Shown piece after piece: positions 1-51,099 of a DNA stretch of 51,099 nt (its first letter is position 1; every line of letters begins with the position of its first letter). The notes beneath the pieces are model-generated. The model was not told the DNA's origin. It made no database searches and saw only the letters and a program-made list of their open reading frames with translations. The position numbers and the translations under genes are program-made. Origin of the DNA: Cryomorpha ignava (GTDB taxonomy: Bacteria; Bacteroidota; Bacteroidia; Flavobacteriales_D; Cryomorphaceae); contig NZ_JAAGVY010000038.1 of assembly GCF_010686655.1 (NCBI RefSeq), positions 1 through 51,099 on the forward strand. The letters are read 5' to 3'.

Positions 1-16
1 ATTGCTTTTTTCATAA

Positions 17-1492
17 TCATCGTCCAATTAAAAATCCAACCTTAAAGTCGAATTGGGGTTTAATATTATTTTTTGAATTTAAATCATACCGAAATTCGAT
101 ATTCGTACTGTTTGCGCCGCTTATTGGCAAAAGCACTCTGAATATCAATGGAATTCCAAAAGTATATTTTGGATTTTCGAGTCTTTGGATAAGTTCTGGT
201 GCGGGAGCTTCTATATTGTTGATTATAAACTCGGAGCCGATACCGGCAAAGAATACTTTCCATATTCTATAGTCAATATTTGCACCTATAGTGTAATTTG
301 AAACAAGGGTTGATTCAAACCGCTTATCATTTGCCCAGCCCATTTTTGAAGCATTAAAAACTGTTTGCAGTTCTATTGTCAATCCTGAATTGTCTGAAAT
401 GTGGTAACCACCATCGAGTGTAACCCCAAGCCCATCGGGATAGTAGCCCGTGCTATTCTCCCAGTCAAAATCAGCACCGCCATATAGCCTGTCCCAAAAC
501 CGTTTAGACGATTTACCATCTATTTTTACCGGCTTTTCCTTGGTTTCTTTCTTATTCGCTTGGCTAGTGGTATCGTTAACCTCTTGTTTAACTTTTTGCA
601 GTTTCGCAAATAACTCCTTTACATTCTTAGCCCCATTTACTTGGTCAGGCGAAAGCAAACCGTCGGCTGTTATCTTTTTCTGCAACATATCAAGCAGCTT
701 TGTCTGGCTAAAACTCGAGGCATTCATTTTAGGATCAAGCTGGGTGCCGGAATAGTCTGCCATTTGCGGCTTCATAATCGAAGCAAATTCGGGTTTCGCC
801 TCAAGCGATTTCATGATTCCCATATGTTTATCCGCAAATCCTGCAAGCAATTTTGAATCCTGCTCTTTATATGATTGCCACAGTAAAGCGCGTTTCCTTA
901 ATTTCCGCAGCATTTTTTTCTGTTGCTTCGTGCCTTCTTTAAATGTAGTCTTGTACAGGTGCACACGCTTTTTCATATAATCAGCATAGTACTTTGACCC
1001 ATATTTTTTCTGATTGGCTTTGTGCTTTACTTCGGCTTGATTGGAGTTTTGGGTATTTAATCCGGGAATATTTTCTTCACTTAATTTAACAGCCGCTGAA
1101 ATGACTTTTTGCTTTTGACTTTTTAAAGTTTGAGGCTTGTTATTTCTATCGGTTTCCATTTTACCAAAGCTGGCAGCCGCAGAGCGCATCAAGGCATTTG
1201 CGCGAAAGGCATTACTATCGCATAAAGTATATAAGAGCTTGTCTTCTAAGTCAATAAATTTTAAGAAGCTTTTTCTGTAAGCCTTTTCACTCCTTCTATC
1301 TAGAATGGCGAGCTGTTTTCCATAACCTTTCGTAAACTTTTTAAAATCGTTTACTTTAGGTATTTTAAAGGCTTTTAAATGTCCGTTCCGGGCATCGTTC
1401 AGAGAAGGAAAACGAAAATTTCCCTGGGCAAAGGCCACTTGGCTAAAAACTATAAAGGCTATAAGAGTTGATATGCGTCTCAACGTAATCAT
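17..1492 (-). CDS. Secreted protein: helical N-terminal part plus C-terminal outer-membrane-barrel-like part, function unknown
   Basis: A 491-residue protein with a clear signal peptide, whose hydrophobic core (about residues 8-20) ends at FSQVAFAQG. Residues 25-300 are Lys/Gln-rich and look helical, with many charged repeats and no recognised catalytic motif. Residues 330-491 switch to alternating hydrophobic and polar residues with many Gly, Asn and Tyr, for example LYGGADFDW and GIGSEFIINN, and end in VGFLIGR. That pattern fits a small outer-membrane beta-barrel. An envelope location is inferred; no function can be assigned. It is transcribed away from ribBA across a 567-bp gap. The ATG start is directly followed by the signal peptide, so the start is likely right. 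Confidence 0.75.
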   Translation of the reverse strand: MITLRRISTLIAFIVFSQVAFAQGNFRFPSLNDARNGHLKAFKIPKVNDFKKFTKGYGKQLAILDRRSEKAYRKSFLKFIDLEDKLLYTLCDSNAFRANALMRSAAASFGKMETDRNNKPQTLKSQKQKVISAAVKLSEENIPGLNTQNSNQAEVKHKANQKKYGSKYYADYMKKRVHLYKTTFKEGTKQQKKMLRKLRKRALLWQSYKEQDSKLLAGFADKHMGIMKSLEAKPEFASIMKPQMADYSGTQLDPKMNASSFSQTKLLDMLQKKITADGLLSPDQVNGAKNVKELFAKLQKVKQEVNDTTSQANKKETKEKPVKIDGKSSKRFWDRLYGGADFDWENSTGYYPDGLGVTLDGGYHISDNSGLTIELQTVFNASKMGWANDKRFESTLVSNYTIGANIDYRIWKVFFAGIGSEFIINNIEAPAPELIQRLENPKYTFGIPLIFRVLLPISGANSTNIEFRYDLNSKNNIKPQFDFKVGFLIGR

Positions 1493-2059
1493 GGCGGCAA
1501 GGTAAAGAATCCATTTTGCAAAATTTAACCATGTCTGCTGAAAACGTTAATTCTTTCCGCAATTACAAATTGTGTCTAAATGACACTTAGTGCGTTACTA
1601 AAGGCATTCAGAATGAAATCTATTGTTGATAACTTTTTTCGAATATTATTGCTTAATTCAATTTTCGAAATGATTTTTGAGGCGGTCAGTCAAAATTATT
1701 GGTCGTTTATTTAAACTTTTGATCATTTTTTTTAACTGAATCATGAAAATATTTGGAATTAGAGGTAGTTTTTCTCTTCACGACAATTGGTCTCTCTCAT
1801 TCTCTAAAAATCGTTCTTTTTTCGTAAATTCACGTGGCAGAATATAGAACAGCTCCCAAAAATATTTCTTCACCTCCAGTATTTATTCATTACCAAAGCA
1901 TCTCCAAAGCACGCCAGCCTCTATGCAACCAGTATACATCTCTACTGGAAACCCTATCTACCTCTATACCAACAAGAGTCAAAGGATAGCCTATTCGAAT
2001 CCCACACAAAATAGCGACCTACTTGTTTAAATTGTATCTTTGCAAACCGAAAAGAAAAG
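1493..2059. other. Long divergent intergenic region, 491-residue gene / ribBA
   Basis: This 567-bp AT-rich gap separates two divergent genes. The only elements I can point to are a -7 box just before ribBA (2035-2042) and a small inverted repeat CCAGTA-N8-TACTGG at 1929-1948. I looked for the conserved FMN-riboswitch segments ahead of ribBA and did not find them. No convincing reading frame is present. Confidence 0.5.
2035..2042 (+). promoter_or_regulatory. Putative -7 box of the ribBA promoter (TATCTTTG)
   Basis: TATCTTTG matches the Bacteroidota TAnnTTTG -7 consensus exactly and lies 17 bp before the ribBA ATG, implying a very short leader. No TTG at the usual 17-23 bp upstream distance was found, so only half of the promoter is supported. 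Confidence 0.5.
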
Positions 2060-3289
2060 ATGAAAAAAGACGAAATAGTATTAGACAGCATTGAGTCTGC
2101 TATTAACGATATTAAAGCCGGACGAGTAGTAATAGTGGTAGATGATGAAGACCGTGAGAACGAAGGCGATTTTGTGGCAGCCGCCAGATCTGCTACTCCC
2201 GAAATGATAAATTTTATGGCTACTCACGGACGCGGACTTATTTGCGCCCCGCTTATTGAAAGCCGTTGCGAAGAATTGGAACTAGGACTTATGGTGCAGA
2301 GTAACTCAGCGACACATGAAACTCCATTTACAGTTTCAGTAGATTTACTGGGTCAAGGTTGCACAACGGGTATTTCGGCCAGCGACCGTGCTAAAACGGT
2401 GCAGGCGCTTATTAATCCAACTACAAAACCTTCAGATTTGGGCAAGCCCGGACATATATTTCCGCTTAAAGCGAAAAGTGGTGGCGTACTGCGACGTACA
2501 GGACATACCGAAGCTGCCATTGACCTGGCGCGCATGGCTGGATTTGAACCCGCAGGTGTAATCGTCGAAATAATGAATGAAGACGGCACCATGGCCAGGT
2601 TGCCACAGCTAAAGGAAATTGCAGAAAGATTTGACCTGAAGCTTATCAGCATTCAGGATCTTATTCAATACCGCTTAAAACACGAATCGCTGATTACTAA
2701 AGATATCGCAGTGGAATTGCCAACCGAATACGGTGATTTTCAATTGCATTTATACCATCAGGTTACCAACGATCAAAAGCACATTGCCCTTGTAAAAGGC
2801 ACTTGGACTGAAGATGAGTCTGTACTGGTACGCGTACACAGCAGCTGCCTTACCGGAGATATTTTTGGTTCGTGCCGTTGCGATTGCGGCCCCCAACTTC
2901 ACGCCGCTATGCAGCAGGTAGAAGCCGCCGGAAAAGGCGTAGTGGTTTATATGAATCAGGAAGGACGAGGAATAGGTCTGCTGAACAAACTAAAAGCATA
3001 TAAACTTCAGGAGCAAGGTCTTGATACTGTTGAAGCCAATCTACAACTCGGTTTTAAAATGGATGAGCGCGACTACGGAATTGGCGCACAGATATTGCGC
3101 GATCTCGGTGTTCGCAAAATGAAACTTCTTACCAATAATCCAAAAAAACGCGCCGGCCTAATTGGGTACGGATTGGAGATTATAGATATCGTTCCTATAG
3201 AAATGCGCGCTAATAAGCACAACAAACGGTACCTAGAAACCAAGAGAGATAAAATGGGTCATAGTTTGAAGATGGATGATAGCGAATAG
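2060..3289 (+). CDS. ribBA: Bifunctional 3,4-dihydroxy-2-butanone-4-phosphate synthase / GTP cyclohydrolase II
   Basis: RibBA catalyses the two entry reactions of riboflavin synthesis: ribulose 5-phosphate to dihydroxybutanone phosphate, and GTP to the diaminopyrimidinone. The N-terminal RibB domain (about residues 5-205) has [11 protein letters not shown] at 28-38 and the HTEAAID segment near 149, which supply metal- and substrate-binding residues. The C-terminal RibA domain (about 210-400) has the zinc cysteine pattern C263-x10-C274-x-C276 and the GTP-binding [10 protein letters not shown] segment. The 409-residue length is normal for the fusion. The ATG lies 17 bp after a -7 box. No other rib gene is adjacent, so it is probably a single-gene unit. 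Confidence 0.97.
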
Positions 3290-3444
3290 GTTTTTAGTTC
3301 TTGGTTTTTGGATCTTAGTTTCTTGTGCGGTTGGTAACTTTCGACTAAAGTGAATCAGCAGGGATGGTTGGCTATTTTTGTTGCACTAATAGATATATGC
3401 CTTTGATGAAGAATCGTGGAGAAAAATCATAATGAACTGTTTAT

Positions 3445-3626
3445 CAATGCACGCGCGCCCCCAAACCCCTAAAGCGGCGAGCCAACTGCACGGTAAATCA
3501 TTTCATGAGAAACTTTGAATTTAATTACCCAACCGAATGGTAACAGGATTAATTTAAAGGAAAACAGTTGTGTTTGCAAGAGGTGTGCGGGTCTCCCTTT
3601 AGGGCCGGGGCGCGGGAAGGAGTTGA
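3445..3626. repeat. Dispersed intergenic element, copy A (CCCTAAAG ends)
   Basis: The left end reads CAATGCACGCGCGCCCCC then CCCCTAAAG, and the right end CCCTTTAGGG then GGCGCGGGAAGGAGTTGA. The two ends are imperfect inverted repeats of each other (CGCGCCCC and CCCTAAAG arms). Ends of the same design bound a second copy at 9545-9744, while the interiors differ. That fits a mobile or recombinogenic palindromic element rather than a gene. Confidence 0.6.
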
Positions 3627-3761
3627 AAATCAATTTCTTAAAATAATTTTATCGAAACGATCTAGTTTTCAGACCTGATGTCTAAAGAGATTAGTTCAGG
3701 GGCTAAGGAGGAGCGCAGGCATGGTATTTCCCTGTTTTTAGAAGAAAGTTTCGTCACTTAA

Positions 3762-3831
3762 CCTAGCGACTTGAGACTAGCGACTCGCGACCCGAGGCTA
3801 AGACCCCACACGCGCGACCCGCGACTCGAAA
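3762..3831. repeat. Low-complexity GC-rich repeat (TAGCGACTTGAGAC type), copy 1
   Basis: This segment consists of degenerate units such as CTAGCGAC, GACTCGCGACC and CCGCGACTCG, and runs right up to the tamB stop codon. About 29 bp of it matches the reverse complement of 37164-37193 at roughly 24 of 29 positions, so it belongs to a dispersed family. Its base composition is far more GC-rich than the neighbouring intergenic DNA. Confidence 0.55.
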
Positions 3832-6800
3832 CTACTGCTTCTCCGCCTTATCATTACTAAACAGCCCTTTTATCTCTGTAAAGAATTCATCAAGAGTGTC
3901 AAAATCTTCCTGATAAACCAGCCCTATTCCTTGGGTGTAGATTGAGCTTGAAGTAGAAAACACTTCATACGGATTGGTCTCGTTAAATACTTTCAATCGA
4001 ATTTTTCCATCTTTGGTAAGTGAATATTCCACAAGGAAATCTCCCAGAATGCTCGTTTGGCTTGGATTGTATTGGGTTTCGGTGGCAGAGGTAACGCCAA
4101 AGTTGCCACGAACCGTAAGTCGCTCGTTAAAGAGCTGGGTACTAAGTGCCACGGCTATTTCCTGATTGCTTATTTGATCGCCGGGACGGTAATTCACACC
4201 AATGTCAAATTCATTGCTCAATTCTGATAGCCAGCTGCTTATCTGCGAACTCACAAAATCGCTTGTTGTAGCCGCTCCCAATCCGCTAACACCCGCCAAT
4301 GCCTGATTATTTGCCGTTTGTGCAACCGGTAAAAAGCGATTGAGAATGAGCAGAGAAAATACCTGCTGATTGAGCTGCTGTGTGGTACTTGCAATACTCG
4401 CCAGCTGACTCCTTTCTGTTTCGGTGGCTGCCGGAAGTTCAATTTCGAAATTAATTCCCGGATTCAAAAGCTTTCCACTTAGGCCAAGAACCACATTCAC
4501 ATCTTCACGACCCCGATACCTGTCTTGGTTTTCGATCATGATGGGATACAACGGTGTGCGCAGACTATACGTGGCTGTAATATCAATATCGGCCTGATAT
4601 GGATCTCCATACCAGCCTATTACCCCACCCTGACGCACTTTAAACTGCTTGTTGATCAGGTTTTGAAGTGTAAACAAATAGCTCCCTTCCTGAATTTCAT
4701 ATCTACCAAACATCAAAAATTCACCTGTTGGCGAAATCTCTAAAGTAATCTTTCCGCTTCCTCTTCCGCGAATGATGTCGCCCGCTTTTTCGTCAAAGAT
4801 GAGCTGTATCTCAGCATCGGGCGTGGCATCTACATTAAGTCGCAATTGCACGCCACTTAAATCTAGCTCCCGTACTTGTTGCTCGTCGTCTTTCTTACTC
4901 ACAAAATGGACAAAGTTCTCCATCGTTACATCCTCCGTTTCATCAAGCGGAAGCTTTATGGACGTCCCTTTTTGAGTAGTTGCATCGATATTAATCTCAA
5001 GAAATCCCTCATAACCACCTATCTGCATAGTGCCTGTGCCGTAAGCAGTTCCGTAGTATGTGCTGTTCATGTCGCGCGTGGTGTTCATCAGAAAAAAGCT
5101 ATTTGCCTCTACTGACACATCGTATGACCAGCGGCTATAATCTTCATGAAACGCCGATGCAACCACAAAGCCTTTATGACCGGACTCGTCGTAAATAGGT
5201 TTGTAGTCAATTCCAAACCAGCCATCCTCTACCCGCACCCGGTCATTAAATCGGTAATAAGTATTTAAGTATTCGACTTTAAAAATCGCATCTTGAAAAT
5301 CGATATATCCATCAAGTACCGGAGCGGTAAGATCTCCGGTTATAGCAATTTCGCCATTTGCAAACCCGCTGTAATCATTGATTTGCGGAATTTTAAACGC
5401 GTTGAGTATCCCCAGATTGAAATCATTTAAAAAGAGTTTTCCCTTAAGTGGATTTTCCTTGCCAATTAGATAATCACCTTTAAAATCAATAATTTTATCG
5501 CCTCCGCGAATTAGATCTCCCACCAGGCTTAGCGAATTTGCATCAGCCAAATACCTGCTGCTCGCTGTAACATTTCCCAGTTCGTACTCGCCATAGCCGA
5601 GGCTATCAATCGTAAGATCGGCCTTTACTATGCGCTCATCGTAAAAATCGCGAAGGGTACCGTTTAGGTTTAGCACACCACGCAGCGATTTATTCATGTC
5701 TATGCCTAAAGAATCAAGTGAAGAAAAATCAAAATTTTGCAGTGATACCCGCAATTCATCCTCCTTATTTTTACTTATAATTCCTTGTACATCCAGTCTT
5801 TGGTTGTGGTTTGTAAAAAGTAGGCTGTCGACCTGAATTCTTGTAGAGTCGATAATTATTTTCGCTGTGCGATCTATTCTCCAAAGCGAATTTTCACTCC
5901 CCAGATATCCCGGTTTTAGCTCAATGACGCTGTGCCGACCGGCACCAAAGGTTACCTGCCCCTGCAAATCAGCTTGAGTAGATCTGTCGCTATTGAACCA
6001 ACCTATACCTACCTGACCAATATCGTTGTATGCCTCCAAATCAATATCCAGATTTTCCAGGTGGAGCTTTTGAATTTCTGCGGTGCCGGCGTATATTTTT
6101 CCTTTTAATATTTCGCTTATTTTTCCAAGGTCGGCTGTAACATCTTCAACAGAGTAATCACGGTATCCCAAATAAGTAGATCTCAAAAACAGGCTAAACG
6201 ATCTGTCGCGCGAATTATAAGATCCGTACGTCGTCGTGCCCGATGCAATATCAAGCTCAGGCAATAAAAGACCCGTTATCAGATTTTTCTGTTTGTAGCT
6301 TAAGCTAAAATCAAAGTTCTGTTCATTTTTCACCTTTTCCCTTTCGGCAACAGCTGGCAGGACCTCAGCTATCAGGTTTTGAAAACTTTGCGGCAATTCG
6401 GCAACATCAAAAGCTCCGGTGAGGTTAATGTCAACCACATCGCTGGTGAAACTTATTTTTCGATTGCTCACATTTCCCACCGCCGAGAGTTTAACCTCGT
6501 CGAGAAATAAAAGCGAATCACCAAAACAGATAAAGGTATCATAGGCTGATAATGAGCCATTAATATCGTTGGCCGACTTCCCAATCGCATTCAGCGAAAG
6601 CCGCGTGCTAAACGATAAATGCTCTTGGGTATCAACAAGTTTTAGAGTAGTGAGATCAACATTGATAATGTCTGCATCAAAATCCAAAATTGGAACTTTT
6701 GATGAAAAGTCAACAATTCCCTGAAATCTAAAATCAACATTTGGATCGCGTGAAGTAAGCTGGCCTTCAAATTTCTTGCTAGCCACTTTACCATCTACAT

Positions 6801-8226
6801 TTATATTGCGGTAATTATAACCAGAGTATTCCATGCTCTCTATTTTTCCTACAACGGTAGCCGATTGTAGTTTTTCTTGAGAGTATGCTGTAACATCGGC
6901 CTTTACGGCAACAATTCCAAACTCTTTTATATCGAATACCCTTCCTACATCTAAACTTTTGGTGCTTATTCCACCGTCGTAGTTCACCCTTTTTTTCAAT
7001 GAATCTGCTTCTACATGCAAGTCGAGTTTTACAGTTCCCGCCTCGGTGGTCAGATTTCCATAGGCTACAAAATCGTCTGGAAATCCAGTATATGATCCTT
7101 CAAAGAAAAGACTTCCCGCACGCTCTAATTCAACCGGAAGGCTACTTTTGAAATTTGGATCGGGACTTAAATCAGTACTAATTGCAGCCAAATCATGGTA
7201 GTCGCTCGACAATTGTTTTATGCGCAGATCAATAAAAGCATTTTCGGCATCGGGCAAACCAGTAATATCAATATCGCCTCTAAAAATGCTTCGCTCTCCG
7301 GCTGTTAGTCGCATGTCACGACCTTTAATATTAGCAATGGGCCCAGTGATTTTGCCTTCTACGTAAATCGGGAAATCTATATTGTAAAGCTGTGGCACGA
7401 AATAGCCAATATCTTTTAAATTTAAAGTACTCTTGTCCAGTTCAGATTTCCACTTTATGGAATGCAAAAAATCTCCATAATCATCCCAGCTCTTTTGCCG
7501 TAAGGCTATATTGCCAAGTATTTTGCTATTTGGAGTTGAAAGCTCCAGATTTTGAGTTTGAATTCCATCGTTGTCTACAATGAGTGTTCCACTTAAATTA
7601 CTCAATGTCATTCCGCTCTTTTCGCGAAAGCTAAACGATTCAAATTCACAGTTTAAACTATCATTTATAAAAATAAAATCTTCAATATTTCCATTGATAT
7701 AATTTACCGAAATATTATTGAGATCCATTCCGGTTTCCAGCGGATCGCTGTATGGATTTGAATAGGTAAAGCTGCAATTGCGTAACATAACCGATTTTGC
7801 CGAAAGGAGTAAATCTGACTTTATCGAATCAACATCGAGTGTATCGGGATTACTGAAATATTCGGTAATAAAATCGAGGTTCATAGCCCCGTTTTCATCA
7901 ATTCTGCGCAGGTTTACACGGGCATTATCGAGTTCCAGATCGCCAAATCGGAAGGTATTGCTGCGTATTCCCAGCCTTCTTACGGTAAGGTTTATCCGCT
8001 TAGCATACATTAATGTATCGTCTTGCTGATCAAAAACAACAAAGCCATTTAGGGTAAGTCTGTTTATAAAATCAATATCGATTTTATCTACCATCACTCT
8101 GGCATTCAGTCGCTCGCTAAGGCTATTTGCAACCCACTGGCCTAATTTCGTCTGTACAGTACTCGAATTTGTAACCACGAAAAAAAGCCCTGCCAGCAAA
8201 ACAAGCAGAATGAATAAAATGAACAA
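3832..8226 (-). CDS. tamB: TamB-like translocation/assembly module protein (AsmA-like family)
   Basis: TamB proteins span the periplasm as an elongated beta-taco anchored in the inner membrane, and work in outer-membrane protein or lipid transport. This 1464-residue protein starts with a membrane anchor (ILFILLVLLAGLFFVV), has a long beta-rich repetitive body, and ends with a conserved DUF490/TamB domain (about residues 1000-1440, containing GGYEGFLEINI and GRGSGKITLEI). Start choice is uncertain: no ATG exists between the upstream in-frame stop and the anchor, and TTG at 8224-8226 is the best candidate, with CTG a few codons earlier. No TamA/BamA gene is adjacent. It is divergent from tsaD with about 35-70 bp between starts. 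Confidence 0.9.
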   Translation of the reverse strand: MFILFILLVLLAGLFFVVTNSSTVQTKLGQWVANSLSERLNARVMVDKIDIDFINRLTLNGFVVFDQQDDTLMYAKRINLTVRRLGIRSNTFRFGDLELDNARVNLRRIDENGAMNLDFITEYFSNPDTLDVDSIKSDLLLSAKSVMLRNCSFTYSNPYSDPLETGMDLNNISVNYINGNIEDFIFINDSLNCEFESFSFREKSGMTLSNLSGTLIVDNDGIQTQNLELSTPNSKILGNIALRQKSWDDYGDFLHSIKWKSELDKSTLNLKDIGYFVPQLYNIDFPIYVEGKITGPIANIKGRDMRLTAGERSIFRGDIDITGLPDAENAFIDLRIKQLSSDYHDLAAISTDLSPDPNFKSSLPVELERAGSLFFEGSYTGFPDDFVAYGNLTTEAGTVKLDLHVEADSLKKRVNYDGGISTKSLDVGRVFDIKEFGIVAVKADVTAYSQEKLQSATVVGKIESMEYSGYNYRNINVDGKVASKKFEGQLTSRDPNVDFRFQGIVDFSSKVPILDFDADIINVDLTTLKLVDTQEHLSFSTRLSLNAIGKSANDINGSLSAYDTFICFGDSLLFLDEVKLSAVGNVSNRKISFTSDVVDINLTGAFDVAELPQSFQNLIAEVLPAVAEREKVKNEQNFDFSLSYKQKNLITGLLLPELDIASGTTTYGSYNSRDRSFSLFLRSTYLGYRDYSVEDVTADLGKISEILKGKIYAGTAEIQKLHLENLDIDLEAYNDIGQVGIGWFNSDRSTQADLQGQVTFGAGRHSVIELKPGYLGSENSLWRIDRTAKIIIDSTRIQVDSLLFTNHNQRLDVQGIISKNKEDELRVSLQNFDFSSLDSLGIDMNKSLRGVLNLNGTLRDFYDERIVKADLTIDSLGYGEYELGNVTASSRYLADANSLSLVGDLIRGGDKIIDFKGDYLIGKENPLKGKLFLNDFNLGILNAFKIPQINDYSGFANGEIAITGDLTAPVLDGYIDFQDAIFKVEYLNTYYRFNDRVRVEDGWFGIDYKPIYDESGHKGFVVASAFHEDYSRWSYDVSVEANSFFLMNTTRDMNSTYYGTAYGTGTMQIGGYEGFLEINIDATTQKGTSIKLPLDETEDVTMENFVHFVSKKDDEQQVRELDLSGVQLRLNVDATPDAEIQLIFDEKAGDIIRGRGSGKITLEISPTGEFLMFGRYEIQEGSYLFTLQNLINKQFKVRQGGVIGWYGDPYQADIDITATYSLRTPLYPIMIENQDRYRGREDVNVVLGLSGKLLNPGINFEIELPAATETERSQLASIASTTQQLNQQVFSLLILNRFLPVAQTANNQALAGVSGLGAATTSDFVSSQISSWLSELSNEFDIGVNYRPGDQISNQEIAVALSTQLFNERLTVRGNFGVTSATETQYNPSQTSILGDFLVEYSLTKDGKIRLKVFNETNPYEVFSTSSSIYTQGIGLVYQEDFDTLDEFFTEIKGLFSNDKAEKQ

Positions 8227-8260
8227 TATTTTGCGCAGTGCTCTTATCGTCTAAAGATTA

Positions 8261-8268
8261 TAAATTTG
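8261..8268 (+). promoter_or_regulatory. Putative -7 box of the tsaD promoter (TAAATTTG)
   Basis: TAAATTTG matches the TAnnTTTG consensus exactly, in the short gap between divergent tamB and tsaD. No TTG sits at the normal upstream distance. If it is used, transcription starts near 8273-8275, which excludes the TTG at 8266 as the tsaD start and favours the TTG at 8296. Confidence 0.45.
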
Positions 8269-8295
8269 TCGAAAATAATACAAGTTCACGACCCA

Positions 8296-9321
8296 TTGAA
8301 AAGTAATTCGGACATTCTCATTCTCGGCATTGAATCTTCTTGCGATGATACCTCTGCCGCCGTGATAAAGAACGACAAAATTCTTGCCAATATCACTGCC
8401 GGGCAAGATGTTCACAAGCTTTATGGCGGAGTGGTGCCAGAGCTTGCGTCGAGAGCGCACCAAAAACACATTGTGCCCGTAGTTTCGCAGGCTTTGGCTC
8501 AAGCCAATATTTCGGCTGGCGATCTTGATGCAATCGCCTATACCCGCGGCCCCGGGTTGCTCGGTTCCCTGCTCGTGGGTAGCTCTTTTGCAAAATCAAT
8601 GGCGCAGGCACTTGGCATTCCTGCTATTCCCGTGCACCACATGAAGGCGCATGTATTGGCTCATTTTATCGATTCACACCTTCCTGTTCCGCCTTTTCCT
8701 TTCTTAAATTTAACGGTAAGTGGTGGCCATACCCAAATAATAAAGGTGAGCGATCCTTTTACTTTCGATGTTATTGGTCAAACGCTTGATGATGCAGCTG
8801 GTGAAGCGTTTGACAAATCTGCTAAATTATTAGGGCTCCCCTATCCCGGTGGCCCGGAAATAGACAGGCAGGCAAAATCTGGAGACAAAAACCGGTTTAC
8901 TTTTACCAAACCAAAAGTTGAAGGTTTGAGTTTTAGCTTTAGCGGGCTTAAAACCAATTTCAGAAACTTTGTAGAAAAGGAGACGCGCCGCAATGCTGAT
9001 TTTAAGCGTGATAACATGGCCGATCTCTGCGCATCTATTCAACATACCATTGTAGAAATGCTGATGGAGCGGCTTGTTGAAGCGGCAGCGCTTACAGGTA
9101 TAAAACACGTTGCAATTGCTGGCGGAGTATCAGCCAACAGTTATTTGCGGACTCAACTCGTGGCCGTCGCAGACAAATATGGTTGGCAAACATACATTCC
9201 GCCTTTTGAATATTGTACAGACAACGGTGCAATGATAGCGATAGCGGGATATTTCGAATTTCAAAATAAAGAACGCGATACTTCTTTGAGCACCTCTGCC
9301 ACTGCACGTTGGGAAATGTAA
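8296..9321 (+). CDS. tsaD: tRNA N6-adenosine threonylcarbamoyltransferase TsaD
   Basis: TsaD (ASKHA fold) transfers the threonylcarbamoyl group to A37 of ANN-decoding tRNAs with TsaB, TsaE and TsaC. The family opening LGIESSCDDTSAAV is present, followed by the metal-binding pair H115 and H119 in HHMKAH, the NLTVSGGHTQ and DDAAGEAFDK loops, GGPEID, AGGVSAN and TDNGAM. The 341-residue length is typical. An in-frame TTG exists at 8266, but it overlaps a perfect -7 box. TTG at 8296 gives MKSNSDILILGIESS, which matches the usual family N-terminus much better. No ATG is available. Confidence 0.93.
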   Translation: MKSNSDILILGIESSCDDTSAAVIKNDKILANITAGQDVHKLYGGVVPELASRAHQKHIVPVVSQALAQANISAGDLDAIAYTRGPGLLGSLLVGSSFAKSMAQALGIPAIPVHHMKAHVLAHFIDSHLPVPPFPFLNLTVSGGHTQIIKVSDPFTFDVIGQTLDDAAGEAFDKSAKLLGLPYPGGPEIDRQAKSGDKNRFTFTKPKVEGLSFSFSGLKTNFRNFVEKETRRNADFKRDNMADLCASIQHTIVEMLMERLVEAAALTGIKHVAIAGGVSANSYLRTQLVAVADKYGWQTYIPPFEYCTDNGAMIAIAGYFEFQNKERDTSLSTSATARWEM

Positions 9322-9894
9322 GTTATTGTTTGAGTCCACTCCGACAAGTAAGTTGTCTTAGAATTCACTATTTGGTGTTTGGTAATTCACTATTTATCAA
9401 GAGGTTCCGCTTTCGACCAACTAATCTTTTTACACATCTTTTTCAACCTTATTTTTTTCGTCTTATTCTACATATTCGTAAAGTTGGATTGGTAGAATTT
9501 TCATCGAAGCATGTATTCCCAAAATAATTTCACTTATTGGTTGTCAATGCACTCGCGCGCCCCCAGCCCCTAAAGGGGAGCTTCCGCCGTACACATTTCG
9601 ACTAAGCTCAATGCATCGCATTATCGTTCCCGAAAAAGCATAACTTTTATAAGGTTAAAAAATAGCGTATTAATGAATAATATTGCTCCTATGACTAACT
9701 TGTGCGGCTGTACCCTTTAGGGCAAGGGCGCGCGAGGGAGTTGATTACGCCCTACGGTTGGAGACCGCTGCGCTAAGTTGTTAGTTATTTGTAAAGAGTA
9801 ATTTCTATTGGATAATTTTCATTCAAGATGCGCTGCATTGAGCGGTGGTTGTCGAGCGAAGCCGAGATGAGTCGAAATGTGCTTAGATATTAGT
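9322..9894. other. Intergenic region after tsaD with several repeats
   Basis: This 573-bp gap between convergent genes holds element copy B (9545-9744) and a direct repeat of ATTCACTATTT near 9362-9394. It also contains an inverted pair: ACATTTCGACT with CTCAATGCA at 9592-9615, against TGCATTGAG with AGTCGAAATGT at 9834-9880. A word GAGACCGCTGCGCTAAG at 9761-9777 recurs, inverted, inside the palindromic element near 45915. No gene is evident. Confidence 0.5.
9545..9744. repeat. Dispersed intergenic element, copy B (CCCTAAAG ends)
   Basis: The left end (CAATGCACTCGCGCGCCCCC, then CCCCTAAAGGGG) and the right end (CCCTTTAGGG, then GGGCGCGCGAGGGAGTTGA) match the two ends of 3445-3626. The element is 200 bp against 182 bp for copy A. 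The interiors are mostly unrelated, so only the ends look conserved. Confidence 0.6.
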
Positions 9895-10740
9895 TTAGGC
9901 GTTAAGGGCGAAAAAGCGAATTGTTTCTTCAACCACCTTCTTAAGTGGTTTCGGTATTTCGATTTCATTCCATGGGTGGCTTGCGCCGAATGTATGTGAA
10001 CCATTCTGAATTTCAATCAGGTGAGCATATTTGCTCCATCCTTTCAATCTGTCAGCTTCTTCAAAATTCACTGCTTCATCAATATCGCCATGAACTATAA
10101 GCCAGGGAATATCAATTTTTCGTGCCGCAGTTTCAATATTCAGTTTTTCCTTATCGGCTACATAGTCCTCATAAAACGCATATTTATGTGGCATTTCCTG
10201 TTTTGTTCGCCCATTTAGCACAGTAGTCACACCTGTTTTTTTCCAGGCATCCATATCAAAGTTAAAGCGCTCGCCATAATCAGCTACAGATGCCCAGGTA
10301 GTCAGGTGCGAAATGGCGGCAGAGCGTGCGGCATGAAGTATGACAATTCCGCCACCACGGCTATGTCCAATTAAGGCAACTTTCTTCCAGGATTTGACTT
10401 TACCATTTACCTCAATTCCCGAAGCAGCGAGATTCGTAATTGTCTCAATATCTTCGAGTTCGCGTGAATAGGTATTTTCGCTGTACGCTTCCAAATCGGG
10501 AAAGTCAATTGGGTTTTCTACCGTTCCTCCATTGTGCGAAAAGTTGAATTTCAAAAAGTCAAATCCCGCTTCCGCGAAAGCGAGCGCAGCCAAATGCCAG
10601 GCTCCCCAATCTTTGAAACCTTTGTAGCCATGAGCAAAAACTACCAGTGGTCTATCAGCTGAATTTTCTGCCAGATAAAGATCAAACGGGCTTTTGCGGT
10701 TGTCTGAACCGGAATAAACGAGATTTTGATAAATTTCCAT
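9895..10740 (-). CDS. Alpha/beta-hydrolase-fold protein (serine hydrolase, dienelactone-hydrolase/acylaminopeptidase-like)
   Basis: A 281-residue cytoplasmic alpha/beta hydrolase with no signal peptide. FAHGYKGFKDW at 35-45 is the oxyanion-hole segment. The nucleophile elbow GHSRGGG puts the catalytic serine at S127. HGDIDEAV near 217-224 offers D221 as the acid, and NGSHTFG offers H249. A complete triad indicates an active esterase or peptidase-like enzyme, but the substrate cannot be predicted. The ATG start gives MEIYQNLVYSG. It is divergent from the lipoprotein pair, with 120 bp between starts. Confidence 0.85.
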   Translation of the reverse strand: MEIYQNLVYSGSDNRKSPFDLYLAENSADRPLVVFAHGYKGFKDWGAWHLAALAFAEAGFDFLKFNFSHNGGTVENPIDFPDLEAYSENTYSRELEDIETITNLAASGIEVNGKVKSWKKVALIGHSRGGGIVILHAARSAAISHLTTWASVADYGERFNFDMDAWKKTGVTTVLNGRTKQEMPHKYAFYEDYVADKEKLNIETAARKIDIPWLIVHGDIDEAVNFEEADRLKGWSKYAHLIEIQNGSHTFGASHPWNEIEIPKPLKKVVEETIRFFALNA

Positions 10741-10860
10741 TAAAAAATTTATTTAGTTTTGTTGAGACGAATTTAGGCATTTGAGATAGTTCCAATTCTA
10801 TACGAATCTACCTTTATTTCAAAATCATATATACTACAATCGAGTCAGAAAAACCAGTCT

Positions 10861-11622
10861 ATGAAACCATTTTACTCCCTCTCTCTCATTACTCTTTTAT
10901 GTTCTTTACTGCTGTCCTCATGCGCCTTTCACAATGGAAACATGACCGGAAATGCGAGTCTTAGCACTCGGAATTTCGAAATCAAAACCATTGTTATGGG
11001 CACGGCGAAGACCTCGCATGTTTTCGGAATTGGAGGTTTGAAAAAACAAGCATTAGTCTATGAGGCCAAAAAAGATCTCTATCGCTCCTATCCCCTCTCT
11101 GAAGGTCAGGCTTTCGCCAATATTTCTGTCGATTTTAAACGTTCATACTTTTTTATTGTCAATACTACCGTGGCAACTATAACTGCAGATGTCGTTGAAT
11201 TTAAGGAAGGTAGCTATGATAATATTCAAACGGGATTTCAGCAATTGATTGAATATAAATCTGATTCAACTGCCTATAGCTCGCGTCCATTCAAGACAGA
11301 TCAGGTGGTGGCTTTATTTGAACATAATACACTCATTCCGGTGAGAATAGTTGCAGATATCAACACAAAAAAGGATCAATATATTGTTGAATATGTTGAT
11401 CCTTCAAATGGAACCCTTAAATCAATAAAACCCGATGAACTTTTTATTATAAGCAACAATGAACTTTCAGACAATTTCAAATTCAAAATTGGAGACGAGG
11501 TGAAGGCATCAACTTCTGGTTATTCTATAGTCTTAGCTGTTGGCATTGAATATCTTATCATAAAGAGTAAATTCAAAACATATAAAGCTAAATCGGCCTT
11601 CATGAGTAAAATTTCTCAGTAA
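10861..11622 (+). CDS. Putative lipoprotein, DUF6567-like, paralogue 1
   Basis: A 253-residue protein with a lipoprotein signal peptide whose lipobox is SSC, so lipid anchoring at the Cys near residue 21 is likely. The first half carries the conserved run MTGNASLS, GTAKTSHVFGIGGL and ALVYEAKKDLY, then QAFANISVDFKRS and a hydrophobic strand TITADVVEF. I associate this with the uncharacterised Bacteroidota family DUF6567, from memory only. The C-terminal half is less conserved and may hold two small beta modules (HNTLIPVRIV; FKIGDEVKAS). The next gene is a tandem paralogue 40 bp downstream. Function unknown. Confidence 0.8.
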   Translation: MKPFYSLSLITLLCSLLLSSCAFHNGNMTGNASLSTRNFEIKTIVMGTAKTSHVFGIGGLKKQALVYEAKKDLYRSYPLSEGQAFANISVDFKRSYFFIVNTTVATITADVVEFKEGSYDNIQTGFQQLIEYKSDSTAYSSRPFKTDQVVALFEHNTLIPVRIVADINTKKDQYIVEYVDPSNGTLKSIKPDELFIISNNELSDNFKFKIGDEVKASTSGYSIVLAVGIEYLIIKSKFKTYKAKSAFMSKISQ

Positions 11623-11662
11623 TTAATAATTTGAAAATGATTCCATTTTTAAAACCAGGATT

Positions 11663-12466
11663 ATGAAGTCAGTATTTACATTACGCACAATATTCTTTGG
11701 TCTATTTTTATCCTCTTGCGCCTTCCACGGAGGAATGATGACGGGTAATGCCAGCTTAAGTGGTGGTGATTTTGAAATAATATCTATTGAATCGGGAATG
11801 GCTAAAACAACACACATTTTTGGCATTGGCGGACTTGATCATCAGGCTTTGGTTTTTGAAGCAAAGAAAAATTTGTATAAATCTTGTCCCCTCAAAAAAG
11901 GTCAGGCTTTGGCCAATGTCACTGTTGATTTTAAAAGATCGTTATTGATTGTTGTGGCCACAACAAGAGTAACTGTTACTGCAGATTTGGTTCAGTATGG
12001 TAATGCGATCGATACAACTATCCAGCGTGGCGTAGGCATATATTCAGAACCAATCAATTTTGTTAAATCCGATACGGTTGCTCACACTCGCCCATTCGGT
12101 TACTTCACTTCAAATCAGATAGCAGCAATTTTTAAACATAAAGAGCTGGTGCCAGTCCGCATCCTCAATGGAGTTGAAACTTCGAATGGCAAGTATAATA
12201 TTGAATTCTTGGAACCGGCGCGAAAAAGTGAGGTATTTATAAGGCGATCAGATCTTTATCTGGTTAATAAATCAGATGGCTTTCCGCATCACAAATTCAA
12301 AGTGGGCGATCCTGTGAAATTTTTCTTTAATACCAATATAGTGTTCCAAAACGGCGTTATAACTGCCATCGGAACAGATAAAGCAATTGTTAAATCAGGA
12401 GTTTCTACTTACGAATTAGATTTGGTTAAACTTATTCCAGTTGACTTGAAACCTACAAAAGATTAG
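11663..12466 (+). CDS. Putative lipoprotein, DUF6567-like, paralogue 2
   Basis: A 267-residue tandem paralogue of the preceding gene, with the same order of blocks: lipobox SSC, MTGNASLSGG, GMAKTTHIFGIGGL, ALVFEAKKNLY and QALANVTVDFKRS. The C-terminal part (HKELVPVRIL; FKVGDPVKFF) also aligns with its neighbour, with one extra stretch near residues 115-150. The first 100 residues are clearly more similar than the rest. The pair probably arose by tandem duplication and is likely cotranscribed. No function is known to me; an outer-membrane or periplasmic location is inferred from the lipobox. Confidence 0.8.
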   Translation: MKSVFTLRTIFFGLFLSSCAFHGGMMTGNASLSGGDFEIISIESGMAKTTHIFGIGGLDHQALVFEAKKNLYKSCPLKKGQALANVTVDFKRSLLIVVATTRVTVTADLVQYGNAIDTTIQRGVGIYSEPINFVKSDTVAHTRPFGYFTSNQIAAIFKHKELVPVRILNGVETSNGKYNIEFLEPARKSEVFIRRSDLYLVNKSDGFPHHKFKVGDPVKFFFNTNIVFQNGVITAIGTDKAIVKSGVSTYELDLVKLIPVDLKPTKD

Positions 12467-12519
12467 CAATAAACAGCTTAAAATAGCAACATCAAATTCA
12501 TTCTGGATCAAAGAATAAA

Positions 12520-12543
12520 TTAGGGCGGTTTCACAAACCCTAA
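12520..12543 (-). terminator. Putative hairpin terminator between the lipoprotein pair and parC
   Basis: TTAGGG and TTT on one arm pair with AAACCCTAA on the other, with a small CGG bulge. On the minus strand it follows the parC stop by about 20 bp and is followed by a T-rich tail (TTTATTCTTT). It could also serve the converging plus-strand genes, though that side lacks a T tract. Confidence 0.45.
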
Positions 12544-12562
12544 AATCACATTTACAGACAAC

Positions 12563-15310
12563 TTAAAACAAAGTCGGCTGGCTGTCGTCCGGATTATCTT
12601 TCCGTTTAAACTTCTTTCGTGGTGCAGGCTTATCGGCCTCCTTTTTAGTCGTTTCATCAGGTTCGACAGTATCTGAATCTTCTTCAGGCTCTTCATCTGA
12701 ACCTTCATCATTTACATCAGTTTCAGAATCCATACCGCCGTCATCTTCACCTGAATTATCTTCTGGTTCTTCTATTTCTTCCACTTCGTCTTCCAGAATT
12801 TCGGGTTCTATGCGATCAATGGCTTTTACTTTTAGCGCAGTGAGCCTATTGCCCATAGCGGCAATTCCTTTCACAGAAATAAATTCTACCAGGTCTATTT
12901 CTTCATCGTCTTGTTCGTTGCTGCGCTTGTCAAATTGCAAGTTCACGCTTGGCGTTGGATGCGTCGTTGCAAATTCCAAAAATGATTTCTCGTGTTCGGT
13001 AATAAACTCAACCGGTTTTTGACTCACTTCAGGATGGAAGCGTTTTACATTGTACTGCTCCTTCTCTCCTTCCCAATACACTGCGGTAATTATCTTTTCG
13101 GGATTCAATTTTTCGATTACCACCATGTCTTCATCAAAGCGAGTACTCAAATCAAAACCGGTAGTTTTGTAATATCCACCTTGATATACAGAAAGAATTC
13201 TATCATCGCCTTTGAAAGTACCAAGGTAAGTGCCCCTGCCATCGGCATTGAGCCTCTGCACGATATCGTCAAACCAAATTTTGCGCGGAGCAAGCGTACT
13301 GGTTCCTTTTTCTTTAAGCTCTATTTTGCTTACAATGTGCTTCGTCAAAATATTTCCTTTTGCCGCACGACCTTTAATAGACTGATCAGCAAAATCAAAA
13401 TCGAATCTTAGTTTTTTAAGCGATGTTCTCGGACGCAACTTTACATGCACTACTTCGGCTTCTCCGTTATGGTTTGCGCTAAAATAGAGCAACTTTGATC
13501 CTTTGGTTCCGGCAGTAAGATCGTAATCCTTGTCGCGGGTAATGCTATTTACCGCAAACCGTTTAACCATGGCAGAACCACTTGTTCCATCTTGATACGC
13601 CATATTGTATATGGTGCGCTTGTCGCCTTTTTTCCAAACGTATGCGTGGATAATGTCCTTGCCTACAAATTTCTTCTGATCAACGCGGGTAACTTGCATG
13701 ACGCCGTTTTCACGGAAAATGATAATGTCGTCAATATCAGAGCAATCGCATACATAATCTTCTTTTTTGAGACCGTAACCAATGAAGCCTTCTTTAAAAT
13801 CAACGTAAAGTTTTTTATTAGCTACAACTACTTTTGAAGCTTCGATGGTATCAAAAGTTTTGATCTCTGTTTTGCGCTCTTTTCCGGCGCCGTATTTCTT
13901 TTTCAGATTTTTGAAATACTCAATGGCAAAATCAATCAGATTGTCTAAATGGTGCTGCACCTGTGCAAGATCATCTTCCAATCTGGCCAAAAGTTCGTCT
14001 GCTTTAAAGCTATCAAACTTAGATATCCGCTTGATTTTAATTTCAGTAAGCCTTACAATATCATCTTCAGTAACAGCTCGTCTTAAGTGAGAAATGTATG
14101 GCTGAAGTCCCAAACGGATATTCTCAAGCACCTCTTGCCATGTTTCGGCTTCTTCAATGTCGCGGTAAATGCGATTTTCAATAAATATTTTTTCCAGCGA
14201 AGCAAAATGCCATTGTTCATGGAGTTCATTGCGCTTAATCTCAAGCTCTAATTTTAGCAAATTAACAGTCTGATCTGTCGATCGCTTAAGCATATCATTC
14301 ACATCGAGAAAATGCGGCTTATCATCTTGAATTACTGCGGCATTTGGCGCTATACTTACTTCACAATCTGTAAAGGCATAAAGCGCATCAATGGTTTTAT
14401 CCGGAGATAATCCAGGTGGAAGATGGACAATAATCTCGGCCTTATCTGAAGTATTATCTTCTATCTTTTTAATCTTTATTTTCCCCTTGTCATTGGCTTT
14501 TACCACGCTATCAATAAGCGATGAGGTGGTGGTACCATGCGGTATTTCGTCAATTACAAGCGTTTTGGTATCCTGCTGGCGAATTTTTGCACGTACGCGA
14601 ACGCGCCCGCCACGCAAGCCGCCATTGTACTGGCTAAAATCGGCCATTCCGCCATTTGGAAAATCGGGTAGAATATTTGGCCTTTTGCCCCGAAGTATCG
14701 CTATTGAGGCATCGATAAGTTCAATAAAATTATGCGGAAGCATTTTACAGGCGAGACCGACGGCAATACCTTCTGCACCTTGCGCCAAGAGTAGTGGAAA
14801 TTTTACCGGAAGGAAAAGTGGCTCTTTATTACGACCATCGTATGACATTCCCCACTCGGTAGTTTTTGGGTTGAAAACCACGTCGCCGGCAAATTTAGAC
14901 AAGCGCGCTTCAATATAACGCGGTGCAGCTGCGCCATCTCCAGTAAGGGTATTCCCCCAGTTTCCCTGCATGTCGATAAGCAGATCTTTCTGACCTAGTT
15001 GCACGAGCGCATCGCCAATTGACGCGTCGCCATGCGGGTGGTACTTCATGGTATGACCTATTATATTGGCCACCTTGTTGTAGCGCCCATCATCAAGGTC
15101 TTTCATGGAGTGCAAAATACGGCGTTGTACAGGCTTAAGCCCGTCGTACAATGCTGGAACAGCCCTTTCCAGAATTACGTATGAGGCATATTCCAGAAAC
15201 CAGTTTTCGTAAAGTCCCGAAACCGGAATTACCTTTTCGCCTGTGTGAGCACCCTGCTCTTCTTCTTCGTTTGTATTATTAATATCGTCTTTTTCTTCTT
15301 CTTCCGCCAT
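12563..15310 (-). CDS. parC: DNA topoisomerase IV subunit A
   Basis: ParC carries the breakage-reunion activity that decatenates daughter chromosomes together with ParE. The winged-helix segment YHPHGDASIGDALV lies at about 90-103, and the catalytic tyrosine is Y132 in APRYIEARLS. A coiled-coil region (about 390-470) is followed by the beta-pinwheel C-terminal domain. The 915-residue length includes a very acidic tail (about 830-895) ending in a Lys/Arg-rich patch and QPTLF. The QRDR position equal to E. coli ParC Ser80 is Ala96, and Glu84 is Asp100. It starts 5 bp after the parE stop, so the two are cotranscribed. Confidence 0.95.
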   Translation of the reverse strand: MAEEEEKDDINNTNEEEEQGAHTGEKVIPVSGLYENWFLEYASYVILERAVPALYDGLKPVQRRILHSMKDLDDGRYNKVANIIGHTMKYHPHGDASIGDALVQLGQKDLLIDMQGNWGNTLTGDGAAAPRYIEARLSKFAGDVVFNPKTTEWGMSYDGRNKEPLFLPVKFPLLLAQGAEGIAVGLACKMLPHNFIELIDASIAILRGKRPNILPDFPNGGMADFSQYNGGLRGGRVRVRAKIRQQDTKTLVIDEIPHGTTTSSLIDSVVKANDKGKIKIKKIEDNTSDKAEIIVHLPPGLSPDKTIDALYAFTDCEVSIAPNAAVIQDDKPHFLDVNDMLKRSTDQTVNLLKLELEIKRNELHEQWHFASLEKIFIENRIYRDIEEAETWQEVLENIRLGLQPYISHLRRAVTEDDIVRLTEIKIKRISKFDSFKADELLARLEDDLAQVQHHLDNLIDFAIEYFKNLKKKYGAGKERKTEIKTFDTIEASKVVVANKKLYVDFKEGFIGYGLKKEDYVCDCSDIDDIIIFRENGVMQVTRVDQKKFVGKDIIHAYVWKKGDKRTIYNMAYQDGTSGSAMVKRFAVNSITRDKDYDLTAGTKGSKLLYFSANHNGEAEVVHVKLRPRTSLKKLRFDFDFADQSIKGRAAKGNILTKHIVSKIELKEKGTSTLAPRKIWFDDIVQRLNADGRGTYLGTFKGDDRILSVYQGGYYKTTGFDLSTRFDEDMVVIEKLNPEKIITAVYWEGEKEQYNVKRFHPEVSQKPVEFITEHEKSFLEFATTHPTPSVNLQFDKRSNEQDDEEIDLVEFISVKGIAAMGNRLTALKVKAIDRIEPEILEDEVEEIEEPEDNSGEDDGGMDSETDVNDEGSDEEPEEDSDTVEPDETTKKEADKPAPRKKFKRKDNPDDSQPTLF

Positions 15311-15315
15311 GTATA

Positions 15316-17205
15316 TTAAGCTTCTGCAGCTTCTTCAATTATAACTCCGGGTTTTTCTTCATCCACTAAATCTTTCTCTACACGGAGATTGTCAATAATA
15401 AACTCTTGTCTTTCGGGTGTGTTTTTACCCATATAGAAAGTTAATAAATCGCTGATTGTAAAATCTTTAGATATAACAACCGGCTCCAATCTAATATCTT
15501 CGCCAATAAAGTTTTTAAACTCATCGGGCGAAATTTCGCCCAGACCTTTAAAGCGTGTTATTTCTGCTGTTTTACCAAGTTTTTCCATCGCATCGCGCTT
15601 TTCCTTGTCGGAATAGCAATAGATGGTTTCCTTTTTATTCCGAACTCTGAAAAGTGGAGTTTGGAGAATATAAAGATGGTTGTTTCTGATCAAATCAGGG
15701 AAAAACTGGAGGAAGAAAGTGAGCAACAAAAGTCGAATATGCATTCCATCTACATCGGCATCAGTAGCAACAATCACCTTGCTGTAGCGTAATCCTTCCA
15801 ATCCGTCTTCTATATTAAGTGCAGCTTGTATAAGGTTAAACTCTTCATTTTCGTAAACGATCTTTTTAGTAAGGCCAAAACAGTTTAATGGTTTTCCTCT
15901 TAAAGAGAATACCGCTTGGGTATTCACATCGCGCGATTTGGTGATAGACCCTGAAGCTGAGTCACCCTCGGTTATAAACATCACTGTCTCCTTGGCGCGC
16001 TCTCCGCTTTTGGGATCGTTGTAGTGAAGCCTGCAATCGCGTAGTTTTTTATTGTGAAGATTGGCTTTCTTAGCTCTTTCTTTCGCCAGTTTGCGAATGC
16101 CGGCCAGATCTTTCCGCTCTCTTTCGTTGTTTTTAATCTTTTTCTCAATGGCTTCGGCCACTGTTGGATTCTTGTGCAGATAATTATCGAGTTTTTCTTT
16201 TAGAAAATCGTTAATAAATGCACGCACACTCTTACCGTCAGGTTCCATTTCTGTACTTCCGAGTTTGGTCTTGGTCTGCGATTCAAAAACAGGCTCTACA
16301 ACCTTTATACTTACGGCGGCTATAAGACTGCTGCGAATATCTGATGGCTCGTAATTCTTACCAAAAAAGTCTTTTACCACACGGGCATAGGCTTCGCGAA
16401 AAGCACCTTGATGGGTTCCTCCCTGGGTAGTATGCTGTCCATTTACAAATGAATAATACTCTTCGCCATAAGAACTGGTATGGGTAAAAGCCACTTCAAT
16501 ATCGTCGCCAAGCAGGTGTATAATGGGATAAAGCGGCTCGTCCGAAATTTTCTCTTCGAGCAAATCGAGCAATCCGTTTTTGGAATGAAACCGCTCGCCG
16601 TTAAACCAAATACTCATTCCTGTATTCAGATAGCAGTAATTCCAGAGCATCCGCTCTATAAACTCACTCTTGTATTTAAAGTTTTTAAAAATGGCGTCAT
16701 CCGGTCTAAAACGCACCATGGTACCATTTCGCTCTTCGGTAGATTCAATAGGTACTTCATCCTTTAAAACACCACGTTCAAAAATGGCCCTGCGCCCCAC
16801 TCCCTCGCGGTAAGCCTCGATTTCAAAATAATCTGAAAGCGCATTTACCGCTTTGGTACCAACTCCATTAAGGCCTACCGACTTTTTAAATGCTTTGCTG
16901 TCGTACTTGGCGCCGGTATTGATCTTGCTTACAACATCTACAAGTTTACCAAGTGGAATTCCACGTCCGTAATCGCGCACGGTAACGTAGCCGTCCTTCA
17001 CTTTAATGTCAATTTTCTTACCGTAACCCATTACATACTCGTCAATACAATTGTCGAGTACTTCTTTTATAAGAATATAAATACCATCATCGTAAGCCGT
17101 TCCATTTCCCAGCTTACCGATATACATTCCGGGTCTTAATCTAATATGTTCTTTCCAATCGAGCGACCGGATATGATCTTCATTGTAACTTACTTCTTCT
17201 GCCAT
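15316..17205 (-). CDS. parE: DNA topoisomerase IV subunit B
   Basis: ParE is the ATPase subunit of topoisomerase IV. The GHKL ATP-binding site is visible: catalytic E48 and N52 in [10 protein letters not shown]78 in RDYGRGIP, and [13 protein letters not shown]. The transducer domain has QTKTKLGS. The TOPRIM metal site follows with ITEGDSASG and [10 protein letters not shown], and the C-terminal region contains RFKGLGE. The 629-residue length is normal for ParE and shorter than GyrB. It is the first gene of the parE-parC unit. The upstream region, shared with the divergent PP2C gene, has no clear consensus promoter. Confidence 0.95.
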
Positions 17206-17554
17206 TCAGTCTATTAGAAAATTGTGAAGCGAATAATCTCACTCCGCTAATAAACGCCTAAAATACGGCATTTCAGCGAATTTTTCGAGCTATCTTTTCA
17301 ACAATGACGGGAATTTTTCAACTATCGGGAGCAATGGTATGAATGATTGCGTCTTATTCTGTTGCAATTGATTGAAGGAAGAATGGATAGGTAATCTTTC
17401 GGGATCATTTCAATATGCTTTATCTCGTCAGCCTGCGAATCAAATCCTTCACCTTGCTTCTTTATTCATCAATTTAAAATTTTCCATCTTCAGAACGCTT
17501 CGAACTAACCTTTCCTCAATAATACCGTATTGCTACACAAAGAATTCCCTTACA

Positions 17555-19750
17555 GTGTCGCATTTAATTTCGCAAATAACATTTAAAGTTTTCTCTCTGA
17601 TCATTGCTACAATGATTTTATTGGGTTCTTACTTCCTGATTGTATCTTACCTGGAAGCGGTAGAAAACACAGAAAATTCAGAATTCAGGCGTCTTGATGG
17701 AATTATTCAATCTGTATCGTTGTACCTTGAGTACGATTTGATTAAAGGTACTTCTCTTTTTGATCAGGGCGGAATGCAGCTTAACGAAAGTGTGAAGGGA
17801 CAGATGACAAATGTGCTCTACCTTATTAATTCGTCAAACGATTTAAGCAGCGGCATCTCCATATTAATCGTTGATCATCAAGCCGGAGATGCAACCATTC
17901 TGGATCAGAATGGCACAAAAAGCGCTCTTACCGCGAGTAATCTCGTTCAAAATTTAATCGATTTAAATCCCACTGAAGATGTGCAAATAGGGATTGGCGC
18001 AGACAATTATACCAACAGTATTTTCTATGCTCACCCGGTTGATTTTAGAACGGACAATGATATTTCGGCATACATATTTACAATTGAATATATTGGTAAC
18101 AATATTGCAGAAGCCAAATCTGTATTTTATCATCGGGCTATTATATCAATTATCGCACTTCTGATAATTGGCTTATTGGGTCATAGCGCATTAAAGCGTA
18201 TATTTAAACACGAAGTGTCTGCCAGGAAAGAACTTAAGGAATATATAAGCTTAGCCGAAAAGCGAAATGAGGAGCTTGAACAGTTATCATTTGTATTGAA
18301 GAAAAGCGAAAATCTGATTTTGCTTGCCGATAAAAATGGCCGAATTGAATGGCTGAATGAGAGTTATCATGAAAAGAACAATTACAGCGGTGCAGAGCTC
18401 GAGTCGTTTGTGGGCAAAGAACTCGCGGAGGTGAGCCATTATCCAAAAATTCAATCGGTAATAGACGAGGCAGTAATGACTAAATCAAAGGTGGTTTATG
18501 AAGCCAAAAGCTACAACCAAGATGGTAGTGAATTTTGGGCCAGCACCACAGTTACACCTATTATTGATAATGAAGGTGAGGTTCAGAAACTTCTATTTAT
18601 TGATGCCGACATTACGCGTTTAAAACTTGCCGAAAAAGAAATTGCAAATCTGGCAAACTTTACTGAAGAACAAACCCGCCCATTGATTCGGATTAAAAAT
18701 AATGGCCTTGTGCTTTATGCCAACGAAGCGAGCGAATCTATTCTTCACCTATGGAAAAGCCATGTAAATGAGGTTATTACCAAGAAATCTATTCTAGAGA
18801 TTATACGGCAAACGACTTTAGAAAATGCCGAGAAATTCATTAACCTGGAGTGTAATAACCGCATTTACAACTTGCGCTTTTTTCCGGTGAAGGAAAAAGA
18901 CTACGTAAATATTTATGGGGAGGATATTACGGAAGTTCAAATTACCGAAAAGGAAAATCGCAAAAAAGCCTTGCAGCTCGAACAGGATAACCTAAGTATT
19001 ACAGACAGTATAAATTACGCCAGAAAAATACAAGAGGCGATTTTGCCAGACGAAGATCATATTAGACAATTTTTTAAGAATTCATTTGCCTTGAGCAAAC
19101 CAAAGGATATTGTAAGTGGCGACTTTTTTTGGATATACGAAACAGTGCCTCAAAAAGAGTATCTTCTGGCATTGGCCGATTGCACCGGACATGGCGTACC
19201 GGGTGCAATGATGTCTATTGTAGGCCACAGTCTTCTAAACGAAATTGTGGAAGGTGAAGAATGTACTGATCCCGCTCAAATACTGGAGATTCTCAATAAG
19301 GAAATCATAAAATCGCTCCGACAAAAAACTTTGGAAAAATCTAGCGATGGTATGGATGTTAGTGTTCTTAGAATAAATCTGCAAAGCCGAACAATTACTT
19401 TTGCCGGTGCCTACCAGCAAGTGTATTGGATAAACCGGAAGTTAAACACTTACAAAGGTGATAGACAGCCTATTGGAGGGCTTCACCACGACAGCAACCG
19501 GAAATTTACCAATCACACCTTTAGCTATGGCCAGGGTGATTCTATTTATCTGACTAGTGATGGTTTTCAGGATCAATTTGGAGGAGAGAACAATAAAAAA
19601 TTCCTTTCGAGACGATTGCAGGAATTACTCGTTACAAGTCACAAATACAGCATGCAGGCGCAATCTCATATCTTTAATCAAGCATTTGAAGAATGGCGCG
19701 GGCAGTATGAACAAATTGACGACGTATCGATGATTGGAATTAAATTTTAA
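17555..19750 (+). CDS. Membrane PAS-domain protein with C-terminal SpoIIE/PP2C-type phosphatase
   Basis: A signalling Ser/Thr phosphatase with two membrane segments, FSLIIATMILLGSYFLIVSY near the N-terminus and IISIIALLIIGLLG about 170 residues later. They enclose a periplasmic sensor region of about 150 residues. A PAS domain follows (ENLILLADKNGRIEWLN), then a degenerate second PAS, a linker helix (SITDSINYARKIQEAILP) and a SpoIIE-type PP2C domain. The phosphatase metal ligands sit in VSGDFFW, ADCTGHGVPGAMM and TSDGFQDQFGG. Such proteins usually act on anti-sigma-antagonist partners, but none is encoded nearby. The frame is open back to a TTG at 17372, but that extension looks non-coding. 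GTG at 17555 places the start 11 codons before the first membrane segment. Confidence 0.85.
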   Translation: MSHLISQITFKVFSLIIATMILLGSYFLIVSYLEAVENTENSEFRRLDGIIQSVSLYLEYDLIKGTSLFDQGGMQLNESVKGQMTNVLYLINSSNDLSSGISILIVDHQAGDATILDQNGTKSALTASNLVQNLIDLNPTEDVQIGIGADNYTNSIFYAHPVDFRTDNDISAYIFTIEYIGNNIAEAKSVFYHRAIISIIALLIIGLLGHSALKRIFKHEVSARKELKEYISLAEKRNEELEQLSFVLKKSENLILLADKNGRIEWLNESYHEKNNYSGAELESFVGKELAEVSHYPKIQSVIDEAVMTKSKVVYEAKSYNQDGSEFWASTTVTPIIDNEGEVQKLLFIDADITRLKLAEKEIANLANFTEEQTRPLIRIKNNGLVLYANEASESILHLWKSHVNEVITKKSILEIIRQTTLENAEKFINLECNNRIYNLRFFPVKEKDYVNIYGEDITEVQITEKENRKKALQLEQDNLSITDSINYARKIQEAILPDEDHIRQFFKNSFALSKPKDIVSGDFFWIYETVPQKEYLLALADCTGHGVPGAMMSIVGHSLLNEIVEGEECTDPAQILEILNKEIIKSLRQKTLEKSSDGMDVSVLRINLQSRTITFAGAYQQVYWINRKLNTYKGDRQPIGGLHHDSNRKFTNHTFSYGQGDSIYLTSDGFQDQFGGENNKKFLSRRLQELLVTSHKYSMQAQSHIFNQAFEEWRGQYEQIDDVSMIGIKF

Positions 19751-19976
19751 CGAAAATAATGCAAAACAGCTATAATTTAAATACAAATTTGTAATTTCCC
19801 TTTTTTAAAAATGAGTTCTGAATTATTTTGGATTTAAAAGAATACGTAGCTCTCAATTGCAGCACTGCGTAAATTCTTATGAATAGCAAAATATCCAACG
19901 ACTCATGTTAAAAACACTACTTTTGAACCGTAACCTTTGTTTTTAAAAGTAAGAACAAAGCCAGAAACTGAAATTT

Positions 19977-22145
19977 ATGAAATCAGAAATTTTAAATAAG
20001 CTTGAAATCCTGCTCCAAACTGAAAATGTTTTGAGTGTACAAAAAGAATTCAAACAATTGAGTGCCCAGTTCAGAAGCCTGGCTGCGCATGGTATTTCAG
20101 ATATTGATGAATCTGAAGAAGATCATGAAGACGATGAGCATGATGATGAAGTGAATGCTCACGTGGAACGGGTTGAAGTGAAAACTGATACGGAAAGCAG
20201 TGATAAAAAAGAAGATACTGAAAGTATAGACGAAAAAGCACAACAGGCCGAAACCAATGAACAGAAGACGCGGGCTGTTGAAGTTTCTGACACAGCAGCA
20301 ACTCCTACTATTGAAGCTATTGATCATAAGGAAGGCATAGACGAAAAAGCACAACAAGCTGAAAGCGATGATGTGAAATCAGACCATACCGAAACTTTAA
20401 AAACGGCGGCAAATATGAAAGATGAATCTGCCGCTGAAAAAACTGATCTTGAAGTTGCTCAAAATGAAAATGAAGGAATAACTGAAAAAGCGCAGCAGGC
20501 CGAAAGCGAAAAAAGTAAGCCAGAAGTTGTTGTGACTAAAGAGGGGGCTGAAGAACCTACTGCTATGGATGAAGACGATAGTGAGGATGACAGTAAGGTT
20601 GAATCGGTGGCCCAAACAACTGATAATGTGGGGATAGATGAAGCTATGCAGCGCTTTAAAGAACTAACAGCACAGTTTAAAGAAAAAACAGAAAAGCAGA
20701 AGGGACTTAAAAAACGTGAAGAAGAAGATACCGTAAAAACAGCCAAACACTTATTGCAAGAGCTTGGCTTACTTGTAGAAAACGAAGAGAATATTTCGAA
20801 GGCATTTAATGGTTTCAATGCTATTCAGGAAAAGTGGAAAAGTCTGCCAAAAGTAAGCAATGATGCATACCGCGAGCTGAATGCTGAATATAATAAGCAC
20901 GCTGAGAAATTCTTTTACAATATCAATATATACAAAGAGCTAAAAGAGCTTGATCTTAAACACAATCTGGAACAAAAACTATTGGTCCTTGAAGACCAAA
21001 GGAAATTGGTAGATATCAATGACATTAGACGTATGGAAGTGGAAGTTCGTCTTAATCAGGATAGATGGAATGAAATAGGGCCTACTTATAAAGAACAATG
21101 GGACAAGATTAAAGATGAATTCTGGGATTTAACCCGAGACGTTTACAAAAAAGTACAGGATTTCTACAACCAGAGAAGGGAACAGCAAATTAAGAATTAT
21201 GAGATAAAGGAAGAATTACTAAGCAGAGTAAAGCACTTAGTGAGTCTCGACTTAAAATCGAATAAAAAATGGCAGGAAAAAACAGCCGAGATTATTGAAA
21301 TTCAAAAAGAATGGAAAATGATAGGCTACGTTCCCAAAGATAAAACATCTATCTGGAAGGAATTCAGAAAAACGTCTGATCAGTTTTTTGAAAATAAACG
21401 CGCCTACTATAAAGAAATAAGGGACGAACAGGATGCAAATAAAAAGCGAAAAATGCAGTTGCTTTCCCGAGCTGAGGAGCTCAAAGACAGTGAAGATTGG
21501 AGTGAAGCCTCATCAGAATTGATAAAGCTTCAAAAAGATTGGAAGGAAATAGGTCCTGCTCATCAGCGCGATGAGAATAAAATGTGGCGTAAATTCAGAG
21601 AATACTGCGACCATTTTTTTCAAAAAAGGAAAGCGCATAAATCAGAGGAATCATCAGAATTTGAAGAAAACCACAAAGCCAAAAATGCTTTATTAGAAGA
21701 GTTGGCTGCCTTTGAACCCGGTGCTGACCGAAACAAGAATATAGACACCTTAAAGGAATTTTCTGAAAAATGGCGCGGTATAGGTCACGTTCCTTATAAG
21801 GCTAAAGACAAGGTGAACAAGGAATATAAGCGGATATTAGATGAGAAATATGGTCTTTTGAAAATAGATAGGAAGGAGAAAGAAAAAATTCGGTTTGAGC
21901 AAAAACTCGAGGACATTAAAGACAATGACAAGAATGATTATTTGATTCGCAAAGAACAAGATAATATCCGAAACAAGATTTCTAAACTCAATACAGAAGC
22001 CATTCAGCTTGAAAATAACATTGGTTTCTTTGCTAATTCAAAAGGTGCCGAGAAGCTAAAACATGAAGTAGAGCTGAAAATCGATAAAGTAAAAGATGAA
22101 ATTGATATTCTTAAAGAACGATTATCGATGCTTAGAGATGCTTAA
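19977..22145 (+). CDS. DUF349 repeat protein with acidic repetitive N-terminal part
   Basis: A 722-residue, very charged cytoplasmic protein. Residues about 25-215 are acidic and low complexity, with three copies of I(D/T)EKAQQAE. Residues 225-650 hold several DUF349 helical repeats, each marked by a W-x2-I/L-G-type signature such as RWNEIGPTYK, EWKMIGYVPK, DWKEIGPAHQ and KWRGIGHVPY. The C-terminus (about 650-722) is a coiled coil. DUF349 proteins are common in Bacteroidota, but their role is not settled. Its last 8 bases overlap the start of a small lipoprotein gene. A -7-like TACTTTTG lies at 19918-19925, 51 bp before the ATG. Confidence 0.85.
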   Translation: MKSEILNKLEILLQTENVLSVQKEFKQLSAQFRSLAAHGISDIDESEEDHEDDEHDDEVNAHVERVEVKTDTESSDKKEDTESIDEKAQQAETNEQKTRAVEVSDTAATPTIEAIDHKEGIDEKAQQAESDDVKSDHTETLKTAANMKDESAAEKTDLEVAQNENEGITEKAQQAESEKSKPEVVVTKEGAEEPTAMDEDDSEDDSKVESVAQTTDNVGIDEAMQRFKELTAQFKEKTEKQKGLKKREEEDTVKTAKHLLQELGLLVENEENISKAFNGFNAIQEKWKSLPKVSNDAYRELNAEYNKHAEKFFYNINIYKELKELDLKHNLEQKLLVLEDQRKLVDINDIRRMEVEVRLNQDRWNEIGPTYKEQWDKIKDEFWDLTRDVYKKVQDFYNQRREQQIKNYEIKEELLSRVKHLVSLDLKSNKKWQEKTAEIIEIQKEWKMIGYVPKDKTSIWKEFRKTSDQFFENKRAYYKEIRDEQDANKKRKMQLLSRAEELKDSEDWSEASSELIKLQKDWKEIGPAHQRDENKMWRKFREYCDHFFQKRKAHKSEESSEFEENHKAKNALLEELAAFEPGADRNKNIDTLKEFSEKWRGIGHVPYKAKDKVNKEYKRILDEKYGLLKIDRKEKEKIRFEQKLEDIKDNDKNDYLIRKEQDNIRNKISKLNTEAIQLENNIGFFANSKGAEKLKHEVELKIDKVKDEIDILKERLSMLRDA
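20226..20504 (+). repeat. Three in-frame copies of an IDEKAQQAE-coding unit
   Basis: Nearly identical 27-bp units at 20226-20252, 20337-20363 and 20478-20504 code for IDEKAQQAE, IDEKAQQAE and ITEKAQQAE. They are separated by 84 and 114 bp, so all copies stay in the same frame. The third differs at synonymous sites and at one residue. Confidence 0.8.
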
Positions 22146-22425
22146 ACGTTTAAGCTCCGGACTATTGCTAATCCTTTTTGTAAGTCTTCAGGCTTGTAAT
22201 TTTTCTGAACCCGAGAAAAGAAAGAAGCGGCCTATGGTTTATGAAGGTATGCCTATAAGCGATTTGACATTAGCGCTTGGAGCGCCAGATAGTATTCAGA
22301 ACGGAGGATCCGTATATAATGCCGATTTAAACAAAACCCAGAAAGTGGAAAAATGGTACTTCGACACGCGTACTGTGGTTGTTATTGACGATACCGTAAA
22401 GACCCCCAATCTAAACGAAAGATAA
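22138..22425 (+). CDS. Small lipoprotein, possibly BamE/SmpA-like fold
   Basis: A 95-residue protein starting MLKRLSSGLLLILFVSLQAC, a textbook lipoprotein signal with Cys near residue 20. The mature part has GMPISDLTLALGAPDSI, resembling the helical hairpin of BamE/SmpA-type domains (GM-x-x-x-x-x-x-LG-x-PD), followed by a strand ending in KWYFD and VVVIDDTV. The frame is open further upstream, but the ATG at 22138 immediately precedes the signal sequence. It overlaps the DUF349 gene by 8 bases, so translational coupling is likely. The fold assignment is an inference from one motif. Confidence 0.75.
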   Translation: MLKRLSSGLLLILFVSLQACNFSEPEKRKKRPMVYEGMPISDLTLALGAPDSIQNGGSVYNADLNKTQKVEKWYFDTRTVVVIDDTVKTPNLNER

Positions 22426-22499
22426 GAATCGAAGCTCGTTTTTTACTGTTATTTTCTGAATACCAGGTTTCGCTGATGATGTGATTAGTGGATTTGCAC

Positions 22500-22745
22500 T
22501 CAATTTAAGTGAAGCACTTTAATACTATCAAGGAGCGTGTTACTCTCAAAAATATTATTCACTGCGCGAATGTATTGTACTCTTTGATCAAAACGATAAC
22601 TCACCTCTACGTAAAATCCAAACAAGTCGTAGATCATTAATTTTGTGCCATGCTTTGAATTTCGATTGTCTAAATACTTACCGTACTTATTTAGCAGAGA
22701 TGCTTTTCCATCAAAGCTGAGTAAATTAAAATCTGTTATAGTCAT
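22500..22745 (-). CDS. Small conserved-looking protein, function unknown
   Basis: An 81-residue cytoplasmic protein starting MTITDFNLLSFDGKASLLNK. It contains a hydrophobic strand region (LMIYDLFGFYVEVSYRF) and no catalytic motif. A longer frame would start at 22790, but the ATG at 22745 lies directly downstream of the best-matching promoter in the window, so the short version is right. It looks like a family of small Bacteroidota proteins of unknown role that I cannot name. It is a monocistronic unit convergent with the lipoprotein gene. Confidence 0.65.
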   Translation of the reverse strand: MTITDFNLLSFDGKASLLNKYGKYLDNRNSKHGTKLMIYDLFGFYVEVSYRFDQRVQYIRAVNNIFESNTLLDSIKVLHLN

Positions 22746-22759
22746 AGCCTTTGTTTCTA

Positions 22760-22790
22760 CAAATCTACATTTATTTTCGATAAAAGTCAA
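22760..22790 (-). promoter_or_regulatory. Complete Bacteroidota-type promoter (TTG-N20-TAGATTTG)
   Basis: On the minus strand the -33 TTG (22788-22790) and the -7 TAGATTTG (22760-22767) are separated by 20 bp, within the expected range. The -7 box lies 14 bp before the ATG at 22745, implying a leader of about 8-10 nt. Confidence 0.65.
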
Positions 22791-23064
22791 TTAGGCTACG
22801 ACGAAAATTAGTTGGGAATAATGTTTTGTGCCATTTAAAAATCCAATAGGTTCAGAATCAAGATATTTCTTAAAGGTTAAAATCAATGTTGATCTTAATA
22901 TATCCTTAACCTTATCCTAAGATAGTAATACAGTTTTTTTACGTACCATTGCAACTTTAAAGAATTTGTATTTCAGATTGATCAGCCATTTTTAAAAGTC
23001 TTTATTTTACTATTGAAAAAGCGAATAATCCTATTTTAATATTGAAAATTTTTCTGGTCATCTG
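22791..23064. other. AT-rich gap upstream of the PiT transporter gene
   Basis: This is the rest of a 319-bp gap between divergent genes. It is AT-rich, without a clear promoter consensus for the transporter, and I see no repeat or small gene in it. Confidence 0.4.
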
Positions 23065-24630
23065 ATGGATCCTTACTTTTTTTTGGTTATTGCCTTATTA
23101 ATTCTTGCCGTTGCCGATTTGGTTGTAGGTGTTAGCAACGATGCTGTAAACTTTCTCAACTCTGCCATTGGTTCAAAAGTGGCATCGCGCAAAACTATTT
23201 TTACTATTGCTGCTCTCGGAGTTTTCATTGGTGCAGCCTTCTCAAGTGGAATGATGGAGATAGCCCGGAAAGGAATTTTCAATCCAGAGCACTTTTCTTT
23301 TGAAGATATCATGGTCATTTTTATGGCCGTAATGATAACTGACATTCTCATTCTAGACTTATTTAACTCTCTGGGACTTCCTACAAGCACCACCGTGTCG
23401 ATAGTCTTCGAATTGCTCGGCGCCTCTGTTGTAACTGGATTGCTGGTGATAGCTAATAATGAGACAAAGGCTGGCTTAAGCATATTTGATGTAATAAATT
23501 ACCAGAAGGCAACCGAAATCATCATTGGTATATTCGTGTCCATTGGTGTGGCTTTTAGCATTGGTGGAAGCGTACAATGGCTTAGCCGTATGCTTTTTAC
23601 TTTTCATATTAAGGACAGAATTAAGAGATACGGACCACCTTTTGCCGGTATGGCAATCTCAATCATTATCTTTTTTTTATTGGTAAAGGGCTTAAAAGGA
23701 GCGGCTTTTATTCCCGATTCGTTTGCTAAAGAGGTCTCTGATAACGGGCTTTTAATTATGGTATTTACCTTCACTTTCGCTACCCTACTTACTTATTTGC
23801 TTCAAAAATTTCTAAATGTCAATCCGCTGAAAATTGTAGTTTTACTAGGTACATTTTCTTTGGCAATGGCTTTTGCCGGTAACGACCTTGTAAACTTTAT
23901 TGGCGTACCGATTACCGGTTTTCTTTCTTACGACCTATGGCAAGCCTCGGGACTCAGTGCGGCTGAGTTTAATATGTCGGCACTCGCTGACTCGGTTAAG
24001 ACGCCGGGTCCTATGCTTTATATTGCAGGACTTATCATGGTTCTTACGTTATGGTTTTCTTCAAAAGCCAAAAAGGTAACGGATACCGAACTCAAACTTA
24101 GCTCTCAACATGATGTTGCTGAACGATTTAAACCCAATTTTTTGTCGCACGCCATTGTAAAAGCCTCTAGCAAAATAGGCACTGCAGTCCAAAAAGTAAT
24201 CTCAAGAAGGACTAATGTATATATCAATCGCAGGTTTAGGCTTTCGCCAATTACTGAAACAGATAAACCGGCATTTGACCTTGTTCGTGCAAGCGTGAAC
24301 TTAATGGTGGCTAGTGTGCTAATTGCATTTGCTTCATCATTAAAGCTACCATTATCAACCACTTATGTTTCTTTTATGGTTGCTATGGGTTCTTCGCTTG
24401 CAGATAGAGCCTGGGGTTCTGGCAGTGCCCCTCATCGCGTAGCAGGGGTTCTAAACGTAGTTGGTGGATGGTTTATGACGGCTGCCGGTGCTTTTACTGC
24501 CGCCGGACTGATGGCTCTTCTCATCTATACTGGCGGGCCATGGGTTGCACTGAGTCTGTTTATAGTCGCGTTAATCGTTCTTATTAGAAGCAATTTTCCG
24601 CAGACATTCTATAAAAAGGCAAAGAGGTAA
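23065..24630 (+). CDS. Inorganic phosphate transporter, PiT (PHO4) family
   Basis: A 521-residue inner-membrane carrier with about 11-12 hydrophobic segments. The two inverted PHO4 signatures are visible: GVSNDAVNFLNSAIGSK near residue 24 and AFAGNDLVNFIGVP near residue 270. LGLPTSTTVS and LKLPLSTTYVS are the other paired transport-core loops. PiT proteins move metal-phosphate or phosphate using a cation gradient. The length exceeds the E. coli PitA type because of a central cytoplasmic stretch (about 330-410), as in other Bacteroidota members. The start codon directly precedes the first membrane segment. No PhoU-like gene is adjacent. Confidence 0.93.
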   Translation: MDPYFFLVIALLILAVADLVVGVSNDAVNFLNSAIGSKVASRKTIFTIAALGVFIGAAFSSGMMEIARKGIFNPEHFSFEDIMVIFMAVMITDILILDLFNSLGLPTSTTVSIVFELLGASVVTGLLVIANNETKAGLSIFDVINYQKATEIIIGIFVSIGVAFSIGGSVQWLSRMLFTFHIKDRIKRYGPPFAGMAISIIIFFLLVKGLKGAAFIPDSFAKEVSDNGLLIMVFTFTFATLLTYLLQKFLNVNPLKIVVLLGTFSLAMAFAGNDLVNFIGVPITGFLSYDLWQASGLSAAEFNMSALADSVKTPGPMLYIAGLIMVLTLWFSSKAKKVTDTELKLSSQHDVAERFKPNFLSHAIVKASSKIGTAVQKVISRRTNVYINRRFRLSPITETDKPAFDLVRASVNLMVASVLIAFASSLKLPLSTTYVSFMVAMGSSLADRAWGSGSAPHRVAGVLNVVGGWFMTAAGAFTAAGLMALLIYTGGPWVALSLFIVALIVLIRSNFPQTFYKKAKR

Positions 24631-24684
24631 TTTTGTGTAACAGCTCTTTTGAGAGTTAAGCATATTTGAATTGTGAGATTTTTC

Positions 24685-25728
24685 CTACTCTAAAACCTCA
24701 TAAATCTCAACAGGATTTGCCTTATTCTTCAATTCTATTTTACCCAGGTTATTAAATTTAAACGATTCCTTAACTTTTTGGTAGCATTCTTCACAAACTA
24801 CTATTTGATTTGGCTTTGCCCCGTCTTGCAATCGTGCAGCGGTATTTACTGTATCGCCTATTACGGTGTAATCTAGCCGCTTTAAAGTAGAAGATCCAAT
24901 ATTTCCACATATCATCTCACCGCTTTTAATGCCTATAGACACTTTGGGTTTGTATTGAAAATCATTGTCTAAAGCGGGAAGTTGATTAATTTTATTTCTC
25001 ACGGCAAGCGCAGCATCAATTGCCCGATCAAGATGATACTCGCCGCGAAAAACAGCCATTATTGCATCGCCAATAAACTTATCTACATAGCCATTCTGTG
25101 CTGTGATCTCTTTTACCATTTCATCGAAATAGGTATTTATCATTGATACTACCGTATTTGGAGAAGCTGCTTCACTAATAGCTGTAAATCCGCAAATATC
25201 AATAAATATCACTGTTCCTTCTATCGTTTCATTGGCCATGATAGTATTTTCGTACTCTTGACTACCCATAAAATTGAGAACATTTTCATCTACATACATT
25301 TTGAGAATATTATTTTCTTTTATGGCTTGAAGGGTTTCCCTGAGGTACCGCGCATGCTTTAAAGTTTTTTCCATTGTAAGCGATAGATCTACAAAGTTGA
25401 TAGGCTTGGTTATGAAATCAAATGCTCCTCTATTCATGGCCGTTCTAATATTGTCCATATCGCCATAAGCCGACACGATTACAGATTTTATTAACGGGCT
25501 AAATTCCTGAATCTTGGTCAGCAAAGTCAACCCATCCATTTCGGGCATATTGATATCGCTCAATACAATATCAATATCTGGTGAAGCCGATAATACCCTG
25601 AGGGCTTCCTTACCATTTACGGCAAATAAAAATTCATAATCACGTTGGCGAATTTCCTTGCGGAATTTTTGCTTGATGAGTACTTCCAAATCGGTTTCAT
25701 CATCTACTACGAGTATTTTGGAAGTCAT
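24685..25728 (-). CDS. Response regulator fused to class III nucleotide cyclase (predicted adenylate cyclase)
   Basis: A 347-residue soluble output protein. The receiver domain (1-120) has DD at 9-10, phospho-acceptor D58 in [12 protein letters not shown], and the K in TKPI. After a linker helix, the cyclase domain (about 170-347) keeps all class III residues: metal-binding D177 (FIDICGFT) and D221 (GDAIMAVF), K217 in DKFIGD and T288 for the purine, and N295 and R299 (VNTAARL). The Lys/Thr pair is the class IIIb adenylate-cyclase signature, so cAMP is the predicted product. It is the last gene of the sensor cluster and overlaps the preceding regulator by 1 base, arguing for tight co-expression. 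Confidence 0.93.
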
Positions 25729-26099
25729 TATAGGGTCATTAATTTTGTTTTTAAAAGTTTGAAGTCAAGTGGTTTTGTCAAAAAATCATCCGCGCCAAGC
25801 CGTGTTGCGGTATTATAATTTTCTTCATCCCCATAAGCGGTAATCATCATAACAACCGGCGGAGGCTTTTGGTAATTTTTCTTGATGGTGTCCAGCAATT
25901 CCAGACCACTCATTCCGGGCATATTAATATCCGAAAGAATAAGCACTGCTTCATGCTCCATCTCGCTTAGGGTTTCTAAGGCTGCTTTTCCCGAAAAGGC
26001 AAAGACAAAATTGTGCTCACCACTACGTATTTCTTTTCTGAATCGCTGTTCAAAAAGAGCTTTTACATCTTGCTCGTCATCTACAACTAATATTTTCAT
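25728..26099 (-). CDS. Single-domain response regulator (copy 2)
   Basis: A 123-residue CheY-like receiver with no output domain: acidic pair D7/D8, phospho-acceptor D57 in [14 protein letters not shown] switch region ITAYGDEEN and K in TKPLDFK. It is nearly 90 % identical to the regulator at 28607-28981. It lies between TPR kinase 2 and the response-regulator cyclase, overlapping the latter by one base. Its 15 bases upstream of the ATG are identical to those before the other copy, although there they contain the stop codon of kinase 1. A phosphotransfer or competitor role in this cluster is inferred. Confidence 0.92.
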
Positions 26100-26172
26100 G
26101 ATTTTGGTTATTTAATAGTTTCTAACTTCAATTCTAATATTTGAATCATCTTTTTGCCCTATACTATACATG

Positions 26173-28413
26173 CTAATCAAAATCTGATAGTTCTATCGTA
26201 AAGGTAGTTCCTTCACCTTCTTCTGTTTCAACTTTCAACTCACCACCGTGAGATTTAACAATGTCGTAACTCATGCTCAAGCCAAGTCCGGTGCCTTCTC
26301 CCGTAGGTTTGGTTGTAAAAAAAGGCTGGAATATTTTACCTAAAGCATTTTCGGAAATACCATTTCCATTATCGCGAACAGAAATACAAATTTTTTCTCC
26401 CGATAGCTTTGTCGAAACCCATATTGTAGGCTCATAGTCGGTTGAATTCATTTGCTTTTTCTGGTTTATTGCGTAAAATGCATTTGTCATTAAATTGAGT
26501 AATACACGACCTATATCTTCTGGCACCAACTTTAGAATGTTCAATCCGGGGTCAAAATCAGTTTGAAGCTGTGCATTAAATTGTTTATCCTTAGCCCGAA
26601 ATCCGTGATAAGCCAATCTAAGGAATTCGTCAGTAAGTTTATTGACATCGGTGGGAAATTTTTCTCCGGTATTTTTGCGGCTATGCTGAAGCATTCCTTT
26701 TACGATTCCATCGGCACGCTGACCGTGATGATGAATTTTCGTCAAGTTTTGTTTTATCTCACCGAGTAGTTCAGAGATAAGGGAATCATCTTTTTCCTTT
26801 ACGTCTTTTGCTCGTTCTTCTTCTAATTCATCTATCAGTTCGTTGCTTAATTCCGAAAAATTGTTGACAAAGTTGAGCGGATTCTGAATTTCATGCGCAA
26901 TACCTGCTGTTAGCTCACCAAGGCTTGCCATTTTTTCACTTTGTATAAGCTGGGTCTGGGTTTTTTTGAGTTTAGTAAGCGTACTTTCCAGCTCATTTTT
27001 CCGCTGTTCGAGCAAGGAATTTGCTTTTTGCTTATTTCGGTACGAAATCCAACCGCCTGTGGCGATGATAAGGGCAATCAATAAACCGCTGCCAAGTAAA
27101 AGCTGCCGGGTTTTTTCCGCCGCATCTTTTTTTGCCTGAATGACCTGATTCGCAGCCTTTTCCTTATCAAAATCATAAGTCATTGTAAGCTCTGTGGCTT
27201 TTCTAATATTTTCATTTCTTCTTACAGAATCGACTATTTGAACACCTATCTTATAATTTAAAAGTGCTTCATCATAGCGGCCGGTTTTCTCATAACTAAG
27301 CGAAAGATCTTTGTAAAGTTGCGCCAAACCTGTATCGTAGAATCCTGCTTCTTTTTTACTTTCAAGGCTTCTTTTCAATATTGGAATGGCTTTTTTATAT
27401 TTTTCCTGAGCAACATAGATATTCCCGAGGGTCGAAAGCGTTTGATAAATCGTTAAAGGCTGGTGAGAGCTGTCTGCCAAAGAAATTGAGAGAATTGCCA
27501 GGTCTTCAGCCTCACGATATTTTAATTGCATCATTCTGGCCTGCGCTGCCTTTGACAAGCTGGCAGCTCCTATACTCACTTCGCCGGCTTGTTCAGCCAT
27601 TTCTACAGCTAACATTGAATTTGCGTAAGCTTTATCATACTTTTTGTTTTCAAAATAAAGGTTGGCTATATTAGAATAACCATACATTTCAATCCTTTTC
27701 TCATTTAGCTCTTTTGCAAGTTCTATGGCCTCTAGAAAAGCCTGTTCAGATCTTACTGTATCTCCAATATTCCGATAGGTATTACCCATATTTACAAGAA
27801 TGTTGGCCTTATCGCGGTCATTTTTGAGATTCTCTGCATTATTCAGCGCTTTTTGCTGATAAAAAATAGCCTGCGCAAAATCAGATTGCATTTGATAAGA
27901 TATGGCGAGCATTTCATATGCAGGCGATATTTTGTCTCCTTTGCGAGCTTCATCAATAGCAATGGACTTTTTGTAGTAAACTGCCGACGAATCGTACATG
28001 CTCTGCACACCGTAGTACATACCCATGCCCGAAAAATAATTTGATATTAAAGCTGAATCACCAAATTGATTAGCAATTTCAGAAGCCTCATTGAGATATT
28101 TTTTTGCAGATACATACGCACCTTTGTTAATAAGGCTTGTAGATGCATACTTCGTAGCCCAATACTCGCCCTTCAAGTACCCTGCTTTTTTGGCATCTTC
28201 AATATTAACCAGTGCAAGAGCTAAAGACGAGTCGACATTTATAGCCTTTAAATAATCAACCATGAAGTTTACTACATCAATACGTTCATTTTCAGATTTC
28301 GCTTCTTTAAGTAGCTGTTGGTACTTGTCCTTAACAGCTTGAGGTTGAGCGCTAAGGTGGTTAAAAAAAAGACCACAAGCAAGAATGATTAATGATTTGA
28401 ATAGCGCACGCAT
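26173..28413 (-). CDS. TPR-containing sensor histidine kinase (kinase 2)
   Basis: A 746-residue membrane kinase. The signal peptide ends near AQPQ (residue 22). Residues 30-400 form TPR repeats (for example SALISNYFSGMGMYYG and ANILVNMGNTYRNIGD), predicted periplasmic. A membrane helix at about 438-457 is followed by a coiled linker. The catalytic core has phospho-acceptor H507 in AGIAHEIQNPLNF, the N box with MTNAFYAI, VRDNGNGIS and TGEGTGLGLSM. It is a full kinase with no receiver of its own; the regulators encoded just downstream are obvious partners. There is a 73-bp gap to regulator 2 and a 193-bp gap from regulator 1 upstream. Confidence 0.93.
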   Translation of the reverse strand: MRALFKSLIILACGLFFNHLSAQPQAVKDKYQQLLKEAKSENERIDVVNFMVDYLKAINVDSSLALALVNIEDAKKAGYLKGEYWATKYASTSLINKGAYVSAKKYLNEASEIANQFGDSALISNYFSGMGMYYGVQSMYDSSAVYYKKSIAIDEARKGDKISPAYEMLAISYQMQSDFAQAIFYQQKALNNAENLKNDRDKANILVNMGNTYRNIGDTVRSEQAFLEAIELAKELNEKRIEMYGYSNIANLYFENKKYDKAYANSMLAVEMAEQAGEVSIGAASLSKAAQARMMQLKYREAEDLAILSISLADSSHQPLTIYQTLSTLGNIYVAQEKYKKAIPILKRSLESKKEAGFYDTGLAQLYKDLSLSYEKTGRYDEALLNYKIGVQIVDSVRRNENIRKATELTMTYDFDKEKAANQVIQAKKDAAEKTRQLLLGSGLLIALIIATGGWISYRNKQKANSLLEQRKNELESTLTKLKKTQTQLIQSEKMASLGELTAGIAHEIQNPLNFVNNFSELSNELIDELEEERAKDVKEKDDSLISELLGEIKQNLTKIHHHGQRADGIVKGMLQHSRKNTGEKFPTDVNKLTDEFLRLAYHGFRAKDKQFNAQLQTDFDPGLNILKLVPEDIGRVLLNLMTNAFYAINQKKQMNSTDYEPTIWVSTKLSGEKICISVRDNGNGISENALGKIFQPFFTTKPTGEGTGLGLSMSYDIVKSHGGELKVETEEGEGTTFTIELSDFD

Positions 28414-28458
28414 GGTTGGTAGCTTAAAGGGGTGATCTTTAAAATTAGGGTATCGGTA

Positions 28459-28481
28459 TTTATATCTTTTGAAGATATAAA
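28459..28481. promoter_or_regulatory. 23-bp perfect palindrome between regulator 1 and kinase 2
   Basis: TTTATATCTT and AAGATATAAA flank a TTG centre. It lies 46 bp upstream of the kinase 2 ATG, in the only sizeable gap of the five-gene cluster. There is no T tract after it on the minus strand, so it is not a normal terminator. It may be an operator or a processing hairpin. Confidence 0.35.
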
Positions 28482-28606
28482 AAAATTCTGATTCACTGCA
28501 TTTCGCGTTATATTATTTAAGCAAGGTTGTGAGAGATTCTTCAAATATTTTTGCTTTGTGCGATCTTCCATATCTGATTCGGCATTTACAAGTCGTATTT
28601 CAAAAG

Positions 28607-28981
28607 TCATGATATGGTTGCTAATTTCGATTTTAAGAGTTTGAAGTCGAGTGGTTTTGTCAAAAAATCATCTGCCCCGAGCCTTGTTGCTGTATTGTAG
28701 TTCTCTTCATCGCCATAAGCGGTAATCATCATAACAACAGGTGGTGGCTTTCGGTAACTTTTCTTAATTGTGGCCAGTAATTCCAAACCACTCATTCCGG
28801 GCATATTGATATCCGAAAGAATTAAAACAGCTTTCTGATCCATTTCACTTAAGATTTCCAATGCCTCTTTTCCTGAAAAGGCAAAGACAAAATTGTGCTC
28901 GCCGCTGCGTATTTCTTTTCTGAATCGCTGTTCAAAAAGTGCCTTTACATCGCGTTCGTCATCTACAACTAATATGTTCAT
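28607..28981 (-). CDS. Single-domain response regulator (copy 1)
   Basis: A 124-residue CheY-like receiver with D7/D8, phospho-acceptor D57 ([12 protein letters not shown]) and the K in TKPLDF. It differs from the copy at 25728-26099 at only about 14 positions, mostly on surface helices, so both probably still recognise the same kinases. It starts 8 bp after the kinase 1 stop. No output domain is present, so it must act through protein contacts or phosphotransfer. Confidence 0.92.
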   Translation of the reverse strand: MNILVVDDERDVKALFEQRFRKEIRSGEHNFVFAFSGKEALEILSEMDQKAVLILSDINMPGMSGLELLATIKKSYRKPPPVVMMITAYGDEENYNTATRLGADDFLTKPLDFKLLKSKLATIS

Positions 28982-28989
28982 GATTTTGG

Positions 28990-31377
28990 TTATTTAGGGA
29001 TTCTAATAATAAAATTTGTTCCTTTATTTTCTTCAGTTTCTACTTTTAGCTCGCCATTGTGGCCTTTTGTTATGGTTTCGTAGCTCATGCTCAATCCTAG
29101 CCCGGTGCCCTCTCCGGTAGGTTTGGTAGTATAAAATGGCTGGAATATTTTATCAACAACAGCTGCCGGAATTCCACCTCCATTATCTTTTACAGAAATC
29201 TCTATAAATTGTCCGATGTTCACTGTAGAAATGGCCACTTCGGGTTCGTAAGCGCCTTCTACAAGCTGAGATTCTTTTTTCTTATTGCACGAGTAGAAGG
29301 CATTTGTCAATAAATTTAAAATGACACGACCGATATCTTGTGGTATAATATTTATCATACCGATAGATTCATCAAAGTTGGATATCAGCTTGGCATTAAA
29401 TGATTTATCCTTTGCGCGCAATCCGTGGTAAGTGAGCCGTAAATACTCATCGCAGAGTGCATTGATGTCTGTTGGCTCCTTTATCTCGATACTAGATCGG
29501 CTGTGTTGGAGCATTCCTCTTACAATGGCATCAGCACGCTTTCCGTGGTATGCTATTTTCTCTAAATTTTCCTTTATATCGTTTGCAAAGACCCTTACTT
29601 CCACCAAATCACCATTATCTATTTCTTGATTCATCTCTAGAAACAATTCATTGTTTAATTCGCTGAAATTAACCACAAAATTTAAAGGATTTTTAATTTC
29701 ATGTGCAATACCTGCGGTGAGTTCGCCAAGCGATGCCATTTTTTCTGATTGAATAAGCTGATTTTGTGTGGCCTTTAAGTCAATCAGTGATTCTTCTAAT
29801 GCAATATTCAATTTACGCTTGTCTCTAAAACGCCAGAAAAAGACAAGTGCAAATGCCAAAACAATCGCTAGCCCCGAGAAACTTATATTTCGAATTAATT
29901 TTTCGCGCTTTATCTGGGCTTCCTGAAGCGAAAGTTGTTTATCTTGACTTGCCTTCTGAAGAGCCCGTTTATTTTCAAAAACCAACTGTTGTGTGAGCTT
30001 GGTAACCTTTTCTATTTTCTCTGCACTCACCACAGAGTCATTCATTTGCTGATAGTTGACCTCAGCTTCAAAAGCATTTTGATAATCGCCATTTGCTACA
30101 TAGCTCTTTGACATTTCGCTGTAAACACTTCTCCTTATCTTATAATCTGTTTCTGCTGGCAGGCCTTCTGCACTTCTTATTGCGGCCAGAGATTCCTTGT
30201 TCTTTCCCTGCAATCTTAGTACTCCTGCAATTTGGGTTTGCGCCATAGCCTGGTATGCGCGGTTGTTATTCTCTTCGCTAATTTTAAGTGCTGTTGCATA
30301 GTTTGATAAAGCTGTATCAAAGTTTTTCAACTCTGCATTTATATTACCATTTAGTAAATAGGCATCTAGTACATACCTGACGTCGTTTTCAAGTTTTGCG
30401 TACTTCAGCGCTTCCGAACTATTGACAAGTGCTTCATCCAGTTTTTTTTGTTTAACTAGAATATTAGATATGTAGCCATATGAATTCCCAATTGAAGACA
30501 TCTCATTTAAATTTAGCCGTATAGATAGTGCCGCTTGATGATTTTTCAGAGCTTCATCAAGCTTTCCCGAGAACATGTATGTTACCCCAATATCATTGTA
30601 GGTCGTGGCTATCCCGGCAGAATCACGCATGGACCGAAAAACCACTAACGCATTTTGCTGATTTTGGAGGGCGTCGGCATATTTTTCTACAAGCAAATAA
30701 TTAAACCCATTGGCGAGCAGAGCGTCCGTAATTGTTAATGTGTCTTTAATTTCTCTGGCTATCCGCAAGGCCTTTGCATTACTCTCAAGCGCATCACCAT
30801 AGTTTCCGGTGTAGCGATTTTCGAATCCGATATGAAGCCAAGCCCTTGCTACCTGTTTGCGATCTCCGATTTGCCTAAAGAGGTCAAGACTTTTTTTGTA
30901 GTTATCAAGAGCTTCACTGTGGAGATATTGCGCACTATATACTTCAGCAATAGACGAATAAACTGATGCGACACCAGATTTATTTCCGGTTTTCTTCCAC
31001 AATTCTAAAGCGACCTGAAGGGTATCAAGTGCATGATTCGTATTTTTAAAATACAAGGAAACACCAAGATTTTCGGTGGCTTTTGCCTTTTGTATCTCAT
31101 ATATTTCAGCAATAGCAGGTTTTACATTCTTACTCAAGCACTTATTGGTCAGCTCAATGGCCGATAAAGCATATTTTTCAGCACTGTCAGATTGAGCATT
31201 GCTTACATAAGCCGTTGAGAGATCATTCATCAAAATGATTCGTGTAGTGTCGTGCTTTGCGCGTATCAATTGATTTTTCAAAAACCCAATATCTCGCACA
31301 GCATCTACTACCGGTTGCGCAATAACAAAACCGCTAACAAATAAACTAATCAATACTGTCAGTAATATTCTTTTCAT
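28990..31377 (-). CDS. TPR-containing sensor histidine kinase (kinase 1)
   Basis: A 795-residue membrane kinase with the same design as kinase 2: signal peptide (cleavage near FVIAQP), 10 or more TPR-like helical pairs (about residues 60-450), a membrane helix at about 497-515, then a HisKA/HATPase core with H559 in AGIAHEIKNPLNF, LTNAFYSC, VKDNGGGIP and TGEGTGLGLSM. The core is strongly similar to kinase 2, while the TPR sensor halves are much less alike, suggesting different inputs and a shared output. The frame is open to 31416, but the ATG at 31377 starts a proper signal peptide. It is the first gene of the cluster. Confidence 0.93.
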   Translation of the reverse strand: MKRILLTVLISLFVSGFVIAQPVVDAVRDIGFLKNQLIRAKHDTTRIILMNDLSTAYVSNAQSDSAEKYALSAIELTNKCLSKNVKPAIAEIYEIQKAKATENLGVSLYFKNTNHALDTLQVALELWKKTGNKSGVASVYSSIAEVYSAQYLHSEALDNYKKSLDLFRQIGDRKQVARAWLHIGFENRYTGNYGDALESNAKALRIAREIKDTLTITDALLANGFNYLLVEKYADALQNQQNALVVFRSMRDSAGIATTYNDIGVTYMFSGKLDEALKNHQAALSIRLNLNEMSSIGNSYGYISNILVKQKKLDEALVNSSEALKYAKLENDVRYVLDAYLLNGNINAELKNFDTALSNYATALKISEENNNRAYQAMAQTQIAGVLRLQGKNKESLAAIRSAEGLPAETDYKIRRSVYSEMSKSYVANGDYQNAFEAEVNYQQMNDSVVSAEKIEKVTKLTQQLVFENKRALQKASQDKQLSLQEAQIKREKLIRNISFSGLAIVLAFALVFFWRFRDKRKLNIALEESLIDLKATQNQLIQSEKMASLGELTAGIAHEIKNPLNFVVNFSELNNELFLEMNQEIDNGDLVEVRVFANDIKENLEKIAYHGKRADAIVRGMLQHSRSSIEIKEPTDINALCDEYLRLTYHGLRAKDKSFNAKLISNFDESIGMINIIPQDIGRVILNLLTNAFYSCNKKKESQLVEGAYEPEVAISTVNIGQFIEISVKDNGGGIPAAVVDKIFQPFYTTKPTGEGTGLGLSMSYETITKGHNGELKVETEENKGTNFIIRIPK

Positions 31378-31812
31378 ACTACCCGGTTTCTGATCTAACT
31401 CGGAATATCCAATCATTGAATATTTATATCACTTTAATAAACCCAAAAACGGGACTTGAATACTTCATCAAAATTGCCGTAAAAAAGCGTTTTCCCAAGT
31501 TTGATTTTCAAGTTTGCAGTTCTAAACAAGCAGCTCAATCATAGATCCGTCCGTTGAATTAGGTAAATCTAAGTCTTTATTCAGTAAATCTACATTACTG
31601 AGGACGAAGACATATAAATACTTACCCAAAAGGCTGAAATATTTACCCAAGAGTCCGGTTGCCTGTTATAAATGGTGATAAGAATTCTATATAAGCGGTT
31701 TATTAAGCGGTAATTTTTCTGCTTTCGCAAAAAGTATTTGCAACTGCATCACCATAACCCCGATTTAATCATTTCTTTTCAATCCTAACTTTTACCTAAT
31801 TTAGCAGACTCT
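31378..31812. other. Divergent intergenic region, kinase 1 / acyltransferase
   Basis: This 435-bp AT-rich gap must hold the promoters of the sensor cluster and of the acyltransferase gene. It contains two direct repeats TTACCCAA at 31622-31629 and 31643-31650, spaced exactly 21 bp start to start (two helical turns). A near-consensus TAATTTAG lies just before the acyltransferase ATG. No gene is seen. Confidence 0.45.
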
Positions 31813-32706
31813 ATGGATCGCGTTGTTTACTATCTGGCCTATTCATTTTTATGGCTTATAACCTGGCTTCCACTGCGGATGCTTTTTATTTTTTCTGATT
31901 TCCTTTTTGTTTTGATTTACTACTTCGTTGGTTACAGAAAAGATGTAGTGCGTGAAAATTTGCGAAACAGTTTTCCTGAAAAGGATAGAAGTGAATTGCG
32001 CCGTATTGAGCGAAAGTTTTATCTACACCTTTGCGATAGCTTTATTGAATGGATGTATCCGCTGCACCGCGATGCCAAGCACATGGCGAAATATTATCAT
32101 TTTAAAAACCCCGAAGTGCTAAATGAATTGTATGCTGAAGGAAAAGGTGTAGTAGGCATTTTGGGGCATTACGGAAACTGGGAATACCTCTCTCTCCTAC
32201 CCCAATACGTAGATCACAAGGTCTGGGCTATTCACCTCCCTCAAAACAACAAGTATTTTAATGACCTGATTAACAGGCTTCGCTCAAAGTTTGGTGTAAA
32301 TATGATGACCACTGCAGAGAGCTTTCGGAAATTGCTTTTAGAAGCCAATGCCGGAGAGACTACTATGACCTATTTTTTGGCAGATCAGAGCCCACACCGT
32401 GGAAAGATAAAATACTGGACTACTTTTTTAAATCAAGAAACTCCCGTGTTTCTCGGTGCAGAGCAAATTGCCAGAAAGCTCAATATGGCCGTGGTGTTCT
32501 TTGATATTCGAAAAGTAAAGCGGGGGCATTACGAAATAATCTTTGAGGTGCTTGCCAAAAACCCGCGCGAGTTTCCTGATTATGCCATTACCGAGATGCA
32601 CGTTCGCGCGCTTGAAAAACGCATTCAGGCAGAACCAGCCTTTTGGCTTTGGAGCCATAAGCGGTGGAAGCACAAGCGAAAAGATGTGGAAAAATTAGAA
32701 ATGTAA
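31813..32706 (+). CDS. Lysophospholipid/lipid A acyltransferase, LpxL/HtrB family
   Basis: A 297-residue inner-membrane acyltransferase. The N-terminal membrane anchor spans about residues 5-38. The family HxxxxE motif is present as H119 and E124 in GHYGNWE, followed by FLADQSPHRGK near 195 and the C-terminal signature PAFWLWSHKRWKHK. LpxL-type enzymes add secondary acyl chains to lipid A at the cytoplasmic face of the inner membrane; some Bacteroidota members may act on other lipids. The gene stands alone, with a divergent kinase upstream and a convergent barrel-protein gene downstream. Confidence 0.9.
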   Translation: MDRVVYYLAYSFLWLITWLPLRMLFIFSDFLFVLIYYFVGYRKDVVRENLRNSFPEKDRSELRRIERKFYLHLCDSFIEWMYPLHRDAKHMAKYYHFKNPEVLNELYAEGKGVVGILGHYGNWEYLSLLPQYVDHKVWAIHLPQNNKYFNDLINRLRSKFGVNMMTTAESFRKLLLEANAGETTMTYFLADQSPHRGKIKYWTTFLNQETPVFLGAEQIARKLNMAVVFFDIRKVKRGHYEIIFEVLAKNPREFPDYAITEMHVRALEKRIQAEPAFWLWSHKRWKHKRKDVEKLEM

Positions 32707-32770
32707 ACCGGCGCTTGCACAAAAGTTGAGCGAAAAATAATTAGTCCCACGTTTCGATAAACAATACGTT

Positions 32771-33643
32771 CTACCAAGATACCTTCCAGCCAAAGCTTAC
32801 AGGAAATACAGCAGTAACATTTGTCTCCAATTCCGGAATGGACATTATGCTAATTCCAGGTCGCATTTCAATCACAAAAAGGAGGGTTTTCCAAAATCCG
32901 GTTCTGCCCATTCCCACGCCCACTCCCAAAGGCAAATAAGCCAATGCGCTGTACCCATTGTCATTTTTTATTATCTCATTATTGCCTTCGTTGGGATAGT
33001 AATTTCCGCGACCGTTTGAAGTGTTATTACTCTCTGTGCGAGTAACGGTTGTTCTATTATCTAAAGAAATTCCGCCGGCAAAGCCCAAACCACCATACAA
33101 ACTCCATAGAAATTCTGGGTTGGTACGCCATATCACAGCCACATCGGCTAATACCTGCGAAGTACGATAACGCATTTCAATTGTGCTGGTGTAGATAGAA
33201 TCGATGTAGGTGTTAGTTCCTGTTTGGCTGGAAACCAATGTGTCATAAGGCGTTCTCGTTTCAAATTTTAGATTTTTAGTTAAGCGCTGTCCACCCTGAT
33301 AAGTAATACCAAGACGCAAGAGAGGGTTTCGTTTTTCAGCACCGTCTTTCCCATTAAATTGTAGAGACACATAGGTATTAAAAACGCCTAAGGCGTGGTT
33401 TGTAGGTTCAAATGAATTGGAGTATTTACTCAAATCTCCAGCGAGAATATCTGAATTTGGAGCAAGTGTTTTAAACATGGTAATTGTGTTGCCATAAGAT
33501 GGCAGGCTCATAACACCGCCCATTATGGTAACCTCTGAAACCGCTATGCGAGGAGTTGATGCATTTGTGTTTTGGCTGTAGGAGTCTATTGTCGTCAATA
33601 GAAAAAAAGCATAAGCCAGGGTTGAATAAAGTACTGATTTCAT
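32771..33643 (-). CDS. Putative outer-membrane beta-barrel protein
   Basis: A 290-residue protein with a signal peptide (hydrophobic core at 8-20, cleavage near DSYSQN). The mature part alternates hydrophobic and polar residues with many Gly, Thr and Asn, and contains amphipathic strands such as NPLLRLGITYQGGQ, EMRYRTSQVLADVAVIW and SLYGGLGFAGG. It ends in FGWKVSW, an aromatic terminus typical of barrels inserted by BamA. A loop near residue 205 is Asn/Gly-rich. Function unknown. It converges on the acyltransferase gene with a 64-bp gap lacking a clear terminator. Confidence 0.75.
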   Translation of the reverse strand: MKSVLYSTLAYAFFLLTTIDSYSQNTNASTPRIAVSEVTIMGGVMSLPSYGNTITMFKTLAPNSDILAGDLSKYSNSFEPTNHALGVFNTYVSLQFNGKDGAEKRNPLLRLGITYQGGQRLTKNLKFETRTPYDTLVSSQTGTNTYIDSIYTSTIEMRYRTSQVLADVAVIWRTNPEFLWSLYGGLGFAGGISLDNRTTVTRTESNNTSNGRGNYYPNEGNNEIIKNDNGYSALAYLPLGVGVGMGRTGFWKTLLFVIEMRPGISIMSIPELETNVTAVFPVSFGWKVSW

Positions 33644-34088
33644 AGTCGTAGAGATGGGTTAAAGTTCCTAGCAAGAACAATTAAGTTTCAAATTACCCTC
33701 ATTTGAAATCTTTTTTTCCTAGTCTGCCAAGTCAGATTTTATGTCTTTCGTTTGTTCAGGGCAATCCTTCATCTCATGCATAATTAGCTATTATATAAAT
33801 AGATATCGAAAATTAAATGCGTATGTTTTACCATCCATCTCCATCATTACTTGTAAGAAGGCTCTGATAAAACTTATTTCCGAATTTGCAAAACAGCTTT
33901 TCTCTATCAATCTTAAAGTTAGTAGCTTTCGGTAATTAACGGCGGGATAACAATTACCATGTTAGAAACAATTATTTGGAGGAAAACCCCGATCTATTGG
34001 CGCACTTATTGATTGAGTTCATTCCGATGAACTCAGGGTTTGGTTCAAATTTCAATAAAAGTCTTTAAATTTTGAAAGAATTGTGCAC
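33644..34088. other. Intergenic region upstream of the FAD-binding protein gene
   Basis: This 445-bp AT-rich gap lies between divergent genes. It contains a perfect stem-loop at 34014-34035, listed separately, and a near -7 box TAAATTTTG, one base too long, about 15 bp before the downstream ATG. A 64-codon open frame within it has no protein-like features. Confidence 0.4.
34014..34035 (+). promoter_or_regulatory. Perfect stem-loop in the upstream region of the FAD-binding protein gene
   Basis: TGAGTTCAT and ATGAACTCA form a 9-bp stem around TCCG, 53 bp before the ATG. There is no following T tract. It may be an operator or a leader hairpin. Confidence 0.3.
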
Positions 34089-35840
34089 ATGAAGCTGGCA
34101 ATAATTGGAAGCGGAGCAACCGCGATTTATATTTTAAAACACCTTTCCGAGTATAGAGATCACGGCGTAAGTGAGATTCATATATTCGAAAAGGAATCGC
34201 TAATGGGAATGGGTATGCCTTACAATCCAATTTATACCGATAAATATCATTTGGCAAATATCACTTCCGAAGAAATTCCACTTTTAACTACTTCATTTTC
34301 GGAGTGGTTGCGCGCGCAGAGTGCAGAAGTGTTGAATGACCTCGCAATTGAGAGAGACCAAATAAGCGACAATGAAGTGTATAGCAGAATTGCCCTGGGC
34401 AGATATTTACACGATCAATACACGAAAATACTTGATGATATGGCGTCTGTGGGAACGCTTGTTTTTCAATATCCGGGTATAGAAGTAATAGATATTGCCG
34501 ATGAGCCAAATAAAAGTATGGCACGCATTTATGCATCTGATGGAAGCAATATGGTTTTTGATCATGTCTTCATTTCTACAGGCCATAACTTTGATCAACC
34601 AGATAAGCCAGCCAGCGGCTATTTTAAATCGCCCTGGCCAATTGAGAAAATATTGCCCCAAACCGGGACATTCTACAATTTTGAAATAGGACTGCTGGGT
34701 GCATCTCTTAGCGCCTTTGATGTGGTAACCAGTTTGGTTCATAGGCATGGTAGATTTATGAAAAGAGGTGATCGCATAATATTTAAAAAACATCCATCTG
34801 CACCTCAATTTAAAATAAAAATGCATTCAGCAGAAGGGTGGCTCCCCCACTTGCAGTACGAGCAGAAAAACCCTATGCGCGAAATCTATAGATACATTTC
34901 CAGAGATGGTCTTCTTAAGCTTTGTGACAATGAAGGAAGGCTTCGTATTGACGACTATTTTGATGCGCTTTGCCGACCCGTTTTGCGCGATTCCCTTTCG
35001 GCAAATGGATATGAAGAAGCGGCCGAACGGCTTAACGATCATACCTTTAAGTTTTCAGATTTTATTGAAAAAATGAGCGAGCGACATGAATATGAGAATC
35101 CGTTTGAAGGAATGGTGGAAGAGATGCGGGTGGCGAGCACTTCCGTAAATGAAGATATTCCCATTTACTGGAAGGAGGCTATGGACGACTTGATGTACAC
35201 CCTGAATTTTCATATGGAAATGCTGCCGGCAGAAGACCAGATTTTTTTCCGCGAAAGCGTAATGCCTTTTCTTTTGAATGTTATTGCGGCTCTGCCTTTG
35301 CAATCGGCTAAAATACTGCTCGCTTTGCACGATGCCGGAGTGCTTGATTTGATAAAAGGAAAAATTGAAAATATAGAAACTGACCAAAAATCTACCCGGA
35401 TTTCTGTGGTGCGAGAAGAAAATACCACGAATTACAATTACAGAATTTTTATAGAATGTGGAGGTGACAAAAAAATCAATTTGGAAAGTTATCCCTTTCA
35501 ATCGCTAGTGAAAGATGGTTTGGTTAGAGCTTCAAGCGCGGCTTTCGCCAATGTGGTTGCAGAGGATGATCGCACTGACGAAACCGTTTTTAAGGAAAAT
35601 GGAAAGTGGTTTAAAACCCTTCCGGGAATTGATGTGGACAGTGCATACAGAGTGATAGGAAGCGACGGGCGGGCAAACCCGCGTATATACGATCCCACAT
35701 TTACACATATTCAAGGTGTTAGACCTTATTCATATGGGTTGCAGGCGTGCAATACTACAGCCGAGATTTTGGTTCAGCATTTTATAAAAAACAGGGTTAG
35801 AAATAGCGAAGTACCAGTAAGTGCGAAAGACACTAATTAG
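34089..35840 (+). CDS. FAD/NAD(P)-binding protein, YdhS-like (NAD_binding_9 type)
   Basis: A 583-residue protein opening with a Rossmann dinucleotide-binding motif, LAIIGSGATAIYIL, then an acidic strand end IHIFEKE, as in FAD-dependent oxidoreductases. A second nucleotide-binding stretch IGLLGASLSAFDVV lies near residue 200. The long, less conserved middle and C-terminal parts (ending with RPYSYGLQACN) fit the YdhS/NAD_binding_9 family, whose substrates are largely unknown. A GTG two codons earlier exists, but ATG at 34089 is preferred. The last codons lie inside a 13-bp direct repeat flanking the hairpin element downstream. Confidence 0.82.
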   Translation: MKLAIIGSGATAIYILKHLSEYRDHGVSEIHIFEKESLMGMGMPYNPIYTDKYHLANITSEEIPLLTTSFSEWLRAQSAEVLNDLAIERDQISDNEVYSRIALGRYLHDQYTKILDDMASVGTLVFQYPGIEVIDIADEPNKSMARIYASDGSNMVFDHVFISTGHNFDQPDKPASGYFKSPWPIEKILPQTGTFYNFEIGLLGASLSAFDVVTSLVHRHGRFMKRGDRIIFKKHPSAPQFKIKMHSAEGWLPHLQYEQKNPMREIYRYISRDGLLKLCDNEGRLRIDDYFDALCRPVLRDSLSANGYEEAAERLNDHTFKFSDFIEKMSERHEYENPFEGMVEEMRVASTSVNEDIPIYWKEAMDDLMYTLNFHMEMLPAEDQIFFRESVMPFLLNVIAALPLQSAKILLALHDAGVLDLIKGKIENIETDQKSTRISVVREENTTNYNYRIFIECGGDKKINLESYPFQSLVKDGLVRASSAAFANVVAEDDRTDETVFKENGKWFKTLPGIDVDSAYRVIGSDGRANPRIYDPTFTHIQGVRPYSYGLQACNTTAEILVQHFIKNRVRNSEVPVSAKDTN

Positions 35841-35989
35841 AGTTTGTCAATAGAGTCAAGTGGCTGGATCATAAAGTTCAATAGCAAGGCGCATGCAGAA
35901 TTGAAAATCAAGGAGTTGACATTTGTCAATAACTGTTTTCAATTCAAGTGCAACGCCGATAGTGGACTTTATGGACAGACACTAATTAG
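35828..35989. mobile_element. MITE-like hairpin element flanked by 13-bp direct repeats
   Basis: AGACACTAATTAG occurs at 35828-35840, including the stop codon of the preceding gene, and again at 35977-35989. Between them, 35870-35973 folds into a long interrupted hairpin with nested arms: CATAAAGT/ACTTTATG, GGCG/CGCC, TGCA/TGCA, GAATTGAAAA/TTTTCAATTC and the central TTGACA-TT-TGTCAA. Such a design fits a small non-autonomous element with a target duplication. A structured RNA is the alternative. No open frame is present. Confidence 0.55.
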
Positions 35990-36068
35990 CGGATTTTTAA
36001 AATAAGAAATATTTCAATTGCCTGAATTTACGTTCGAACGCTGATTTTTGGGCTATTCTCAATAATAT

Positions 36069-36638
36069 TTAAACTCTTACCACCCCTCGAAAGCCGCGGC
36101 CAGCGTAATACGATTGAGCACCATTGTGGTAAATAAATACATGGTGGTACCGCCTATCTCCAAAAATAGAACCGCCGAATTTACGAATAGCTTCGGGGGT
36201 TTTGAGCCAGCTCGAAGTTTTGGTGTCAAAATCACCCAATTTTTGCAAGTTTCTGTATTCCTCTTCTGTCAGGATTTCTATTCCCATTTCGGCAGCCATA
36301 TCAACAGCATTGCCTTTAGGCCGATTTTCCTTCCTACTCTCCCACCCTTTCTTGTCGTAGCAAATGCTGCGGCGCTCTTTTGGACTTTCAGTAGAGCAAT
36401 CGTAAAACAAATATTCGCCCGTTTTTGACTCGACTCCTACCACATCAGGTTCTCCCCCGCTATGTTCCATTTCGTAAAGCGCGCCCAGCTTTTCGTCATT
36501 TGATTTGAGTTTCGATTCTATTTTAACCCAGTCAAGTCCTATATGGCGGTTCATATTTTTCTCAAACCGCGATTTAAGGGTAGAAATTAGTTGTTCAGCC
36601 TCTTCGGGTAAATGGTCTGGTTTACTTGATTTAGACAT
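36069..36638 (-). CDS. DUF4256 family protein
   Basis: A 189-residue soluble protein that I recognise as the DUF4256 family by its opening LISTLKSRFEKNMNRH and the core EHSGGEPDVVG, YLFYDCSTESP and RRSICYDKKG, with a C-terminal HNGAQSYYAGRGFRG segment. The family is widespread and uncharacterised. Conserved acidic, Cys and Tyr residues hint at an enzyme, but nothing more can be claimed. It has no signal peptide. It is a single-gene unit by spacing: 123 bp from queD and about 80 bp from the hairpin element. Confidence 0.88.
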   Translation of the reverse strand: MSKSSKPDHLPEEAEQLISTLKSRFEKNMNRHIGLDWVKIESKLKSNDEKLGALYEMEHSGGEPDVVGVESKTGEYLFYDCSTESPKERRSICYDKKGWESRKENRPKGNAVDMAAEMGIEILTEEEYRNLQKLGDFDTKTSSWLKTPEAIRKFGGSIFGDRRYHHVFIYHNGAQSYYAGRGFRGVVRV

Positions 36639-36760
36639 GGTTTCACTAATTAATTATTTTGCGAAATTTACAAAAAGCGCAGGGATATCGTAAAAAGTAA
36701 CCATGAAATTGCCACTTCGTTGAAGCTACTAATTTAGTGCCAATACGAAACAGTTAAACT

Positions 36761-37117
36761 TTATGACCCCTCGTATATCACACCCGACGAGGGGTTTTCA
36801 TATAATTTAATTGTAGCAAGTGCGGGTATTTGTGTCTTTATTCTATCCCATAACCATATTGCCAGAATCTCACAAGTAGGATTTTCAAGGCCCTCTATCT
36901 CGTTTAGCAATTTGTGGTCTATGCTGTCGATAATTGGTTTAATCACTTTTTTGACCTCGCCAAAATCAATTACCCATTTGAAGTGATCGTCTAAATCTCC
37001 TTCAAAAAAAACAGTTAAATGATACGTATGTCCGTGGACATTCTTGCACTTGTGTCCGTCGGGAACATTGGGTAAAAAGTGTGCCGAATCGAAAGTGAAT
37101 TTTTTAAATATTTTCAT
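36761..37117 (-). CDS. queD: 6-carboxy-5,6,7,8-tetrahydropterin synthase
   Basis: QueD converts dihydroneopterin triphosphate to carboxytetrahydropterin, the first dedicated step toward preQ0 and queuosine. The T-fold signature is complete: zinc ligands H13 (FDSAHFLP), H28 and H30 (NVHGHTYHL), the catalytic C24, and the C-terminal glutamate in IKLYENPSSG. The 118-residue length is normal. The other queuosine genes (queC, queE) are not adjacent. A -7 box TACCTTTG lies 29 bp upstream, and a dispersed GC-rich repeat occupies the place where a -33 element would be expected. Confidence 0.94.
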   Translation of the reverse strand: MKIFKKFTFDSAHFLPNVPDGHKCKNVHGHTYHLTVFFEGDLDDHFKWVIDFGEVKKVIKPIIDSIDHKLLNEIEGLENPTCEILAIWLWDRIKTQIPALATIKLYENPSSGVIYEGS

Positions 37118-37145
37118 TACTGGAATGCGTTTTCTCGATAATGCG

Positions 37146-37153
37146 CAAAGGTA
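37146..37153 (-). promoter_or_regulatory. Putative -7 box of the queD promoter (TACCTTTG)
   Basis: An exact TAnnTTTG match on the minus strand, 28 bp before the queD ATG. No TTG occurs at the expected distance, because a GC-rich dispersed repeat sits there. Confidence 0.45.
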
Positions 37154-37163
37154 GAGTAAAAAT

Positions 37164-37193
37164 AGTCGCGAGGCGCGAGTCTCGATTCGCTAA
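37164..37193. repeat. Low-complexity GC-rich repeat, copy 2 (inverted)
   Basis: The reverse complement begins TAGCGAATCGAGACTCGCG and matches the start of the repeat at 3762-3831 at about 24 of 29 positions. It lies 11 bp upstream of the queD -7 box. Confidence 0.55.
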
Positions 37194-37286
37194 TGTTGAG
37201 ATCAACGTACTTTTACCCACTTTTCACAAAATAAAGGCGAGCCTTACAAAACAATGTTTTACAGAATGGATAATAAAAGTCGCTCG

Positions 37287-37655
37287 TTACTTTTTGAACA
37301 TAAAAAAGACTGCTAGTATTAAAAAGATAAATGAAATTATATGATTCATGCGGAACGTTTCTGTTTTAAAAACAATCAAGGTGAAAACGGCAAAAACCAC
37401 CAATGTGATTACCTCCTGAATTACTTTGAGTTGAATAAGCGTAAATGGGCCGCCGTTTCCTTGAAAACCAATTCTATTGGCCGGAACTTGAAACATGTAT
37501 TCAAACAAGGCAATTCCTCAGCTGATAAGCACTATTGAGATGCGCCCCAGCTTGCTAAACCACTTCCATTCTGCAAATTTAAGATGACCGTACCAGGCGA
37601 TGATCATAAAGCTATTGCTTAAAATAAGGAGTAGAATCGTTAGAAAGGCTTTCAT
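37287..37655 (-). pseudogene. DMT-like membrane protein (DUF486) interrupted by an in-frame TGA
   Basis: Read in one frame from the ATG at 37655, codons 1-45 give MKAFLTILLLILSNSFMIIA then WYGHLKF, the normal start of DUF486 proteins. Codon 46 (37518-37520) is TGA. Codons 47-122 continue in the same frame with GIALFEYMFQVPANRIGFQ and QLKVIQEVITLVVF, ending FMFKK. Family members known to me have SWGIAFFEY at this point, so the TGA replaces a tryptophan codon by a single G-to-A change. Four membrane segments would result if it were read through. Other genes here use TGA as stop, so this is most simply a recent nonsense mutation or a sequence error. Confidence 0.8.
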
Positions 37656-38321
37656 ATTTTAGGGCAGTTTTGTCTGCTGCCAAATTATTGAATCCTATCC
37701 GAATTTGATACCCACTGAAATCAATTTTTCATGACTGCAAATTTCAGAACTTCCAGCTTCCTGTGATTCAAAACCCTCAAAAGCTGTACTTTGTAAAGCT
37801 CATTTAAATCATTGATAGCGCCGAACCTTTATGCGCTGCAATATGATCAGAATTATCACTTTTATTTCGAATTGCGGCAATTCCATGCTCACCAAACGCT
37901 CTCTTTAATATCCGTAAATTGAAACAAACAATAGAACATACTTCTTATAATATCATTCCAAATCCTTGTTTTTACTATCCGAAGTCCTAAACTTCTGCTC
38001 TACATATTGTCAAAAGCTATAAGCAATAAGAATAGGAATTATGGCGAATCGCACATATTTCTCTAAATGCTCATATTCATTTAAGACCGAAAGAATTACT
38101 GTAGAAATGATTATAAATTATTGGATTAGTTGATCTATTTCTGTTCTTATTTGATTATCCATAACCGTATTCTATTCTTCAAATTTAAAAAACTAATTGG
38201 AGTTTTAGGTAGTTGAAAACAGGCATAAAATTTATTGCAAAAGGCATCTGGCGAATTCCGGATTGATCCAATACGAAACGAACTTATAGCAGAAATATAA
38301 ATTTACTCACTATGAAAATAA
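37656..38321. other. Intergenic region with a truncated copy of a neighbouring gene start
   Basis: This 666-bp AT-rich region has no intact gene. At 38125-38192 it repeats the promoter and first codons of the small gene at 39367-39552. The copied frame stops after MDNQIRTEIDQLIQ (38118-38162). Reading on past that stop gives hydrophobic segments (VRFAIIPILIAYSF) broken by further stops down to 37905, which could be gene remains but has no fewer stops than random AT-rich DNA. Confidence 0.5.
38125..38192 (-). repeat. 68-bp direct repeat, truncated copy of the 39515-39582 promoter/start region
   Basis: 63 of 68 positions match 39515-39582. The copy includes the -7 box TAAATTTG (38180-38187) and the first 14 codons of the small protein, of which 13 residues are unchanged. 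Confidence 0.75.
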
Positions 38322-38510
38322 TTAATCTTTCACCGGTCGTGGCACCCTAAAATCAGTGCCACATTCAAAACAGTGGCATGTTTTACTTAAAAATGGTATC
38401 GGAAATCCAACCAGCAGAAAGGAAATTGCAAATGCGCGCTGGCTGTATTTGGGCTTAGATACATTCCTAGAAGTACATACTGGACAAACAATAGGATTCG
38501 GTATGTTCAT
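38322..38510 (-). CDS. Small membrane protein with zinc-ribbon-like cysteines
   Basis: A 62-residue protein with two Cys pairs, CPVC at 9-12 and CFEC near residues 47-50 (after an extra Cys in KTCHC), enclosing a hydrophobic segment FAISFLLVGFPIPFL. The layout suggests a zinc ribbon split by a hairpin membrane segment. It starts 6 bp after the end of the DUF2007-like gene, so the two are likely cotranscribed. Zinc ribbons of this sort often accompany DUF2007 domains. It is too short for a firm assignment. Confidence 0.6.
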   Translation of the reverse strand: MNIPNPIVCPVCTSRNVSKPKYSQRAFAISFLLVGFPIPFLSKTCHCFECGTDFRVPRPVKD

Positions 38511-38516
38511 TGAAAT

Positions 38517-39242
38517 TCAATAGCTAAAACAATAAAATGACGTATTGGGAGATGTTATTACCAGTTTTCTGTTGCTGAAGTTTAAATCATAATTTCCGTT
38601 GAAAATAGCATCCATTGTATCCGCCTTAAAAATAGTAAGCTGGTCATTTTCAATCTCCCAATTCGACCTGATCGTTCGAGATTCAAAACCCGGAATTACA
38701 AGTGAACCATCGTGGTTAAATTCTATTAAATCATCCTTTCTACCTATTATTTCAACTTTGAATCCACTATCAGTGCTCATTTTACTTTCAATAGTGTTTG
38801 GATAATAAAATTGATCCTTGTAAACTATGTGATCTAAATACCAGTCCATTCCGGTTAACATTTCAACTTTACTCGGTCTGGTAATGATTGAATAAGACAT
38901 AAGAAAAAGTGCTATTCCGATCAAAAGGGAGACGAATATGATTACTGTTTTTTTTAATCGGTTAATATTTTTTGGATTGCCCAGAAACACGTCCGCTTTT
39001 GTGGGTTTATTTTCTTGCTCGGTTAAAAATCCACCTTCAATCAAGATTTGCCTTGCTTCTACAATTTTTGATTTGTGAACAAGGAGTTTTACACCTCCAA
39101 CCGCATTCGAAATAAAATTATAGGATTGTACTGTAAGTTCGTCCTTGGTGATGCATTCAATTCCCAGAGATTCCAATTTGCTTCTTGCAACCACTACTTG
39201 AGTCGGAAGTGTAAATGTTGCTATGATTACAAAGTCTTGCAT
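38517..39242 (-). CDS. DUF2007-like N-terminal domain, membrane helix and C-terminal lipocalin-like domain
   Basis: A 241-residue protein. Residues 1-70 (FVIIATFTLPTQVVVARSKL, GIECITKDE, GGVKLLVHKSKIVEARQIL) match the DUF2007 'putative signal transducing protein' pattern. A membrane helix follows at about 92-112. Residues 125-241 are beta-rich (LTGMDWYLDHIVY, SNWEIENDQLTIF), like small lipocalin-type domains measuring an end product. The frame is open to 39398, but the upstream 52 codons have no family character, and the ATG at 39242 starts the domain. Function unknown. It precedes the zinc-ribbon gene by 6 bp. Confidence 0.72.
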   Translation of the reverse strand: MQDFVIIATFTLPTQVVVARSKLESLGIECITKDELTVQSYNFISNAVGGVKLLVHKSKIVEARQILIEGGFLTEQENKPTKADVFLGNPKNINRLKKTVIIFVSLLIGIALFLMSYSIITRPSKVEMLTGMDWYLDHIVYKDQFYYPNTIESKMSTDSGFKVEIIGRKDDLIEFNHDGSLVIPGFESRTIRSNWEIENDQLTIFKADTMDAIFNGNYDLNFSNRKLVITSPNTSFYCFSY

Positions 39243-39366
39243 ATTGATTATTTCATTTCCATTTCGGCTCAAAATTGCACCATTGGCTGGTGTTCTTAGT
39301 ATCGAAAACCATTGGATAATACGTATTGAGAGTTTTGATCTGATTGGTAGCACTGAAGATCGGTTA

Positions 39367-39552
39367 TCACCTCGCCAACCGTTTGAGTAATTCAGCATCT
39401 TCTTCGAAGATTTTCTTCACGAAGTTTGCCGTTTCTACTTGTTCTGCCGAAGTTTTTTCAACCTGGCGCAAATATTCGAGAATTGACTCCAGTTGATTTT
39501 CAGGAAGCTTTTGAATTAGTTGGCTTATTTCTGTTCTTATTTGATTATCCAT
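39367..39552 (-). CDS. Small helical protein, antitoxin-like
   Basis: A 61-residue, highly charged helical protein: EISQLIQKLPENQLESILEY, then a C-terminal FVKKIFEEDAELLKRLA. This resembles small Bacteroidota antitoxin-like or DUF2281-like proteins, which often start with 'LPEN-x-L-E-x-I-L-x-Y/F'. No toxin gene of PIN, RelE or Fic type lies beside it, so the toxin-antitoxin reading is weak. A -7 box TAAATTTG (39570-39577) precedes the ATG by 17 bp. Its promoter and first 14 codons are duplicated at 38125-38192. Confidence 0.6.
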   Translation of the reverse strand: MDNQIRTEISQLIQKLPENQLESILEYLRQVEKTSAEQVETANFVKKIFEEDAELLKRLAR

Positions 39553-39582
39553 AACGGTTTTCTATTCTTCAAATTTAAAAAA
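39515..39582 (-). repeat. 68-bp direct repeat, copy in the intact small gene
   Basis: This is the intact partner of 38125-38192, 1390 bp away in the same orientation. It spans the -7 box, the leader and the first 13 codons of the small gene. Confidence 0.75.
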
Positions 39583-39796
39583 TTTAGTGGACGGGTAGAA
39601 ACTGGTTTAAAATGATAAAAATTAGACATCCTAAAGATGAGTTTTGGTGAATTGACAATATATTATTCACTCTGATCATGATATCGCTTCACTACAGGAG
39701 TTTATCAAGCTTTTTCAGCCAAGCCACAGCGTGGTAAACTCTGCGGGCACTCCCAAATGATCGTAAGTTTATCATGCGTGACTGTGTTTAAGGAAT

Positions 39797-40276
39797 TCAA
39801 TCATCATCGTTGTTTTCTAAGGGTATCTGAATGGCATCAGTTCTAATTTCAGTATGTCGGATTTCGCCACCACTCGTGCCCACATATTTGGCTAAAACCC
39901 CATCAGAAATTGCAAGTAAAAGAACAAAAATGATCAGGTATTTTGAGAATTTGTATTTTTTAATTTCAGCAATGAATGCAATCAAAGCAATTGCTCCCAT
40001 AATAAGAGTAAGCGTGAAAAATGATTCTGCAAGTTCTTCATGCTCATGGATAAGTGATTCGCTAATTCCGGCAATGTTTTCTACTATTTCTTCGGCACCT
40101 TCGCCTGTATAAAAAGCGAAAATTGAACCAATAGCGCTGAAAATTAGTACGCTAAGAGCAGTGAGTTTTACTTCCGTTCTTTTTAGAAGTAGTCCGGTAA
40201 TTAGGATAAGAATTCCAATCAACACACCAACAATCGGCATGTGATTTACGACAAGGTGTAAATGTGCTTCGTTCAT
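39797..40276 (-). CDS. Small inner-membrane protein in the metal-efflux operon (DUF2231-like)
   Basis: A 159-residue protein with four hydrophobic segments (VGVLIGILILITGLLL; LTALSVLIFSAIGSIFAFYT; FTLTLIMGAIALIAFI; YLIIFVLLLAISDGVLA). The N-terminus MNEAHLHLVVNHMPIVG and the central HEHEEL carry several His and Glu residues that could bind metal. The NHMPI opening resembles DUF2231-type membrane proteins. The ATG lies 2 bp after the end of the adaptor gene, so it is the third gene of the efflux operon and probably helps in metal handling. The role is inferred from context only. Confidence 0.75.
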   Translation of the reverse strand: MNEAHLHLVVNHMPIVGVLIGILILITGLLLKRTEVKLTALSVLIFSAIGSIFAFYTGEGAEEIVENIAGISESLIHEHEELAESFFTLTLIMGAIALIAFIAEIKKYKFSKYLIIFVLLLAISDGVLAKYVGTSGGEIRHTEIRTDAIQIPLENNDDD

Positions 40277-40278
40277 GA

Positions 40279-41451
40279 TTATTCTGTTATTAAGTTAAAT
40301 GCACCATTTGTAAGAAACTCTGCGTTGCTATCGAAATCTGGTGCATTTAAAATTTCGATAAAGCCACTTGTTGTGGCGCCCGTTTTTACTTCTTTTTGTG
40401 AAAAGACGTATTCATTGTTTGATGAACTTTCAAGTTCCAAAACGTAGGACTTATCGTCTATTTCCACAACAGCATTTTGGGGCAATGCAGCCATTGATTT
40501 TGATGTAGCGTAAATAGTGGCTTCTACATACATGCCGGGCGTAAATTGATCAGCGCTTTTTTCATCAACTAAGTGTCCATGAATGCCAATGGTTCGATTT
40601 TCGGGGTCAATGGTTTTGTTTATCAAATGAACAGTAGCCTTATATTCCTGACCCTTATCTTCTTGAATTCTGAAGAGAATGTCCTGACCAACACGTACCT
40701 TAGGAAGGTCTTTTTCAAAAACGCTTAACTCTAAGTGCAGATGGTCTGTATTAACAAGCTCAATGGCCGCTTGAGCCGGGCTCAAAAAAGCTCCCCTTAT
40801 AATGTTGACTTTTGTTATGTAAGCATCTATGGGTGAAGTGATTGCAATAACGCTGCGCATATTCTCCAAAGTCAATGTATTCGGATTAATATTCATCAGC
40901 GACAACTTTTTGCCAAGTGATTCTACTTTTACCTTGGTAACCGCATAGTCAGATTCTGCTTTTAGGAAGGTTTTTTGAGACGTTACATTATCTTCTGCCA
41001 GATTTGTTTGCCTTTCATAATCTGATTTTAGATACGTGAGTTGGCCCTTGGCTTCCAGATAATCTTGTTGCATTTGCACAAAATCAGGGTTTTCGAGAAT
41101 GAAGAGTGTTTGCCCTTTCTTCACGTGTTCTCCGGGTAAAAGCTCAATGTCTTTAACCGTTCCACCAAAATACGAACTTACAGAAGCCTTGTTTTTTGGT
41201 GGCACATCAAACATCCCATTGGCTTTAACGACTTCGTGAAATTCCTTCATTTCCATTTTACCCAATTCCATACCCGAAGTTTGAAACTGGTTTTCACTCA
41301 ATGTATAGCCACTTTCAGCGGGCGATTCTGCTGCAATTTCAATAGGCTCTGAATTATTAGATGAGCAAGAAACTAAAGTCAGAGCGGCAGCAAAGAATAA
41401 GTGGCTAATCGTAAAGAATTTCATCTTTGTATTTTTATATTTTCTCATCAT
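40279..41451 (-). CDS. RND efflux periplasmic adaptor, CusB/CzcB family lipoprotein
   Basis: A 390-residue membrane-fusion protein linking the inner-membrane pump to its outer-membrane channel. The signal ends in a lipobox with C29 (LVSC). A biotinyl-lipoyl-like half-motif (GGTVKDIELLPGEHVKKGQ) precedes a helical hairpin (about 115-190), the returning lipoyl half (AITSPIDAYITKVNIIRGAF), a beta-barrel domain (LELSVFEKDLPKVRVGQ) and a membrane-proximal domain. Its start overlaps the pump's stop as TAATG, so translation is coupled. A second ATG 9 codons downstream (MKFFTIS) could also be used. The metal is likely Cu, Ag, Zn, Co or Cd; sequence alone does not decide. Confidence 0.92.
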   Translation of the reverse strand: MMRKYKNTKMKFFTISHLFFAAALTLVSCSSNNSEPIEIAAESPAESGYTLSENQFQTSGMELGKMEMKEFHEVVKANGMFDVPPKNKASVSSYFGGTVKDIELLPGEHVKKGQTLFILENPDFVQMQQDYLEAKGQLTYLKSDYERQTNLAEDNVTSQKTFLKAESDYAVTKVKVESLGKKLSLMNINPNTLTLENMRSVIAITSPIDAYITKVNIIRGAFLSPAQAAIELVNTDHLHLELSVFEKDLPKVRVGQDILFRIQEDKGQEYKATVHLINKTIDPENRTIGIHGHLVDEKSADQFTPGMYVEATIYATSKSMAALPQNAVVEIDDKSYVLELESSSNNEYVFSQKEVKTGATTSGFIEILNAPDFDSNAEFLTNGAFNLITE

Positions 41452-44400
41452 TAATTCATTAAGTAGTTGGCTTCCAGTACAGTCATGTTGTATTGGAAGA
41501 GATTATTCAGATAGGTAGATTCTATGCTTTTGGCATTATCTAAAAGCTGGGTGTATTGCAGGAAGTTTATTTCGCCGCCCTTAAAAGCTTGTGTGGCATG
41601 GAATAAAGTTTCTTCCGAAAGTTTTTTTCCAGTTGATTCATAATATTTTAGCCCTTCGGCAAATTGGCGCAAATCAGATTGCAAAGTTTGATACCTTGAA
41701 GCCAATTGAATTTTATAATTCGCCGATTCAGATTCCAATATGGAAGAACCGATTTTTGCAGCGGCTATTTTAGATTTCTGATTACCAAACCACAATGGAA
41801 TGCCCACCCCTACTTGAAATCCGGAATAAGATTGTGCACCCACACCGTCATTGGTTCCGTTAAAAACAGACGCATTCAGGTCGGGAAGCAAGCGTTGTTT
41901 TTCCAATTTAAGCTGCTGGTCTGAAAGCTTCATGGCATCGGCATAAAAGTTTAAAGTCGGGTGGTTGATAGTATCTAAGGAAACGAGTTCGATACGCTCC
42001 AGAGCCAAAGCATCAATTCGGTAAGTCGTATCAGATTGCAGCCATTGATTGAGACCGATATAAGATTTCTGAATGCTCTCAACAATTTGATTCAGCTTGA
42101 GCGAGACTTCTTTCCCCTTCGTTTCGGCGGTTAACTTTTCTAAATAATTAGATTCTCCCTGCTCATATTTTCTGTTTGCCGCGTAAGCGAATTCAGCATA
42201 CAAACTATCCAGATACCTGTAGTTTTCACGCATTTGCTCCCAGTACACTATCTCATAATACACCATGGACACTTCTTTGGTAATGGTGCGCTTATCCATA
42301 ACATATTGGTCTTTTGCCAATTGCGATTTACCTTGCATCACCTTTCTCTGGGCGCCATACACTGTTGGAAATTGGATAGATTGGCTAATGCCCCACACAT
42401 CGAGCGGCAGATTATTCGGAGCCAAATTATTTTGGTCTCTACTGAAAAAGATTTCTGTTTTATTGATGTCTATTCCACTCCCAATAAGTTTTTCGCTTTG
42501 ATCAATGCGTTGTGCAGAAGCTTTTAAGCCAAGGTTGTTTTCAATGGCAATTTCAACGGCTTGATATACCGTGATTTTTTCATTCTGGCTATAGCCAAAT
42601 GCAGGAATTAAGAAGAGTAAAAGGAATGCTGCTGTCGGAATTTTCACTTTCGGGAAATGGCCTTTTCTGTCAAATAGGGCATACAAAACCGGTAGAACCA
42701 CCAAGGTTAGAATTGTAGCAGAGATTAATCCGCCAACTACGACCGTGGCGAGTGGTCGCTGTACTTCGGCGCCGGCAGATGTAGAAATGGCCATAGGTAA
42801 AAAGCCTAACGCTGCCGCGGATGCCGTTAGCAAAACAGGTCTTAGACGGTTTCGAGTACCGGTGATAATACGTTCTTTCATATCGGTTATACCATTCGCC
42901 TTGAGCTCTTTAAACTCTTCAATGAGCACAATTCCATTTAGAACCGCAATACCAAATAGTGCAATAAATCCCACACCTGCGGAGATGCTAAACGGCATAT
43001 CACGCACATACAAAAGAATGACACCGCCCACCGCAGACAATGGAATGGCACTATAAATAATCAATGCTTCTTTTACAGAATCAAAGGCGAAATAGAGCAT
43101 TATGAATATCAATATCAACGCAATAGGAACGGCTATCATCAAACGCTCTTTTGCAGTTCGCAGATTTTCAAATTGACCGCCATAATCAACCGTGTATCCT
43201 ATTGGCAACTCTACTTCTGAATTGATAGCAGCCTGCACATCAGCAACCACCGATTCAAGGTCGCGCCCACGCACGTTTACGCCTACTACAATTCTGCGTT
43301 TGGTATTATCGCGCGAAATTTTAGCGGGTCCTTTTGTAGTTGTGATTGTGGCAAATTCACTTAGTGGCAATTGATTTCCGTTGGGCAATTGGATTGTAGC
43401 CGTTTCAATGTCGTCAATGCCTTGATGGTGTTCCTTATCGAAGCGAATCACCAAATCAAATTGCTTTTCACCTTCAAAAACAGTTCCTGCAGTCATACCC
43501 GCGAAACCCATTGAAATGATATTGTTCAGGTCTTCTACATTCAAGCCGTACTTGGCGATTTTTTGGCGGTCGTATTTTACCGACATCTGCGGAAGCCCTG
43601 CCACTTTTTCCACTATAATATCAGCAGCGCCATCAATGTTTTGGATAGCTTTCTCAACTTCCAATGCCTTAGTATAAAGCACATCTAAATCTTCTCCGAA
43701 AATTTTTATAGCCAAATCGGCTCGTACGCCTGTAATCAACTCATTAAATCGCATTTCAATGGGTTGGGTAAATTCGAAATCAACGCCCGGAATTTCATTG
43801 GTCAATGCTTCTTTAAATTTGTCGGCCAGCTCATCTTTGCTTCCTGCTGATGTCCAATCACCCTTGGGTATAAGTTTGATAATGACATCACTTTCTTCCA
43901 TTGACATGGGATCTGTGGGCACTTCGGCTGCACCAATGCGACTTACCACCTGATCTACTTCCGGAAATTTCTTGAGAATCTTTTCAATACGTGTCGTGGC
44001 GAGAACCGTGTTACTCAACGATGTTCCCGTTTTAAGAACGGGTTGAATTACAAAATCACCTTCATCTAAGGTTGGTATAAACTCGCCGCCCATGCGTGTA
44101 AAGAGAAAAACTGCAACTACTAAAAGTGCAACTGCAGCACTTAGCACAATTTTTTTGCTGCGCAATGCCCAGGTGATGGTAGGTTGGTACTTGCTTTCCA
44201 GAAAAGCAATAAGACGTGTAGAGATTGTTTTTTTATCGGGATCAGAAGGTCTGATAAACAGAGATGCCATAACCGGCACGTAAGTAAAACCAAGAAGCAT
44301 GGTACCCAAAAGTGCGAACGTAAAAACAAGCGCCATGGGTCTGAACATTTTGCCTTCAATGCCCACTAAGGATAAAATGGGGATAAATACAATAATGATG

Positions 44401-45776
44401 ATGAGCTGCCCAAATACGGCAGAGTGCATCATTTTACTCGCTCCCAGATGGGTGATATTGTCTATAAAACCCTGCCTTTCCCCTTTTGGTAAGGCCAAGT
44501 ATTTTGTGCGCTCGGATGTGATTTTGAATGCGATAAATTCAACAATTATTACCGCACCATCTATAATAATTCCAAAGTCAATAGCGCCCAAACTCATCAG
44601 GTTGGCATCAACCCCAAAAATGTACATCAGCGACAAGGCAAAGAGCAAAGACAAAGGAATAACCGAAGCGACCACCAAGCCCGAACGCATGTTACCCAGC
44701 AGCAGAACCACAACAAAAATCACGATTAAGGATCCCAATATGAGATTTTCGGCAATGGTAAAAGTGGTTTTGGCGATAAGCTCACTTCTTTCTAAAAAGG
44801 GGTTGATGTAAACGCCTGGCGGCAGAGAAGGTGAGATCTCTGCCACACGATCTTTTACCGCTTGTATTACGGCATTTGAGTTAGCGTCTTTCAGCATCAT
44901 GACTTGTCCCAGCACTTTCTCGCCTTCCCCGTTTCCAGTAATGGCACCAAAACGGGTAGCATGACCGAAGCCAACAGCAGCCACATCTTTTACGAAAACA
45001 GGCAGACCATTTCTGGTTTCAATTACAATGTTTTCGATATCTTCCAAAGATTCTACTAACCCTTCACCCCTGATAAAAAAGGATTGATTTGTTTTTTCAA
45101 TGTATCCGCCACCGGCCACGCTGTTGTTTTTCTCTAATGCCGAAAAAACTTCTGAAATAGAAATACGAAGACTTCTAAGTTTTTCAGGATTCACAGCCAC
45201 TTCATACTGTTTCAAATGGCCACCCCAGGTATTCACTTCTACCACACCCGGAATTCCCGAAAGCTGACGTTTCACCACCCAGTCTTGAATGGTTCGTATA
45301 TCGGATAAAGAATATTGATCTCGATGGGCAGAATCTACTTCAATGGTGTATTGATAAATCTCACCAAGCCCTGTCGTGATAGGCCCCATAAAAGGTGAGC
45401 CAAATCCTGCTGGAATCTTTTCTTCAGCCGACTTTATTTTTTCAGCGATCAGTTGCCTGGGAAGGTAGGTGCCAATATTGTCATTAAAAACAACGGTTAC
45501 TACCGAAAGTCCGAATTTGGAAATAGAGCGAATTTCCTTTACATCAGGCAGATTGGCCATTTCCAGCTCTACTGGATAGGTCAAAAATTTCTCTACATCT
45601 TCTGTGGCTAAATTTCTGGATGTTGTAATGATTTGCACCTGATTGTTTGTAACATCTGGCACAGCACCAATGGGAATTTCTGAAAGGGAATAAAGCCCAA
45701 AACCAACAATACCCAATGTAAATAGAAGAACTATTAGTTTATGATGAATGCTGTATTGGATGATTTTTTCTAACAT
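41451..45776 (-). CDS. CusA/CzcA-type heavy-metal RND pump fused to a TolC-like outer-membrane factor
   Basis: A 1441-residue fusion. Residues 1-1045 are a heavy-metal RND transporter: 12 membrane helices, two large periplasmic loops, and the HME-type proton-relay motif D400-F-G-x3-D406-G-A-x4-E413 in helix 4. A hydrophobic stretch ending GYSQ (about 1049-1064) looks like an internal signal peptide. Residues 1065-1441 are a TolC/OEP domain with paired coiled-coil repeats (VYQAVEIAIENN; QFPTVYGAQRK; GIPLWFGNQKSKIAAAK; AFKGGEINFLQYTQLL). Such fusions occur in Bacteroidota. Proteolytic cleavage at the internal signal would release the channel part. It is the first gene of the cusA-cusB-membrane protein operon, with a promoter and direct-repeat operator upstream. 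Confidence 0.93.
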   Translation of the reverse strand: MLEKIIQYSIHHKLIVLLFTLGIVGFGLYSLSEIPIGAVPDVTNNQVQIITTSRNLATEDVEKFLTYPVELEMANLPDVKEIRSISKFGLSVVTVVFNDNIGTYLPRQLIAEKIKSAEEKIPAGFGSPFMGPITTGLGEIYQYTIEVDSAHRDQYSLSDIRTIQDWVVKRQLSGIPGVVEVNTWGGHLKQYEVAVNPEKLRSLRISISEVFSALEKNNSVAGGGYIEKTNQSFFIRGEGLVESLEDIENIVIETRNGLPVFVKDVAAVGFGHATRFGAITGNGEGEKVLGQVMMLKDANSNAVIQAVKDRVAEISPSLPPGVYINPFLERSELIAKTTFTIAENLILGSLIVIFVVVLLLGNMRSGLVVASVIPLSLLFALSLMYIFGVDANLMSLGAIDFGIIIDGAVIIVEFIAFKITSERTKYLALPKGERQGFIDNITHLGASKMMHSAVFGQLIIIIVFIPILSLVGIEGKMFRPMALVFTFALLGTMLLGFTYVPVMASLFIRPSDPDKKTISTRLIAFLESKYQPTITWALRSKKIVLSAAVALLVVAVFLFTRMGGEFIPTLDEGDFVIQPVLKTGTSLSNTVLATTRIEKILKKFPEVDQVVSRIGAAEVPTDPMSMEESDVIIKLIPKGDWTSAGSKDELADKFKEALTNEIPGVDFEFTQPIEMRFNELITGVRADLAIKIFGEDLDVLYTKALEVEKAIQNIDGAADIIVEKVAGLPQMSVKYDRQKIAKYGLNVEDLNNIISMGFAGMTAGTVFEGEKQFDLVIRFDKEHHQGIDDIETATIQLPNGNQLPLSEFATITTTKGPAKISRDNTKRRIVVGVNVRGRDLESVVADVQAAINSEVELPIGYTVDYGGQFENLRTAKERLMIAVPIALILIFIMLYFAFDSVKEALIIYSAIPLSAVGGVILLYVRDMPFSISAGVGFIALFGIAVLNGIVLIEEFKELKANGITDMKERIITGTRNRLRPVLLTASAAALGFLPMAISTSAGAEVQRPLATVVVGGLISATILTLVVLPVLYALFDRKGHFPKVKIPTAAFLLLFLIPAFGYSQNEKITVYQAVEIAIENNLGLKASAQRIDQSEKLIGSGIDINKTEIFFSRDQNNLAPNNLPLDVWGISQSIQFPTVYGAQRKVMQGKSQLAKDQYVMDKRTITKEVSMVYYEIVYWEQMRENYRYLDSLYAEFAYAANRKYEQGESNYLEKLTAETKGKEVSLKLNQIVESIQKSYIGLNQWLQSDTTYRIDALALERIELVSLDTINHPTLNFYADAMKLSDQQLKLEKQRLLPDLNASVFNGTNDGVGAQSYSGFQVGVGIPLWFGNQKSKIAAAKIGSSILESESANYKIQLASRYQTLQSDLRQFAEGLKYYESTGKKLSEETLFHATQAFKGGEINFLQYTQLLDNAKSIESTYLNNLFQYNMTVLEANYLMN

Positions 45777-45801
45777 TGATGTGGCTCTTTTAATAACACA
45801 T

Positions 45802-45836
45802 CAAATGTAGAAGGGGTAGCCTTAGGGTTTTATCAA
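45802..45836 (-). promoter_or_regulatory. Promoter of the efflux operon (TTG-N24-TACATTTG)
   Basis: An exact -7 box TACATTTG (45802-45809) lies 25 bp before the pump ATG. The nearest upstream TTG (45834-45836) is 24 bp away, longer than the usual 17-23 bp, which suggests a weak core promoter needing an activator. The operator repeat begins 6 bp further upstream. Confidence 0.6.
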
Positions 45837-45842
45837 GGCTTT

Positions 45843-45861
45843 CTTAAGATTGGCTTAAGAT
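45843..45861 (-). promoter_or_regulatory. Direct-repeat operator CTTAAGAT-N3-CTTAAGAT, efflux operon
   Basis: Two exact CTTAAGAT units (45843-45850, 45854-45861) have an 11-bp period, as expected for a dimer of an OmpR-type regulator. The same arrangement occurs at 48851-48869 before the regulator gene, with an identical 33-bp distance to the -7 box. Confidence 0.75.
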
Positions 45862-45893
45862 TTTGGTTTAGGCCAATTTAGTAATGTGATGTA

Positions 45894-45962
45894 AGACCTG
45901 CCAGGTTTTGCAAACTTAGCGAAGCGATCTCACGCAGCGGAGCAAGTAAACCTGGCAGGTCT
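45894..45962. repeat. Palindromic element with perfect 15-bp arms
   Basis: AGACCTGCCAGGTTT (45894-45908) and AAACCTGGCAGGTCT (45948-45962) are exact inverted repeats around a 39-bp loop. The loop contains CTTAGCGAAGCGATCTC, which matches the reverse complement of 9761-9777 at 15 of 17 positions. The element lies between the ends of the two metal operons and could act as a bidirectional RNA hairpin or be a REP-like repeat. Confidence 0.7.
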
Positions 45963-46049
45963 CAATTAAATTAAGCTTACTCGGATTGAAAGGGTAAACT
46001 AATTTTTTTATATAATAAACCAATTTAGTAATTTGTTGCCGCATCCGTA

Positions 46050-46757
46050 TCAAGCCAGATTAACTCCAAACAGGTACCCAACAAATGCCGTTAATCCCAT
46101 TGCCACTGTGCCCCAAAAAGTAACGCGCAGAATGGCTTTGTAAACACTTGCACCACCCGTTTTGGCAGATACTGTTCCCAGAAGGATTAAGAAGAAAATA
46201 GCCGAGCCGTACAATGAATACTCCATGTACTGAAGTGGCATAAAATAGGCTACCAGAAATGGTAGAGCGCCACCCACAGTAAAGGAAGCTCCCGATGCAA
46301 AGGCTGCCTGAAATGGTTTTGCCTGGCTAATTTCATTGATGCCCAGTTCATCTCTTACATGCGCTGCAAGTACGTCATGTTCGGTAAACTCTTTTGCTAC
46401 GAGCATTGCGGTTTCTTTTTTGAGCCCTCTTTCCACATAGATTTCTGCAAGTCTTTGCAATTCAAGCTCTGGCATTTCTTCAAGCTCTTCTTTTTCTCTT
46501 TCTATATCTGCTTTTTCAATATCTGTTTGAGAGCTCACCGAAACATATTCGCCGGCAGCCATGGATAATGCACCAGCAACCAATCCGGCCAGAGTTGCTA
46601 ATACGATGGGTTCTCTCATGTCGCTCGCCGCTGCCACACCAATGGCCAAACTCGCCGTTGACAAGATGCCGTCATTGGCACCCAGTACAGCCGCTCTTAG
46701 CCAGTTGCTTCGGTGTATGTAGTGATTATCTAAATAATCGTCCAATTCATTTTCCAT
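46050..46757 (-). CDS. VIT1/CCC1 family metal (Fe/Mn) transporter
   Basis: A 235-residue membrane protein of the vacuolar iron transporter family, which moves Fe2+ or Mn2+ out of the cytosol. Typical blocks are present: NWLRAAVLGANDGILSTASL near residue 18, AGALSMAAGEYVSVSSQTD in helix 2, and the cytoplasmic Glu-rich metal-binding hairpin (EREKEELEEMPELELQRLAE). Helices 3-5 follow, with GALPFLVAYF. The first ATG with family character is at 46757; a TTG four codons earlier is less likely. It follows the kinase by 12 bp, making it the third gene of the regulator-kinase operon and therefore probably metal-induced. Confidence 0.9.
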   Translation of the reverse strand: MENELDDYLDNHYIHRSNWLRAAVLGANDGILSTASLAIGVAAASDMREPIVLATLAGLVAGALSMAAGEYVSVSSQTDIEKADIEREKEELEEMPELELQRLAEIYVERGLKKETAMLVAKEFTEHDVLAAHVRDELGINEISQAKPFQAAFASGASFTVGGALPFLVAYFMPLQYMEYSLYGSAIFFLILLGTVSAKTGGASVYKAILRVTFWGTVAMGLTAFVGYLFGVNLA

Positions 46758-46769
46758 AATCAATCCCAA

Positions 46770-48140
46770 TTAAAATGTAATTTTCACTTCTGTTCCTTGG
46801 CCTAAAGTACTGATAATGTTCAACTTTGCGCGAATAGCTTCCGCACATTTTTTAACAATGCTCAAGCCCAGTCCATTGCCCGATATTTGCTTGTGATTGA
46901 GTGCGTCAGATCTAAAAAAGTTCTCGTAGATGTGTTCCAAATCTTTCTCATTAATCCCTATGCCTTCATCGCGAATGCTGCATACTACCTTATCTGCCGA
47001 TTTGCCGCAATGAATGGCGAGTTTGCCATTGTTTGTAGAATATTTAACGGCATTGCTCAAAATGTTTTCGATCATTAAATGGGTGTAGAAGTGCGGCACA
47101 AGCAGCTTCTGATCCTGTTCAAAATCGAATAACACCGCGAGATTTTTCGCAGCTATTTGACTTTTAAAATGAGATAAGGATTCATCAATAATTGTGGGCA
47201 ATGAAATGAGCTTATCCTTTTTAGAATTGTCTTGTATGTCAAGCCTGGCAAGCAGAAGCAACTGCTCCAGAGTTAGCGTCATTCTTTCAATTTCGCCCAG
47301 ACTAAATTGAATTTTATCTTCGTATTCTGCTTGTGTTCGCGGTTTTCTTATCAAAACTTCAAGTGTTCCCCTAAGCGAAGCAAGCGGTGTGCGTAGTTCG
47401 TGAGATGCATCTGACGTAAACTGCTTTTCACGTTCAAGTGCATTTTCTATTCGGTCAAGCAATGCATTAAATCCGGAAGAGAGCCTATAAATTTCATCTT
47501 TATTTGGTGGTAATGCAACGCGCTCTTTCAGGTTCAGCTCGGTAATTTTCTTGATGGTATGGGTAACGTTTTTTATGGGTCTGATACTTCTTCCAGCCAG
47601 ATATCTGGAAATAAAATACAGCCCTGACAAGATTACCAAAAAGGAGATGAATAATACATTCCGCAGTTTAAGAATAATCGACTTCGCCGATTCTGAAGAC
47701 ATGGCTGCCAATATGTAACCCTTTGTTTGTCCATCCTGCTCTAAAGGAAGCTGCACTTGCCTAATGGCTCTACTATTTAAAGACGCATTAAAATGTCCGC
47801 CAAAAATCAAATTGTTAAACGCAAGATCGTCTTCTTTAAGGTTTGGCGATTTATCCATTACCCGGCCCTTGTCATCAATTAATTGAATAAAGACAGGGTT
47901 TACCTGACTTTCGCGGTGCTCCTTTTCTTCCCATTCCGCTTTATTTCTAAACACAATGGTATCACCCATGATTTTTATTTCGCCCGTATGTTTGTGGGCT
48001 TCGTAGGATAAGTCGTTGTCAAGATTACTGTAAACCGTTTTATGTACAATAAAATAGATCGCGCCAAAAGCGATAGCCATAATAATTGCTGTTGCAATCA
48101 TATAATGGAAGGCTATTCTATTTCTAAAACTAAGGCTCAT
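46770..48140 (-). CDS. Membrane sensor histidine kinase, CusS-like
   Basis: A 456-residue kinase with two membrane helices (about 13-33 and 160-180) enclosing a periplasmic sensor of about 125 residues. HAMP follows (SRYLAGRSIRPIKNV). The HisKA domain has H247 in SDASHELRTPLASL, then the N box ENILSNAVKY, IRDEGIGI and GNGLGLSIVKK. The sensor loop contains several His residues (HKHTGEI, EHRES, GGHFN) that might bind metal. It overlaps the regulator gene by 4 bases, the usual coupling for a kinase/regulator pair. The partner and the regulated promoters are predicted with fair confidence from shared operators. Confidence 0.92.
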   Translation of the reverse strand: MSLSFRNRIAFHYMIATAIIMAIAFGAIYFIVHKTVYSNLDNDLSYEAHKHTGEIKIMGDTIVFRNKAEWEEKEHRESQVNPVFIQLIDDKGRVMDKSPNLKEDDLAFNNLIFGGHFNASLNSRAIRQVQLPLEQDGQTKGYILAAMSSESAKSIILKLRNVLFISFLVILSGLYFISRYLAGRSIRPIKNVTHTIKKITELNLKERVALPPNKDEIYRLSSGFNALLDRIENALEREKQFTSDASHELRTPLASLRGTLEVLIRKPRTQAEYEDKIQFSLGEIERMTLTLEQLLLLARLDIQDNSKKDKLISLPTIIDESLSHFKSQIAAKNLAVLFDFEQDQKLLVPHFYTHLMIENILSNAVKYSTNNGKLAIHCGKSADKVVCSIRDEGIGINEKDLEHIYENFFRSDALNHKQISGNGLGLSIVKKCAEAIRAKLNIISTLGQGTEVKITF

Positions 48141-48805
48141 ATTTCTTTTGCTATATAACCGACTCCGCGAATCGTCTGGATGTAATTTTCTTCATCAGAC
48201 AGTTCGAGCTTTTTACGCAAGGCATTGATATAGACATCAATCACACTTGTATTGTAGTCAAAGTGGATATCCCAAACAGTTTCTATAATTCGTGATCTTC
48301 TGCACACTTTGCCCTTATTGCGAATCAGGTATTCTAAAAGTGCAAATTCCTTTTGGGTAAGGTGTATTTCCTTATCGCCCTTATGAACCTGGTGCGTTTC
48401 TGTATTTAAAGTAATGTTACCCAATTCAAAGATGGCGTGATCACCAGACTTTGGTCGGAGCTGTACACGCACACGCTCTAAAAGTTCTTCGAAATGAAAG
48501 GGCTTTTTGATATAGTCATTTGCTCCCGCTTGCAGGCCAAATACGGTTTCATCGGTGGTATCTTTGGCTGTTAAAAAGATAACAGGTGTGTCTTGAAATT
48601 CTTTTCTAAATTGCCGGCATATCTCTATCCCGCTCATGCCGGGGAGCATCCAGTCGAGAAGCAGTAAATCATACTCGCCCGATAGTGCCAATTGCAGACC
48701 TTTCTTGCCTTCATCGGCTACATCTACAGCATACGACTCTTCTTCCAGCCCCTGTTTTAGAAAAGCGGCAATACCATCTTCATCTTCTACTATTAGAATT
48801 CTCAT
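48137..48805 (-). CDS. OmpR/PhoB-family response regulator, CusR-like
   Basis: A 222-residue regulator. The receiver has the acidic pocket at residues 7-9, D51 as phospho-acceptor in LLLLDWMLPGMSG, T in LTAKD and K in IKKPFHFEELL. The C-terminal winged helix (about 125-220) contains LTQKEFALLEYLIRNKG and the recognition helix region FDYNTSVIDVYINALRKKL, ending with IRGVGYIA. Such regulators bind direct repeats with an 11-bp period. Two repeats of this kind lie upstream of this gene and of the efflux operon. The -7-like box ends 4 bp before the ATG, so the message may be leaderless. Confidence 0.95.
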   Translation of the reverse strand: MRILIVEDEDGIAAFLKQGLEEESYAVDVADEGKKGLQLALSGEYDLLLLDWMLPGMSGIEICRQFRKEFQDTPVIFLTAKDTTDETVFGLQAGANDYIKKPFHFEELLERVRVQLRPKSGDHAIFELGNITLNTETHQVHKGDKEIHLTQKEFALLEYLIRNKGKVCRRSRIIETVWDIHFDYNTSVIDVYINALRKKLELSDEENYIQTIRGVGYIAKEI

Positions 48806-48809
48806 TGGT

Positions 48810-48837
48810 CAAATATCCGTAATAGTTATTTAAGCAA
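48810..48837 (-). promoter_or_regulatory. Promoter of the regulator-kinase-VIT operon (TTG-N17-GATATTTG)
   Basis: TTG (48835-48837) and GATATTTG (48810-48817, one mismatch to TAnnTTTG) are 17 bp apart. The -7 box lies almost on the ATG at 48805, pointing to a leaderless or nearly leaderless transcript. It is 33 bp from the operator, as in the efflux promoter. Confidence 0.5.
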
Positions 48838-48850
48838 TGGTAAATGGAAG

Positions 48851-48869
48851 CTTAAGATTTGCTTAAGAT
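48851..48869 (-). promoter_or_regulatory. Direct-repeat operator CTTAAGAT-N3-CTTAAGAT, regulator operon
   Basis: Exact units lie at 48851-48858 and 48862-48869, with the same 11-bp period as the efflux operator. It overlaps the last codons and the stop of the upstream membrane-protein gene, so the bases serve as both operator and coding sequence. Confidence 0.72.
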
Positions 48870-49220
48870 AGTGGACTTCGGATTTCGTATTGTGAAATAT
48901 GCAACAAGTGTAAACACAAGCGTCACGGCAATTCTAAAAATCATAGCATTCAGTGTTTTTTCTTCGTAAATGCCACCATTGCTAACGTGTACCTTCAACG
49001 CATTGTATGAAACGATTAATAAAACAGATGCTATTGCCAACAAAATACTCGTCCACCTTTTGGTTTTCAAAAACCCATAAGATGAAAATAAATAAAATAT
49101 GCTGGCGATAAAGTTTGACCAAACCACAAATAAAACATAGTTGCCTTCTTTGGCTCTAATGCCGAATAAATCAAAAATTACTGATGTACTCAAAAACAGG
49201 GTTAAAAGGCCAAAGCCCAA
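48852..49220 (-). CDS. Small four-helix membrane protein, start probably shifted by an A-run
   Basis: A protein of about 122 residues with four hydrophobic segments (GFGLLTLFLSTSVIFDLFG; YVLFVVWSNFIASIFYLF; TSILLAIASVLLIVSY; IFRIAVTLVFTLVAYF). Family unknown. In its own frame only a TTG at 49220 can start it, which cuts into the first helix. An ATG at 49256-49258, followed by six A residues, would give MKKSTRYISAVILLGFGLL if the run had seven A residues. So either the start is TTG or one base is missing from the run. Its last codons and stop form part of the CTTAAGAT operator of the regulator operon. Confidence 0.6.
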   Translation of the reverse strand: MGFGLLTLFLSTSVIFDLFGIRAKEGNYVLFVVWSNFIASIFYLFSSYGFLKTKRWTSILLAIASVLLIVSYNALKVHVSNGGIYEEKTLNAMIFRIAVTLVFTLVAYFTIRNPKSTILSKS

Positions 49221-49448
49221 AAGTATTACGGCTGATATGTAGCGAGTGCTTTTTTCATAATGATATAGGGTTACCCATTTAAATCACGAAACATATAATT
49301 CATCTTCCGCTCCGTATTATTTATGTCGCCCTTTCAGGTAGAGTGTCCAATCTCTCGTTCCAAAAACAAGTATATTTTTGAGCTTAATTTGAATGTTTTA
49401 AGCGTTTTTAATAACTAAATATTTTATGTGTTTTTTGCACTAAAAATC

Positions 49449-49479
49449 TTGTTTATTATATTGATTATCAGTATATTTA
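49449..49479 (+). promoter_or_regulatory. Probable internal IS promoter (TTG-N20-TATATTTA)
   Basis: TTG (49449-49451) and TATATTTA (49472-49479, one mismatch at the last base) are 20 bp apart. The ATG of the first IS frame lies 27 bp downstream. Confidence 0.45.
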
Positions 49480-49506
49480 AAGTCATTCTCACATAAAAAT
49501 AGAATT

Positions 49507-49683
49507 ATGAAAAAGACCAATATTGATAGTAAAACTGCTGGCTTAAAAAGTGAGCTTTCGAAGTTGAAAAAGGAAAATAAAAAACTATCTCAAAAACTGG
49601 AGAAGTCAAAATGCCAAACCGACCGATTAAAAAAGGAATTAAAAAAAAACGACGTTCTAAAAATACCCTTAAGCAAAAAGTAA
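49507..49683 (+). CDS. IS-encoded small coiled-coil frame (upstream partner of the transposase)
   Basis: A 58-residue Lys-rich protein with a heptad-like leucine pattern (LKSELSKLKKENKKLSQKLE), typical of oligomerisation segments of IS proteins. It overlaps the transposase frame by 73 bases and lies in the +1 frame relative to it. A slippery heptamer A-AAA-AAG at 49629-49635 and an A9 run at 49641-49649 fall inside the overlap. A -1 shift would fuse this coiled coil to the transposase. Confidence 0.6.
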   Translation: MKKTNIDSKTAGLKSELSKLKKENKKLSQKLEKSKCQTDRLKKELKKNDVLKIPLSKK

Positions 49684-50939
49684 GAACAATCACTTTCGAA
49701 CCTATCGCAAGATATGAATATTCTGAATTTGTTGTCCGATTAAGCACTACTCTATATACCCGTATTAATTGCGGATTCCGTCAGGTTGTTAAAATACTAG
49801 ATGTTATAAACGATGTTTTTGATGGAATCCTGGGTAAAATCCCTTGTCACAATACAATTGAGAATTGGGTTAAAAAATGCGGATTGAAGGTTTATGAAAC
49901 ATCTGGAGATTCATTGCAAGACACTAAATATGCACAGATCGTTGATGAAAGTATGATGATAGGAAGTGAGAAATTGCTACTCACACTCGGCGTCCCGGCA
50001 GAACACAAGGGACGGCCGCTCAATTCTAATGACGTAAGTATTCTTGATATAGCCGTAGCAAATAGTTGGAACGGAGAATCTGTGGGAACACAGCTAAAAA
50101 CCGCATCTGAAAAAGTTGGACATGATCCACTCTACGTTATTAGCGACAATGCCTCTATTATGAAGAAGGGAATAAGATGTGCAGATTTAATACATCAACG
50201 CGACATTAGCCATTCTTTAGGAATGTTTTTGGAAAGGACATATAAGAATGCGCCTGACTTTAAAAATTATACCAAATTAATGACTGAGCCCAAGTTTAAG
50301 TACAATATGAAAAAAATAGCCTATTTGCTCCCTCCTAAACAACGAACTATTGCGCGTTTCCTCAATATTTCGGAATGGGTTAAATGGTCTTCTAAAATGC
50401 TTGATGTTTATCACACACATCAAGCAGATGAGCGAGCAGTCTTCTCATTTGTCCCCGCAAATGCATCGCTAATAGACGAGTTATCAGAAGTTACGGAATG
50501 CATAAGAAGCATTGAAGATCTCTGCAAGAATAAGGGGCTGTCAAAAGAAACAGTAGCCAAATGCCATCAAGAGATCAAAAAGCATCTATTTCACGGTGAC
50601 TATAGAATGATCCAGTTAGGTGAAACTATATTTAAATTCCTAAATGATGAAGCCAAACTTATAGAAGCCGATACGGCAAATAATAACTCTTCAGACATTA
50701 TCGAATCCCTCTTTGGGAAATATAAAGCTCGCAAATCGCCCAATAAACTACATGGCGTAACATCATTTATTCTCTTTATGCCACTTTACACCGAGCTTAG
50801 TAAGAACGCTCAAAATAAGTTCGACTTTAAAGCAGCATTACAAGATACGCGTATAAGACAAATTAATGTTTGGAAAAAGGAAAATCTAACACCAAATCTT
50901 ATGCAACTGCGAATTAATTGTCTGAAAAAAGTAGCATGA
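49611..50939 (+). CDS. Putative DDE-type transposase
   Basis: A 442-residue protein with a basic N-terminus (about 1-25), a helical region with a likely HTH (CHNTIENWVKKCGLKVYE) and an RNase-H-like core. Candidate acidic residues are D in YAQIVDESMM near residue 111, D in YVISDNASI near 175, and E in SSDIIESLFGKYKARK near 382. The last motif, D-x-I-E-S-x-F-G-x-Y/F-K, is common in transposase catalytic ends. The gene fills most of an element with terminal inverted repeats. ATG at 49611 allows independent translation; frameshift fusion from the upstream frame is also possible. Family not recognised. Confidence 0.75.
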   Translation: MPNRPIKKGIKKKRRSKNTLKQKVRTITFEPIARYEYSEFVVRLSTTLYTRINCGFRQVVKILDVINDVFDGILGKIPCHNTIENWVKKCGLKVYETSGDSLQDTKYAQIVDESMMIGSEKLLLTLGVPAEHKGRPLNSNDVSILDIAVANSWNGESVGTQLKTASEKVGHDPLYVISDNASIMKKGIRCADLIHQRDISHSLGMFLERTYKNAPDFKNYTKLMTEPKFKYNMKKIAYLLPPKQRTIARFLNISEWVKWSSKMLDVYHTHQADERAVFSFVPANASLIDELSEVTECIRSIEDLCKNKGLSKETVAKCHQEIKKHLFHGDYRMIQLGETIFKFLNDEAKLIEADTANNNSSDIIESLFGKYKARKSPNKLHGVTSFILFMPLYTELSKNAQNKFDFKAALQDTRIRQINVWKKENLTPNLMQLRINCLKKVA

Positions 50940-51025
50940 TCTCGGGAACATCAGATTGGACACCCTACCTTCCAGGTACTGTGTAAAAATCCAAATTTAT
51001 TTCGACATTTTTTTATGTCGTATAT

Positions 51026-51099
51026 TTACACTTCCAAAGGAAGACTCTTCTTGAGTTTATCCTGTGTAGCCTGAGCTTCTGCTTGGGCTATTTTTTTAT
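51026..51099 (-). CDS. 3' end of an unidentified gene running off the window
   Basis: The minus strand from the window edge is open and ends with KKIAQAEAQATQDKLKKSLP, LEV and a TAA stop at 51026-51028. The Ala/Gln/Lys-rich end looks like a helical tail. Only 24 codons are visible, so no function can be given. The stop lies 56 bp from the right end of the insertion sequence. Confidence 0.5.
   Translation of the reverse strand, partial: KKIAQAEAQATQDKLKKSLPLEV

Follow-up and report, generated by a model that had tools for sequence, protein, structure and literature searches.

A mobile palindromic element at a stop codon of Cryomorpha ignava, most likely an ISNCY-type MITE, with a conserved folded core resembling ERIC

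The window, by which we mean the whole stretch of 51,099 nucleotides analysed here, carries a gene for a FAD-NAD(P)-binding protein whose stop codon is also the insertion site of a palindromic element (Table 1). The list of open reading frames holds no frame of 60 aa or more inside this element, and the gene is transcribed along that strand of the element which folds better. The covariance-model match within the element comprises positions 35859-35982.

Table 1. Features at the insertion site (positions in the window).
Feature	Position	Strand	Basis or remark
FAD-NAD(P)-binding protein gene, stop = insertion site (PF13454 NAD_binding_9)	34083..35840	+	585-codon frame; start codon assigned mechanically
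Left target site duplication TAATTA	35834..35839	.	flank comparison of copies; empty-site comparison at a different family copy
Stop codon TAG of the gene	35838..35840	+	TA from the duplication, G from the element
Mobile element (143 bp)	35840..35982	+	concerted variation of the flanking TANNTA among copies
Left end GAGTTTGTCAATAGAGTC	35840..35857	+	agrees in 16/18 bases with the inward-read right end of the L355 ISNCY element
Conserved loop motif 1, 5' side, CAAGGCG	35885..35891	+	alignments A1 and A3; corresponds to AAGGCG in the ERIC model
Conserved apex: CAAGGAG, hairpin TTGACATTTGTCAA, TAACTG	35909..35935	+	alignments; corresponds to GGAG-hairpin-TGAC in the ERIC model
Conserved loop motif 1, 3' side, CAACGCCGATA	35951..35961	+	alignments and ERIC-model alignment
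Right end, inward reading GTGTCTGTCCATAAAGTC	35965..35982	-	agrees in 16/18 bases with the left end of the L355 ISNCY element and in 13/18 with ISRle10
Right target site duplication TAATTA	35983..35988	.	flank comparison of copies

The initial annotation of this DNA had pointed to a 13-bp direct repeat, which is present (AGACACTAATTAG at 35828-35840 and 35977-35989, with 136 bp in between), and had rightly taken the left copy for the true end of the reading frame. As the duplicated target, however, 13 bp is too long: the real duplication measures 6 bp (TAATTA), because six bases co-vary on both sides among the copies of the element. At the window copy itself CTAATTAG is common to both sides, and the length of 6 bp rests on the other copies; the AGACAC belongs to the element end in the right repeat and to the gene in the left one. 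The G at 35840 is both the third base of the stop codon and the first base of the element. Since the base that follows the right duplication is also a G, the stop before the insertion was TAG as well and the protein was left unchanged. Just outside the left duplication the end of the gene, GAAAGACAC (35825-35833), matches the right end of the element, GACAGACAC, in eight of nine bases, a likeness that may be due to chance or may be the relic of an older copy. The nested hairpin reported earlier is real too, although not with the size of 104 nt given for it, as the hairpin fills most of the element. The stretch 35826-35996 has a folding energy of -61.7 kcal/mol (z -7.9); 200 dinucleotide shuffles averaged -32.0 (sd 3.75), and all of them folded less well.

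That a non-autonomous palindromic element had inserted at the stop and spared the protein was borne out by its many copies, by the target duplications and by uninterrupted sites in two relatives at another locus. The outcome that would have contradicted it, namely the absence of other copies together with relatives that lack the element and yet retain both repeats, did not occur: a BLAST search returned 52 pieces in the C. ignava genome. With R1, a covariance model built from 24 copies of this genome, at least 49 element sites were counted there (64 matches, 15 of which represent the other strand of a listed site), a lower bound, as the best 150 of 2285 candidates were scored. Over 147 bases, identity among these copies reaches 100%. 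The bases that vary in step on both flanks of the aligned copies are TANNTA. Among the 144 of 214 copies with both ends recognisable (up to three mismatches allowed in the ends), an exact 6-bp duplication was found in 65 and a duplication with one mismatch in 28, whereas a control in which the right flanks were taken from other copies yielded 5.9% exact and 22% one-mismatch pairs. In a stricter set of 78 copies the site mostly reads Y-TANNTA-R, with C or T before it in 64 and G or A after it in 62.

Nine joined flank pairs of copies from genome G006 were compared with genomes G005, G006 and G007 in search of empty sites. At one of them (L123) both relatives, G005 and G007, are uninterrupted and have a single TATTTA where G006 has TATTTA, the element and AATTTA. 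At another (L126) only the gene end aligned in G005 and G007, and the adjoining DNA beyond it is without the element; R1 detected no element in the four G005 and G007 loci that correspond to these two copies (best match 9.9 bits). The remaining seven pairs had no match in G005 or G007. For the window locus itself an empty site is not obtainable, because the seven other genomes of the host family contain no relative of the gene for the FAD-NAD(P)-binding protein. Thus, the element is mobile, it duplicates its target, and with its length of 143 bp, many copies, terminal inverted repeats, target duplication and lack of a transposase it has the features of a MITE.

Counting the C. ignava genome itself, 7 of 8 genomes examined in the host family carry such elements, as do 11 of 150 in the order and 14 of 395 in the phylum (model R2, built on the element family; strict filters and eight candidates scored per genome in the last survey). 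Named records that bear the apex include, among the matches listed, Flavobacteriales MAGs, Brumimicrobium, Saprospiraceae and records labelled Bacteroidales and Paramuribaculum. The window element had no match in plasmids and phages, nor did the apex pattern in viral sequences; two matches of the 18-nt end to phage-like viral contigs (L300, L301) are without a partner end and were set aside as chance. In tandem arrays adjacent elements have one duplication in common, and longer relatives have additional hairpin modules in their arms. Relatives enlarged by inserted hairpin modules occur in L047, L048, L044, L045 and L054; those in L047 and L048 have exact duplications and lengths of up to 629 bp. 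In a genome of another family (G515) related elements were seen with different ends (L329, L339 and L341-L343; GGGGGCTTTGA... / ...TCAAAGCCTCC in several), which suggests that the core rides on other end types as well.

The position of the window copy at a stop codon appears to be part of a wider pattern. A stop is overlapped by 34 of the 78 strict copies (24 at the right, 10 at the left); among the YTANNTAR sites located outside frames in all DNA examined, this holds for 39 of 213 (Fisher P 2.7e-5), and in a smaller first null set for 6/45 (P 6e-4). An opposite-strand frame ends between -30 and +300 nt from the right end of the core in 129 of 188 copies, the frames in this count being mechanical, and the distance is 0 in 30 and 4 in 27 copies, the two registers that let a stop begin with the TA of the duplication. 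For stops that take their G from the element, the base originally following was A or G in 12 of 13 cases on the right and in 7 of 9 on the left; in the other three it was not, so the insertion there shortened or changed the frame. Validated insertions are enriched at stops. The enrichment can be explained by the target preference together with the survival of harmless insertions, and additional selection at stops is possible. The right end is preferred (24 versus 10, P 0.024; 57 exact right-end cases among the 129 in the looser count). In the C. ignava genome, however, near-identical copies occur among the five cases on the left and diverged ones among the six on the right, which speaks against reading a mechanism into this preference. 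Considered as a rule, a target that presents TAR on both strands, combined with ends that start with G, can make transposon insertion at stop codons harmless.

The ends of the element provide a link to a candidate transposase. Among 20 stretches around perfect ends, most of them without a near partner, one from G006 (L355) proved to hold an ISNCY element whose ends, GAGTCTGTCCAT and ATTGACAAACTC, are separated by about 1.63 kb, and a transposase of 455 codons, which scored 377 bits with NCBIfam NF033593 (ISNCY; cut-off 325) and contains PF01609. Its left flank is TACATA; its right flank stops after TA at the end of the contig, where the right duplication is not visible. In 20000 shuffles of the right end of the window element the agreement with the left end of this insertion sequence never exceeded 12/18 (real 16/18). 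Four further ISNCY elements, in records of Rhizobium, Aminobacter, Marinobacter and Sinorhizobium, have the ends GTGCCCGTCCATAAAC (two), GTGCGCGTCCATAAAC or GTGCCCATCCAGAAAC, and duplicate TAGTCTA (7 bp) in three cases and TAGCTA in one. The window element thus has ends that match those of ISNCY elements and a duplication of the TA-N(2-3)-TA form (TANNTA here), and on this comparison of sequences it is most likely an ISNCY-type MITE, presumably moved by an ISNCY enzyme.

There are points against this assignment. Three of the four known elements duplicate 7 bp rather than 6, the sole full ISNCY copy stops at a contig end, and of 18 genomes only G006 yielded a relative of the L355 transposase, although copies in C. 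ignava are up to 100% alike. The same protein search, which covered the L355 lineage of ISNCY (E up to 1e-5, with 40 small contigs of C. ignava read as N), detected no relative of this transposase in the C. ignava genome and hence, for this lineage, no complete parental element with its duplication. As autonomous elements, the long copies of this genome (425, 629 and 700 bp) were discarded: they have paired duplications, exact for 425 and 629 bp and with one mismatch for 700 bp, and hold no frame of more than 92 codons. A pair of ends in G006 separated by 12 kb was likewise rejected, as was a pair in G007, since neither has matching duplications. A covariance-model search with default filters did not find the structured core in L355 or in L365-L368. 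Elsewhere in the window (49611-50939, with flanks from about 49350 to 51000) a transposase-like protein of 442 aa lies between the inverted ends GTGTCCAATCT / AGATTGGACAC; it has no Pfam match and matches ISH6 weakly (16 bits, cut-off 240).

The interior of the element is the more conspicuous part. In 50 copies from many genomes of the Bacteroidota the covariance analysis that had been advised for the hairpin showed changes on both sides in 28 of 31 pairs, so that the pairing is maintained while the bases change; within the C. ignava copies changes on both sides occur in 21 of 38 consensus pairs. The most conserved columns include the motifs CAAGG, AAGGAG, TGACTG and AACGC, with the reservation that copies fetched by the exact apex pattern are biased toward the apex and those found by the model are not; the apex TAACTG of the window element reads TGACTG in most rows of alignment A3. 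Of 205 cores, 200 have the better fold on the plus strand (mean -42.8 versus -31.9 kcal/mol), and the consensus energy of A3 is -21.0 on this strand against -4.3 on the other. Within the plus-strand structure G-U exceeds A-C by 214 to 13 in A3 and by 99 to 4 in A1, counts that refer to a structure chosen on that very strand; for pairs chosen on the other strand the numbers are 66 A-C and 10 G-U, and for the pairs common to both strands 9 to 1. In Brumimicrobium, four groups, each comprising two or three genomes, have the element at the same gene's stop with arms that differ, and the 12 rows of this type in A3 retain 26 to 31 of the 31 pairs. The window element had no match in Rfam at gathering level. 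In L119 (1420-1466, genome G087) an Acido-Lenti-1 RNA (38.2 bits, cut-off 37) adjoins a copy of the core. A small peptide starting at the apex ATG was discarded, as by eye its frame is broken in several copies. Integron attC sites have the boxes GTTRRRY/RYYYAAC; these were sought by eye only, and the target duplications speak against such a site.

We infer that the core is selected as a folded strand, either RNA or single-stranded DNA. Most likely it would be recognised in this form by some factor and serve either the spread of the element or the host at gene ends. The initial annotation had also proposed that the folded RNA could protect or terminate the transcript; a simple role as a 3'-UTR hairpin is not the obvious reading, because in 24 of the 34 strict copies that overlap a stop the gene runs against the better-folding strand.

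A relation to the ERIC repeats of enterobacteria was indicated by covariance models in both directions. R3, made from 10 ERIC copies (alignment A4), ranked the element first of 15 matches in the 51-kb window (25.8 bits, E 1.5e-4, next 13.0) with the loop motifs mutually aligned, and in 50 kb of E. coli the pgk-fbaA ERIC came first, though weakly scored, with R1 (15.6 bits, E 0.14, next 12.2) as well as with R2 (16.6 bits, E 0.055, next 13.1), where the E-values of all three models are rough. In 16 further loci R3 gave its 12 highest scores (38.9 to 15.3 bits) to elements, each from a different one of the 15 Bacteroidota loci, and at most 13.6 bits to anything else. In 30 loci, which contain 31 known copies, the 29 best of 46 matches were element copies (37.9 to 20.7 bits); the best match that is not an element is a plain hairpin in L116 (18.9 bits), and the other strand of the element hairpins appeared once, with 9.1 bits. 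The copies of L325, L338, L329, L127 and L109 remained in or near the noise. Profiles of sequence only are less clear: that of A3 placed ERIC first at a marginal E of 0.04-0.05, that of A1 did not place it first, and the ERIC profile (A4) missed the window element and matched other members of the family marginally (E 0.27 or worse).

Taken together, we consider it probable (about 0.8) that the element, as a MITE, depends for its movement on an ISNCY-type DDE transposase acting in trans, and that it carries a structured core. The enzyme would recognise ends of the GWGTYTGTC type and insert into Y-TANNTA-R with duplication of TANNTA. Because this target contains TAA or TAG on both strands, stop codons would be natural landing sites, where the G of the element end, or the duplicated TAR, would keep or remake the stop and the insertions would hence be harmless and persist. 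The core of about 90-120 nt between the ends would form, on the plus strand, one long hairpin with two conserved internal loops, and is probably kept by selection and probably related to the enterobacterial ERIC core. Against this count the ERIC ends, which are unlike those of the element, the sequence-only ERIC profile that misses the window element, the 18.9 bits of the plain hairpin in L116 and the possibility that the stop enrichment partly reflects the survival of harmless insertions. A simpler alternative is a MITE with a passive interior, the palindrome of which is maintained by template-switch correction between the arms, and the likeness of which to ERIC is a convergence of long hairpins. 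The arms of DNA palindromes can indeed correct each other by an established mechanism, and the marginal sequence-only link and the L116 score fit this alternative too. Such correction should, however, erase mismatched internal loops, yet the loops are among the most conserved columns. The excess of G-U points the same way, but is partly circular given the choice of strand, and the consensus energies are less so; moreover, the other strand reaches at most 9.1 bits with R3 where the 29 best copies have 20.7-37.9. We therefore regard a passive interior as rather doubtful.

An element domesticated by the host, with a hairpin kept for stabilising or ending the transcripts of the abutted gene, is in our view unlikely. 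It would agree with the recurrence at the same gene and the retained pairs in Brumimicrobium, and with the effect of ERIC at the 3' ends of Yersinia enterocolitica genes, where transcript levels are altered via RNase E cleavage according to a review (PMC10969869). The orientation of the 24 genes that transcribe the worse-folding strand contradicts it, as do the 44 of 78 strict copies that overlap no stop. Mobilisation by a single-strand (HUH/RAYT) mechanism, as for REP sequences, appears highly improbable in view of the clear 6-bp target duplications and the terminal inverted repeats, even if one strand folds better and GTAG REPs often provide TAG stops to flanking ORFs (PMC3733652). The ISNCY-type MITE with a probably selected core remains the preferred reading.

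In comparison with known systems, the element resembles the ISNCY insertion sequences (ISRle10, ISMlo5 and two others) in terminal repeats of the GTGYCYGTCCATAAA type and a duplication of TA-N2 or N3-TA, and differs from them in that they carry a transposase. MITECca01 of Cardinium (PMC9769881) is a MITE of about 240 bp in another Bacteroidota genome and derives from the IS982-family ISCca4. REP sequences are palindromes of 20-40 bp (PMC3733652), to be set against 143 bp and 6-bp duplications here. The literature consulted, mainly open access, described neither this family nor an ERIC-like core in Bacteroidota among the matches listed; papers on a Porphyromonas gingivalis MITE (PMC4596501) and on stem-loop families (PMC2267715) may be relevant to both. 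The Rfam model sX9 (RF02228) matches the opposite strand of the apex of L327 (35.4 bits) and L330 (30.5 bits), in both cases below the cut-off of 44; the cores of L327 and L330 (1552-1592), copies from family f29, thus resemble sX9 on the other strand. About 60 nt of the L327 core match repeats of E. coli at about 83-88% and of Klebsiella aerogenes at 90%; this 60-nt repeat, which we take to be BoxC, has matches in 5375 of 5426 E. coli genomes. R2 found nothing in three enterobacterial loci of this repeat, and R3 gave 11.4 bits, below noise, in one.

The closest likeness is to ERIC/IRU, an intergenic palindrome of about 125 bp with the same folded strand and the same order AAGGCG - stem - AGGAG - hairpin - TGACTG - stem - ACGCA. 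The window element shares with it the core fold and the loop motifs in the R3 comparison and not the terminal repeats, since the A4 consensus begins with ATACTC... and its ends are by eye unlike GAGTTTGTC.. / GTGTCTGTC... The range of ERIC is given in a review (PMC10969869) as Enterobacteriaceae and Vibrionaceae. The covariance models match in enterobacteria and in Bacteroidota, and kinship of the cores is likely rather than established; the element is best filed as an ISNCY-type MITE. An ERIC-like core in Bacteroidota hints that the family is older and wider than usually assumed. More tentatively, and at somewhat less than even odds, ERIC, the sX9/BoxC-like repeats and the phylum-wide Bacteroidota family might share a single folded module, ancient and specific to one strand, whose two internal loops are conserved and which moves between vehicles with different ends, ISNCY ends being one of them; its loops would be read by a conserved factor, and ERIC would have originated outside the enterobacteria. 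ERIC repeats, which duplicate TA where the present family duplicates TANNTA, are widely used for strain typing, and to our knowledge both their mover and the reason for the conservation of their interior are open. With its ERIC-like core, 6-bp duplications, identifiable type of transposase and near-identical copies, the Bacteroidota family would allow both mobilisation and the function of the folded core to be tested.
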